Below are positions 1-45,960 of a DNA stretch of 45,960 bases, one piece after another (position 1 is the stretch's first letter; each line of letters opens with the position of its first letter). Origin of the DNA: an uncultured archaeon A07HR60 (GTDB lineage Archaea > Halobacteriota > Halobacteria > Halobacteriales > Haloferacaceae); contig KI543229.1 of NCBI GenBank assembly GCA_000496235.1, forward strand, positions 62,494-108,453, in the 5' to 3' direction. Below the pieces are notes generated by a model, which did not search any database, was not told the DNA's origin, and saw nothing but the letters and a program-made list of their open reading frames with translations. The position numbers were made by a program, and so were the translations under genes.

Positions 1-571
1 AGCTAGCCCGTGATAGAGTTACGAGGGCAAACCCGTCCGTCGGCTCCGCAAGAGCTACTTCACCGCCACACGGCGACTCCAGACGCGCGGTAGCGAGCGT
101 ATCGCAGAATCCTTCGGTGACGACCTGTGGACCCAGAGAGACGACGTGTTCCACCGCGTCACCCGCGGAGTTGTGAACTACGCCGAGTCCGTCGAGAATC
201 CCGTGCTGGTTCTGGAAAATCTGACGGACATCCGGGAGTCGATGGACTACGGCGAGTACATGAACCGCCGTCTCCACGGATAGGGGTTCGCCACACTCCA
301 CGCGCAGATCCGCTACAAAGCCGTTGAGAAGGATATCCCCGTCGAAACGGTGAACCCACGAAACACCTCGAAGGAGTGCCATGCGTGTGGTGAGGTAGGA
401 TACCGCCCACAATAGGCAATGTTCAAGTGTCCGACTGACGCCTGCTGGGCGGGCGAGTCCTAAGCGGACGTGAACGGAGCGGTGAACATCGCAGATCGCT
501 ACCGCAGCGGAGAGAGCCATTCAAGAGAAGACACAAATGGCAATAACTCGGCTGAGAAGGGGGCCGTTTGA
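1..571 (+). pseudogene. tnpB: TnpB (IS200/IS605 OrfB) remnant, 3' part
   Basis: Decayed gene for a TnpB RNA-guided nuclease, entering from the left edge. The frame can be read from about base 17 to a TGA at 569-571. It still carries the RuvC-II stretch VLENLTDIRES (about 206-241), the start of the zinc ribbon (CHAC, 377-388), later cysteines at 428 and 443, and the RuvC-III motif ADVNGAVNIA (464-493). In-frame stops at 281-283 (TAG), 413-415 (TAG) and 461-463 (TAA), and two more at 11-16, exclude a working protein. The TAG at 281 sits where relatives usually have Trp, so a point mutation is likely. The right-end hairpin of the element follows at about 664-708. The family call is firm; which IS it belongs to is not known. 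Confidence 0.85.
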
Positions 572-663
572 CCGCCCCACAAGACAGCCACGCCGATGCT
601 ACCCAGCAGGAGACGCGTGGAACGGATGCGTCTTGAAACCGGAGGGCCACGCTCGGCCTGAAA

Positions 664-708
664 TCCCGTGGTGGGATTCCCGCGTCTTCAGGCGCGGGAG
701 GAGATCAA
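664..708 (+). repeat. Right-end hairpins of the TnpB remnant (omega-RNA 3' tail)
   Basis: Two adjacent palindromes lie downstream of the dead TnpB: TCCC/GGGA around 664-676, and a stem CCCGCG (679-684) with CGCGGG (693-698) around an 8-base loop, followed by GAGGAGATCAAT. In IS605-type elements this hairpin marks the right end and the 3' end of the guide-RNA scaffold. The same hairpin plus GAGGAG-N(2-3)-TCA layout recurs at 38884-38908 (minus strand), next to the intact TnpB, and at three solo sites. Confidence 0.7.
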
Positions 709-1253
709 TCCGGTAGTGTGCGCGACGGTATGACTGAGTTTCAGAATACTGACTGCTGGAGAACGAATCGGGTGGTGAATCAGTCATCGCGATGTACATT
801 GGCCGTTTTTCTCTCGTGTCGACTTCCTACTTCTGACAGAGCCACTCCCCGGTTGTGAATGGAGTCGGCCCCGGTGTTGGAAACGCTCTGTCAGGCCGCA
901 GTTAGCGGGGTAGCTCAGTATATAATTCGACCAATAATCACTATCTCTGGCTCAAGATTCTGAGACTACCAGACTGCTGACAACACTACTGCAACAATTA
1001 CCTCGGACGCGTGGATCGCGTCCGAATGAAGTGCCTCCATTGCCCGGTAGGCGCGACTAACGCCAATTTAATTTCGCTCGGGTTTGAATATGTAACTTTT
1101 GTTATTGATTTTTTGAGTGACAACGCACGGGGCGCGTGTTTCGGATTGAGAGACATCCACAGTCGATCACTGAAAATGAGTTCACGCGCCGATCTGGTAG
1201 CCGGCACTCGTCTCCCGAGAAGTGAAACGGACTAGCTACTACTGAGGAAGGCT
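709..1253. other. Intergenic, no supported gene
   Basis: No convincing gene on either strand. The stretch 1065-1115 is clearly more AT-rich than its surroundings, and 905-918 resembles the 5' end and D-arm of a tRNA but is not continued by a cloverleaf. It may be old mobile DNA beside the TnpB remnant. Confidence 0.4.
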
Positions 1254-2554
1254 TCACTCGTCAGCCGACTCGGCCCGTCGGGTCAGCTCGTGTGCGTGGG
1301 TCCTGGCGCGGTCAAGGATTGTTGGTTCGTCGAGTGTCATCACTTCGCGGTCGCGCATCAACACAGTTCCATCACAGACAGTGTGTCGGACGTCGGATCC
1401 TTTGGTCGCATACACCAGGTGACTCACAGGGTCATGGACCGGGGTGAGGTGCGGTGTCTCGAAGTCGACCACGGCTATATCTGCGGTCCCTCCTGTTTCG
1501 AGTTGACCCCCAGGGAGTCCAATCGCGTCGGCGCCACCTTGCGTCGCCATATTCAGGACGGCTGGAGCCGGGAGCGCTGATGCGTCGTCAGCCCCCAGTT
1601 TCCCGATCATCGCGGCGTCTCGCATCTCATCGAACATATCAAGATCGTTGTTCGAGCCGGCACCGTCGGTCCCGAGACCGACCGTCACGCCGGCCTCGAT
1701 GAGGCGGTGGACAGGAGCGATACCGCTGGCGAGTTTCATATTCGAGGCTGGACAGTGGATCACCGCCGTGTCTCGGTCGGCGAGCAATTGGATCTCTGCT
1801 TCATCGAGGTGGACTCCGTGTGCGACGAAAGTGCGTGGTCCCAGCAAGCCAAGATCGGCGGCGTACTCAGCTGGTCTGTCGCCCTCTGCGTCCGTGATTG
1901 GGGCCACCTCGTCTTCGGTCTCGCTGACGTGAGCGTGAACGGGCACGTCGAGTGTGGCGGCCTTATCGGCCGTTTTCGCGAGCATCGCGTCATCAACCGT
2001 TGTCAACGAGTGTGGAGCGAGCATGGTCTGGACCCGCCCGTCTGCTGCCCCCTGAAGTGTGGTTGCCGTTTCGATCCCCGTTTCGAAATCTGCTTGAGCC
2101 GCTGTGTCGCTTTTGCCCACAGAGATAACACCGTGACCAAGTCGAGCGCGGACTCCGGCCCGGTCGACGACCGAGGCGACCTCGTCCATGGAGAAGTACA
2201 TATCTGCAAAGGCGGTGGTTCCGGCGCGAATCATCTCGAGAATCCCCAGTTCCGCGCCAGCTTTGATATCCTCGGGTGTGAGTTCGGCTTCTACTGGCCA
2301 GATATCTTCCCTCAGCCAGGCGTCGAGGTTTTGTCGTCGGCGTACCCTCGTAACAGCGACATCGAGACGTGAGTGTGAGCGTTGACCAAGCCGGGAATGA
2401 CCAGCCCACCGTCGGCGTTCAAGCGATCGTCGCCACTGAGGTCTGCACCGATATCGACGATCTCTCCCGCTTCCTGGTCGACAAGTACGTCCGCCCGCTC
2501 GATATCGCCATCGGGGCGAAGTATCTCACCATCGGCGACACACAGCGTTCCCAT
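1254..2554 (-). pseudogene. Amidohydrolase, MTA/SAH (5'-deoxyadenosine) deaminase type, frameshifted
   Basis: Metal-dependent amidohydrolase like MtaD/DadD, enzymes that deaminate the adenine ring of S-adenosylhomocysteine, methylthioadenosine or 5'-deoxyadenosine. The N-terminal frame starts at 2554 and holds the metal motif HTH (in VNAHTHVSM). It ends early at 2312. The rest continues in another frame with HVSETEDE, HGVHL and GTDGAGSN, supplying the other metal and catalytic residues. The frames join if one base is missing from the coding strand next to the A4 run at 2329-2332: the expected DDK-x-LDAWLRED appears just after it. The repaired protein would be about 433 residues, normal for the family. 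All active-site residues survive, so the damage is recent or a sequencing error. The exact substrate cannot be told from sequence. Confidence 0.8.
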
Positions 2555-2610
2555 ACATATGCGTCCAGCCCGCGGATACTATATGCTCCGGACTGCGTCT
2601 CATCAACGGC

Positions 2611-2620
2611 TCATATATAC
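2611..2620 (+). promoter_or_regulatory. TATA-like box for the gene at 2644
   Basis: The sequence TCATATATAC is centred about 27 bases before the ATG at 2644. This is the spacing expected for an archaeal TATA box driving a leaderless mRNA, and it supports that start. Confidence 0.5.
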
Positions 2621-2643
2621 GCGCCGAACGACAACGCATTGGT

Positions 2644-3411
2644 ATGAGTCGGGAGTCGGAGGGCACGAGTGCAACCACCGCCGAAAAGACTGAGTCTGAC
2701 GTGGACGATACTCTCGACACCGGTAATCAAGCGACTCCGAGCGGTGAGCCTGCGGTGGGTGCGGCGATCCCGCTCGAGTTTCCGGCGCGCAACCCAGAGG
2801 GGCTTGCTCCGACCGTGGAGCTCAGCCTGATGGATCAGTATGACAACGGCGACGGAACAATCACCGTGCAGGTGCTTGAATGGGAACGCGACGACGATGT
2901 CGTCAGGGTTCGATACGCACTCCCGACGGGAGAACACCAAGAGGACTGTTATCGGTGGCCCACCCCTGGAAAGTATGACGATAGCGATTTTATCGCGCTG
3001 ATTCGGGAGCTCGGGTACACACCCGGGTCAGCAGAGTACGTCGCCGGCGAATTCGCTCAGGCTCGCAACCACCGCGGTCGCTGGCGACTCGTCACCGGTC
3101 AAGACCGGGGTCTCGACCACGACGAACTCCCAACTCAGCCGGACACCAGCGAGCGAACACGTGAGACGGACCAGCGCCGCATCGCCGCACTTCTGCCGGC
3201 GGCGATGAGTGAGCGATTGACCGCGGCAGATCCAATGGACCTTGTCCTGGCGAGCGCTCTCACGCTCACTGCTGCCGTTGTCGCCCCTGCGACGGCAGCT
3301 GTGACGGCACCACCCGGGGCGATCACCACGGCACTTCTCGGTGTGGCTGTCACGTTCGCAATCGGCGGCATAACGCTGCTGGGGGCAGCGTTTCTCAGTG
3401 TGTCACTCTGA
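2644..3411 (+). CDS. Acidic protein with two C-terminal membrane helices, unknown function
   Basis: A 255-residue protein I do not recognise. The first 45 residues are polar and low in complexity. Residues of about 55-150 form a soluble part that includes LEWERDDDVVRVRY and an aromatic stretch EDCYRWPTPG. The last 60 residues form two hydrophobic helices (about 195-220 and 225-252) with many Ala, Val and Thr, so the soluble part is probably anchored by its C-terminus. The start is supported by the TATA-like box at 2611-2620. Codon use is like that of its neighbours. It is divergent from the deaminase gene, with 89 bases between the two starts. No catalytic motif was seen. Confidence 0.7.
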   Translation: MSRESEGTSATTAEKTESDVDDTLDTGNQATPSGEPAVGAAIPLEFPARNPEGLAPTVELSLMDQYDNGDGTITVQVLEWERDDDVVRVRYALPTGEHQEDCYRWPTPGKYDDSDFIALIRELGYTPGSAEYVAGEFAQARNHRGRWRLVTGQDRGLDHDELPTQPDTSERTRETDQRRIAALLPAAMSERLTAADPMDLVLASALTLTAAVVAPATAAVTAPPGAITTALLGVAVTFAIGGITLLGAAFLSVSL

Positions 3412-3777
3412 TAAGAAACCGCTACACAATCGCTTCCATGACCGCAACGAGCAGGGGTGCCCAAGCGTTAGCCGGAGGAAGTGATCACAGGTCTTGGCAA
3501 ATCGAGTCACTGTCGTGTTGGTCCAGCCGGTACAGGTCGTGGTGTGCTGGCCGGGCAGACAGGATCAGGACAGATCCAGTCTTTCCGGCGTGTGCCGTAT
3601 CAGTGAGCAGCCCAGGCTGGCGAGGCTGAGTCGTCTCTTGATAGTGTCAAGTCCAGATCAATCTACTCCAGAAGCGACCTAGCGCTGACCACGACAATCA
3701 GATTCGCGTCATCGGATCAGAACCGGCCTGGGCGATTGACTCCCACCGCTCCTGAGACAAGCTAGTTTCGCTGGCTA
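3412..3777. other. Intergenic, nothing recognised
   Basis: The stretch between two convergent genes. Short open frames here have no protein-like composition, and no repeat or strong hairpin was noticed. Confidence 0.4.
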
Positions 3778-4425
3778 TCAGTCAGCGCGGTCGCGAAGCC
3801 GATTGATTCGATCGCCAAGCGGCGGTTGGACCTCGAAAAGCGTCTGCCAACTGCCGGTTCGCGGTTCGACGCCGCGCAACTCAGCGGCGCGCTGAAACGC
3901 CTCTGCAAGTGGATTGGGGCCTACTCGCTCGGCCGCACGGTCGTCGGCAGCGTACTGGACGCGGCGACCGACCCAAAATGAGACGAAGCCGATCAGCGCC
4001 AGCGCGACGAATCCGGGGCCAAATGGGACCAGCGTGAGGACGGTCGCGCTCAGAATCCCCAACACGACCCCGACCGCGATGCCGCGAAATTCCGTATAGT
4101 ACGTCTCGACGCGGCCGGCCTCGGCCGCGAACAGCGCGGTGATGGTGTCGTCGTCGAGATCCTCGAGTACCGTCTCAGACACGAACATTACGCGCCGCCC
4201 CGGTGGCCCATGTACCGCGAGTTCAATCGCCCGGCGCTTTGACTTGATGAGCGCCACTCGGTCGACATCGAGTCCAGCCCGGTCTTGATGTGACTCGACA
4301 CGATTGCGTTCGTCTGTATCGGGGTCCCTAAGATCGTATCGTCGGTCGGCGACCAGCAGTGGCCCGACAGTCACCCCGAGAAACGCGAGGAGGACGATGC
4401 CAGGGATCACTGCGAACAGAGTCAT
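3778..4425 (-). CDS. M48 (HtpX)-like membrane protein lacking the zinc site
   Basis: A 215-residue membrane protein. The start is placed at the Met giving MTLFAVIPGIVLL, because longer upstream frames have poor composition. Helix 1 spans residues 5-25, and two further helices span about 114-135 and 137-153. The layout follows M48/HtpX peptidases: a VFVSETVLEDL-type strand, a helix where HEXXH should be, a transmembrane hairpin, an AADDRAAE segment matching the usual ExxAD site, and a C-terminal PPLGDRINRLRD like the HPP-ERI-RL end of HtpX. However, the HEXXH position reads AEAGR (residues 101-105), so both zinc histidines are absent, and the third ligand is also not conserved. I infer a non-catalytic pseudoprotease; the family link rests on motifs only. 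Confidence 0.6.
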   Translation of the reverse strand: MTLFAVIPGIVLLAFLGVTVGPLLVADRRYDLRDPDTDERNRVESHQDRAGLDVDRVALIKSKRRAIELAVHGPPGRRVMFVSETVLEDLDDDTITALFAAEAGRVETYYTEFRGIAVGVVLGILSATVLTLVPFGPGFVALALIGFVSFWVGRRVQYAADDRAAERVGPNPLAEAFQRAAELRGVEPRTGSWQTLFEVQPPLGDRINRLRDRAD

Positions 4426-4772
4426 CGGCTGGTTGTGTGGCCGGCAGGCGGTTAGCAATTCCGTTCCGGCTAGATCGGTGATGACTCGAGACAATACACC
4501 GCTAACCCCTCCTCTCCTGTTTTGACATCGAGATTGCCGAGCGGCTACAGAGTACGGTACCGGTGAGCCACGAACTCGACTTCGAGGATACATCTGTAGC
4601 CGGACAAGCATCGCTGTCGGTATGACTGGCGAGATGATAACACACAAGAAAACCGAAGTGCAGACACCCTCGTAGTGGCCACGGTCGGGACGACAGCGAA
4701 ATGCGAGGCCTATCAGTTGCTGGCCCAAATGTCACACGTGGTCTGAGTCGGGGGACTCGCAGTATCGGTCAA
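4426..4772. other. Intergenic between MutS-family gene and M48-like gene
   Basis: About 350 bases between the end of the MutS-family gene and the start of the M48-like gene, both on the minus strand. It should hold the promoter of the latter, but no clear TATA box or repeat was seen. Confidence 0.35.
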
Positions 4773-6749
4773 TTAGAATTTCTCGAGGAGCGAATTATAG
4801 AAGTCAGCATCGCCGGTCCCATCTGTCGCGAGTTTCTCTACGATCAATTCGGGTGTCGACCGCGCGAGGTGGTTTTTTCTTGGAGAGCGATTCACGCGGA
4901 GTTTCCCCTCGACGAGACCCTCGGCTTCGATGCCGTCGACCGCGACGTCGGTGGCGGCTGCCTCTCTGATCTGGCGAGCGAGGTGAGACACGAACACGGC
5001 GGTGGCGTCTTGACTGGCCAGTTCCTCTAGAATTCCCGCGATTATTTTCGCACTGGCACCGGGTTCGGTGATGGACTCCAACTCGTCAACAAGGACCAGC
5101 CGGTTCGCGGCGCCCGACACCAACTCGCCAAACTCCCGGAGCGTCGACTCGAACGCCCCGGCATCAAGTGTCCCTTGTGATTTGGCGTAGTAGTGGATTT
5201 CTGAAAACACCTCTAATCGTGCCTCTGTGGCGGGAACGGGAAGCCCCATCTGAGCGAGGACAGCGAGGACGGCCACCAGATCGATCGTCGACGTTTTGCC
5301 CCCAGAGTTGACCCCCGACAGCAGAGTGACACCTTCGACCTGGTAGTCAACCGGCTCAACAGCCTCGTATCCAACATCTAATATTGGGGACCGACCACCG
5401 GCGATATCTATGCCGGAAGCCGTCAGGGTGGGCATCGTACAGCCAAAGTCCTGTGTGAACCTCGCGACAGCCAGTTCCACGTCCAGTTCGAGCGCCTCCT
5501 GTACCAGTCGTTCGGCCGGTTCGCGCAGGTCGGCTAACTCGGCCGCGAGATCGGCTTTTAGCTGAGAGGCTCGCTGATCTCGGCTCGCGGTCAGTTCGGT
5601 CCGGAGTCGAGAGACCGCCTTTTCGTTGCGTTCAACGGGAAATGTGGGGTCGTCACTGAATACCCGCTCGGCGAGGCCCTGTTCGCCGGTCCGCAGTTGG
5701 AGACCAGAGGTCAACTCCTTGCGGGCCTGCTGAATGGCGGCGTCGAACTCGTCTGCAAGCTCGCGCGACAACAACGAGTCCACCCGCGCTCCTTGTTCGA
5801 CGAGTGAGAGGAAGTCTTGCCCCTCGATAGTGACATTCTGCTCGCGGATCGCCTCTCGGAGATGATCGTTCGCGATCGATTCTGCCGTCCCCACGGCTGC
5901 ATCCAAATCGTCGACGGCGATCGAGAGCCGCTCGAGTTCCTCGTCGCCGACGACAGAGCCGTCGTCAGTGAGGTCAGACAGGGCAGCTCGAAGCGCGCTC
6001 AGGTCACAGGCCGGCTCTATATCAGCCGTCTCGTGGACCGCAGCGGCCGCCTCCAGCCGCGACCGATTCGTGGCGAAAAACGCCAACAGCCGTTCAGGCA
6101 CGACTTCGGCCGGCCGCTCGAGCCCATCCGGGAGGACGCGCACGTCGCCAGTGATGTCCAATCCCGCAAACGACTCGTCGAGCACGATCACCGTCGGATA
6201 CGAGCGCGCAAGCTCCTGTAGTTCGCGGGCATCATCGACGACTTCTGCAGACAGTTCCGGCACTTCGTTTTGTGCCAGGGCGAGCTGCTCGGCATCAGAA
6301 ACGGCCAGACAGCGGTCGCGTATCCGCCCAGGCGCCGGGTCGACCAGCGGTTCGACATCAGCCAGCGCCGACAGCGTCGCCTCGTCTGGGTTCCGGTCGG
6401 CAGCCGCTCGCGCGAACTCTCTCACTTCCTCGATTCGCGAGCGGTTCGCACTCGGGTACAGCGTTTTCAGCCGGCTGGCGGCGTAATCGGTAACCGCCCG
6501 GTCTTGAAGCAGGTCGAGCACCTCATCGTACACTTCGCGCGCACGATCTGTCGCCAGCACGCGATCAGTATCGTCGTGGCGCTTCCGGATAGCCCCTCTG
6601 GCAATCCGGGCCGCTCGGCCCTCCGTGACACCCGGTGCCCGGGCCAATTCTGCCACGTCACCGGCCGCCAACGCCGTCTCGGGGTCTTCGAGGGTCCGCA
6701 GGGAGTCTGCGGTCTTCTCCCCGACGCCGGGGATCGACTCTAACTCCAT
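4773..6749 (-). CDS. MutS-family ATPase with N-terminal helix-hairpin-helix
   Basis: A 658-residue DNA-processing ATPase related to the MutS2/MutS5 branch. Residues 1-60 form tandem helix-hairpin-helix segments (SIPGVGEKTADSL, RAPGVTEGRAARI), a non-specific DNA-binding fold. Residues 60-430 are mostly helical with coiled-coil character and match the MutS core and lever. The C-terminal ATPase has Walker A GVNSGGKTS (479-487), a Walker B region LVLVDELES (551-559), and a following VSHL switch typical of MutS ABC ATPases. The mismatch-reading domain I (Phe-x-Glu) of MutS1 is absent, and no C-terminal Smr nuclease domain follows. A role in recombination or branched-DNA handling is more likely than classical mismatch repair; this is inference. 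A single-gene transcript is likely, as both flanks are intergenic. Confidence 0.85.
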   Translation of the reverse strand: MELESIPGVGEKTADSLRTLEDPETALAAGDVAELARAPGVTEGRAARIARGAIRKRHDDTDRVLATDRAREVYDEVLDLLQDRAVTDYAASRLKTLYPSANRSRIEEVREFARAAADRNPDEATLSALADVEPLVDPAPGRIRDRCLAVSDAEQLALAQNEVPELSAEVVDDARELQELARSYPTVIVLDESFAGLDITGDVRVLPDGLERPAEVVPERLLAFFATNRSRLEAAAAVHETADIEPACDLSALRAALSDLTDDGSVVGDEELERLSIAVDDLDAAVGTAESIANDHLREAIREQNVTIEGQDFLSLVEQGARVDSLLSRELADEFDAAIQQARKELTSGLQLRTGEQGLAERVFSDDPTFPVERNEKAVSRLRTELTASRDQRASQLKADLAAELADLREPAERLVQEALELDVELAVARFTQDFGCTMPTLTASGIDIAGGRSPILDVGYEAVEPVDYQVEGVTLLSGVNSGGKTSTIDLVAVLAVLAQMGLPVPATEARLEVFSEIHYYAKSQGTLDAGAFESTLREFGELVSGAANRLVLVDELESITEPGASAKIIAGILEELASQDATAVFVSHLARQIREAAATDVAVDGIEAEGLVEGKLRVNRSPRKNHLARSTPELIVEKLATDGTGDADFYNSLLEKF

Positions 6750-6988
6750 TCGTCCACCGCTACAGGTGACACCGATAAAAGGATGCGGTTCCTTCTCACG
6801 GGGGGTCTGGGTGGCCGGGTGGGGGTCTGACGCGAACTGATCTCCCCACGGGGTTAGTCATACACCCGGCAAGTGCACGTGCCAACAAGTCGTGTCTGAC
6901 TGGCGAGAGCCCGCTTGACTCGGCAAACCAGTGGTGGCACACGCCAGGGGCCGACACGACTGAGTGTCACAGCCACCCGGATCGAAGA

Positions 6989-7495
6989 TCAATTCACGCG
7001 AACCCGGACGGTGCCTTCGGAACTCACGCTGACGAATAGTCGCTGGCGAATCTGCCGGCCATGAACCGCGTCACCGGCCGCATCGCTAACCACTTTCATC
7101 AGCTCCGGGGCAGTGCGGTTCACCTTCACACCGACGTCGTCACAGGCGTCGAACACCTGTTTGGGGACATCATAGAGGTCGGTGGCGGCCGCGATTTCGA
7201 TCCGGACAGGGGCTGCCAGCGTCTCGGCGAAGGCCACGGTCTCGCGGGCTTTATCAATATTCTCGCGAGCGCTGGCCTCCACACTCGAAACGTTGGCTCG
7301 TGACGTGCCGAGATACTCAGCAATGTCTGATTGACGGAGACCGCGCTCGCGCATCGCGAGGACTTCGGCCTGCCGGCGGGTGAGCACACTCCGACCAGCC
7401 TCGAAGCCCGTCCTCGCCAGGACATCTTCTGGGGAGAGTTGCTCTTCGGTAGGTGTCTCTCCCTCGTTTACGTCCGTGTCGTCCATACATGCCAC
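6989..7495 (-). CDS. Tfx-type HTH transcription regulator
   Basis: A 168-residue DNA-binding protein of the archaeal Tfx family. After an acidic leader, residues 38-85 form a LuxR-like helix-turn-helix (SVLTRRQAEVLAMRERGLRQSDIAEYL in outline, then GTSRANVSSVE as recognition helix), followed by a helix with ARENIDKARET. The C-terminal half (about 90-168) is the Tfx effector-like domain. Two starts are possible, 7495 (MACMDD) and 7486 (MDDTD). A TATA-like TTTACAGG on the minus strand about 26 bases before 7495 slightly favours the longer one. That TATA-like stretch overlaps the outer end of the palindromic repeat at 7519-7597, so the repeat may sit in this promoter. The target genes are unknown. 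Confidence 0.8.
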   Translation of the reverse strand: MACMDDTDVNEGETPTEEQLSPEDVLARTGFEAGRSVLTRRQAEVLAMRERGLRQSDIAEYLGTSRANVSSVEASARENIDKARETVAFAETLAAPVRIEIAAATDLYDVPKQVFDACDDVGVKVNRTAPELMKVVSDAAGDAVHGRQIRQRLFVSVSSEGTVRVRVN

Positions 7496-7518
7496 AGTCG
7501 GTGGAGTGTGAAAAACCT

Positions 7519-7597
7519 GTAAACTGCCGCGGGGTCGAGCCCCGTAGCATCCGCCTCGTACCGCCTGTGAACTGCCTCAGAGTCATGCCCCGGGATA
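7519..7597 (+). repeat. Minimal palindromic element, two overlapping units (copy A)
   Basis: The first unit reads GTAAACTGCC, then the hairpin GCGGGG-tcgag-CCCCGT, then GCATCCGCCTCGTACC. A second, more decayed unit starts at 7567 (GTGAACTGCC). The outer left part matches the right end of the element at 26645-27014, and the part after the hairpin (CGCCTCGTACC) matches its left end. Both ends of an IS605-type element therefore appear to share a single hairpin. It lies between the Tfx and TRAM genes. Confidence 0.6.
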
Positions 7598-7723
7598 ATC
7601 ACCCTGGATACCTGTTTAATACCGCGTCCCGACTGTCAGTCAAAGATATCGAGTCTCTGGCTGACACCTCAAGAGGGAAACGGTCGATCACACACTTCTG
7701 GAGTATCCGACCAGTAGCTGGTC

Positions 7724-8209
7724 CTACTTACCCCAGAAGTCTTCTCGACTGCCGAGCCGTTCGCGCGAGTCGCGCCCTTGAGTTGAGTCACGATCGGCGT
7801 CCCCATCGGTCTCGGTCGCGTCATCAGGATCGTCGCTGGCATCATCACCCTCACCGTCGCTGTCTTCGCCCTCAAGCGGGAGTTCTTCGACGATCTTCTT
7901 TGCCAGCGCGTGATTCGACTTGACCCGGTCGATTCGGACACAAGCTCTCGCCGGGGGCAATAGCCCATCGACCATCACGATGAATCCGTCCTCGGTACGG
8001 CCGACTCCCGCGCCACTCTCGTGGATGTCGTCGACCTCGACAACGATCTCTTCGCCTGGTTTGACCGGCTGCTGTTTCAGGTCCGAAATCGGCATATCGT
8101 AGTGGTTGCACCACTCCGCACCTCCCCGATCCCCGTAATGCTGACAGCCCATTCCCTCGATCCGCTCTTGGAAACTCGGGCAGTCATCTGCCAGTGGACA
8201 GTCGGCCAT
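7724..8209 (-). CDS. TRAM-domain protein with four-cysteine N-terminus
   Basis: A 161-residue protein. Residues 1-40 hold four cysteines (C4, C10, C22, C34) spaced as a possible metal site. Residues of about 48-110 form a TRAM domain (KPGEEIVVEVDDIHESGAGVG, then GFIVMVDGLLPP, then VRIDRVKSNHALAKKI), an OB-like RNA-binding fold found in tRNA modification enzymes and in small archaeal RNA-chaperone proteins. The last 50 residues are a disordered, very acidic Asp/Glu tail, as often seen in halophiles. The stand-alone TRAM architecture, with no enzyme domain, suggests RNA binding or chaperoning. The cysteine cluster is unlike a plain TRAM chaperone of about 60-70 residues. The partner RNA is unknown. 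Confidence 0.8.
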   Translation of the reverse strand: MADCPLADDCPSFQERIEGMGCQHYGDRGGAEWCNHYDMPISDLKQQPVKPGEEIVVEVDDIHESGAGVGRTEDGFIVMVDGLLPPARACVRIDRVKSNHALAKKIVEELPLEGEDSDGEGDDASDDPDDATETDGDADRDSTQGRDSRERLGSREDFWGK

Positions 8210-8349
8210 ACGTCAATGTAACTAGCCGCCCGTCTTTACGTTTCGGTATCTCTTTAGATACCACCGCAACTCGCCCAGTGACAGAGGATATATCCACGTC
8301 ATGACGCTCCGGTGGTGATGAGTTGAGAGTCATCTGACGGCTCAGCCTG

Positions 8350-8401
8350 GTGAACCGCCTCGGGGTCAAGCCCCGAGGCACTCGGCCTGCTCCGCCTGTA
8401 G
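8350..8401 (+). repeat. Minimal palindromic element (copy B)
   Basis: Cleanest copy of the short element. The outer end GTGAACC is followed by a perfect 9-bp stem, GCCTCGGGG (8357-8365) with CCCCGAGGC (8371-8379), around loop TCAAG, then a tail CACTCGGCCTGCTCC. The tail aligns, with one indel, to the left end of the 26645 element. No coding capacity. Confidence 0.65.
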
Positions 8402-8723
8402 ATGCAGATGGTCCGAGCCGACTACCACCGGGAAGGTCACAGCGCTTGACGCTCGTTCGATAGGAGCCGTGTTCCGTCCAGAAGAGGCCACACGTGCGGA
8501 TACTCGCACACATCGCATCTGGATCCAAATCACATTCTATCAGCGAACCCGCGTCAGAGCTGTCGTGACGGACTGACTGACCCTCTCACGGAGTCGTCAG
8601 GTAACGTCAGCCGTGAGAGAAGTCACCGAGCCCCGAGCTACACGGTACCCCCGTAATCTCGACAATCGAAATCAGCGCTGACTCACCTGGCCAGCCCCAA
8701 CACGAGAGACTGGTGGGCAGCGA

Positions 8724-8730
8724 TTTAATT
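8724..8730 (+). promoter_or_regulatory. TATA-like box that decides the protease start
   Basis: TTTAATT is centred about 26 bases before the ATG at 8752. A leaderless mRNA would begin at that ATG, giving a protein that starts MTRQTRRSF with the twin-arginine motif near its end, as Tat signals require. Earlier in-frame starts (8713, 8746) fit less well. Confidence 0.5.
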
Positions 8731-8751
8731 CGGCTTGCCGATATTATGGAT

Positions 8752-10243
8752 ATGACTCGTCAGACGAGACGCAGTTTCGCGAAGCTGCTTGGTGGTCTTC
8801 CCGTCGCAGCACTCGCACCGACTCGGGCGGCAGCTTCTGAATCCGACGGTGATGCCACTCGGTTGATCGTCGACCTGCAGCAAACGGACCGCGCTGGATT
8901 GCCGGACGATCTTGAGATTGTCCACGATCTATCAGAAATTGATTTACTCGTTGTCAGAGCGAGCCCCGAATTGCGCAGACAGATAGGTTCGACCGCCGTT
9001 ACGCCGGATCTTTCGGTCCGCCAACACGAGGGACTTGAGAGGAATCTGCCCGCGGCAACACGAACAGAGGAGAAACACCCAGAGGATGTCAACGATGCTG
9101 ATGTCGGACCAGCCGAGGAATACGCCGAAAGCGACCTTCCGGACCACCCCGCAGAGCCGACACGCCGACATCGCCAGTGGAGTGATCACGCGCGGTCGCT
9201 GAGTGAGGAGGTTCACGACGAGGTGACGGGGACGGGATCGCGGGTTGCGGTCGTCGACAGTGGGGTGTTCGACGAGCACCCGGATCTGGCCAACTGTGTA
9301 AACACCGCCCTTTCGCGCAACTTTACAGACGATGGGGGAGACTTTCCGGCCACAATCTCCACGTCACGATCACGGGACGCACGTCGCTGGAATCGTGGCC
9401 GCGGGTAACGGGGCCAATCCCGACGATGATACGGGAGTTGTCGGTGTCGCTCCGGACGCCGAAATCGTCGCACTTCGGGTGTTCGGCTCCAGTGGTGGCG
9501 CAGCGACGGGTGACGTGCTCGCGGCAGTCGTGTACGCCGCGAAACACGGTTGTGACGCGGTGAATCTGAGTTTGGGGTTCCCGTCGCCATTCGTGTATCT
9601 GGATCGCTACGGGGCGTTCCTGCGACGGGTTCGCGACCTGTACGCCCGGGCGTTCCAGTTCGCCCGCTCTCACGGGACGGTTCCCGTCACGTCTGCTGGC
9701 AACGATGGGCTGGACATGGCGGATGATAACGTACTCGTCCTCCCGGCGGACGCACCGGGGACGCTGACCGTGTCTGCGACAGGGCCGATTGGGTACCTCT
9801 GGGACGACGCGCCGACCGACGAGATCGAGCCCGAAGAGGCGCTTGAGGGGCTCCAGAAACCGGCAGCAGACCCCGCCTTCTACACGAACTACGGGGCTAT
9901 CGACGTGAGTGCCTGTGGCGGTAATATGGATCTCGGCGCGTCTGGGACCGCGCCCGCAGAGTACGACCTTGTTCTCTCGACGGTGGCTCCCGACACGGGT
10001 TGGGGGTACAAAGGGGGCACATCGATGGCAGCTCCCCAGGTCGCTGGCGCGATCGCTCTCGTGCGATCACAAGCCCCAGAAATGACCGTCGACCGGGTTG
10101 AGAGTCTGCTTCGCTCGACCGCAGACGACCGCGACCAGATGTATCACGGAGACGGATTCGTCAACTTCGTGCGACTAATCGACGCCGCCGAAGACGTTGA
10201 TACAGACACCGGCAGGAATACCGATACCGACACCGATGGTTGA
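8752..10243 (+). pseudogene. Tat-exported subtilisin-like serine protease (halolysin type), frameshifted
   Basis: Secreted S8-family protease. The N-terminus is a Tat signal (TRRSFAKLLGG, then a hydrophobic stretch ending in Ala-rich APTRAAA). A propeptide-like region of about 110 residues follows. The catalytic Asp is in VAVVDSGV (about 9241-9264). The frame then slips: the His motif DHGTHVAG, the oxyanion Asn in TSAGNDG and the Ser motif GGTSMAAP lie one frame on. Removing one G from the G5 run at 9334-9338 joins the frames into TDDGETFRPQSPRHDHGTH and gives an intact protein of about 496 residues. The C-terminus is short and acidic (DTDTGRNTDTDTDG) with no added domain. All catalytic residues are present, so this is a recent mutation, switching, or a sequencing error. 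Confidence 0.85.
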
Positions 10244-10492
10244 GCCAACGAGTGTGCCGGCGCTAGTGGTGACCACAACTGCCAGTCATCGTGGCTGGTA
10301 GTCGAGACTCGTGTCAGGGCGATTTGAGTCAGTCTCGTTGCGAAACTGATGATCAATCATCGGTCAGACCGACCTCACAAAGACATTCCTGCCGGTGGAT
10401 ATCGAGACTCACAAGATACTAGATCGGAGAGTAGAACCCACGGAGAAACCCGCGTCAAGCCGGGTCGGATCGGCACCGCAGTAGACAGAGAC

Positions 10493-10840
10493 TCACAGGA
10501 AATCTCGCACTTCCGAATACCACATGTCGTGGTGGTCGACCGCGTCGATCCGCTCGGCAACGTCAGCCGCGATAGCGTGCCAACAGCGTTGTGCGGGGTC
10601 GTCGGGGTCGAGATTGTAGGCAGCATCTTTACAGGTGCACTCGCCGCCTTCGACGATGTACTCGGCTGCGTGTCCGACGACGACAGTGAAGTCACGGTAC
10701 TGTTTGACCCGTCGCTCGCCGACCGCCTCGATGGCCCGCTGACCGCGATCGCCATGTGTCTCGACGATTGTGGCCGTCGCTTCCGGTGTGAGTTCGCCGG
10801 CGTCGTCCAACGCCACGCGCCAGTCGGATACCACGTCCAT
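10493..10840 (-). CDS. SWIM zinc-finger protein
   Basis: A 115-residue protein starting at the Met of MDVVSDWRVAL. The longer start at 10888 adds 16 residues with no support. The second half carries a SWIM signature, ECTCKDAAYNLDPDDP followed by RCWH (CxC ... CxH), preceded by a beta-rich segment YRDFTVVVGHAAEYIVEGG. SWIM domains bind zinc and mediate DNA or protein contacts; small haloarchaeal SWIM proteins are common and mostly uncharacterised. The gene is divergent from trm1 with about 315 bases between the starts. Nothing here indicates its partner. Confidence 0.75.
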   Translation of the reverse strand: MDVVSDWRVALDDAGELTPEATATIVETHGDRGQRAIEAVGERRVKQYRDFTVVVGHAAEYIVEGGECTCKDAAYNLDPDDPAQRCWHAIAADVAERIDAVDHHDMWYSEVRDFL

Positions 10841-11155
10841 AGACACTAACGTAGGCGCTGGCAAAACGGCGTCGGTCCGGCCACTCATCGCCGGGCGCGG
10901 GTGAGACCCAAGTCGGACATAAGCCTACAGAGCAGGCCTTCCGGAGCCGGTTCGATTTAGAACAGAGCAGGTCGAATCGAACCAGATCAAATCCGATTCC
11001 ACGAAAGAGACTCGATGAGAGTGGGCGAGACCGGCAGAGCAGCTGAGTGGATAGTGTCTCCACGGGCCACCCTCGATTGGACGGTGAAGACCGATACACA
11101 TCCTCTCACAGTCTGGGACGAGTCGGTTTTTCCCCTGGGGTCTCCGAGACCAGGT
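10841..11155. other. Divergent intergenic region, SWIM gene / trm1
   Basis: About 315 bases between two divergent starts. The trm1 frame stays open upstream to 11015, but that extension lacks family similarity. Nothing else recognised. Confidence 0.35.
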
Positions 11156-12274
11156 ATGCGCATCGAAGAAGGGGGCGTCGAGATCACGGTGCCCGGAGAG
11201 CGCGATGGCGCGAGTGACGGGACGAACGAGGACGTGTTCTTCAATCCAGAACAGGAGTTGAACCGTGATATTACCGTCGCGGTGCTGCGGGCATACCAGC
11301 GTCGCGTGCCGGAGGTGGGCAGATATCTCGACGCGATGGCTGCCTCGGGGATCCGCGGTGTCCGAGCAGCAGCCGAGGGATACGATGTCACCTGTGTAGA
11401 CGTCGACCCCGAGGCGACCGCACTCGCGGAAAAGAACCTGGCAGACAACGAAAACGGGGGTGAGGCTATCTGTCGAGACGTGAACGCTCACCTGTACGAA
11501 TCCTCGCCGAGCGTGACGGATCTGGACCCGTACGGGACGCCAATCCCGTTTGCCGACGCAGCAGTGTCGAACACCCGGAAGTTGGTATGTGTTACTGCGA
11601 CAGATACGGCGCCGCTTTGTGGCGCTCATCTTAACAGCGGTATCCGGAAGTACGGCGCTATCCCCCGGAACACGGAGTACCACCCCGAGATGGGCCTGCG
11701 AACGCTATTGTCGGCTCTGACACGCACCGCGGCACGATACGACCTTGCTGCGGACCCGATCTGCTCGCACGTTTCGCGCCACTACGCACGCACCTATCTC
11801 GAATTAAACAGTGGGGCACAGGCAGCCGACAGCGTTCTCGAGGAGCTCGGTCACGTGTATCACTGCGAAGATTGTCTGTGGCGCGACAGTGACCACGGGC
11901 TCATTGCCGCCCCTCCGGATGGCTGCCCTCGCTGTGAGGGAAACCGCACGCTGACCGCCGGCCCACTGTGGCTTGGCGCAGTCGCTAACAGCGCGTTCAC
12001 CACCACGGTTCGAGAGGCGATCGACGACGAAATGGGTACCGCCGCCCGGGCTCGAAGACTTCTCGATCGTGTCTCTACCGAGCTCGACACCCCGACTCAC
12101 TACGACCAGCATCGCCTCTGTGAACAGTGGGGGCGACCGGCGTCGGGGATGGAGACGTTCATCTCTCAGCTCAGAGAGGCCGGCCACGCCGCGAGTCGGG
12201 CCCACTACAGCGGGACTGCGTTCAAATCTGACGCGACAATCCCCGAGATTCGGGCTATCACGTCACCAGAGTGA
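11156..12274 (+). CDS. trm1: tRNA (guanine26-N2/N2)-dimethyltransferase Trm1
   Basis: A 372-residue cytoplasmic enzyme that methylates G26 of tRNAs with S-adenosylmethionine. The start is the ATG giving [13 protein letters not shown], the usual Trm1 beginning. [20 protein letters not shown] is the conserved entry. [16 protein letters not shown] is the SAM-binding loop, VDVDPEA ends strand 2, and [11 protein letters not shown] is the catalytic motif (DxDPfGsP). [12 protein letters not shown] and [14 protein letters not shown] are family signatures. A four-cysteine zinc ribbon (CEDC ... CPRC) lies around residues 238-262. Length and order are normal. Confidence 0.95.
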
Positions 12275-12522
12275 CACCCTTGCAGGTTGAGACGAGAGGA
12301 GACAGGCCGAGCCGTGACGAGAGAAGAGAAAACCACAGCAAAGCAGGCTGGCCAGAGTATGCACAGCGGGATATCACGGGTCGATTTGGCGTTGGACCCC
12401 ATGTGGAAATCGGCGTGGATTCGACCGCCGGCACACCCGCATATCTCCCCTGGAGAGTGGGTGAAAATGGGAGATAGGACGGCAACCGGCAGCTACAACA
12501 GGCACCACAGTGACACGACATC

Positions 12523-13098
12523 ATGGGCGAGCGTGCCGACGATATCGAGCCCAACCCAGGGACCGAGCAGGGTGGCAGCGAAACTGCCGGGCCGAGACAG
12601 ACTGGGACGGGTAACGACGACGCGGCCACCGATGGTGGGACAACGAGCGGGTCGACAGACGCCGGACCGACTGCACCCGACGGGCCAGACCACAGGGCCG
12701 CCGGCTCCGAGGACGACCCCCGGGGCGCCCCGGACGTAGCGGCGCTGGAGGCAGAACTTGATCGGCTCCGGGCGAATCTTGACACCGTCGAGGCCGACCT
12801 CGACGAGCGCACGGTGGCTCGGCCGCAACTCGAAGCGGAATTGAAACGGTACGTTCGACGTCGACTCCGGCGGGGACACGCCCGTGGCTGGGGCCCATAC
12901 GTGGTCTTGCTGTACGGGGTCGTCCTCACACTCGGGGCATTCCGCTTTCTGGATGGACCCTGGGCAATCGCGGCCATGGGAGTGCTCTTTTTATCGACAC
13001 TGGGGCTGTACACGCTGTTCATCTTCGTGGGGGTTGGCCTGAACGCCCTGTCGGCGCCCGGGAAGGCGCTGGATTTCGTCCGTGACCGAAAAGACTGA
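12523..13098 (+). CDS. Coiled-coil protein with two membrane helices, unknown function
   Basis: A 191-residue haloarchaeal-type protein. Residues 1-72 are disordered and rich in Gly, Asp, Thr and Pro. Residues of about 73-110 form a heptad-patterned coiled coil (ALEAELDRLRANLDTVEADLDE). A basic patch KRYVRRRLRRGHARG follows, then two hydrophobic helices (about 124-144 and 147-172). The likely arrangement is a cytoplasmic coiled coil anchored by a C-terminal helical hairpin. It ends 26 bases before the PAP2 gene, so the two may be co-transcribed. No known domain is recognised. Confidence 0.7.
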   Translation: MGERADDIEPNPGTEQGGSETAGPRQTGTGNDDAATDGGTTSGSTDAGPTAPDGPDHRAAGSEDDPRGAPDVAALEAELDRLRANLDTVEADLDERTVARPQLEAELKRYVRRRLRRGHARGWGPYVVLLYGVVLTLGAFRFLDGPWAIAAMGVLFLSTLGLYTLFIFVGVGLNALSAPGKALDFVRDRKD

Positions 13099-13124
13099 AT
13101 CGGCACCTGGCGTCAGCTGATACA

Positions 13125-14042
13125 GTGACACGAGGAATCGGTGAGACCGGAGTCGTCGAGGCGATTCCCGAGGTCGTCGTCGCGCTGTTCGGGGTAGCGA
13201 CGCACCTGGCGGATCCCTGGTTCGTGTTCGGGAGCGTGGGCGTGATTTACTTGCTCGCTGGCGATCGCATCGTCGACCGACCGCGCCACGTTGGGGCCGT
13301 GTTGATCAGTCTCGCAGTCTGCGGGCTAGCCGCTACCTTGCTTGCGAAAGTGCTTGTCGCGGTTCCCCGACCACCCGCAGCCGCGGTTCCGGCACCACCC
13401 CCAGCCGTGTTTCCCGGAATCGTCGACGTCTGGTTCAGGACGGTCACGACCGCCTCTGGATTCGGATTTCCTTCGGGACATGCTGTCGCGGCGACTGTCC
13501 TGTACGGCGGGATCGCTCACATCCTGGACCGGCCGGCTCGCTCGCTGCGGTGGGGGCTGGCAGTAGCCGTGATCGGGATCGTCTCACTCTCTCGAGTCAT
13601 CATCCAGGTTCACTATGTGGTCGATGTTGTCGCCGGCGTGGTCGTCGGGGCAACCGTGCTGTGGGGCGTGCTTCAGACTGGAGACCGCAGAACAGCACCT
13701 GACCCGGCGCTGGGACTAGCCCTTGGAATGGGTCTTGCTATTGCTGCCGTCGGGGTAGCCGCGTTCAACGGATTCGAAACAGAGGTGGGTGAAGCGTTGA
13801 TCACACTGAGCGTGGCTGGCGGTGGCAGTATTGGATGGCGGCTCTGTGATGGCGATGAACCCGCTCTGGCTCCGGCCGCAGCGATAGCCACGCTCGCTGT
13901 CGGCGGCGGTATCGTCGGCGTGACCTACCTGGTCAGCGGGGGGGGCACCGTCGTAGCCGCCGCTGGCCTCGTCACGGCGTGGGTGGTCGGGGCGCCGTCG
14001 ATACTTGACACCGGTGTCGCTGGAAAATTCGAGACGTTCTGA
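13125..14042 (+). CDS. PAP2-superfamily membrane phosphatase
   Basis: A 305-residue integral membrane phosphatase with many helices and a GTG start. All three PAP2 motifs are present: K75-LVAVPRP (KxxxxxxRP, 75-83), FPSGHA (PSGH at 116-119) and SRVIIQVHYVVD (SR 156-157, catalytic H163, D167). The family removes phosphate from lipid phosphates such as phosphatidate or polyprenyl diphosphate, with the active site at the outer face of the membrane. The C-terminal 130 residues add several further hydrophobic helices rich in Gly, Ala and Val. The substrate cannot be told from sequence. It is probably in one transcript with the coiled-coil gene upstream. Confidence 0.85.
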   Translation: MTRGIGETGVVEAIPEVVVALFGVATHLADPWFVFGSVGVIYLLAGDRIVDRPRHVGAVLISLAVCGLAATLLAKVLVAVPRPPAAAVPAPPPAVFPGIVDVWFRTVTTASGFGFPSGHAVAATVLYGGIAHILDRPARSLRWGLAVAVIGIVSLSRVIIQVHYVVDVVAGVVVGATVLWGVLQTGDRRTAPDPALGLALGMGLAIAAVGVAAFNGFETEVGEALITLSVAGGGSIGWRLCDGDEPALAPAAAIATLAVGGGIVGVTYLVSGGGTVVAAAGLVTAWVVGAPSILDTGVAGKFETF

Positions 14043-14073
14043 CAGTCCAGACGCCGCACTTCCAGTCCAGCGT

Positions 14074-14107
14074 GATCTTCTCCCCGCGCTGAGGCACGGG
14101 GCTTTCT
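14074..14107 (-). repeat. Solo TnpB-type right-end hairpin
   Basis: On the minus strand it reads AGAAAGC, then a stem CCCCGTGC / GCGCGGGG with loop CTCA (one G-T pair), then GAGAAGATC. This is the right-end and guide-RNA-tail layout seen beside both TnpB genes (about 698 and 38884), but no tnpB is next to it. The AGAAAGC lead-in is shared with the solo copy at 38335-38372. Confidence 0.55.
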
Positions 14108-14255
14108 CTTCGATTCTCGGTAATCGGGAGAGCCCAACTCCATCATCACAAGCGGAGAGGTATCTTCGCAGTCAGTGACAGACGCAAAATTTGGAAATGG
14201 TGACTGAGACGAAGACTCTGGCACCCTGTATGGCGATTATCGCGCGGTCGGCGTT

Positions 14256-14273
14256 TGAGAGGTGAGCCTCTCA
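14256..14273 (-). terminator. Hairpin overlapping the glnA stop codon
   Basis: A perfect 7-bp stem, TGAGAGG / CCTCTCA, with a 4-base loop includes the glnA stop codon (14271-14273). No T-run follows, so it may act as a weak terminator or mRNA end-protecting structure rather than a standard terminator. Confidence 0.3.
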
Positions 14274-15644
14274 GAACTTCTCGAGGTAGCGATCCTCTTC
14301 CCAGGCGGAAACTTGGGTGAGGTAATCGGCAAATTCCTGGCGTTTCGCCTCGGGGAATTTATCCGCAACGTGAGGGCCGAGAGCGTCGAGGAGTACCTCG
14401 TCGGATTCAAGCGCATCGACCGCACTCCCGAGGTTTTCTGGGAGCGTATCGATACCGTACTCTCGACGCGTCGCCTCGTCGAACTCGTAGATATCTTCTC
14501 GAACCGGATCGCCGGGGTCAGTCCCGCCCTTGATCCCGTCGAGTCCGGCCGCAATCATGGCTGCAAGCCCGAGGTATGGGTTGCACGACGGGTCGGGATT
14601 CCGGACCTCGAACCGAGCGGAGACACCAGCAGCGTCCGGGACTCGGACCAGCGCCGAACGGTTCGTATCTGACCACGCAACGTAGATCGGGGCCTCGTAT
14701 CCGGGGACGAGCCGCTTGTACGAATTGACCGTCGGATTCGTGACTGCGGCGAAGGCGGTCGCGTGGTCGAGTACACCACCCATGAATTCGTAGGCCGTCT
14801 CACTCAGATTGAATTCGTCGGCATCACTCGCGAAGGCATTGTTTCCGTCTTCATCAAACAGCGAAATGTGACTGTGCATCCCCGACCCATTGATGTCAGC
14901 AATAGGCTTGGGCATGAACGTCGCATGGAGATCGTGACGTTCTGCAACCGCGCGGATCACCGATCGGAACGTCGCGATGTTGTCCGCCGTGCTGAGAGCG
15001 TCGTCGTATTTGAAGTTGATCTCGTGTTGGCCTTCTGCAACCTCGTGGTGACTGGCTTCAATCTCGAAGCCCATCTCTTCGAGTGCGAAAATAATCTCTC
15101 TGCGGACATCAGACGCGAGATCCTTCGGCGCGAGATCGAAGTACCCACCATTGTCGTGTGGGATCGTCGTCGCGTCGCCGTCGTCGTCCTTTTCGAAAAG
15201 GAAAAACTCCGGTTCGGGGCCGATCGAGACAGAATACCCCATTTCTTCGGCTTCCTCCAAGACCGACTTCAGCACCTGGCGGGGTCCACCCACGAACGGC
15301 TGCCCGTCGGTTTCGACAATATCACAGATCAACCGGGCGGCGCTAGGCGAGCCGTCGGCGTCTTCACGGAAAGGTAACACCGCGAAGGTGTCCGGGTCTG
15401 GGATCAGCCGCATATCAGATTCCTGAATCCGTACGAACCCCTCAATTGAGGAGCCGTCAAAGTAGATCCCCTCGTCAAAGGCTTTCTCCGCCTGTCTGGC
15501 GGGAATAGTGACGTTTTTGACCACGCCCAGAATGTCGGTGAATTGGAGTCGGAGGAAATCCACGTTCTGTTCGTCGATCTGGTCAAGTACATCCTGTTCT
15601 GCTGCTGATAATCCGCCGTCAGTTCGTAAGTTATCGTCCGTCAT
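14271..15644 (-). CDS. glnA: Glutamine synthetase, type I
   Basis: A 457-residue cytoplasmic enzyme making glutamine from glutamate, ammonia and ATP. N-terminal beta-grasp region: [21 protein letters not shown]. Metal and substrate motifs: [44 protein letters not shown] (adenine and metal site), [17 protein letters not shown] (ammonium and glutamate loop) and [15 protein letters not shown]. Length and order match dodecameric GSI. The C-terminus ([13 protein letters not shown]) is of the haloarchaeal and Bacillus-like GSI-alpha type; the bacterial adenylylation-site context was not seen. It is divergent from lrp. A TATA-like TATAAA lies about 33 bases before the start. Confidence 0.97.
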
Positions 15645-15770
15645 TCTCTAGACACGCTTACTGAGTACACCGGGTATAAAGATATTAACGGTCGGGGCAC
15701 AAACGACGTTGTCGACCCTAGAACTGGTTATTCGTAAACTTCTAGGGGGCAGGGTGCCTGGTCCAGTGTA
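15645..15770. promoter_or_regulatory. glnA/lrp divergent promoter with inverted repeat
   Basis: The 126-base spacer has a TATA-like GTATAAAG (15674-15681) for glnA, read on the minus strand. It also has an inverted repeat, CCCTAGAA (15716-15723) with TTCTAGGG (15740-15747), the half-sites being 24 bases apart from start to start. Lrp-family dimers bind such dyads with half-sites about two helical turns apart. In Halobacterium, Lrp is reported to regulate the adjacent glnA, so this is a plausible operator; binding here is inferred. Confidence 0.5.
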
Positions 15771-16232
15771 ATGACGTACGAAAACTTGGATGCGAAGCTG
15801 GTGAATGAGCTGTTAGGTAACGGGCGGGCGAGTCTCAGAAGTCTGGGCGACGACCTCGACGTTTCGGTCACGACAGTGTCGAACCACCTCAGAGATCTCG
15901 AAGATAGTGGCGTTATCCGTGGGTACTCGCCGGTAGTCGATTACGACGAGGTCGGCTACGATGTGACGGCCATTATCCAGCTCAAAGTCGAAGGTGACGC
16001 GTTACCGGAAATCACCGAGACACTCAGCCAGCAAAAACAGATGATCAGTGTGTACGAAGTGACCGGGGACTACGATGTCATCGCGGTCGGCAAGTTCAGA
16101 GATACCGACGGTATGAACGACCAGATCAAATCACTGATCACGGATACCGATATTAGAGAATCGAGCACGTCGGTGGTACTGAACCGGGTCAGTGAACACC
16201 AGCAGTTCGATCTCGACACTGACGTAGAGTGA
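15771..16232 (+). CDS. lrp: Lrp/AsnC-family transcription regulator
   Basis: A 153-residue regulator. Residues 1-60 form a winged helix-turn-helix ([21 protein letters not shown], then [20 protein letters not shown] as recognition helix and wing). Residues of about 65-145 form the RAM/AsnC ligand-binding domain ([14 protein letters not shown] ... [17 protein letters not shown]), which forms the oligomer interface and usually senses an amino acid. The divergent pairing with glnA is typical of halophilic archaea and points to nitrogen or glutamine control. The ligand is not deducible. Confidence 0.92.
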
Positions 16233-16485
16233 CCGTGCCCACAGGTGATCCGCAAGCCCGCGTCTGAGCTCGCCGTCAGCGACTACGTCAGACTATCCTG
16301 CTGTCGCGGACGTGTAATCAGGGTTTGGATTGTCAGTAGTCGCTGTAGAGAGCTATTGTCTTATCTCGACTCTCGTTGTACGGCCACGACATCTGGGGAG
16401 GTTTTCTTGAGACAGACATCGACACAGCCCCTGGGATACGAGCGATCGGTGTCTCGCCGGCGGCCGCGCTCCATTCGGTACCCGC

Positions 16486-17577
16486 TCAGGCGAAGCCGTC
16501 CTCGAAGACGAACGTCCCGTCACGCTGGATGACGTCACCGTCGGCTTCGATGACCGAGTCCGTCCCCATGTCGACGATCATGTCCACGTGTTCAGCCGAC
16601 TGATTGGCCTGGTTTTCATCGCCGACACACTCCTCGTATGCCGATCCAACGGCCATGTGGACAGTATCGCCCATTTTCTCGTCGAACAGCATGTTGTAGC
16701 TGAACTGGTCGATCTGTCGATTCATCCCAATCCCGAGTTCGCCCAGGTACCGAGAGCCGTCGTCTGTGTCAAGGATGCTCTCGAGAAGGTCCTCGTTTCG
16801 GTCGGCGCTGAACGAGGTCACCCGACCATCCTCGAACCGCAGCTGGACACCTTCGATCTCCCGCCCGTAGCGGTACAGCGGCATGTCGAAGTGAACGGTC
16901 CCTTCGACACTATCGCGCACTGGAGCAGAAAACACCTCGCCGCCGGGCAGATTCGCCTGCCCGTCGTCGTTGAGCGCGGTGTTACCGGCGATCGACATCC
17001 GGACATCAGTGCCCTCACCGGAGCGGATCCGGATTGTCGCGGTGTCGTCGAGGATCTCCGCTAACTGCGACTGGAACGCTCGCTGGGCGTCCCAGTCAAG
17101 CGAGACGGCATCCCAGACGAAGCTCTCGTAGGCGTCGGTACTCATACCAGCCAGTTGCGCCTGACCGGCCGTCGGGTACTGTGTCAGACACCAGGTTTTC
17201 GAGAGTCGTTCTTGCTGGACCTCCTGGACGGCCCGATTGTGAGCAGCTGTCGTGTCGGGAGCCACGTCCGACTTTTCTGTGACGTTCGAGCCGCCTCGTG
17301 CGATGATGAACACGTCAGTTTCCTCGTACAGTGCCAGCCGGTGGTCCGGGCGTTGAAACTCGTCTGCTGCCCGTTGGAAGGCCCGCTGGGCCCGTTCAGA
17401 GTGATTGAGGTAAATCGGGGTTGCCCCTCGGTCACCGCATAGCTCGTGCAGTGCGACGGCTAGTGGTTCCGCCTCACGCGGCATCTGAATGACGACGTTA
17501 TCGCCGGCCTCGATCCCAGTCGAGTGATCTACAATGGTCTCTGCATGTTGCCTGATCCGAGCGTCCATGTCAATCAT
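16486..17577 (-). CDS. M29-family aminopeptidase
   Basis: A 363-residue metallo-aminopeptidase (AmpS/thermophilic aminopeptidase type) that trims N-terminal residues from peptides in the cytoplasm. The N-terminal half is an alpha/beta domain (HSTGIEAGDNVVIQMP). The metal-binding half holds NLPGGEVFSAP, YLGELGIGMN, DEKMGDTVHMAVGSAY and HVDMIVDM, in order with the family's Glu, Glu, His, Tyr, His and Asp ligands. Length is slightly below the usual 370-410 but no motif is missing. The start may be 17577 or the Met three codons on (17568). It stands alone, divergent from hisG. Confidence 0.9.
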   Translation of the reverse strand: MIDMDARIRQHAETIVDHSTGIEAGDNVVIQMPREAEPLAVALHELCGDRGATPIYLNHSERAQRAFQRAADEFQRPDHRLALYEETDVFIIARGGSNVTEKSDVAPDTTAAHNRAVQEVQQERLSKTWCLTQYPTAGQAQLAGMSTDAYESFVWDAVSLDWDAQRAFQSQLAEILDDTATIRIRSGEGTDVRMSIAGNTALNDDGQANLPGGEVFSAPVRDSVEGTVHFDMPLYRYGREIEGVQLRFEDGRVTSFSADRNEDLLESILDTDDGSRYLGELGIGMNRQIDQFSYNMLFDEKMGDTVHMAVGSAYEECVGDENQANQSAEHVDMIVDMGTDSVIEADGDVIQRDGTFVFEDGFA

Positions 17578-17730
17578 ATCGGCTCCGTAGACACAAAAAC
17601 CCGATTGGAGTCAGAATCTCTCCCGACAGCCAAGCTGTGACGAGCCACTGAATCCTGTCGACTCCATCCCGGCAGGAGGATGACGAAGTTTCCCCGCCGT
17701 GACAGTAGGGATCATCGAGTGACAGCAGGA

Positions 17731-17762
17731 ACCCCCGCCGTGAACGGCGAGGAGGATATCAC
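17731..17762 (+). repeat. Solo TnpB-type right-end hairpin
   Basis: The stem CGCCG (17736-17740) / CGGCG (17745-17749) with loop TGAA is followed by AGGAGGATATCA. This matches the hairpin plus GAGGAG-N-TCA layout at the right end of TnpB elements, but no tnpB is adjacent. A second partial CCCCGCCGTGA lies at 17691-17701, so two remnants may be nested. It lies in the divergent spacer of the M29 and hisG genes. Confidence 0.5.
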
Positions 17763-17823
17763 AGCTGATCGCGGTCATAAGCTCGGCCGGAACACGTTTC
17801 CCCCGCCCAGTCAACTGAGGCGT

Positions 17824-18771
17824 ATGCGCATTGCGGTCCCCAACAAGGGTCGGCTACACGAACCGACAGTCGAACTGCTGGAGCGAGCGGGACTTCACGT
17901 CGAGGAGACTGCCGACCGCCAGTTGTACGCGGACACGGCCGACCCAGCGGTGACGGTGCTGTTCGTCCGTGCGGCAGACATTCCAGAGTACGTCAGAGAT
18001 GGCGCCGCTGATCTCGGGGTGACAGGTCTCGATCAGGCCCGCGAGTCCGGGACTGTCTCGCGGCCGGACGCGCCCGCCGACGAGGAGGCGGATCTCGTTG
18101 AGTTGCTGGAGTTGGGATACGGCTCCTGTCGATTGGTGCTGGCCGCGCCAGAAGGAGGCGATATCTCTGCAGTCGAAGATCTTGAAGGAGGCACGGTCGC
18201 GACGGAATTTCCTAGTATCACGCGGGAGTTCTTCGCCCGCAAGCGCGTCGAGACCGACGTTGTCACGGTGACCGGGGCGACAGAACTGACGCCACACGTG
18301 GAGATGGCCGACGCAATCGTTGATATTACTTCCACCGGGACCACGCTCCAGGTCAATCGTCTTGCCGTCGTCGACGAGGTGCTTTCGAGTTCGGTCCGAC
18401 TGTTCGCCCGTCCGGATGTCATCGACGATCCGAAAGTGCGCCAGACGCGAACTGCGTTCGAGTCCGTGATCGCCGCCGACGGGAAGCGATACCTCATGAT
18501 GAATGCCCCCCGTGACCGTCTGGCAGAGGTACGGGACGTGATTCCAGGGCTGGACGGGCCGACGGTGATGGATATCGCGAATCCAGCACAGCAGACGGCC
18601 GCCGACGACTCCCGCCGCACCGCTAGCGACGGAGTCGGCGAGAACGATGCTGAAACCGTCGCGGTGCATGCTGTCGTTGACGAGGGTGACGTATTCACCA
18701 CGATCTCTGCGTTAAAAGAGAAGGGTGCGACGGGGATTCTCGTCACCGAAATCGAGCGGTTGGTAGAATGA
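17824..18771 (+). CDS. hisG: ATP phosphoribosyltransferase, long form
   Basis: A 315-residue first enzyme of histidine biosynthesis, joining ATP and PRPP. The start is the ATG giving [23 protein letters not shown], the family entry. [14 protein letters not shown] and the PRPP loop [17 protein letters not shown] are present. The C-terminal part ([25 protein letters not shown]) is the ACT-like regulatory domain of long HisG that gives histidine feedback. Between catalytic and regulatory parts lies an unusual Ala/Asp/Ser-rich insert of about 25 residues (around 257-285). Other his genes are not nearby, which is common in haloarchaea. Confidence 0.95.
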
Positions 18772-18867
18772 CGACCGAATCCGGAGGAAACCGAGCGGGT
18801 CGCTATCTGAAAATCTGACGCCTGATGATTACGGCGGTGACACGAGCCGAGAGCAACTTTTGTTGAT

Positions 18868-19263
18868 TCACCCCGGACGGCTCGCCAACAGAAGCGCCAC
18901 ACTGACGAAAACTGTCCCGATCAGGATGGAGATGACGAAGTGGATGAGGACAATGTAGACGGCGAGCCCACGGCTCCCGTCGTAGCTGCGATAGATTCCG
19001 ATCCAGTCCACGAGAACCGCTGTCGGGAGGGTCACCAGCGCCGGGACGCCCAGAGCGGTACCGGCGACAGCGACCGTCGATGGGCCGATACCGACCACCA
19101 GAGCTCGACGAAATGGCACATCCCCGAGTACGTTCCGTGCAGCCAGATGTGCGGTGACCGAGATAAACACTGCAAACAACACGAGTGTCCCGGCGGTCGC
19201 CACGGGACCCGCCGTTCCGGTGGCAGCCGTCGCCACCAAGCCGGCGGCAGTCTGCACAGACAT
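18868..19263 (-). CDS. Small four-helix membrane protein, unknown function
   Basis: A 131-residue protein with about four transmembrane helices (about 20-40, 52-72, 74-92 and 100-126). A short polar loop, WIGIYRSYDGSRG, sits between helices 3 and 4. It resembles a widespread haloarchaeal membrane family (DUF7473, as I recall; not checked). It is convergent with hisG and lies near tbp on the same strand. No catalytic motif was seen. Confidence 0.75.
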   Translation of the reverse strand: MSVQTAAGLVATAATGTAGPVATAGTLVLFAVFISVTAHLAARNVLGDVPFRRALVVGIGPSTVAVAGTALGVPALVTLPTAVLVDWIGIYRSYDGSRGLAVYIVLIHFVISILIGTVFVSVALLLASRPG

Positions 19264-19422
19264 ACCTCACCCTACGTGACGGGACTCAAAAGCAACCCGG
19301 ATGTGTCGGGTGAACGAACCCTCACACTCACTCGCTTGCAAGAGCCCTTGAGTTTCTCAAGGACTGCTCGCGACGCGGCAGGTGGACACATCGGAGAATG
19401 CGGGATCGAAACACGACGATCG

Positions 19423-19983
19423 TCAGGCCAGCAGACCGAGTTCATCAAGACGACCGGTTATCATGTCGACGGCTTCGTGTGCGTCTGACGGCTCTTTTCC
19501 GCCGGTGATGACGAGTTTGCCCGATCCAAAGAGTAAGGCGACAACGTCTGGATCCTCCAGCCGGTACACGAGGCCGGGGAACTGTTCGGGTTCGTATTCG
19601 ATATTTTCCAAGCCCAGCCCGATGGCAATCGCGTTGAGGTTGAGGTTCTTGCCAAGATCGGCGCTAGTGACGATATTCTGGACGGTGATATCAGGACTTG
19701 CTTCAACAGGGATCCGCAGATCGCGCAGCTCTTCGAACACGATTTCTAAGCTCTCGTGGACATCGTCGGTAGATTTAGCCCCCGTACAGACGATCTTACC
19801 AGAGCGGAAAATTAACGCCGCAGACTTGGGGTTTTGGGTCCGATAGACTAGCCCAGGGAACTGCTCGGGATCATAGTCGGCACCTTCCAGATCCATCGCA
19901 ACGCTTTGTAATTCGAGTTCCTGGCCAATCCCCGTCGAGGCGACGACATTTTCGATATTAATCGTGTCCTTCGGATCGCTCAT
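19423..19983 (-). CDS. tbp: TATA-box-binding protein
   Basis: A 186-residue general transcription factor with two direct repeats of the TBP saddle: IENVVASTGIGQELEL to VCTGAKS (about 8-85), and VQNIVTSADLGKNLNL to VITGGK (about 99-170). Each repeat has the DNA-intercalating and stirrup elements, for example FPGLVYR ... AALIFRSGK and FPGLVYR ... ALLFGSGK. It is acidic, like other halophile TBPs, and has no long tail. Haloarchaea often have several TBPs; this full-length copy with a clean sequence looks like a housekeeping one, but that is inference. AT-rich TATA-like sequence (TTTTTAA on the minus strand) lies about 30 bases upstream. Confidence 0.97.
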   Translation of the reverse strand: MSDPKDTINIENVVASTGIGQELELQSVAMDLEGADYDPEQFPGLVYRTQNPKSAALIFRSGKIVCTGAKSTDDVHESLEIVFEELRDLRIPVEASPDITVQNIVTSADLGKNLNLNAIAIGLGLENIEYEPEQFPGLVYRLEDPDVVALLFGSGKLVITGGKEPSDAHEAVDMITGRLDELGLLA

Positions 19984-20284
19984 CGACGTATAAAATAACA
20001 GGTCATTGAGTTAAAAAGGTTAGTCATAAAATTACATCTCTCGAATACGAAGAGTCACCCCAGGTGACACCGGTGCGTCTGTCGGTTCCGCACCAGAGTG
20101 GCAGTCTCTCAGCGGCTGTTTCAGCGTGGATTTCACACCCCACATATGGGAGGGTCGTGTGGTGTCGATACCAGATGAGCACAATCTGGTCTGGTGCGAT
20201 AGCGACACGAGGCCACGGGTGCCCGTTGCGGTGGGACAGAGTCGGCAGTCGGCACGCTCTTTGGTCAACGGGTTCTGAAGAACT
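19984..20284. other. Divergent spacer of tbp and the tRNA G10 methylase gene
   Basis: About 300 bases. It begins AT-rich (tbp promoter). Two minus-strand frames stay open across 20024-20300 but overlap each other and the neighbouring start, so neither is accepted as a gene. Confidence 0.4.
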
Positions 20285-21322
20285 GTGAGTGTGTACTGCC
20301 TGGAACTTGCAGGCGAAGAGGACGCTTTCGCGGTAGCGGAAGCTACCACGGCTGCGGCAGACACCGAATTGTGGGCCCCGGGGATCGCCCGTGCTCAGTC
20401 GGTTTCGGGTGTGGGGCGATTGGGATACACGCGGACGGCAGTCGAGTTGCTGGGCCACGGGGACGCGACTGTCGATGCAGCCGTCCGGACGCTCGCGGCA
20501 GCGCCGTTGAACGTCAGCGGGACTGTCGCCGTCCGGGCCCGCGACGTTCGCGGGTCAAGTGGAGTTAGCACCGCCCGCGCGGAGCGAGCACTTGGGAGTG
20601 TTCTCACCGACGCTGGGTTTCAGGTCGATCTCGATGAACCCGACAACGTCCTTCGAGCAGTGTTCGCCAAGGGGCCTGTCTCAGACCATGCGGTCGTCGC
20701 CGGGGCTGACGGCACTCATCGGTCAGTGTCAGCCGTCGGCTGGGTCACCGCAGAGAGCCGTCGCGATTTCGCCCCGGAACCGACTGATCGGCCGTTTTTC
20801 CAGCCAGGGAGTATGGCCTCGGTCGACGCCCGGGCGTACGCCAATATCGCCGGAGCCCGCCCCGGGAGCGTCTTTCTTGATCCCATGTGTGGAACGGGCG
20901 GACTTCTCGTCGAGGCCGGCCGGGTCGGAGCCAAGCCGATTGGGGTGGACGCCCAGCAAAAGATGGTCACCGGGACCCGCGAGAACGCGGCTGCACTCCT
21001 GTCAAGTCCGGTCACAGCCGTCCGCGGGGACGCAACCGCACTTCCCTTGCACACGGACGCAGTGGATGCGGTGGCTATGGACGTTCCGTACGGTCGGCAG
21101 TCGAAGGTGGCCCGTCACGACCTCGCCAGCCTGGTCGGCGGCGCACTCCGCGAAGCGCATCGGGTCGCTCCACGAGCAGTCGTGATCGCCGATCGGGCGT
21201 GGGACACGGTCGCCGTCGACGCTGGCTGGCACGTCACAGCAACGTTTCGCCGTCGCGTCCACCGATCGCTGACGAGACACGTTCACGTGTTAGACCGCCC
21301 ACCGGAAGAGCCGGCTGTCTGA
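20285..21322 (+). CDS. tRNA (guanine10-N2)-dimethyltransferase (TrmG10 type)
   Basis: A 345-residue two-domain enzyme that methylates G10 of tRNA. The N-terminal 150 residues form a THUMP-type RNA-binding region (about 40-140). A linker, DRPFFQPGSMASVDARAYANIAGA, follows; this is the usual entry to the archaeal Trm11/TrmG10 Rossmann domain. DPMCGTGG (199-206) is the SAM loop. DVPYGRQSKV (266-275) is the catalytic motif, a variant of the amino-methylase (D/N)PPY with Val at position 2. A GTG start is used. It is divergent from tbp. Confidence 0.88.
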   Translation: MSVYCLELAGEEDAFAVAEATTAAADTELWAPGIARAQSVSGVGRLGYTRTAVELLGHGDATVDAAVRTLAAAPLNVSGTVAVRARDVRGSSGVSTARAERALGSVLTDAGFQVDLDEPDNVLRAVFAKGPVSDHAVVAGADGTHRSVSAVGWVTAESRRDFAPEPTDRPFFQPGSMASVDARAYANIAGARPGSVFLDPMCGTGGLLVEAGRVGAKPIGVDAQQKMVTGTRENAAALLSSPVTAVRGDATALPLHTDAVDAVAMDVPYGRQSKVARHDLASLVGGALREAHRVAPRAVVIADRAWDTVAVDAGWHVTATFRRRVHRSLTRHVHVLDRPPEEPAV

Positions 21323-21528
21323 CACTGACACCGCTAGCCGACAGTCACCCCACCATCGCCAGAACCGCCGAGAATGTACCGTGAGGCGATACTCACTCCC
21401 CAAATTGAGCAGCCTGATAGTAAAGCGAAAGTCCCCGTTATCTGGCCTGAGAGCGGTTCTTGAGTTAGATTCCACTTTCACTGAGGCAGCGGCGAAGCAT
21501 TAAGTGTGCGGGGAAACCCGTTACTGAC

Positions 21529-22662
21529 ATGGTGGGCGACCCCGACGACGAGATGCTCTCGTGGGACGAGTCAGTGTTCCGGGACGAGCACGTCTTTGAG
21601 ATCGACCACGTCCCCGAGACGTTCCAACACAGAGAGACACAGTTGGAGGGGTTGAAATACGCGCTCCGGCCAGCGGTTCGCGGGTCACGACCGCTGAACA
21701 CAGTGGTTCGCGGACCCCCAGGAACCGGCAAGACCACTGCCGTTCAAAAGTTGTTCACCGAGCTGCGCGTCCAGACCGATGTCCGAACCGTCCACGTCAA
21801 CTGTCAGGTGGATTCGACCCGATATGCCGTGTTTTCCCGGCTGTTCGAGGGGATATTCGATTATGAGCCTCCGTCATCGGGTGTTTCGTTCAAGAAACTG
21901 TTCAGCCAAGTCACCGATCGTCTCGTCGAAGAAGACGAAGTCCTCGTGGTCGCGCTCGATGATATCAACTACCTCTTTTACGAGAACGAGGCCAGCGACA
22001 GTCTCTACTCGCTATTGCGCGCCCACGAGGCTCACTCAGGAGCCCGGATTGGCGTGATCGTCGTCTCGTCAGATCTCTCACTCGACGTGATCGAGAATCT
22101 CGATTCTCGCGTGCAGTCGGTCTTCCGGCCCGACGAAGTGTACTTTCCGACGTACAGTGTGGACGAGATCCGAGACATCCTCAGCGAGCGCGCGAAACGA
22201 GGCTTCTACGAGGGTGTCGTTAGTCCCCCAGAGTTGGACCGCGTCGCTGACCTGACTGCTAACAGCGGAGACCTGCGCGTGGGGATCGATCTCCTCCGTC
22301 GGGCCGGGCTCAGCGCCGAGATGCGTGCGTCCAAAGAAATCGATGAAGAGGACATCGAAGAGGCCTATCAGAAGTCGAAACACGTTCATCTGTCCCGCTC
22401 ACTGCGGGGACTATCTGATTCCGAGCAGGCGCTCGCGCGTGTCCTCGCCGAACACAGCGGCGAACAGGCTGGTGACGTCTACGAGGCCTTCCACGAGGAG
22501 ACAGATCTCGGCTACACCCGCTACTCGGAAATTATCAACAAACTCGACCAACTGGGGGTGTTAGAGGCGGAGTACGCCGAGGTCGACGGTCGTGGTCGGT
22601 CGCGACAACTCGAGTTGGCGTATGAAACCGACGCAGTTCTGGACCGTCTCGACGGGAACTAA
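21529..22662 (+). CDS. cdc6: Orc1/Cdc6-family AAA+ ATPase
   Basis: A 377-residue replication initiator or origin-binding protein. The entry is VFRDEHVFEIDHVPE then HRETQL. Walker A is GPPGTGKTT (62-70) and Walker B is VVALDD (D144, D145). The sensor-1 and arginine regions are DSRVQSVF and FPTYSVDEIRDIL, and sensor-2 is NSGDLRVGIDLLRRAG. The last 90 residues form a winged helix (LSDSEQALARVLAEHS ... YTRYSEIINKLDQLGVLE). A TATA-like CATTAAGT sits about 27 bases before the ATG. Haloarchaea have many such paralogues, only some of which sit at origins. No clear origin-recognition-box repeats were found in the 206 bases upstream. Confidence 0.93.
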   Translation: MVGDPDDEMLSWDESVFRDEHVFEIDHVPETFQHRETQLEGLKYALRPAVRGSRPLNTVVRGPPGTGKTTAVQKLFTELRVQTDVRTVHVNCQVDSTRYAVFSRLFEGIFDYEPPSSGVSFKKLFSQVTDRLVEEDEVLVVALDDINYLFYENEASDSLYSLLRAHEAHSGARIGVIVVSSDLSLDVIENLDSRVQSVFRPDEVYFPTYSVDEIRDILSERAKRGFYEGVVSPPELDRVADLTANSGDLRVGIDLLRRAGLSAEMRASKEIDEEDIEEAYQKSKHVHLSRSLRGLSDSEQALARVLAEHSGEQAGDVYEAFHEETDLGYTRYSEIINKLDQLGVLEAEYAEVDGRGRSRQLELAYETDAVLDRLDGN

Positions 22663-22789
22663 TTGCCCGGCCAGAAGAGTACCGACCATACCGAGGGTAA
22701 TGTAGTGGTCAGTCCGCACTGCGGACCCCCCTGAAGAACGACCGGTCACACGGCAGTAGCCAAGCAACTACGTCAGTCACGGGGGACGC

Positions 22790-22796
22790 TTTTTAT
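22790..22796 (+). promoter_or_regulatory. TATA-like box that decides the rpiA start
   Basis: TTTTTAT is centred about 29 bases before the ATG at 22822 and overlaps the alternative ATG at 22795. If it is the TATA box, translation must begin at 22822 (MKATGGADAHK), which also fits the family's usual N-terminus. Confidence 0.5.
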
Positions 22797-22821
22797 GTCG
22801 CTCGGAGTGATTGACCTCGAT

Positions 22822-23526
22822 ATGAAGGCCACTGGCGGGGCCGACGCTCACAAGCGCGCTGCGGGCGAGTCGGCCGCGAACGCCGTCACCGACGGAGACG
22901 TAGTCGGGCTGGGAACCGGTTCGACAGCGGCGCACGCGATTCGGGCACTGGGAGACGCTATCGACTCAGGCCAACAGATCAGAGGGGTTCCGACCTCCTA
23001 CGAGACCCGGAAGGTAGCACGCGAGGTAGGGATTCCGCTGTTGACTCTCAACGAGACAGTCGGCCCTGACGCCCCGGGGATCGACGTGGCTATCGATGGT
23101 GCCGACCAGATCGCGGACGGCACGCTGATCAAGGGCGGCGGCGCAGCACACACGCGTGAAAAAGTAGTCGACACTGCAGCCGCCCGGTTTCTCGTGGTCG
23201 CCGATACATCAAAAGAAACCGATACGCTTGACCACCCAGTTCCGATCGAAGTGCTTCCAGAAGCCCGGCAGACCGTTTCTGCACGTCTCAGACAACTCGG
23301 GGGAAACCCAAAAGTACGACCGGCGGTCCAGAAAGACGGTCCCGTCATAACCGAACACGGCAATCTCGTGGTCGACTGCACATTCGGACAAATCGACACG
23401 CCCGAGTCACTTTCTAGAGATCTCACAGCGGTCCCGGGTGTGTTCGAGCACGGGCTGTTTGTCGGCATGGTCGACGAGGTTCACGTGGGGACGACCGACG
23501 GCGTGCGGGTCGACCGGCGGAGTTGA
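22822..23526 (+). CDS. rpiA: Ribose-5-phosphate isomerase A
   Basis: A 234-residue cytoplasmic enzyme interconverting ribose 5-phosphate and ribulose 5-phosphate in pentose synthesis. Motifs in order: VVGLGTGSTAAHAI (phosphate and substrate loop), VPTSYET, DVAIDGADQI (catalytic Asp), LIKGGGAAHTREKV (KGGGGA/REK active site), GNPKVRPAVQKDGPVITEHGN in outline, and VPGVFEHGLFVGMVDEV. Length is typical. Haloarchaea make pentoses without the oxidative pathway, so RpiA feeds PRPP for nucleotides and histidine; this links loosely to hisG in the window. Confidence 0.95.
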   Translation: MKATGGADAHKRAAGESAANAVTDGDVVGLGTGSTAAHAIRALGDAIDSGQQIRGVPTSYETRKVAREVGIPLLTLNETVGPDAPGIDVAIDGADQIADGTLIKGGGAAHTREKVVDTAAARFLVVADTSKETDTLDHPVPIEVLPEARQTVSARLRQLGGNPKVRPAVQKDGPVITEHGNLVVDCTFGQIDTPESLSRDLTAVPGVFEHGLFVGMVDEVHVGTTDGVRVDRRS

Positions 23527-23704
23527 GCCAACCATACGTGTCTTGTAGGGGCGAGACCAGGTTCTGAGACCGCAATGAGGGATCAGACAGCCACGGACCC
23601 TCGGATCTCGGACCCCCGCGATATTCGTCTTGGTACTCTGTGAATTCAGTTCACGATCTGACCTGCAGACCAGACTCGTGGCAGATGCTTGTTGTGACAA
23701 ACGA

Positions 23705-23764
23705 ACGGGCCGAAAGCCCGTGAGAAACGTTTGCTACGGCACAGTCGGCGGCCAGAGGCCGCCG
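23705..23764 (-). terminator. Two strong hairpins between convergent genes
   Basis: On the plus strand these are CGGCGGCC-aga-GGCCGCCG (23746-23764) and ACGGGC-cgaaa-GCCCGT (23705-23721). Read on the minus strand, they follow the stop of the 55-residue gene by 14 and 57 bases, and the second is followed by TCGTTTGT. They could end that transcript or the convergent rpiA mRNA, or form a small RNA. Both stems are perfect. Confidence 0.4.
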
Positions 23765-23777
23765 GAGAGTGACCCCG

Positions 23778-23945
23778 TTACAGATCTCGCGGCTGTACGG
23801 TCTTCCGGTCGTTTTCCTCAGCGCGACGGGCGGCATCCTCGAGAAGTTCTTCAACCTCCTCGTCGAGCGCATCGTAGAAATCAGAAGCGACGTTCTTGTC
23901 GTCTAGCTCTCCTTTAACGGCGGCTTTGACTATTAGGTCTGCCAT
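23778..23945 (-). CDS. Small histone-fold-like protein (DUF1931 type)
   Basis: A 55-residue protein, MADLIVKAAVKGELDDKNVA at the start and ending in ENDRKTVQPRDL. It matches the small haloarchaeal DUF1931-type proteins, which resemble a single histone fold: a short first helix (LIVKAAVKGEL), a long central helix (VASDFYDALDEEVEELLEDAARRAEEN) and the strand-helix entry RKTVQPRDL seen in histone folds. DNA binding or dimerisation is therefore likely but inferred. The composition is acidic. A TATA-like TTTTAAAC (minus strand, 23970-23978) lies about 29 bases before the ATG. It is convergent with rpiA. Confidence 0.85.
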   Translation of the reverse strand: MADLIVKAAVKGELDDKNVASDFYDALDEEVEELLEDAARRAEENDRKTVQPRDL

Positions 23946-24115
23946 GCAAACGATTTGTTTCCCGTCCCAGTTTAAAAGCGTTCCTGAATTTGCCCGTCAG
24001 CGGCCTCCAAATAGCCGTTCAGTCCAGAATTGGGGCCAAGAATTTATAAGAGAGCCTCAGTCTGGTGGTGACGGTGAATCGACAGCTACGAACCACTCGG
24101 TCGACTGTAGTGGGT

Positions 24116-24886
24116 ATGCGAGAGATCCTCGAGGCTGTCGCGAGAGGGGACATAAGCGTGGAGGCAGCCGAAGCAGAGCTGTCTGGATACGCGACGACGG
24201 AGGCGGGGCGATTCGATGCGGCTCGTGAACACCGGCGAGGGATACCCGAAGGCATTCTCGCCGAGGGGAAACAGCCGGCTCAGACGGCCTCACTCGCGGT
24301 CACAGCCGTCGACACCACCGGGCGAGCGGTGGTAACACGTGCCGGCGAAGAGACAGTTACTCGAATTCGGACACAGATCGATGCCGAATTCCCCGACGCG
24401 ACGGTCCGGTCTGACGAGACGGCTCGGACGGTCATCGTCCATGGAAGTGAGTTCGAACGACCAGCCACAGATGCGACGGTCTGTGTCGTCGCCGCAGGCA
24501 CGGCCGACCAGCCGGCCGCCGGCGAAGCAGCTGTCATCGCCCGGGAGGCGGGCGCCACCGTCGATCGCGTATCAGATGTCGGCGTCGCGAATCTCGACCG
24601 CATGCTCGACCAGACTGAGCGACTACGAGATGCCGATGTAGTGGTCGTCGCGGCCGGCCGAGAAGGGGCACTCTCGACAGTCGTCGCTGGGCTCGTCTCG
24701 ACGCCCGTGATCGGGTTACCCGTGTCTACGGGCTACGGGCACGGCGGTGACGGCGAAGCTGCCCTGTCCGGTATGTTACAATCGTGTACTGTGTTGTCGA
24801 CGGTGAACGTCGACGCTGGATTCGTTGCCGGCACACAGGCGGGCCTGATCGCGCAGGCAGTCGGGGCAGCCAGAAGCGGCCGGTGA
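24116..24886 (+). CDS. larB: LarB, nickel-pincer cofactor biosynthesis carboxylase
   Basis: A 256-residue enzyme that carboxylates and hydrolyses nicotinic acid adenine dinucleotide, the first step towards the nickel-pincer cofactor of lactate racemase and related isomerases. The start is the ATG giving MREILEAVARGDISVEAAEAEL, the usual LarB N-terminus; in-frame GTGs further up extend to 24065. Residues from about 120 form the AIR-carboxylase (PurE-like) domain: VCVVAAGTADQPAAGEAAV, DVGVANLDRM, VVVAAGREGALSTVV and PVSTGYGHGGDGEAAL. C224 in MLQSCTVLSTVNVDAGF sits where LarB has its substrate-bonding cysteine. larE lies about 15.5 kb away. A TATA-like TTTATAAG is at 24042-24050. Confidence 0.92.
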   Translation: MREILEAVARGDISVEAAEAELSGYATTEAGRFDAAREHRRGIPEGILAEGKQPAQTASLAVTAVDTTGRAVVTRAGEETVTRIRTQIDAEFPDATVRSDETARTVIVHGSEFERPATDATVCVVAAGTADQPAAGEAAVIAREAGATVDRVSDVGVANLDRMLDQTERLRDADVVVVAAGREGALSTVVAGLVSTPVIGLPVSTGYGHGGDGEAALSGMLQSCTVLSTVNVDAGFVAGTQAGLIAQAVGAARSGR

Positions 24887-25023
24887 ATCTCGCGCGGCGT
24901 CTCGAATCCCCCCGGTCATCATCGGCGGATGTGTCACCCGGATTATCATCACACTCGCACGGGGATTTTTGACTGTTCAACTATTTTGCATAAATACCGG
25001 CAGCGGTGGATGCCGGAGAGACA

Positions 25024-25164
25024 ATGTCAAGTTGCGACCACTGCGGATCACACATCTCTGACCGTTTTGCGCGCGTCTTCTCCGATGAGCGGGGACAGGT
25101 GAACGCCTGCCCGTCCTGCTCGGCGAACGCGGGCATTGCCGAAGCGGCGAGGGACCGCACCTGA
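25024..25164 (+). CDS. 46-residue zinc-ribbon protein
   Basis: A short protein starting MSSCDHCGSHISDRFARVF and ending AGIAEAARDRT. Two CxxC pairs (C4/C7 and C29/C32) form a likely zinc ribbon around an RVFSDERG turn. Very similar small proteins (DUF7563, as I recall) are common in haloarchaea and uncharacterised. TATA-like CATAAATAC is at 24989-24997, giving a leader of only a few bases. It may bind nucleic acid or protein; nothing more can be said. Confidence 0.82.
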   Translation: MSSCDHCGSHISDRFARVFSDERGQVNACPSCSANAGIAEAARDRT

Positions 25165-25276
25165 CCCCAGTAAAGTATCACTGATACACTGAGTTCCCGG
25201 AGACACTGACGGACTCGTCGGCCCACCGCGTCCCCGGTGCAGGGAGGGCGACTGCGTACGGGTCCAGCGGCTCCGA

Positions 25277-25332
25277 GAATTTTCCACCGTGTCGAGGCAA
25301 ATGCCTCGGGGCTTGACCCAAAGGCAGTTCAC
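25277..25332 (-). repeat. Minimal palindromic element (copy C)
   Basis: On the minus strand it reads GTGAACTGCC, an imperfect hairpin TTTGGG-tcaag-CCCCGAGGC, then ATTTGCCTCG and AAAATTC. It aligns with copies A and B and with the left end of the 26645 element. It ends only 22 bases before the GTG start of the GIY-YIG gene, so it forms that gene's upstream region. In-frame starts inside the repeat (25289, 25301) would add repeat-encoded residues. Confidence 0.6.
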
Positions 25333-25354
25333 CGGCCGACTGCGTGGTCTCTCT

Positions 25355-25600
25355 GTGAGTGGCCATCACGTCTACGTACTCGAGTGTGATGACGGGAGTT
25401 TCTACACAGGATATACGACTGACGTAGAGCGTCGGGTTGCCGAACACGACGACGGCGAGGGTGCAAAGTACACCCGGGGGCGGACCCCGGTCGAACTAGT
25501 GTACACAGAATCCTGCAAGAGCAAGTCTGCAGCTCTGTCCCGGGAATACGAAATCAAATCTCTATCGCGCCGGCAAAAAGAGGCGCTTATTGGCTATTGA
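25355..25600 (+). CDS. GIY-YIG nuclease-like protein (UPF0213 type)
   Basis: An 81-residue single-domain protein. VYVLECDDGSFYTGYTTDVERRVAEHDDG carries the GIY-YIG core (Y-V-L, Y-T-G and the Arg of ERR), and the following KYTRGRTPVELVYTE with a Glu/Lys-rich end (REYEIKSLSRRQKEALI) is the usual layout of the YhbQ/UPF0213 group. I choose the GTG at 25355, because upstream in-frame ATGs lie inside the palindromic repeat. Catalytic Tyr, Arg and Glu are present, so nuclease activity is possible; the biological role of this group is poorly known. Confidence 0.85.
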   Translation: MSGHHVYVLECDDGSFYTGYTTDVERRVAEHDDGEGAKYTRGRTPVELVYTESCKSKSAALSREYEIKSLSRRQKEALIGY

Positions 25601-25880
25601 ACGCAAAATGCCAGTCCAGCTTGGCGCCTATGCCTTCAGTACGGATGGACACAAAAACGGCATGCGCCTGAATACTGACATCGGACTCGTGATTTCCGAA
25701 CGCGTGGGATCTCCGCCGAACCGATCCGACTTACCCTGCGTCAGCACCACACGACTGTGGCCATTAGGTGAGTTGACTGATTCCCAGCGCACAGTTCGTC
25801 AACGAAACCAACTGGAGGGGTCCACGAAGGGACACCCTGGATGTGTCTCCCGGTCGACGCTCCGTAATTGGCTGTTCAAT

Positions 25881-26417
25881 TCAGTCTTCCTCACGAAGCC
25901 GTCTGGCATGCTCGGCGACGGACTGTCCAAGTTGTTCGGTCCGGTCGAGAAGTTCCTCATCTTGCAGCGTTCCTGCAGCGAACTTGTTGTACGCCCCGCG
26001 GATTCCAACCTGGTGAGGGAGTACCCACCCGTGCACCCCGCGAATCGTCGAGCGAAGGTGCTCAAGTGTCGACCCGAAAGAGCCACCACCTGCGACTGCT
26101 ACGAGCCCCACCGCCGTGGACTCGTAATCGTCAAACGAGCAGTAGTCGTGGAAATTTTTGAACGTCGACGAGTACGAGCCGTGATAGACGGGCGATCCGA
26201 CAATGATCCCGTCGGCATCACGGACGGTCTGGCGGAGGGTCTCACTCTCACCTTGTTCGTCGATGTCTGGGTCGTACAAGGGGAGATCGACGGCACCGAG
26301 ATCGATCAGTGTTGTCGCTGCGCCCGCCTCGTCGGCGGCAGCCAGCGCATGCCGGAGCGTCGACCGAGTGTGACTCCCCGAGCGACGACTGCCGCTGATA
26401 GCCACGACACGTACCAT
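25881..26417 (-). CDS. NAD(P)H-dependent FMN reductase, flavodoxin-like
   Basis: A 178-residue flavoprotein. The start is the ATG giving MVRVVAISGSRRSGSHTRSTL; the 34 codons upstream have no family similarity. GSRRSGSHT is the FMN phosphate loop. DADGIIVGSPVYHGSYSSTFKNFHDY is the second flavin segment with the NAD(P)H site, and VAVAGGGSFGSTLEHLR the third. This is the SsuE/ArsH-like NADPH:FMN reductase family, which supplies reduced flavin or reduces quinones and dyes. The acceptor is unknown. It is divergent from ppk across an 860-base spacer that holds a mobile element. Confidence 0.9.
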   Translation of the reverse strand: MVRVVAISGSRRSGSHTRSTLRHALAAADEAGAATTLIDLGAVDLPLYDPDIDEQGESETLRQTVRDADGIIVGSPVYHGSYSSTFKNFHDYCSFDDYESTAVGLVAVAGGGSFGSTLEHLRSTIRGVHGWVLPHQVGIRGAYNKFAAGTLQDEELLDRTEQLGQSVAEHARRLREED

Positions 26418-26644
26418 GTGCGCGAGTATGTGAGTCAGAGCAAAAGGGCACCGGGATAGCACACGAGCCGACAAACGTGCGTTCGGAGAGAGCAAGCCGG
26501 ACGACCCGGGGGACGACAACCTACCGGTGCAGGCCCCACGAGGCGGTTATCGGCCGGTCTCAAGACGCGTCTGATTCTGGCTGGCGAACAGTCCGGTGTT
26601 AGAAAACGTTCACAATCTCGGTTCACGATGGTCGCCGTCACGGG

Positions 26645-27014
26645 GCGATTTTACAAGTGGTACGAGGCGAATGCCACGGGGTCGTTCGGAAGACGCACTC
26701 TTCCGTGATGACGAGAGACGCAGTCTCTCGAACCACGTGACCCCGTGGATGAAGCCGACACTATTTCTATAACCCACAATCGGTACATCTAACCAGCTAT
26801 TAACTGAAAACATGACGGTTGTTTGGTCTGACTGAGAGTCCACAAACACGGACGGTCAGGCTCCTCAACTGTCATGCACAACGAGGAGTGGGAGCCTCCA
26901 CAGTCACGCCTGTGGAGACGAGAACCACTGTGGGACAGATTCAGCCGAGAATCTGTCTTGCAAGTTCCGTCGTCGAAGCAGGAAGCCTCGGGGCGTGATC
27001 CCGAGGCACTTCAC
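26645..27014 (+). mobile_element. Non-autonomous IS605-type element without tnpB
   Basis: The left end (26645-26757) and the left end of the intact TnpB element (40281-40318) share the order GTCGGCTTCATCC, hairpin, TTCGCCTC. Here the hairpin is a three-way junction: P1 CCACGGGGTC (26674-26683)/GACCCCGTGG (26739-26748), P2 GGAAGA/TCTTCC (26688-26704), P3 GAGAGAC-gca-GTCTCTC (26713-26729). The right end ends in stem GCCTCGGG (26985-26992)/CCCGAGGC (27000-27007), preceded by GGAA as at the TnpB right end. Inside are further stems: AGGCTCC/GGAGCCT (26858-26897), CTCCACAG/CTGTGGAG (26896-26917) and GACAGATTC/GAATCTGTC (26934-26957). No tnpB remains. The series resembles a guide-RNA scaffold. An open frame through it (from 26874) looks like structure, not protein. 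Confidence 0.6.
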
Positions 27015-27280
27015 GTGTCGAAACGACTAATCGAGTTGATCATCGGTTGGAATGCTAGAAGATGCACAGGTCCTCTTGCCGAATGCGAATCTGGACACTC
27101 AAATCCAATCTGCCCGCTGCCGGAGAGTTCACCGACGCCTCACCCGTCAGAACGGAGAGGGAGTTGGGCCTGTAGACGTGTGCGCATGTGCACGAGTCGT
27201 CGCCCTCTTTCGTGTCCTCTATCTCATGGATAGGGCTTTGACTCTAGAGAACTAGATATTATCTAATAGGGATTGAACAT

Positions 27281-29710
27281 ATGCTCAATCGCGATCTCGA
27301 AAATTCTGACTACTATCTCAACCGTGAGTTGTCCGAACTGGCGTTTCAGGAGCGTGTGCTGCGTGAGGGGATGGACGACCGAAACCCGCCGCTCGAGCGG
27401 CTCCGGTTTCTCGCCTACTTCACCAAAAACGTAGACGAGTTTTTCATGAAGCGAGTGGGCGGGCTCAAACGGCAAATCGATGCCGGCGTGACCGACACCA
27501 CACCAGACGGTCTGACGCCCGAACAGCAGTGGCTGGAGGTTCTCGACGCTGCCCGCCCACTCTTTCACCGTCAAACCGAGTGTTGGCAGATGGATCTCAA
27601 GCCGAGACTTACTGAGGAAGGCATCGACATCTGTTCTCCCGAGGACCTCCCCACTGGCCGACGGGAGCGATTACGAACGTATTTCAGAGAATCGATACTG
27701 CCAACGCTGACACCACTCGCGTTCGACCCTGCTCACCCGTTCCCATTTATTTCGAATCTTTCTCTGTCGCTGGCTGTGATTTCGTCGGACGGGAGCGGCG
27801 AGCACACATTCACCCGAATCAAGATCCCAGAAAACCAGCCTCGTCTAATCGAGGTGATAGACGAGAGTGACCAGTACGTGCTCATTGAGGACTTGATTGA
27901 GGACAATCTGGACTTGTTACTCCCCGATATAGAGATACTGGATGTGTCGGCGTTCAAAGTGACCCGGAACGCCGAGGTGCGGCGCGACGAGGAGGTCGCA
28001 GAAGATCTCGTGGACATGGTGGAAGACGTGCTCGAACAGCGCCGCTTCGCGACGGTGGTGCGGCTGGAGGTCGCCGCCGACATGCCAGAAGAGTCGGTCG
28101 CGATTCTCAAAGAACACCTCGACGTGTCCGACAGAGAGGTGTTTTCACGGGAGGGCCCCATCGATTACGAGGATTTCTTCGATATCGTGGATCTCGACCG
28201 GCCTGACCTCAAACTCCCGTCGTGGACGCCCCATCCTCACCCTCGATTACCGAGAGCGAGCAATATCGACGGCCAGTCTGGAGAAATTTTCGAGGAGGTT
28301 CGGGACGGGGACATTCTCGCACATCACCCGTATCACTCGTTTGAAGACACCGTCCAACGGTTTCTCCAGACTGCGGCGAACGATCCGGACGTACTCGCGG
28401 TGAAAGCAGCAATCTACCGGACGGCGAGTGATTCAAAGGTGATTCAGAGTCTCATCGACGCTGCCGATAACGGAAAACAGGTCGCTGTGATGGTCGAGCT
28501 CAAAGCGCGCTTCGACGAGAAAAACAATCTCGAGTGGGTTCACCAACTCGAAGAAGAGGGTATCCACGTCGCGTACGGAACGGTCGGGCTGAAAACCCAC
28601 ACCAAGACGGCACTGGTCGTCCGGCAGGAGGCCGACGGTGTTCGCATGTACTCACACGTGGGCACGGGCAACTATCACTCTGGCACCGCGAAGGGTTATT
28701 CTGATCTGGGCTTGCTCACAGCAGACCGGAATATCGGACTCGACCTCGCGAAGGTATTCAATTTCTTCACCGGGCCAACGCTGGACGACAGCTTCCAGAA
28801 GCTCCTGATCGCGCCAGTCACGATGCGAGAGCGGTTCACCGAGATGATCAAGCGGGAAGCCGAACACGCCCGGGCCGGTCGGCGAGCCCGGATCGTAGCG
28901 AAAATGAATGCTCTCGAGGACCCGTCGATCGTCGAACAACTCTATCGGGCATCGATGGCCGGCGTCGAGATCGACCTCCTGGTCAGAGATATCTGCCGGC
29001 TCCGGCCCGGGATAGAGGGGCTGAGCGAACGTATCACCGTCAGTTCGATTGTCGGGAGATTTCTGGAACACTCGCGAATATTCTACTTCGAAAACGGGGG
29101 CGACCCGGAGTGGTACATCGGCTCTGCCGACTGGATGACCCGAAACCTCGATAATCGCGTTGAAGCCGTCACGCCTGTGGAAGCGCCACAACTCCGCCGA
29201 CAGCTCCGCTTTATTCTGGAGGCATCACTCAAAGATAACCGACGTCGGTGGGTGATGGACAGCGACGGTCACTACGAGCAACAAACACCCGGTGATGAGC
29301 CAGCCCGGGATATTCAGGAGGTGCTGATGAGTGCCACAGAGACGGCACTCGAGCGGGGGCCCGGCCCAGGAATCAACGTCGACTCAGAGCTTATCGACCG
29401 GGAACTTCTCGTGGAGCCGGTATCCAGAGAAAAAGGTACAACTACTGAGTCAGACTCCGAGACTCAGGCTCAGGCAACAACCGAATCAGCGTCAGACGCC
29501 GAGACGACAGGCGACGTGGCCACCCCACCGGAGGAAAGTACGGTACAATCCGACGGTCGGGGCGGCTCTGTGTTCGACGCGTACGCCGACCGGTGGTATC
29601 GTCCGGACAGTGAACAGTTCGACTGGGCAGTTCAAACCGCCGATGATGAACGGCGCTATTTCAAGACTCGTGAAGGGGCCCGGAATCGTCTCGAATCAGA
29701 ATATACCTGA
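27281..29710 (+). CDS. ppk1: Polyphosphate kinase, PPK1 family
   Basis: An 809-residue enzyme making polyphosphate from ATP. N-terminal and head domains: LNRELSELAFQERVL, FLAYFTKNVDEFFMKRV, AHPFPFISNLSLSL. The core repeats two phospholipase-D-like domains. H440 in GLKTHTKTALV is the autophosphorylated His (E. coli H435), and H597 in FLEHSRIFYF the second. VGTGNYHSGTAKGYSDLGL is also conserved. The canonical enzyme is about 690 residues; here about 110 more follow, a low-complexity stretch then a compact end (FDAYADRWYRPDSEQFDW ... RRYFKTREGARNRL) that may be a small added domain. TATA-like GATATTATC lies about 23 bases before the ATG. PPK1 is patchy among archaea, so old transfer from bacteria is plausible. 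Confidence 0.95.
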   Translation: MLNRDLENSDYYLNRELSELAFQERVLREGMDDRNPPLERLRFLAYFTKNVDEFFMKRVGGLKRQIDAGVTDTTPDGLTPEQQWLEVLDAARPLFHRQTECWQMDLKPRLTEEGIDICSPEDLPTGRRERLRTYFRESILPTLTPLAFDPAHPFPFISNLSLSLAVISSDGSGEHTFTRIKIPENQPRLIEVIDESDQYVLIEDLIEDNLDLLLPDIEILDVSAFKVTRNAEVRRDEEVAEDLVDMVEDVLEQRRFATVVRLEVAADMPEESVAILKEHLDVSDREVFSREGPIDYEDFFDIVDLDRPDLKLPSWTPHPHPRLPRASNIDGQSGEIFEEVRDGDILAHHPYHSFEDTVQRFLQTAANDPDVLAVKAAIYRTASDSKVIQSLIDAADNGKQVAVMVELKARFDEKNNLEWVHQLEEEGIHVAYGTVGLKTHTKTALVVRQEADGVRMYSHVGTGNYHSGTAKGYSDLGLLTADRNIGLDLAKVFNFFTGPTLDDSFQKLLIAPVTMRERFTEMIKREAEHARAGRRARIVAKMNALEDPSIVEQLYRASMAGVEIDLLVRDICRLRPGIEGLSERITVSSIVGRFLEHSRIFYFENGGDPEWYIGSADWMTRNLDNRVEAVTPVEAPQLRRQLRFILEASLKDNRRRWVMDSDGHYEQQTPGDEPARDIQEVLMSATETALERGPGPGINVDSELIDRELLVEPVSREKGTTTESDSETQAQATTESASDAETTGDVATPPEESTVQSDGRGGSVFDAYADRWYRPDSEQFDWAVQTADDERRYFKTREGARNRLESEYT

Positions 29711-30036
29711 ACTCCGGGTTTTCTGGCTGCCTGCTACGGTATTGTGCTGGGTATGTCTCTTGCTTATCGCCACTACTCGACAGATCGTGAAGCCGATATC
29801 ACGAGTTGGCCGCTGCTCTCGCGAGGAGAGACGGTTGCTGCACGGACACAGAGCCGAGCGACCAGCACTCAAGCTGCTTGGGTTCCAAGTTGCACCCGTC
29901 GAAAACGAGAGCCTGGAGCGGCGTGCACACACGTCAGGGGAAACTCCTGAGGGTCACCATGCACCATCGGTACGCCCTGGTGGTCGTCAGACGGCTGTGA
30001 CGGAGGTGGTCACCCAGGTCTGGTTCAACCCGCTGG
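29711..30036. other. Convergent spacer of ppk1 and the phosphatase gene
   Basis: About 325 bases. No gene, repeat or clear terminator was recognised. Confidence 0.35.
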
Positions 30037-30732
30037 TCAGCGTTGTGGGTCTGCGGACACGATTTTCGAAGCAGCCCGCTCCTCGTGTGTGGTCTCGGAA
30101 TTGATCGTTACGAACTCGTCGGCCCGGTAATCGTAGGCTGTGAGTATCCGTCCGTGGACACAGCCCGTATCGAGAGCAACGGCGTATTCTCTGTTCACTG
30201 GGGCCTGATGAACGGTATGACCGAAGCACACGCGATACGGACCGTCGTGGTCGTCGTACCAGAAGGGGCCGCTGTACCCGTCGCCGTGCGGTGACCGCAT
30301 ATTCAGTAACTCTCTCATCGTGTGACTCTCGAGTGGGCGTCGGGGGTCGATTCCCCCGTGGACGACGAATGTCTCGGCGAACGAAATGACCACCGGGAGT
30401 GATTCGAAATAGCTCTGATCTCCGGGGCGGAGCCACTCCGGAGATTTGTCACCGCGGATGATCTTTTGTTCGTTGTTGCCGCGAACGCTCATGAAGCGGG
30501 AGTCACTGCGGACAGTATCGATAACGCCTGGGCTATCAGGGCCTTTTCTGACCAGATCCCCCGTGAAGATAACGCGGTCGTCGCTATCTAACTCCAGTGT
30601 ATCAAGAAGTCTCTCCAGCGGGGCCCGGCTCCCATGAACATCTCCGACGACATAGATATCACCGCAGCTGTTCGGGTCAATGCGGTCGTGGTGCGTCTCA
30701 ATCTCGTCGCTGAATGGTAGGATTTCGCTCAT
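30037..30732 (-). CDS. PPP-family metallophosphoesterase
   Basis: A 231-residue phosphatase of the PPP/ApaH-like calcineurin fold. Motifs in order: VVGDVHGSRAPLERLLD (GDxHG, 30-34), FTGDLVRKGPDS (GDxxxRG-like, 58-64), VRGNNEQK (GNxE, 85-88), VVHGGIDP (125-127) and FGHTVHQAP (GHT, H172). It could act on phosphoproteins or on dinucleoside polyphosphates; motif variants do not decide. It is convergent with ppk1 and divergent from the phosphohexomutase. A role in phosphate or stress metabolism with ppk1 is only a context guess. Confidence 0.9.
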   Translation of the reverse strand: MSEILPFSDEIETHHDRIDPNSCGDIYVVGDVHGSRAPLERLLDTLELDSDDRVIFTGDLVRKGPDSPGVIDTVRSDSRFMSVRGNNEQKIIRGDKSPEWLRPGDQSYFESLPVVISFAETFVVHGGIDPRRPLESHTMRELLNMRSPHGDGYSGPFWYDDHDGPYRVCFGHTVHQAPVNREYAVALDTGCVHGRILTAYDYRADEFVTINSETTHEERAASKIVSADPQR

Positions 30733-30904
30733 AACCGTGGGATAGACGAGTGGGTGACCTCGCCGGTAGTTGTCGTATGCCTGGCTAAGACATTCACCGG
30801 TTAATCGGTTGGTAATAGTGTGTTGTCCGGATATATAGACTACGCATCCTGAAAGTCAGTGGCCGTCGCGAGAGATATTTATCGGGACGACTGTTGAGGC
30901 GAAT

Positions 30905-32290
30905 ATGGGAGAGGTCACCTTCGGGACCGACGGCTGGCGCGCACAACTCGAAGAATTCACCGACGAACGACTGCGGATGGTGGGTCAGGGGATCGCGGAC
31001 CACTTGAGTGCGAGCGGACAAGAAGGCGCCATCGCGGTCGGGTATGATCCACGGTCAAGTTCCGAGGGGTTCGCCGAGAGTCTGGGTGCGGTTTTCTCGC
31101 GGAACGGCCACGACGTGGTACTCCCAGAGCGTGACTGTCCAACACCAGTCGTTGCCCACGCCGTCGTCGAGCGCGGTCTCGCCGGCGCCTGCATGATCAC
31201 CGCGTCTCACAATCCACCTGGATATAACGGTGTGAAATTCATCCCGGCAGACGGCGCACCAGCCCTGCCTGACGTGACCGACGATATCGAGTCACGGCTG
31301 AAGCCACCACTCGAAGCCACAGATTCCAGTGGCGATACTGATGAGGCGGGATCACTCCACCGCGTCAACCTTCGGTCGGCGCATGCTGACGCTGTCCGGA
31401 AGCTCGTGAATCCCGATCTCTCGGGAATGACTGTCGTCTACGACGCAATGCACGGAGCCGGACGCGGAGTGACCGACCGGCTTCTCGAACGGTGTGGGGC
31501 CGAGGTGATCACTCGACGGTGCTCACGCGATCCAGAATTTGGTGGGGCAGCCCCGGAGCCAAACCCGGACACCTTGGACGGGCTCGTCGAGGCGGTCCGA
31601 GACCACGATGCGACGCTCGGAATCGCCAACGATGGGGACGCCGACCGCGTCGCCGTCTGCACGCCAGAAGGGTATCTGGACGAGAATCTCCTGTTTGCTA
31701 CGCTGTACGAGGGGCTACTCGAAGAGGAGTCTGGAACCGCCGTCCGGTCAGTTTCGACGACGTTTCTCGTCGACGAGGTGGCCAATGCCCGTGGGGGTGA
31801 TGTATTCGAGGTCCCAGTCGGGTTCAAATGGGTCGCAGACGCGATGGACGAGCAAGACGCACTCATCGGTGGCGAAGAGTCGGGCGGCTTCAGTATCCGC
31901 GGGCACGTTCGTGAAAAAGACGGTGTCCTTGCGGGGCTACTGGCGGCTTCGTTGGCGAGCGATGAGCCGTTCGAAGCTCGAGTCCAGCGGCTCTTCGAAT
32001 CTCACGGACCAATACACACCGATCGAATCAGTGTCGACTGTCCGGACGACCGCAAGCAGTCTGTCATCGAGACACTCACCGACCAGCTCCCCGAAACGGT
32101 AGACGGACGAGAGGTGGTCGATATCAGCTCACTCGATGGAGTCAAGCTATTCCTGGCAGATGGATCGTGGCTGTTGATCCGCCCGTCTGGGACAGAGCCG
32201 AAGCTCAGAGTATACGCCGAGTCGAGTAGCGAGCAACACGTCTCTGACCTCCTCACCGCCGGTCGCGAACTGCTCGGTGGCGTGATCTGA
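30905..32290 (+). CDS. Phosphohexomutase (phosphoglucomutase/phosphomannomutase/GlmM family)
   Basis: A 461-residue four-domain enzyme moving phosphate between C1 and C6 of hexose phosphates. The entry is VTFGTDGWRAQL. MITASHNPPGYNGVKF holds the phosphoserine S101, DGDADRVAV (243-248) the Mg2+ loop, GGEESGGFSIRGH the sugar-binding loop, and RPSGTEPKLRVYAE the phosphate-binding domain IV. TATA-like TATTTATC is about 26 bases upstream, so the mRNA is probably leaderless. The specificity (glucose, mannose or glucosamine) cannot be read. The product would feed S-layer glycans or glycolipids. Confidence 0.93.
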   Translation: MGEVTFGTDGWRAQLEEFTDERLRMVGQGIADHLSASGQEGAIAVGYDPRSSSEGFAESLGAVFSRNGHDVVLPERDCPTPVVAHAVVERGLAGACMITASHNPPGYNGVKFIPADGAPALPDVTDDIESRLKPPLEATDSSGDTDEAGSLHRVNLRSAHADAVRKLVNPDLSGMTVVYDAMHGAGRGVTDRLLERCGAEVITRRCSRDPEFGGAAPEPNPDTLDGLVEAVRDHDATLGIANDGDADRVAVCTPEGYLDENLLFATLYEGLLEEESGTAVRSVSTTFLVDEVANARGGDVFEVPVGFKWVADAMDEQDALIGGEESGGFSIRGHVREKDGVLAGLLAASLASDEPFEARVQRLFESHGPIHTDRISVDCPDDRKQSVIETLTDQLPETVDGREVVDISSLDGVKLFLADGSWLLIRPSGTEPKLRVYAESSSEQHVSDLLTAGRELLGGVI

Positions 32291-32596
32291 CTACCCACCC
32301 GGGTCGACGAAGAATAGTATCCCTGGCAATCTCTCTGCCGATAACCCGTGACTTGCCGGCCGCCGGCTGGTCTCGGTCAGCCTCGTCTCGGTCGCTCCCT
32401 GGTCGCGTCCCTGTGTTGATCACACGTGTTTCGACGAGTCGACAGACGAGACAAACCCAACGACATATGCTGAGACGTATCAAGACGACGTGTGACGAGG
32501 ACCAGTGGGCGAGCCAACCGCCATCCACGGCTGGACCACTCCGAGTTCGTGGGCAGAGACGACAGCTACATTCTTATAACCAGCTAAAATACAGTT
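32291..32596. other. Intergenic between phosphohexomutase and small membrane gene
   Basis: About 306 bases. A TATA-like CTTATAAC near 32573 is about 25 bases before the GTG start at 32597. Nothing else recognised. Confidence 0.4.
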
Positions 32597-32905
32597 GTGG
32601 CAGACAACGAGCAGGCCGGCAGTTCCTCCGGCATAGAGATGACCGTCATTGGCTGGCTGATAGCTGCTGGCATCTCGGTGTTCGTTTTCCCTATGTTGCC
32701 GTTTATTCTCGTCGGATGCCTGGTCTGGCGACTCCTCAATGCGGGTAAGCCAGCCCCCGAGTCTGAACAGAGCGGGACTGTCACGACCGCCGGGGTCGAG
32801 ACCGGCACCACCCACGATCCAACAGTGACCAGTCGGTCTCGCTCACACAATCTTGGCCAACCCGAACCGCAACGTCACCGTGGCACAACCGACGCCGACA
32901 GCTAA
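32597..32905 (+). CDS. Small single-helix membrane protein, unknown function
   Basis: A 102-residue protein with GTG start. After a polar leader, one long hydrophobic segment (about 15-47) contains [22 protein letters not shown] and may form a re-entrant or double-span hairpin around the Pro pair. The C-terminal half is polar and probably disordered. The pattern resembles a haloarchaeal small membrane family (DUF7535, as I recall; unchecked). The TATA-like box about 25 bases upstream supports the start. It lies upstream of pcn on the same strand with a 208-base gap. Confidence 0.65.
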
Positions 32906-33080
32906 GCTAAATACCGCGCGTTCGTCAGCCACCAATCGGCCAGTCACTGCAGACAGACTCACCGACGGTCGCGAATCGAACTGGTCGCGGCCACAGTGGC
33001 GAGACGACCCCGCCTGGCGTGGCGAAAGCCGTTATCGGGGTGAAAGCTGCCGGCTACCAGTGCCGGGGGGAAACGGGAGT

Positions 33081-33088
33081 ATTTTTAC
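33081..33088 (+). promoter_or_regulatory. TATA-like box for pcn
   Basis: ATTTTTAC is centred about 29 bases before the ATG at 33114. It supports a near-leaderless mRNA and rules against the long in-frame extension that runs upstream to 32853. Confidence 0.5.
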
Positions 33089-33113
33089 CAAGATGCGGCG
33101 TAACTTGCTGTAT

Positions 33114-33857
33114 ATGTTCAAGGCCATCGTCAACGCGTCAACGTTTCAGGACGCGCTTGACTCGGTGAGTGTGTTGGTCGACGAGTGCAAAGTGCGGTTA
33201 AACGAGGACGCATTCGCGATTCGAGCTGTTGACCCGGCGAACGTGGGGATGGTGGATCTTAGTCTGGAGGCAGCAGCCTTCGAATCCTACGAAGCAGACG
33301 GCGGTGTCATCGGCGTCAACTTGGCCCGTCTCGAGGATATCGCCGGGATGGCCAGTTCTGACGACCTGATCCATCTGGAACTCGACGAGGAAACGCGCAA
33401 GCTGAACATCGAAATGGATGGGCTGTCGTACACGCTGGCTCTGATCGACCCAGGCTCGATCCGGCAGGAGCCCGATATCCCCGATTTGGATCTCCCAGCC
33501 GAGATCATTCTTGAAGGGGCTCAACTGGGCCGCGGTGTGACGGCCGCGGATATGGTCTCCGACCACATCCGCCTTCGCGTCGACGGAGGCGAGGAGACGT
33601 TTTTCGTCGAGGCCGAAGGTGACACTGACGATGTTGATTTGGAACTCGCCCGGAGTGATCTCATCGATCTGGCCGCCGGTCCCGCTGATTCGCTGTTCTC
33701 GCTGGATTATCTCAAAGACATGGACAAAGCGATTCCTAGTGACGCCGAGGTCACGGTCGAACTTGGCGAGGAGTTCCCCGTGAAGATGCACTACGGGTTC
33801 GGAGAGGGCCTCGGAAACGTGACGTTCATGTTGGCTCCGCGAATCCAGAGCGACTAA
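33114..33857 (+). CDS. pcn: Sliding clamp PCNA
   Basis: A 247-residue ring-forming processivity factor for replicative DNA polymerases and other DNA enzymes. Entry [44 protein letters not shown] is the conserved central strand and helix; [22 protein letters not shown] and the interdomain region [12 protein letters not shown] follow. The C-terminal domain has [38 protein letters not shown]. Length is standard. It is very acidic, as known for halophile PCNA. It stands alone with its own promoter. The gene downstream encodes a zinc-site protein on the other strand. Confidence 0.97.
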
Positions 33858-34128
33858 CCATACCCCGACCTGACGTGACCTGATCTAATCAATCCGACCG
33901 GCCGATTGGTGACTGTGTGTCACTGAAAGCGGCCCTCGACACGGTCTGAAACCGGTGACCGATGGCCTCACCGAGCGAGTCACCGTTTCGTGTGGCCTGG
34001 CAGCTTACGATCTTTTCTGGGAGAATCGATCCTCAGTAAAGATGTCTCGATTTGTGAGCCGTGGGGTTCCGAATTCAGAATGACGAGTTCCTCACAGGCG
34101 GCCGATTTGGCCGACAGACCGACAGGCT

Positions 34129-34737
34129 TCAGCGGCGCCGGTCGATGACGTGTTTGGCCGCCTGTGCCTTTTCTTTCCAGCCGTATCCGGAATCGTAGAC
34201 GTGTCGCTTACTTTCAACCAGTTTTTCGGGGGTCGACTCCTCGAACCCGCCGCGATCCCAGGCGCCAGTTTCGCGCAGCCAGTCGGTCACGTTCGTTTTG
34301 GTTTCTGCCCAGGAGAGTCCGACCATCTCGTACCAAGCGATCATCGCGAACACGGCATTATCATGACAGCCCGGCACAGAGCCGTGTTCTGAAAGCGTCC
34401 GGAGCGGTTCGCGAGTCGGTTCAGAGACCTGTTTTTTGTATTCTGCGGCGGTGAGCAGCCGTAGATGGTTATCATCTCGCTGGACTCGACGCTCTCGTTC
34501 TAACGTATCTAACGCCGATTTGTGCAGCCCTGACCACTCCCCGTGGATCGCCGACCGCAGCGGGTCTTCTCGCATCCCTGATTCTTCGTTAGACAATACG
34601 ACCAGCAGGTCAGTGTACGCCTTTTCGACACTCGACCGGTCAAGTCCCTCGAAATCGCACCCAGTGTCGTGGAGACTATTTGTCGTTCGGCAGCCCGGAC
34701 ACGGATAACGGAACGTCGGCACGTCGCGACATTGCAA
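34129..34737 (-). CDS. Zinc-site protein with helical C-terminal domain, unknown function
   Basis: A 202-residue protein I cannot assign. The first 30 residues hold four cysteines (C3, C13, C16, C27) that could form a zinc ribbon. Residues of about 30-105 are helical with winged-helix character (SALDTLERERRVQRDDNHLRLL). The C-terminal 90 residues (SVPGCHDNAVFAMIAWYEMVG, LSWAETKTNVTDWLRETGAW, then KRHVYDSGYGWKEKAQAAKHVI) form a conserved-looking helical domain. This part recalls helical C-terminal domains found in archaeal primase-like and replication proteins; that is a weak resemblance. The location convergent with pcn is compatible with a replication link but proves nothing. Confidence 0.7.
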   Translation of the reverse strand: MQCRDVPTFRYPCPGCRTTNSLHDTGCDFEGLDRSSVEKAYTDLLVVLSNEESGMREDPLRSAIHGEWSGLHKSALDTLERERRVQRDDNHLRLLTAAEYKKQVSEPTREPLRTLSEHGSVPGCHDNAVFAMIAWYEMVGLSWAETKTNVTDWLRETGAWDRGGFEESTPEKLVESKRHVYDSGYGWKEKAQAAKHVIDRRR

Positions 34738-35062
34738 GGCCTGTGTCTTATCTTTCGTGGTTGGCTACTGTCGTCTCTGACCTACTCGGTGTGAGTGGGG
34801 TTGTGGCAGTCACGACAGGCCTGTCACCACTGGTCTCGGCAACCGTGTGCAGACCCTGGGTGTGAATTCGGCGCTTCGGGAACACACGATGTCGATTCGA
34901 CGAGTGGACACACTCACCGGAACATCGTATCGCGGTCACAGGGCCAAGTGCCCCGGGTGCGAAGCCAGACCGTTCGGTTGAGGTCCTGCTGTTCCTGAAA
35001 GACAAGGAGTATACCTGGATTTTTCAGTAACCCTTACCCCGACCGGTAGCAAATATATACTC
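34738..35062. other. Intergenic before the TPR gene
   Basis: About 325 bases. AT-rich AAATATATAC lies right before the ATG at 35063, too close to serve as its TATA box; CCCTTACC near 35031-35038 is better placed. A frame with C-x3-C and C-x2-C motifs spans about 34786-34981 but has no good start, so it is not called. Confidence 0.35.
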
Positions 35063-35800
35063 ATGCCAAACGATAAGAATCCGCGGGATCACGACTTTTC
35101 CTCGGGGCAGGGCCTCGACGAAGAGTACGAGGAGTTCGACCTCGAACCGCCCGAGTTGTCAGTCGATCCGACGAAGGTTGACCCGGTTGATAGCCGTGTC
35201 GTCACCGATCTGCTCGACCAGCGAAATATTACTTCGGAGGAAGTCGACGCCGAGCAACTGATCGACGTGGGAATCTCGTACACCCGGATTAATCGATACG
35301 AAGCAGCAACCGGCGCTCTCGAACGAGCGGCACAGTACGCCGAAGACGACCGTGTCGCGCAGGAAGCGTGGACGAATAAGGGCGCTGCTCACGCCGAACT
35401 CGAAGAGTACGACCTGGCGATCGGTGCCTACGAGGAGGCGATCAAGATCGACGACGACTCCGAACACGCCGCTACCGCGCAGACGAATCTCGCGTATGCA
35501 CTGTGGGAATCCGGTCAGCACGAACAAGCACTGGACCACGCAGAACAGGCCGTCGAGTTGGACCCACGATTCCCCGAAGCCTGGTACAATCGAGGCTTCT
35601 TCCTGCTCGAGCGGGGTCTCGCGGAGGGCGCAGTCGAAGCGTTCGACAATGCTATGCGATTAGGGATGCGCTCACCCGAGATTCTCGATGAAAAGGCCCG
35701 GGCTCTCGAGGAGTTGGGTGAATACGAGGAAGCCGAAGAGATTGCCGAGGAGGCTCGTGACCTTCGGAAAGAAGCCGAAGAAGACCTCGTCGATCAGTAA
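35063..35800 (+). CDS. Tetratricopeptide-repeat protein
   Basis: A 245-residue soluble protein. Residues 1-55 are acidic and disordered. About five TPR units follow (about 65-235), with typical positions such as LIDVGISYTRINRYEAATGALERA, AWTNKGAAHAELEEYDLAIGAYEEAI, ANTNLAYALWESGQHEQALDHAEQAV in outline, AWYNRGFFLLERGLAEGAVEAFDNAM and EKARALEELGEYEEAEEIAEEA. TPRs are protein-docking solenoids. Its stop codon overlaps the start of the DUF424 gene (TAATG), so the two are translated from one mRNA and may act together. Confidence 0.9.
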   Translation: MPNDKNPRDHDFSSGQGLDEEYEEFDLEPPELSVDPTKVDPVDSRVVTDLLDQRNITSEEVDAEQLIDVGISYTRINRYEAATGALERAAQYAEDDRVAQEAWTNKGAAHAELEEYDLAIGAYEEAIKIDDDSEHAATAQTNLAYALWESGQHEQALDHAEQAVELDPRFPEAWYNRGFFLLERGLAEGAVEAFDNAMRLGMRSPEILDEKARALEELGEYEEAEEIAEEARDLRKEAEEDLVDQ

Positions 35801-36099
35801 TGTTGCTCCGCGAGCGGGACACCCAACAAGGGCTGCTCGTGTCCGTCTGTGATACGGACTGTCTCGGTGAAACCTACGAGAACGGGCAGGCGACTCTCGA
35901 GGTGACTGAAACGTTCTACGGCGGAGACGACGCCGTGGAAGTGGGTCGAGAGGAGGTGGTGTCCGGGCTCACACGGGCACAAATCGCGAATATCGTCGGC
36001 GACCAAGCTGTCGAAATCGCCGTGGATGCAGGGCTGGTCGACGAGGAGACCGTTCTCGAGTTCGACGAGACCCGGCACGCACAGTTACTCTGGTTATGA
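35800..36099 (+). CDS. DUF424 family protein
   Basis: A 99-residue protein with the archaeal DUF424/COG2412 pattern: an N-terminal strand pair (LLVSVCDTDCLGETYENG), LEVTETFYGGDDAV, and a helix with LTRAQIANIVGDQAVEIAVDAGLVDEETVLEF. Family function is unknown; it is widespread in archaea and often near translation or RNA-related genes. Translation is coupled to the TPR gene by a one-base overlap of stop and start codons. Length is typical. Confidence 0.88.
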   Translation: MLLRERDTQQGLLVSVCDTDCLGETYENGQATLEVTETFYGGDDAVEVGREEVVSGLTRAQIANIVGDQAVEIAVDAGLVDEETVLEFDETRHAQLLWL

Positions 36100-36389
36100 T
36101 TCGCATCAGGGTCACCCCGATGACACTCGCCTCACACGGTCTGTGAACCCCGCCCGTCAGACCGGTGGCCGGAACGCAGGTGCAGGATTCAGCTTCTGAA
36201 CGGCGTTACTCGCGGGGTGATCGTCTGATACCAGGACAGGAGCGGGAGCTCGGAGCAGCTCATGATAACCCTGGTGTCGGGGAGACGAGGCGTGTCCAGT
36301 GACGTGTGTGAAGAGTCTAGCCATCAGCGGGACGGGGCGAGTCGTCGGCCTGTCACATCGTTTATGACCGTTGCACGAGTGAGATTCGT

Positions 36390-38282
36390 ATGTCGAATTC
36401 AGAGGGGTCACTCGACGAACTCCGTGATCGGACTGACAACCCGATGCGGTATCTCGTCGGCCGGTACGGCCGCGCAAACCTGCCGTACCTGACACTCGGT
36501 GGTATGATGACGGTCGTCGGGGCAGCGCTGTTTTCGATTCCCGCGCTCGTGCTAGGGATCGCACTCGATGCCATCTTCCGGCAAAGCCGACCGTTCACCC
36601 TTCCACTGGTGCCCGACGCATGGCTTCCGGGGACCGTGATGGGAAACTTCTGGCTGACCGTAGGGATCGTCAGTGGGTCGTTTCTAATTGCGGCTGTTGC
36701 TGGCTACATTCGCGGCTGGGCGCTGAACCGCGTTGCCCAAGATGTCCAGCACGAACTCCGGACAGACACGTACGATCAGATGCAGACTCAACGGATGGCA
36801 TTTTTCGACGATCACAAGACGGGCGAAATCATGTCGATCCTCAATAACGACGTGAATCAACTGGAGTCATTTCTCTCCCAAGATCTGCAGGCTGGCGTCC
36901 GGATCGTCGTCACGTCGCTTGTGATCGGCGCGATCACGCTGTATCTCCACTGGCAACTCGCGCTGGTGACGCTGACGATGGTGCCGGCGCTGGCGTACGC
37001 CTCACACAAGTTTCAACGCCTGATCGAGCCGAAATACGGGAGTGTGCGGTCGTCGGTCGGGCGGCTGAACGCACGGCTCGAAAACAATATCGGCGGGATT
37101 GCCGTGATCAAGTCGTTCGGACAAGAGGGCTCGGAGGCAGACCGCGTCGCCGACGCGTCCAACGAGTACCGCTCGGCCAACTGGTCGGCAATTCTCAGCC
37201 GGATCAAATTCTTCCCCACACTGGTGCTGATCACTGCCGTCGGCTACGGCGCGACGTTCGCTCTGGGCGGGTACGTGTTCCTTCAGCAGGGATTCGGGCT
37301 GTTCACACTCGGCCTCTCGGCCGGGACATTGGTTACCTTCCTGCTGTACAGCCGACGGCTGATGTACCCGATGCGGCAGTTTGGTCAGGTGCTTAACAAC
37401 TATCAGTACGCTTACGCCGCAGCTGAACGAGTAGTCGGGCTCCTCCAGGACCCAGATACGATCGACGACCGGACCACGGGAGCGAATCTCGACCAGATCG
37501 AGGGTGACGTCGAATACGACGATGTCACGTTCAGTTACGACGGTGACGAGACAATTATCGATGATGTGAGTCTCACGGTCGAGCCTGGCGAAACCGTCGG
37601 TCTGGTGGGGCCGACTGGCGCCGGCAAAACGACACTGACGAAGTTGCTCATGCGGCTGTACGACGCCGACGAGGGGACGGTCCGGTTGGACGGACACGAC
37701 GTGCGCGATATCGACGTTCGTAGTCTGCGGGATCATCTGGGCTACGTCTCACAGGAGCCGTTCCTCTTCGGCGGCTCGATCCGAGATAATGTCTCCTACG
37801 GCGTTACAGAAGCCACAGACCCAGAGATCAAGACCGCGCTCGACCGAGCCGGTGCCTGGGAGTTCGTCACCGATCTCGAAGACGGTCTCGACACAGTCGT
37901 CGGGGAACGCGGCGTGAAGCTGTCGGGAGGGCAGCGTCAGCGACTCGCCATCGCCCGGGCAATTCTCAAAGACCCGGCACTGCTGGTGCTTGACGAGGCG
38001 ACCAGCCACGTCGACAACGAGACTGAGCTTGTCGTCCAGCGGAACGTAACCGAGATTGGCGACCAACGAACCACCTTCGTCATTGCCCATCGGCTCTCCA
38101 CGGTCCGCAACGCCGACCGGATCATCGTTCTTGAAGACGGCCATATCGTGGAATCTGGGTCACACGAAACACTACTCGAAAACGATGGACTGTACGCGGA
38201 CCTCTGGCGGGTTCAAATCGGCGACTTAGAGGCACTCCCTGACACGTTCGTCCAGCAGACAGTCAGTTCCGCTGACGACTGA
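36390..38282 (+). CDS. ABC transporter, fused membrane and ATPase domains (exporter type)
   Basis: A 630-residue half-transporter of the MsbA/MdlB type that should work as a homodimer or with a partner. The type-IV exporter membrane domain covers about 30-340 with six helices (for example MMTVVGAALFSIPALVLGIAL). The ATPase has Walker A GPTGAGKTT (407-415), Q-loop YVSQEPF, signature LSGGQRQR (511 on), Walker B LLVLDEATS (531-539) and the switch His in VIAHRLST. There is no partner gene nearby. The substrate (lipid, drug, peptide) is not predictable. TATA-like GTTTATG is about 28 bases upstream. Confidence 0.94.
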   Translation: MSNSEGSLDELRDRTDNPMRYLVGRYGRANLPYLTLGGMMTVVGAALFSIPALVLGIALDAIFRQSRPFTLPLVPDAWLPGTVMGNFWLTVGIVSGSFLIAAVAGYIRGWALNRVAQDVQHELRTDTYDQMQTQRMAFFDDHKTGEIMSILNNDVNQLESFLSQDLQAGVRIVVTSLVIGAITLYLHWQLALVTLTMVPALAYASHKFQRLIEPKYGSVRSSVGRLNARLENNIGGIAVIKSFGQEGSEADRVADASNEYRSANWSAILSRIKFFPTLVLITAVGYGATFALGGYVFLQQGFGLFTLGLSAGTLVTFLLYSRRLMYPMRQFGQVLNNYQYAYAAAERVVGLLQDPDTIDDRTTGANLDQIEGDVEYDDVTFSYDGDETIIDDVSLTVEPGETVGLVGPTGAGKTTLTKLLMRLYDADEGTVRLDGHDVRDIDVRSLRDHLGYVSQEPFLFGGSIRDNVSYGVTEATDPEIKTALDRAGAWEFVTDLEDGLDTVVGERGVKLSGGQRQRLAIARAILKDPALLVLDEATSHVDNETELVVQRNVTEIGDQRTTFVIAHRLSTVRNADRIIVLEDGHIVESGSHETLLENDGLYADLWRVQIGDLEALPDTFVQQTVSSADD

Positions 38283-38883
38283 CTGGCAGTGTCGGCCACC
38301 GTCCCACCAGCCGCCATGCAGAGTCGCCCACATTGACCGCCTCCTCGCGCGAACGCGGGGAGCTTTCTCCTCAACTTTTTCAACGCGAGTTCGGCTGCGC
38401 TGGCAACCTCCGGGCGAATCTCGCAATGCCCGCGCCATATCCAGGTGGTCCATTCGCCACGCAGAGAAATTGAAGAGAGCAGCAGAAGAGCCCAACAGGA
38501 ACTGACAAGAGATTATGTGAGCCAGTGGGGTCACCAAGTCACCACAGTTCAGACTGAACTGCCGGATTCACAGACGCGCGGATTACCGGAACCAACCGGT
38601 CCAGTCGTCATTGGGACACGATACGGTGCGACGAGGATTCGCCCGATTATCCGGCGTTTCCAACCTCTCGGTCCCTCACCGGCGGGGTCATTGTCTTGTT
38701 TGTCGCTATCGTCCGGTTCGCTGGGATATCTGGGGACTGGGACGGGGAGCATACAATTGCACCGGTAGGTGATATGAGGCTATAACGGAGAATTGCGTCC
38801 GGCACTGTACGGGGCTTGAAACATCAATATAAACAGGACTCACGGGTGCCACACGGTGTCCTCAGTCGGCAATGATTGTTGAC
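38283..38883. other. Intergenic with solo TnpB-type hairpin
   Basis: About 600 bases between the ABC gene and the TnpB element, with the solo right-end hairpin at 38335-38372. On the minus strand just before that hairpin (about 38350-38460) one frame keeps protein-like composition, possibly the last codons of a lost tnpB. Nothing else recognised. Confidence 0.4.
38335..38372 (-). repeat. Solo TnpB-type right-end hairpin
   Basis: The minus strand reads GAGGAGAAAGCT, then a stem CCCCGCG / CGCGAGG with loop TTCG (one C-A mismatch), then AGGCGGTCAATG. It has the same lead-in (AGAAAGC) as the solo copy at 14074-14107 and the same GAGGAG-N-TCAA exit as the intact element at 38884. No adjacent tnpB remains beyond a possible short tail. 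Confidence 0.5.
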
Positions 38884-40318
38884 CTCCTCCCACGGCTAAA
38901 GCCGTGGGATTCCCCGATGGGGATATTAGGGTTGCGCGTTTCCTCGGCGGCTCAAATACGCTTTCGCGTGGCCAGCATCACAGGTCGCCACCCGATTACT
39001 ACCACGGGCGTGCTTTCCAGCGCGTATAGCTCGGTCAAACGAGCCTTCCCACCTGCACATGGCAGGCGACCACGAAGCGGTCGGCAGGTTGTTCAACCTG
39101 CTGGGCCGCACGGTTCGCGTCACCAGACGTGTTACGCCGTGCATGGGTCACCCTCTCTTTGACTGATGTTCTCCGCCGCATTCAAATCCGCGTGTCGTAC
39201 GTACCCACAGTGTGGACACTCGAACTTGCTCCCGTCACGACCAACGATTTCATCACACTGACTACACTCCTGACTCGTGTTCTCAGGGTCTACTTTCTCG
39301 ACTCGGATGCCTTCTTTTTCAGCTTTGTAACTGATGAACTGTTGGAGTTCGTAGAACGGCCACGAGTGGACGCCGTTCCACTCGCTACCGTCACGAATGT
39401 TTTTGAGGTCTTCAACTTTGATGACAGGATTACTGAATTGACTGACATACTCTACCAACCGCTTTGAGAGGGTGTGGTTCATATCTTTGATGCGACGGTA
39501 CTCCTTGTTACCCACGTGAGTTCGGGCGCGAAGCGCCCCAGTTTCCTGTAGAGAGTCACGCAGGGAACGGTAGTACCGCCGCACAAACTTGTGTTCCTTG
39601 CCACTCATAAGGAACGACGTAGCACTCGCATCGTCTGGTGTTGCAGCGAGGACGTAGTTATGACCAACGTCAACACCAATGGGTGTTTCCTCGCCGTTTT
39701 GTTGCTCATCATATTCGACAGTGAACGAGCAATGCCAGTCGCCGCCTTCCCGCCACACGCTAAGTTTCGTCTTCTCAGCATCACCATCAAGCAGGGCGGT
39801 TACAGGCTCTTCAATACTTTTGTGGACGTGGATTGGTGTGTACCACCAATCACTGATACAGGGGAACCCGATAATGACAGAACTGTTGTCTGTCGTGTGG
39901 ATTTCCCAGTTTTGATTGTTGGCTTCGATAGGTTGTTCGCCCGTGTACTCAATGGGTTCGTTGTCGTAGTCGCTTTTCGCGTTTCGGATGGCTTGGTTTT
40001 GGAGTGCTGAGTAGAGTGGATTATCAATGTCGCCAGTCGTCACGGACGAGGTGAGTGTGCCGTCTTTCCAGCCATCCACGAGCCATTGTTTGCACTCACG
40101 GAGGATGTGGGTGGCTCGTTGCCACTCTTGACGGCGAGAGCGGCTGGGGTTTCGGAACGTGGTTTCCACGCTTACCTCGACCATTACACGTGTAACGTAG
40201 AGTCGCAGTCAAATCAAGGTTGATGGTTCGGAACGGTGGAATATCCAGACGAGCGACTGAGCGTTGACCGTTGCCGTATTGTCGGCTTCATCCCACGGCT
40301 AAAGCCGTGGGCTTTCGC
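38884..40318 (-). mobile_element. TnpB-only IS200/IS605-type (IS1341-like) element
   Basis: An apparently complete element of about 1.4 kb. An identical 20-base hairpin (CCCACGGC-taaa-GCCGTGGG) stands at 38889-38908 and at 40292-40311, outside the two ends of tnpB. The right end, read on the minus strand, leaves the hairpin with GAGGAGGTCAAC, the expected end of the guide-RNA scaffold; the bases after it (from about 38878 down) would be the guide and a target-site neighbour. The left end reads GTCGGCTTCATCC, hairpin, TTTCGCCTC (plus strand). There is no tnpA (Y1 transposase), so movement would need help from elsewhere. Exact termini are not fixed. Confidence 0.75.
39132..40184 (-). CDS. tnpB: TnpB RNA-guided nuclease (IS605 OrfB), intact
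   Basis: A 350-residue protein. The RuvC catalytic triad is complete: D172 in GVDVGHNYVL, E258 in VEDLKNI and D333 in HADLNAAENI. The zinc ribbon has C307/C310 (CSQC) and C323/C326 (CPHC). The N-terminal 170 residues match the WED/REC-like part of TnpB, somewhat divergent. No stop or shift breaks it. TnpB proteins are programmable DNases guided by an RNA made from the element's right end; they keep the element in place by cutting donor sites. It is less GC-rich than neighbours in places, fitting recent arrival. The last residues (QREGDPCTA) end before the right-end hairpin. Confidence 0.93.
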   Translation of the reverse strand: MVEVSVETTFRNPSRSRRQEWQRATHILRECKQWLVDGWKDGTLTSSVTTGDIDNPLYSALQNQAIRNAKSDYDNEPIEYTGEQPIEANNQNWEIHTTDNSSVIIGFPCISDWWYTPIHVHKSIEEPVTALLDGDAEKTKLSVWREGGDWHCSFTVEYDEQQNGEETPIGVDVGHNYVLAATPDDASATSFLMSGKEHKFVRRYYRSLRDSLQETGALRARTHVGNKEYRRIKDMNHTLSKRLVEYVSQFSNPVIKVEDLKNIRDGSEWNGVHSWPFYELQQFISYKAEKEGIRVEKVDPENTSQECSQCDEIVGRDGSKFECPHCGYVRHADLNAAENISQREGDPCTA

Positions 40319-40401
40319 CTCTTGCTACTGTAATAATCGCTGGGGATATTCGCGTTAGCACGGTGAAAAACTGTTATACCAATCGCTAGCGTCCGTGGAG
40401 T

Positions 40402-41271
40402 ATGAACGCCGAAGCGAAGATAGCGGCCACCCGTTCGGATTTAGCGGCGCGGGATGGCGTGGTTATCGCCTTCTCCGGAGGGGTAGACTCGTCGGTCGTC
40501 GCGGCTATCGCCAACGAGGCGCTGGGCGACGATGCGGTCGCCTGCACCGCTCGAAGCGAGACGCTACCGGCAGCAGAGTTGGACGACGCACGGCGGGTTG
40601 CCGACGAAATTGGGATTCGCCACGAAATTGTCACGTTTTCTGAGTTAGACGATCCAGATTTCATCGCCAACGACGGGGACCGGTGTTATCACTGCCGAAC
40701 GATGCGGCTCGGCCGGATGTACGAGGCAGCCAAACAGCTCGGGATCGACACTGTCTGTGACGGCACAAACGCGTCTGACCCTGGCGAGGGCCACAGACCC
40801 GGGCTCCGGGCGGTAGAGGAGTTAGAGGTGTTTTCACCGCTGCTCGCAAACGATGTCGACAAAGCGGAGGTGCGGGCCATCGCCGACCAATACGGACTTT
40901 CGGTCGCCGACAAGCCCTCGATGGCATGTCTTTCGTCGCGGATTCCAACGGGGATCGAGGTCACCGAAGAGCGGCTTACACGCGTCGAGAAAGCCGAACA
41001 ACTCCTCCGATCGTGGGGATTCGACCAGTTCCGCGTCCGTGATCACGAGGGTCTGGCACGTATCGAGGTGGGTGCTGGCGAACTGGCGGCTGCACTCGAT
41101 CCAGACTTTGCGGCCGCTGCCAGAGAGCATCTTACCGATCTCGGGTTCGACCACGTGACACTCGATCTCGCTGGGTACGAGACCGGGAGTGTCAGCCCAG
41201 AGGAGACCGGATCCACGGGTGGTAGTGACGATGGAGAAGGAGTAGATCTCGTCCAAGAGTATCCGCAGTGA
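40402..41271 (+). CDS. larE: LarE, sulfur transferase for the nickel-pincer cofactor
   Basis: A 289-residue ATP-dependent enzyme that adds sulfur to the pyridinium precursor of the nickel-pincer cofactor. The PP-loop is AFSGGVDSSVV (SGGVDS at 25-30). CYHCRTMRLGRMYEAA and DGTNASDPGEGHRPGLRAV are family signatures, followed by DKPSMACLSSRIPTG. C176 in that motif is at the same position as the sacrificial cysteine of the Lactiplantibacillus enzyme, so one-turnover chemistry is plausible; the three-cysteine iron-sulfur form was not seen. The C-terminus has a short acidic tail. TATA-like TTATAC is about 26 bases upstream, giving a leaderless mRNA. It pairs functionally with larB at 24116. Confidence 0.93.
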   Translation: MNAEAKIAATRSDLAARDGVVIAFSGGVDSSVVAAIANEALGDDAVACTARSETLPAAELDDARRVADEIGIRHEIVTFSELDDPDFIANDGDRCYHCRTMRLGRMYEAAKQLGIDTVCDGTNASDPGEGHRPGLRAVEELEVFSPLLANDVDKAEVRAIADQYGLSVADKPSMACLSSRIPTGIEVTEERLTRVEKAEQLLRSWGFDQFRVRDHEGLARIEVGAGELAAALDPDFAAAAREHLTDLGFDHVTLDLAGYETGSVSPEETGSTGGSDDGEGVDLVQEYPQ

Positions 41272-41385
41272 CTCAGGGGCAGAGGCTTCATTCACTCGCC
41301 GCGCGGGCCGTCCCAACGATCCGGTGGTGGGCCGAGCAGATGGGCGTATCAGTACTTTCTCGATTCAACGGGTCTGTCTCCTGAT

Positions 41386-41703
41386 ATGGGTGCGTCAGAT
41401 CCCGAGCCAGAGTCTGATTCCGATTCCGATCCGGTCTCGGTCCCGGTGACGGTGTACACGAGAGAAGATTGCCGTCTGTGTGATGCTGCGATACGGGATA
41501 TCGGTCACGCCAGCGCTGATGCAGACGTCCCGGTGACTATTACCGAAGTCGACATCGATCAGGATGGAGAGGACCTCGCTGACGAGTACGGCAGCAGAGT
41601 CCCGTGTGTGTTTCTCGAAGAGGAGTTGATCTACGAACACAGGGTCGACACGTACGATCTGCGGCGCCGGCTCAACGGGTTCAACAAACACGAATCCGTA
41701 TAA
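41386..41703 (+). CDS. Glutaredoxin-like protein (DUF836 type)
   Basis: A 105-residue thioredoxin-fold protein. After a Glu/Asp/Ser-rich leader of about 18 residues comes VTVYTREDCRLCDAAI with the redox pair C29-x-x-C32, then VDIDQDGEDLADEYGSRVPCVFLEEELIYEHRVD, containing the cis-Pro (VP) and the cysteine after it. This is the small glutaredoxin-like family (DUF836) common in archaea. It should act in disulfide exchange in the cytoplasm; the partner is unknown. It sits 114 bases after larE on the same strand and may be co-transcribed. Confidence 0.88.
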   Translation: MGASDPEPESDSDSDPVSVPVTVYTREDCRLCDAAIRDIGHASADADVPVTITEVDIDQDGEDLADEYGSRVPCVFLEEELIYEHRVDTYDLRRRLNGFNKHESV

Positions 41704-41867
41704 CGAGGGCTCAATAGCGGTTTCTCGAGGAGGAACCCAGCACTCACCACGAGTCCCAGAACTGCTGACCCGACTCTACTCACCTTTTTGAATTCCATCC
41801 CACGCTGACAAGTCAGGTCAAGTCAGGTCATTCAGGCCACGCCAGGCTTGGCTTGTGTAGCTACCTA

Positions 41868-43211
41868 TCAGTTCCCGGTCCAGCGCAGCACTCCAAGGGT
41901 TCCTTCGTATAAGATAATCATCGTCAGGGTGACGATAATCGGGGCCATTCCCGTGGGATCGGGGCTGAACAGGAAGGCAATCCCGAAAAACGCCCCCCAA
42001 AAGATGAGACGTTTGTCTTCCAGCCACTGTCGGGTTACCAGTCTCATCATGATTGCGAGCATAATGAACAGCGGGATCTGGAAGACAATAGCCATGAACG
42101 CGATCATGATGAGAATGAGGTTGAACGTCTCAGAGAGACCGAACGCGATGACTGCTGCCCCCTCAGTGTAGGAGGTGAAATACTCGAAGATAGCCGGCAG
42201 AACCAAGAAGTGCGCGAAGATTCCTCCGACGATACCGAGCACAAGACTCGTCGGCACGGCCGCGAGATAGTACCGCCGTTCAGTGGGGTACAGCCCCGGG
42301 CGCATGAACCGGTAGGTCTGGTAGACGAACATGGGGAGTCCAACGACGAGACCGGCGAGACCGGCGACTTTCAGCCTGGTGAGCACGTACTCAAGTGGGC
42401 CGTACAGCCGAGGGCGGTTCCCCAGCGGATTCGGGATGTGTGTGCTCCAGAAGTACTGGATAAGCGGCTCCGCGGACGGTAATGCGATCAGGGTGGCAAT
42501 GCCCCCGATGAGGAAGACCACACCCAGCCGCTTCATCATCTCCTCGATGTGGGCTGCCAGCGGCATCTCCTCGTCTGTCTCTGGTCCGTCAATAATGCCC
42601 TCTTCGGGGGCCGGACTCTGCGGGATCTCTTCACCAGCGGGAGCGATAGTCCCGCCGTCTGCCGCTTCTGACCCATCAGAAATGGCTGCTGGGTCAGGTC
42701 GAGACTCACTCACCTCGGGCTCTGCATCATCGGAGCCTGGTGACTCCGAATTCGGGTCTGTCCCCGAGCGTTCTCCATCTCTGTCTCCGTTTTCTGCGTC
42801 GCCGGATTCGTTCGTGTCCGTGGTCCCGGCTTCGTACGGATCCGAATTGGCCGCCTCGTGATATTCAGCGAGACTCTGGTCCTCGTCGGCCGTGCTCGGA
42901 TTGTCAGGCTGCGCAGACCCGGCGGTGTCAGTGTCATCATCCGTTTCTGAGCGCTGCGTCGAATCCGAGTCATCTACGGTGTCGTCAGCAGTGTCGGACT
43001 GTTCGTCTGTATGGTCTGGGTTGTCCGGACCATCCTGCTGATGGTCGTTTTCTTCACTCTCTGTCGGGGGATTCGGCTCCGTCGAATCAGGTGACATGGA
43101 GCTATCGTCGTCCGGGTTGTCGTCGGCATCGCTGGCACTGGTGGAAGCGTCTGCGCGTTCGTCGGGAGTATCCGACGACTCATCGGTCGGCCGGTCCGAA
43201 TCCTCGCCCAT
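41868..43211 (-). CDS. tatCo: TatCo, Sec-independent (Tat) translocase subunit with long acidic N-terminus
   Basis: A 447-residue membrane protein, start at the ATG giving MGEDSDRP. Residues 1-216 are a disordered, extremely acidic stretch rich in Asp, Ser, Glu and Pro. Residues 217-447 are a standard TatC: PLAAHIEEMMKRLGVVFLIGG (helix 1), the P-loop before helix 2 (YGPLEYVLTRLKVAGLAGLVVGLPMF in outline), MRPGLYPTERR, and four further helices ending LYEGTLGVLRW. TatC recognises twin-arginine signals and builds the folded-protein export channel, the main route of secretion in haloarchaea. It is divergent from tatCt. A TATA-like TATTAT lies about 27 bases upstream. Confidence 0.95.
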   Translation of the reverse strand: MGEDSDRPTDESSDTPDERADASTSASDADDNPDDDSSMSPDSTEPNPPTESEENDHQQDGPDNPDHTDEQSDTADDTVDDSDSTQRSETDDDTDTAGSAQPDNPSTADEDQSLAEYHEAANSDPYEAGTTDTNESGDAENGDRDGERSGTDPNSESPGSDDAEPEVSESRPDPAAISDGSEAADGGTIAPAGEEIPQSPAPEEGIIDGPETDEEMPLAAHIEEMMKRLGVVFLIGGIATLIALPSAEPLIQYFWSTHIPNPLGNRPRLYGPLEYVLTRLKVAGLAGLVVGLPMFVYQTYRFMRPGLYPTERRYYLAAVPTSLVLGIVGGIFAHFLVLPAIFEYFTSYTEGAAVIAFGLSETFNLILIMIAFMAIVFQIPLFIMLAIMMRLVTRQWLEDKRLIFWGAFFGIAFLFSPDPTGMAPIIVTLTMIILYEGTLGVLRWTGN

Positions 43212-43477
43212 TCGTATGATAGTCCCTGCTCGGCTATTATAGGCCTTTTTGGATTGCACGCCCGTGGGCGAGTCTTGAGGGAGCAACGAACCTATTCTGT
43301 TGAATCCTCACTGCCGAACCGGCGGGCTCGTGTGTAGTTTCCCGTCGGCAGCAGTCGACCCAACCTACCTCAGAACGGTCGATGCAGAGCCCTGTGATGG
43401 TGTCTAAGTCGGGCGAGTGTCTGTCTGTGTTTGATATCTTGAAAAGGTTGATAACTACCACGACGTAGACTTGTTCA
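43212..43477. promoter_or_regulatory. tatCo/tatCt divergent promoter region
   Basis: A 266-base spacer. CTATTATAGG at 43234-43243 is about 27 bases from the tatCo start and is symmetric enough to serve as a TATA box on the minus strand. For tatCt, TTGATATC (43430-43437) and the AT-rich stretch to 43457 are candidates. No operator-like repeat was seen. Confidence 0.5.
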
Positions 43478-45754
43478 ATGGCGAGTGCCCTCGACGAAGA
43501 CACAAGAGGCACGCTGGCAGAGGGCGAGCAGACAGCCCGAGCGGTACTGCGAGCTGCTCAAAAAGACCTTCAGAAGGTATTCATCGTTTTTCTAGTTGGA
43601 TTTATTGGTACGTTTTATGCACTCCGGCTGTACGTCTGGGAGTTCCTCAAGAACGTAACATCCGCGAATATGCCCCAGTATATCAAAGAGGAGCTGTCGA
43701 TAATCGCACAGACCCCATTCGAGGTGATTCTTTTACAGGCGAAGATTGGGCTCGTGGTGGGGATAATCGTCGGGCTTCCGGCGCTACTGTATTTCGCCCG
43801 TGATGCGCTTCGTGACCGAGGGTTACTGCCACAGACACCTCTCGCCCGGTGGAAGATGGCCGCAATCGGGTTATTATCGGTCTCACTGCTGTCTGTCGGA
43901 GTCGCCTACGGCTATCTCGTGTTCTTCCCGGTAATGTTCTCATTTCTCGCAGGGTTCGGATTAGAAGCGGGTTTCAACCCCAGTTACTCGATCGTCATGT
44001 GGACGGAATTCATCGTCTTCCTGTCGCTCTCGTTCGGTCTGGCCGGACAGATGCCGCTGTTGGTCACTGGGCTGTCGTACGGTGGGATCGTTCAGTACGA
44101 GACCTTCCGCGACAAGTGGCGCTATGCCGTGCTCGCGATCGTCATCTTCGGAGCGATGTTTTCTCCGCCAGACCCGTTCACACAGATCATGTGGGCCATC
44201 CCGCTGATCGTGTTGTACGGCTTCTCGCTGTATCTCGCGAAAGTGGTCGTGACGACTAAACGCGGGAGCGAACAGATCGATCTTTTCGGGGCAGTCCGGG
44301 CCAACTGGAATGTGGTCGCTGGCTCCGTCGGAACGGGTGCCGCAGCGACGTACGTCTTCTACGCGTATGGCGGCCGCTCCACAATCAATCAGGGTTTCGC
44401 AGCCCTGGGGAGTGGCAGACGGATCCTTGCTCCAGGAGAGGGGCTGATCAGTGACCCAACGCTCGCACTTGCTAGCCACGCAGCAGCCACGGCGCTTGTC
44501 GTCGGTCTGCTGGCGGTGTTGTACGCCGTGTATACCAGTCTCGAGGTCGACCCTCGGGGCCGATACGGCGATCCGACAGCGATCGACCTCTCCGAGTTGG
44601 ATCGCGGGGGAATCACTGCCGCCCCAGATCAGGCGTTCGAGGCGCTGGCCGAAGAGGAAGCACTCGCGTTAGCACAGGAGGCCATCGATGAGGACGATCC
44701 TGACCGTGCGCAAGCGATTCTCGACCGCTTCGACGCGGCACAAGCCGACGAGGCTGAGCAGGTCGCCGACGAAGACGCACCTGCCGCAGATGGTGCCGCG
44801 AGTGAATCGGAGGATGCTCCCGCTGTCACCTCTGCGTCTTCCACGACCGCGGGCGGGCCCGCGGAGACGGTCGAAAACGTGGGCGACCGTGCCTCGCGGG
44901 CCGGATCCACGTTTATGAGCGAGTTGACCGAGGATACCGACGAAGACGATATCGGCGGCTACTATACCGACCTCAAATTCATCTTTGACTCGATTCGGTC
45001 GCGGTCGTTCCGGATCGTCATTGCGTTCCTTCTCGCCATGGCAGGGACGTTCACCTGGATGTATCTCGGAGGGCTCGGAGACGTTCGAACGGACTTCACT
45101 AGCCGGCTGCCCGCGGCGGTGGATCCCGGGGATTTCACCGTGATTACGCTCCACCCGGTCGAGGCACTGGTATTCATGGTGAAAGCCTCGGTGTTAGTGG
45201 GGTTCCTGGCGGTTCTCCCGATGCTGACGTATTATGCGTGGCCTGGTCTTCGAGACCGGGGATGGGTGCGCGGTCATCGGCGACAGGTGTTTGCCTGGAC
45301 TGGTGCGTTAACCGCTGGGCTCGTCGGTGGCTTTGCATTGGGATACTCGCTAATCGCGCCAGGGATGATCTCGTATCTGGTGGCGGACGCACTCCAGGCC
45401 GAGATGCTCGTCACCTACCGGATCAACGACTTCTTCTGGCTGATCATCTTCACGACCGCCGGGATCGGGATTCTCGCTGATATCCCCGTGTTACTGGTGT
45501 TGCTCAATTCTGCCGGAGTCCCGTACACGGCCCTCCGAGGACGGTGGCGCGAGGTGACTATCGCACTTCTCACGCTGGCAGCCCTGCTCACTCCCGCCGA
45601 TATCATCACCATGTTCCTGGTGACTGTCCCACTGATGATTGCGTACGGGTTGGGACTGGCAGTGCTGTACACGGTCACCTTCGGAGGACGTCGTGATCTA
45701 GCCCCACCCGCCAAGATCCTCGACGTGGATGTGTCGGCGTCCGACAGCGACTGA
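43478..45754 (+). CDS. tatCt: TatCt, double TatC protein
   Basis: A 758-residue membrane protein made of two TatC domains in one chain, an arrangement known from halophilic archaea (14 predicted helices). Domain 1 covers about 20-300 (AQKDLQKVFIVFLVGFIGTFYALRLY; PFEVILLQAKIGLVVGIIVGLPALLYFAR). After extra helices and a linker of about 140 acidic residues (about 355-495, rich in Ala, Glu and Asp with a coiled-coil-like part), domain 2 runs from LKFIFDSIRSRSFRIV to LAVLYTVTFGG (HPVEALVFMVKASVLVGFLAVLPMLTYYAWPGLRDRGW). The two halves differ, so duplication is old. It works with TatCo and TatA in folded-protein export; the protease gene at 8752 is a possible client. Confidence 0.95.
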   Translation: MASALDEDTRGTLAEGEQTARAVLRAAQKDLQKVFIVFLVGFIGTFYALRLYVWEFLKNVTSANMPQYIKEELSIIAQTPFEVILLQAKIGLVVGIIVGLPALLYFARDALRDRGLLPQTPLARWKMAAIGLLSVSLLSVGVAYGYLVFFPVMFSFLAGFGLEAGFNPSYSIVMWTEFIVFLSLSFGLAGQMPLLVTGLSYGGIVQYETFRDKWRYAVLAIVIFGAMFSPPDPFTQIMWAIPLIVLYGFSLYLAKVVVTTKRGSEQIDLFGAVRANWNVVAGSVGTGAAATYVFYAYGGRSTINQGFAALGSGRRILAPGEGLISDPTLALASHAAATALVVGLLAVLYAVYTSLEVDPRGRYGDPTAIDLSELDRGGITAAPDQAFEALAEEEALALAQEAIDEDDPDRAQAILDRFDAAQADEAEQVADEDAPAADGAASESEDAPAVTSASSTTAGGPAETVENVGDRASRAGSTFMSELTEDTDEDDIGGYYTDLKFIFDSIRSRSFRIVIAFLLAMAGTFTWMYLGGLGDVRTDFTSRLPAAVDPGDFTVITLHPVEALVFMVKASVLVGFLAVLPMLTYYAWPGLRDRGWVRGHRRQVFAWTGALTAGLVGGFALGYSLIAPGMISYLVADALQAEMLVTYRINDFFWLIIFTTAGIGILADIPVLLVLLNSAGVPYTALRGRWREVTIALLTLAALLTPADIITMFLVTVPLMIAYGLGLAVLYTVTFGGRRDLAPPAKILDVDVSASDSD

Positions 45755-45756
45755 TC

Positions 45757-45885
45757 TCAGCCGACGGGCAGACCCACCCGTGGGCTCGTTTCGAAGTCGG
45801 TGAAGAAACGGGCCGCACACCCAAGCTCGAATTGGTGGCCGTTTTCACACGCCAGCGGGGTAGCTGTGGTACACGAGTCAGCCAT
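45757..45885 (-). CDS. Possible 42-residue zinc protein, low confidence
   Basis: A short frame on the minus strand that starts MADSCTTATPLACENGH, continues FELGCAARFFTDFETSP and ends with a stop two bases beyond the tatCt stop. C5, C13, H16 and C22 could bind zinc, and the sequence after the ATG looks protein-like, while the 25 codons before it (to the window edge) do not. A TATA-like TCTATC lies about 29 bases upstream. I know no family for it, and it could be chance. Confidence 0.35.
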   Translation of the reverse strand: MADSCTTATPLACENGHQFELGCAARFFTDFETSPRVGLPVG

Positions 45886-45960
45886 CCTGAGGATTCTGCT
45901 TGACGCCACGATAGAGAACCGGGAAGATAAACCAAGCAGCAGTCTCAGCGGTCGCGATGC

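Follow-up and report, generated by a model that had tools for sequence, protein, structure and literature searches.

A gene-less mobile element of the uncultured haloarchaeon A07HR60 keeps the scaffold of a TnpB guide RNA (omega-RNA), and comparison of related sequences gives good support, at the RNA level, for selection on this scaffold and for the description of the element as a non-autonomous guide unit. The element, designated W, occupies 360 bp at positions 26655-27014 of the window, i.e., the whole 45,960-nucleotide stretch of DNA that was analysed. It is a palindrome-associated transposable element (PATE) derived from an IS200/IS605 TnpB element, with which it has the left end (LE) in common. 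W contains neither a tnpB nor a tnpA ORF, and it is too short for a transposase gene.

The genome of W (G000; 2.88 Mb in 14 contigs, 82% complete) was searched for further copies. W belongs to a family, PATE-1, with about ten copies in this genome, which are full length or lack part of the left end, and with partial relatives in addition. The presence of other copies with the same ends had been set beforehand as a test of the first-pass annotation, which had placed the element at 26645-27014; the copy alignment confirmed its right boundary exactly and moved the left one by ten bases. The copies are collinear between a TTTAC-like pentamer on the left and TTCAC on the right, and their flanks are unrelated. 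In W, the target- or TAM-like pentamer TTTAC precedes the element (26650-26654), and TTCAC (27010-27014), the last bases common to all copies, forms both the right end of the element and the 3' end of the scaffold. Where the left flank of a PATE-1 copy was readable, the pentamer was TTTAC, GTTAC, ATTAC or TTGAC, and the sequence further left was divergent.

All parts of W were assigned on the + strand. The LE (26655-26761) aligns collinearly with that of the other copies and of a TnpB element in the same genome, L024, and includes a near-terminal palindrome (CCACGGGGTC, 26674-26683; GACCCCGTGG, 26739-26748). It is followed by a fast-evolving spacer (26762-26811), which would hold any promoter, by a 5' RNA module (26812-26880), and by the omega-RNA scaffold core (26881-26986). 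The subterminal hairpin of the right end (RE), GCCTCGGGG..CCCGAGGC at 26985-27007, is common to L024 and every PATE-1 copy. By analogy with omega-RNAs, the guide is predicted to be GTGTCGAAACGACTAATCGA at 27015-27034, which is insertion-site flank and differs in each PATE copy. W thus has IS605-like near-terminal palindromes at both ends and no inverted terminal repeat, and it falls outside the MITEs, since its two ends do not form an inverted repeat. No duplicated flank was seen in the aligned PATE-1 copies, whose flanks differ. In being gene-less, with such palindromes and without inverted terminal repeats or target duplication, W resembles the PATEs of Haloquadratum (PMC3119063). A search for empty sites of W and of other copies among the relatives and loci examined (40 joined flanks) recovered only the flanks of the elements themselves, and a DNA similarity search of phage records returned no PATEs.

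The LE palindrome of W encloses an inserted segment of about 55 nt (26684-26738) that contains two hairpins and is missing from two copies (C5b and C13) and from L024. This double-hairpin insert is present in PATE-1 and in another family, PATE-3, and has kin across the order with roughly 75-90% identity; similar sequence was the main matched part in 83 of 118 relatives (E<=1e-3). The insert is reminiscent of SMR-A, small mobile repeats for which PATE palindromes are a reported target in Haloquadratum (PMC3119063).

To describe the scaffold independently of W, covariance models were built from tnpB genes alone. The training set consisted of 14 tnpB 3' ends from the genome of W, taken from the first conserved hairpin to GGAAGC, and the right-end hairpin was excluded because transposition itself needs that hairpin. 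RNAalifold gave 25 pairs for these sequences, 13 of which had two-sided changes in at least one sequence, for example CCTG/CAGG to CCCA/TGGG. The resulting models, R1 (13 pairs) and R2 (25 pairs), matched W over their full length at 26881-26986 with 56.9 and 59.6 bits, respectively, and for R2 this was the single significant match in the window (E of about 2e-13). The earlier proposal that W is non-autonomous and has retained the scaffold of a TnpB guide RNA withstood two of the checks set for it, on copies with the same ends and on covariation of the scaffold. Both models also matched 10 of 10 PATE-1 copies and 7 of 7 copies of a further family, PATE-2. W is not a chance pattern, because it has about ten family members and its E value came from a model blind to them. 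At 60 bits, W scores about half as high as tnpB-linked scaffolds (100-120 bits), with a P1 stem of 4 bp rather than 5. No Rfam family scored above its threshold in the window.

The conserved helices in W are P1 (26885-26888/26896-26899), P0 (26909-26912/26979-26982), P3 (26917-26919 and 26922-26925 with 26964-26967 and 26969-26971) and the RE hairpin (26985-27007). The first-pass annotation had instead listed four successive stems as the scaffold. These are present as inverted repeats, with an RNA z-score of -3.8, but most of them do not belong to the conserved fold. The first is confined to W and its nearest sisters, only three copies have a perfect third stem, and covariation is uninformative on the second, which hardly varies. 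The covariation that had been anticipated does exist in the scaffold. W therefore combines the conserved scaffold sequence and secondary structure of a tnpB 3' end, as judged from R1/R2 and covariation, with the RE hairpin close to the element end at 27014 and a flank at the guide position that varies per copy. The scaffold does not lie at the 3' end of a tnpB gene, and 31 of the 32 standalone scaffolds of this genome have no TnpB zinc-ribbon match within 1.5 kb. Because there is no adjacent tnpB gene, we classify W as standalone omega-RNA-like and not as a canonical tnpB-linked omega-RNA.

Selection on the RNA was assessed with 30 standalone PATE scaffolds. A de novo fold of these sequences gave the central helix, in which 4 of 4 pairs were changed on both sides. 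When the structure was imposed on them, 91.4% of the cells were paired, compared with 31-44% when the partners were slid. The number of doubly changed cells was 51 against a shuffled mean of 20.5, and none of 500 shuffles was as high, although such shuffle figures overstate significance and are indicative only, because related copies are not independent. In the central helix, PATE-1 has GAAC/GUUC and the best-paired copies of PATE-2 have GCAC/GUGC, while the family PATE-4 and most tnpB genes have GCGCU/AGCGC. Changes of this kind also occur within families: GAU/AUC is found in the PATE-1 copies C5a and C13 and GAC/GUC in the others, and the P0 pair C-G is U-A in two PATE-2 copies. The tnpB frame is shifted in C10a, C13, PATE-2 and three PATE-4 copies. 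Among the PATE-1 copies, 26 of 106 columns were variable in the scaffold core vs 59 of 119 in the spacer region between LE and scaffold (Fisher p=1.2e-4), and this conservation of the scaffold could in part reflect recent spread or gene conversion.

The module at 26812-26880, directly 5' of the scaffold, forms three nested covarying helices and occurs in PATEs of the genome of W and of two other genomes, G080 and G006. In the alignment of this module (A6), 13 of 20 pairs had two-sided changes and 92.7% of the cells were paired; there were 90 doubly changed cells vs 29 expected, and none of 500 shuffles reached this number, which is indicative in the same limited sense. G-U/U-G pairing was kept at columns 26/52 and 28/50 in 23 and 31 of 34 sequences, respectively. 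Since these two pairs are kept as G-U/U-G in most sequences, the module points to an RNA on the + strand and not to a DNA palindrome.

The covariance model of the module, R3, which matched W with 55.3 bits, also matched inside tnpB ORFs, with 31-40 bits in the better cases. The matched site precedes the tnpB scaffold by about 700 nt and spans the codons for YSQSGFxLxxxxGQ, for example at 2168-2209 of L024 and 2887-2927 of another TnpB element, L060. In 15 tnpB genes, the hairpin was formed at 164 of 180 pair positions, vs 99 +/- 6 when synonymous codons were randomised, and the observed value was never reached in 2000 trials. From this test, tnpB mRNA carries an internal hairpin that is constrained beyond the protein code, and the hairpin is a separate RNA element in its own right within the tnpB reading frame. 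The core of the module of W (26823-26863) is homologous to it, on the evidence of the R3 matches and the synonymous-codon test. By sequence homology, then, the 5' module is a descendant of the tnpB-internal hairpin, which PATEs have retained beside the scaffold. The earlier statement that no tnpB is left in the element is accordingly right for the gene, which is absent, but two tnpB-derived stretches persist, the hairpin and the 3' end. A source in the DRD/zinc-ribbon codons was also considered for the module and ruled out, as the model search placed the source in the ORF interior.

The hairpin of PATE-1 is nearer to the L024 type (30-32 of 39 positions in C5a) and that of PATE-2 to the L060 type (29-30 of 39), and these affinities agree with those of the left ends. 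Because the outer helix is common to both families, one old PATE ancestor with converted ends is favoured over independent origins. Full-length R3 matches (E<=1e-6) were obtained in 5 of 109 relatives, from four genera, with filters that lose weak matches.

Standalone scaffolds are abundant. R2 detected 55 scaffolds in the genome of W, of which 32 were standalone and 23 adjoined a TnpB match. In G080 (2.66 Mb, from another family), 30 of the 45 scaffolds were standalone and 15 were TnpB-linked. In G006 (chromosome of 3,148,033 bp), which we take to be Haloquadratum walsbyi C23, 41 were standalone and 12 linked among the 53 matches listed. In these three haloarchaeal genomes, gene-less guide units outnumber nuclease-linked ones of the same type, which suggests a parasite borrowing the nucleases of other copies. 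PATE-4, with 14 copies in the genome of W, has the same layout of module and scaffold as PATE-1. On the other hand, PATE-3 (L017-L023; L018 at 13.9-14.3 kb) is about 430 bp long and has the left end of W with a different interior, rich in inverted repeats. R1 and R2 found no match in PATE-3, which is possibly another guide or ncRNA type.

These data bear on the possibility that W is a dead deletion derivative, moved by TnpA through its ends, with the scaffold as an inert leftover of tnpB that spreads passively. In general, the ends alone should suffice for Y1 transposition. The origin of PATEs by core deletion of IS605-type elements is documented in Haloquadratum (PMC3119063). However, the compensatory changes within and between PATE families would be left unexplained, the core is constrained relative to the spacer, and both RNA modules are retained in several genera. 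Moreover, PATE-3 spreads without this scaffold, so that mobility does not demand its retention. We consider a dead derivative unlikely.

The parentage of W is indicated by L024 (G000:C8:18.7-20.1 kb). Its left end begins with TTTACAGAAATACCAAGGCGAATGCCACGGGG.. and is the same LE as that of the sister copies of W (TTTACAGAAATACCA..GGCGAATGCCACGGGG..), its right end, ..GGAAGCCTCGGGGCTTGATCCCGAGGCAGTTCAC, is that of PATE-1, and the TTTAC flank is also common to both. The TnpB of L024 (414 aa) has retained the D, E, D and zinc-ribbon motifs and can be aligned to ISDra2 TnpB structures across most of its length. The genome of W contains 77 TnpB zinc-ribbon matches vs one Y1 TnpA in the 82% complete assembly. 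The first-pass annotation had looked for the partner nearer by, in the TnpB element at 38.9-40.3 kb of the window. The likeness of the left ends (GTCGGCTTCATCC .. TTCGCCTC, on the opposite strand) does exist but is a general feature of the family, and the supposed common right end did not hold up, because that element ends in GTCAA and W in TTCAC. Its TnpB (39132-40184, 350 aa, minus strand) was ruled out as the partner of W, as the scaffold model finds nothing at its 3' end and the right end differs. The partners of W are likely to be TnpBs of the L024 and L060 types elsewhere in the genome.

From these observations, W is probably a guide-only parasite of TnpB elements, formed by deletion and using the nucleases of other elements in trans. 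It would have arisen from an L024-related TnpB element by an internal deletion that took nearly all of tnpB and spared both transposition ends, the 3' omega-RNA scaffold and the tnpB-internal hairpin, which now adjoins the scaffold on its 5' side. Excision of W and its insertion at TTTAC-like sites would be the work of a Y1 TnpA supplied in trans. Transcription from left to right through the right end would make the flanking 16-20 nt the guide, and TnpB from other elements of the L024 or L060 type would bind this RNA. The complex may then cut the rejoined empty site (TTTAC plus guide) after excision, or sister chromosomes without the copy, and repair would restore or copy the PATE. Haloarchaea are polyploid, and cutting could therefore also spread a PATE copy onto sister chromosomes. 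No second targets for 58 guides were found among the loci examined, an outcome that is expected and lends no positive support. A wider interpretation, which we offer tentatively and with some doubt, is that the PATE RNA may be a bipartite guide, in which a deletion joined a functional tnpB-internal domain (YSQSGFxLxxxxGQ) to the omega-RNA scaffold, and that guide-only elements may have out-multiplied nuclease-bearing ones as trans-acting drives in several haloarchaeal genera.

The RNA of W might instead bind TnpB as a decoy or regulator, by titration or by control of tnpB mRNA through the common internal hairpin, and not as a guide. The 5' module is common to tnpB mRNA itself, and the scaffold copies are many per nuclease gene, both of which fit such a role. 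However, the scaffold reaches the element end with the 3' hairpin 7 nt away, so that every copy has a full guide position and there is no anatomical bar to guiding; we regard a role as decoy or regulator as distinctly improbable. A very remote alternative is that the inverted repeats act as DNA, in TnpA binding or as single-strand transposition hairpins, as the LE and RE palindromes of the IS200/IS605 family generally do, but the constrained helices match the tnpB scaffold, sit 30-200 nt inside the RE and have kept G-U/U-G pairs on a single strand.

If W is indeed a guide-only parasite, natural TnpB systems would work substantially in trans, one nuclease gene serving dozens of gene-less elements that each bring their own guide, and the persistence of PATEs would be explained. 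Such elements would be the counterpart in nature of a CRISPR array, dispersed in the form of transposons. TnpB is an ancestor of CRISPR-Cas12, and the arrangement would bear on the separation of nuclease and guide on the way to Cas12. Altae-Tran et al. in 2021 reportedly described standalone, trans-acting omega-RNAs of IscB loci as guide scaffolds without a nuclease gene; these would resemble W in being nuclease-free but belong to IscB rather than TnpB. Work on Geobacillus TnpB is also said to contain remarks on PATEs.

PATEs were named in 2011 in Haloquadratum walsbyi and were partly understood as degenerate non-coding ends of IS605-type elements, and one of them, HqIRS71, looks like an IS605 end that extends into C-terminal coding sequence (PMC3119063). 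The guide-RNA scaffold, the covariation and the second module reported here go beyond that description. The scaffold of W follows the TnpB omega-RNA/reRNA of IS200/IS605 elements in consisting of a tnpB 3' end and the right end, with the guide from the flank, and differs from it in the extra 5' module and in having no tnpB in cis (PMC8612924, PMC10278001). Processed TnpB omega-RNAs are 79 to 466 nt long, and their RE hairpin lies no more than 10 nt away from the 3' terminus of the scaffold (PMC10278001). In Halobacterium salinarum, the sotRNAs or circular omega-RNAs of IS200/IS605 elements are transcribed and have a common structure with the RE hairpin; the searched text of that report mentions no standalone or trans unit like W (PMC12558985). 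A literature search, mostly outside subscription papers, found no paper joining PATEs to omega-RNA guides. PATEs were therefore already known, whereas, as far as could be checked, their conserved cargo of guide RNA is new, as is the tnpB-internal hairpin.

Transcription of a PATE has a precedent in the halovirus HRTV-DL1 of Halorubrum lacusprofundi, whose gene-less PATE of 489 bp is transcribed very strongly, on one strand, in its 3' part; the same authors remarked that a Halobacterium PATE is active as an ncRNA (PMC10544981). The HRTV-DL1 PATE lies between ORF2 and ORF3 at about 600-1095 of OP630574 (L199), and neither the scaffold model nor the 5' module model matched it. It was therefore ruled out as direct expression evidence for the type of W, and, being of another type, serves as a precedent for PATE transcription only.

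A PATE-1 copy with its flanks was also observed in a 3-kb piece of GL982569.1 (L198), a record binned as a nanohaloarchaeon and labelled Candidatus Nanosalinarum J07AB56. This piece is 96-99% identical to the C7 locus of the genome of W, flanks included, and the record is therefore probably a chimeric scaffold with a haloarchaeal stretch rather than a case of transfer.
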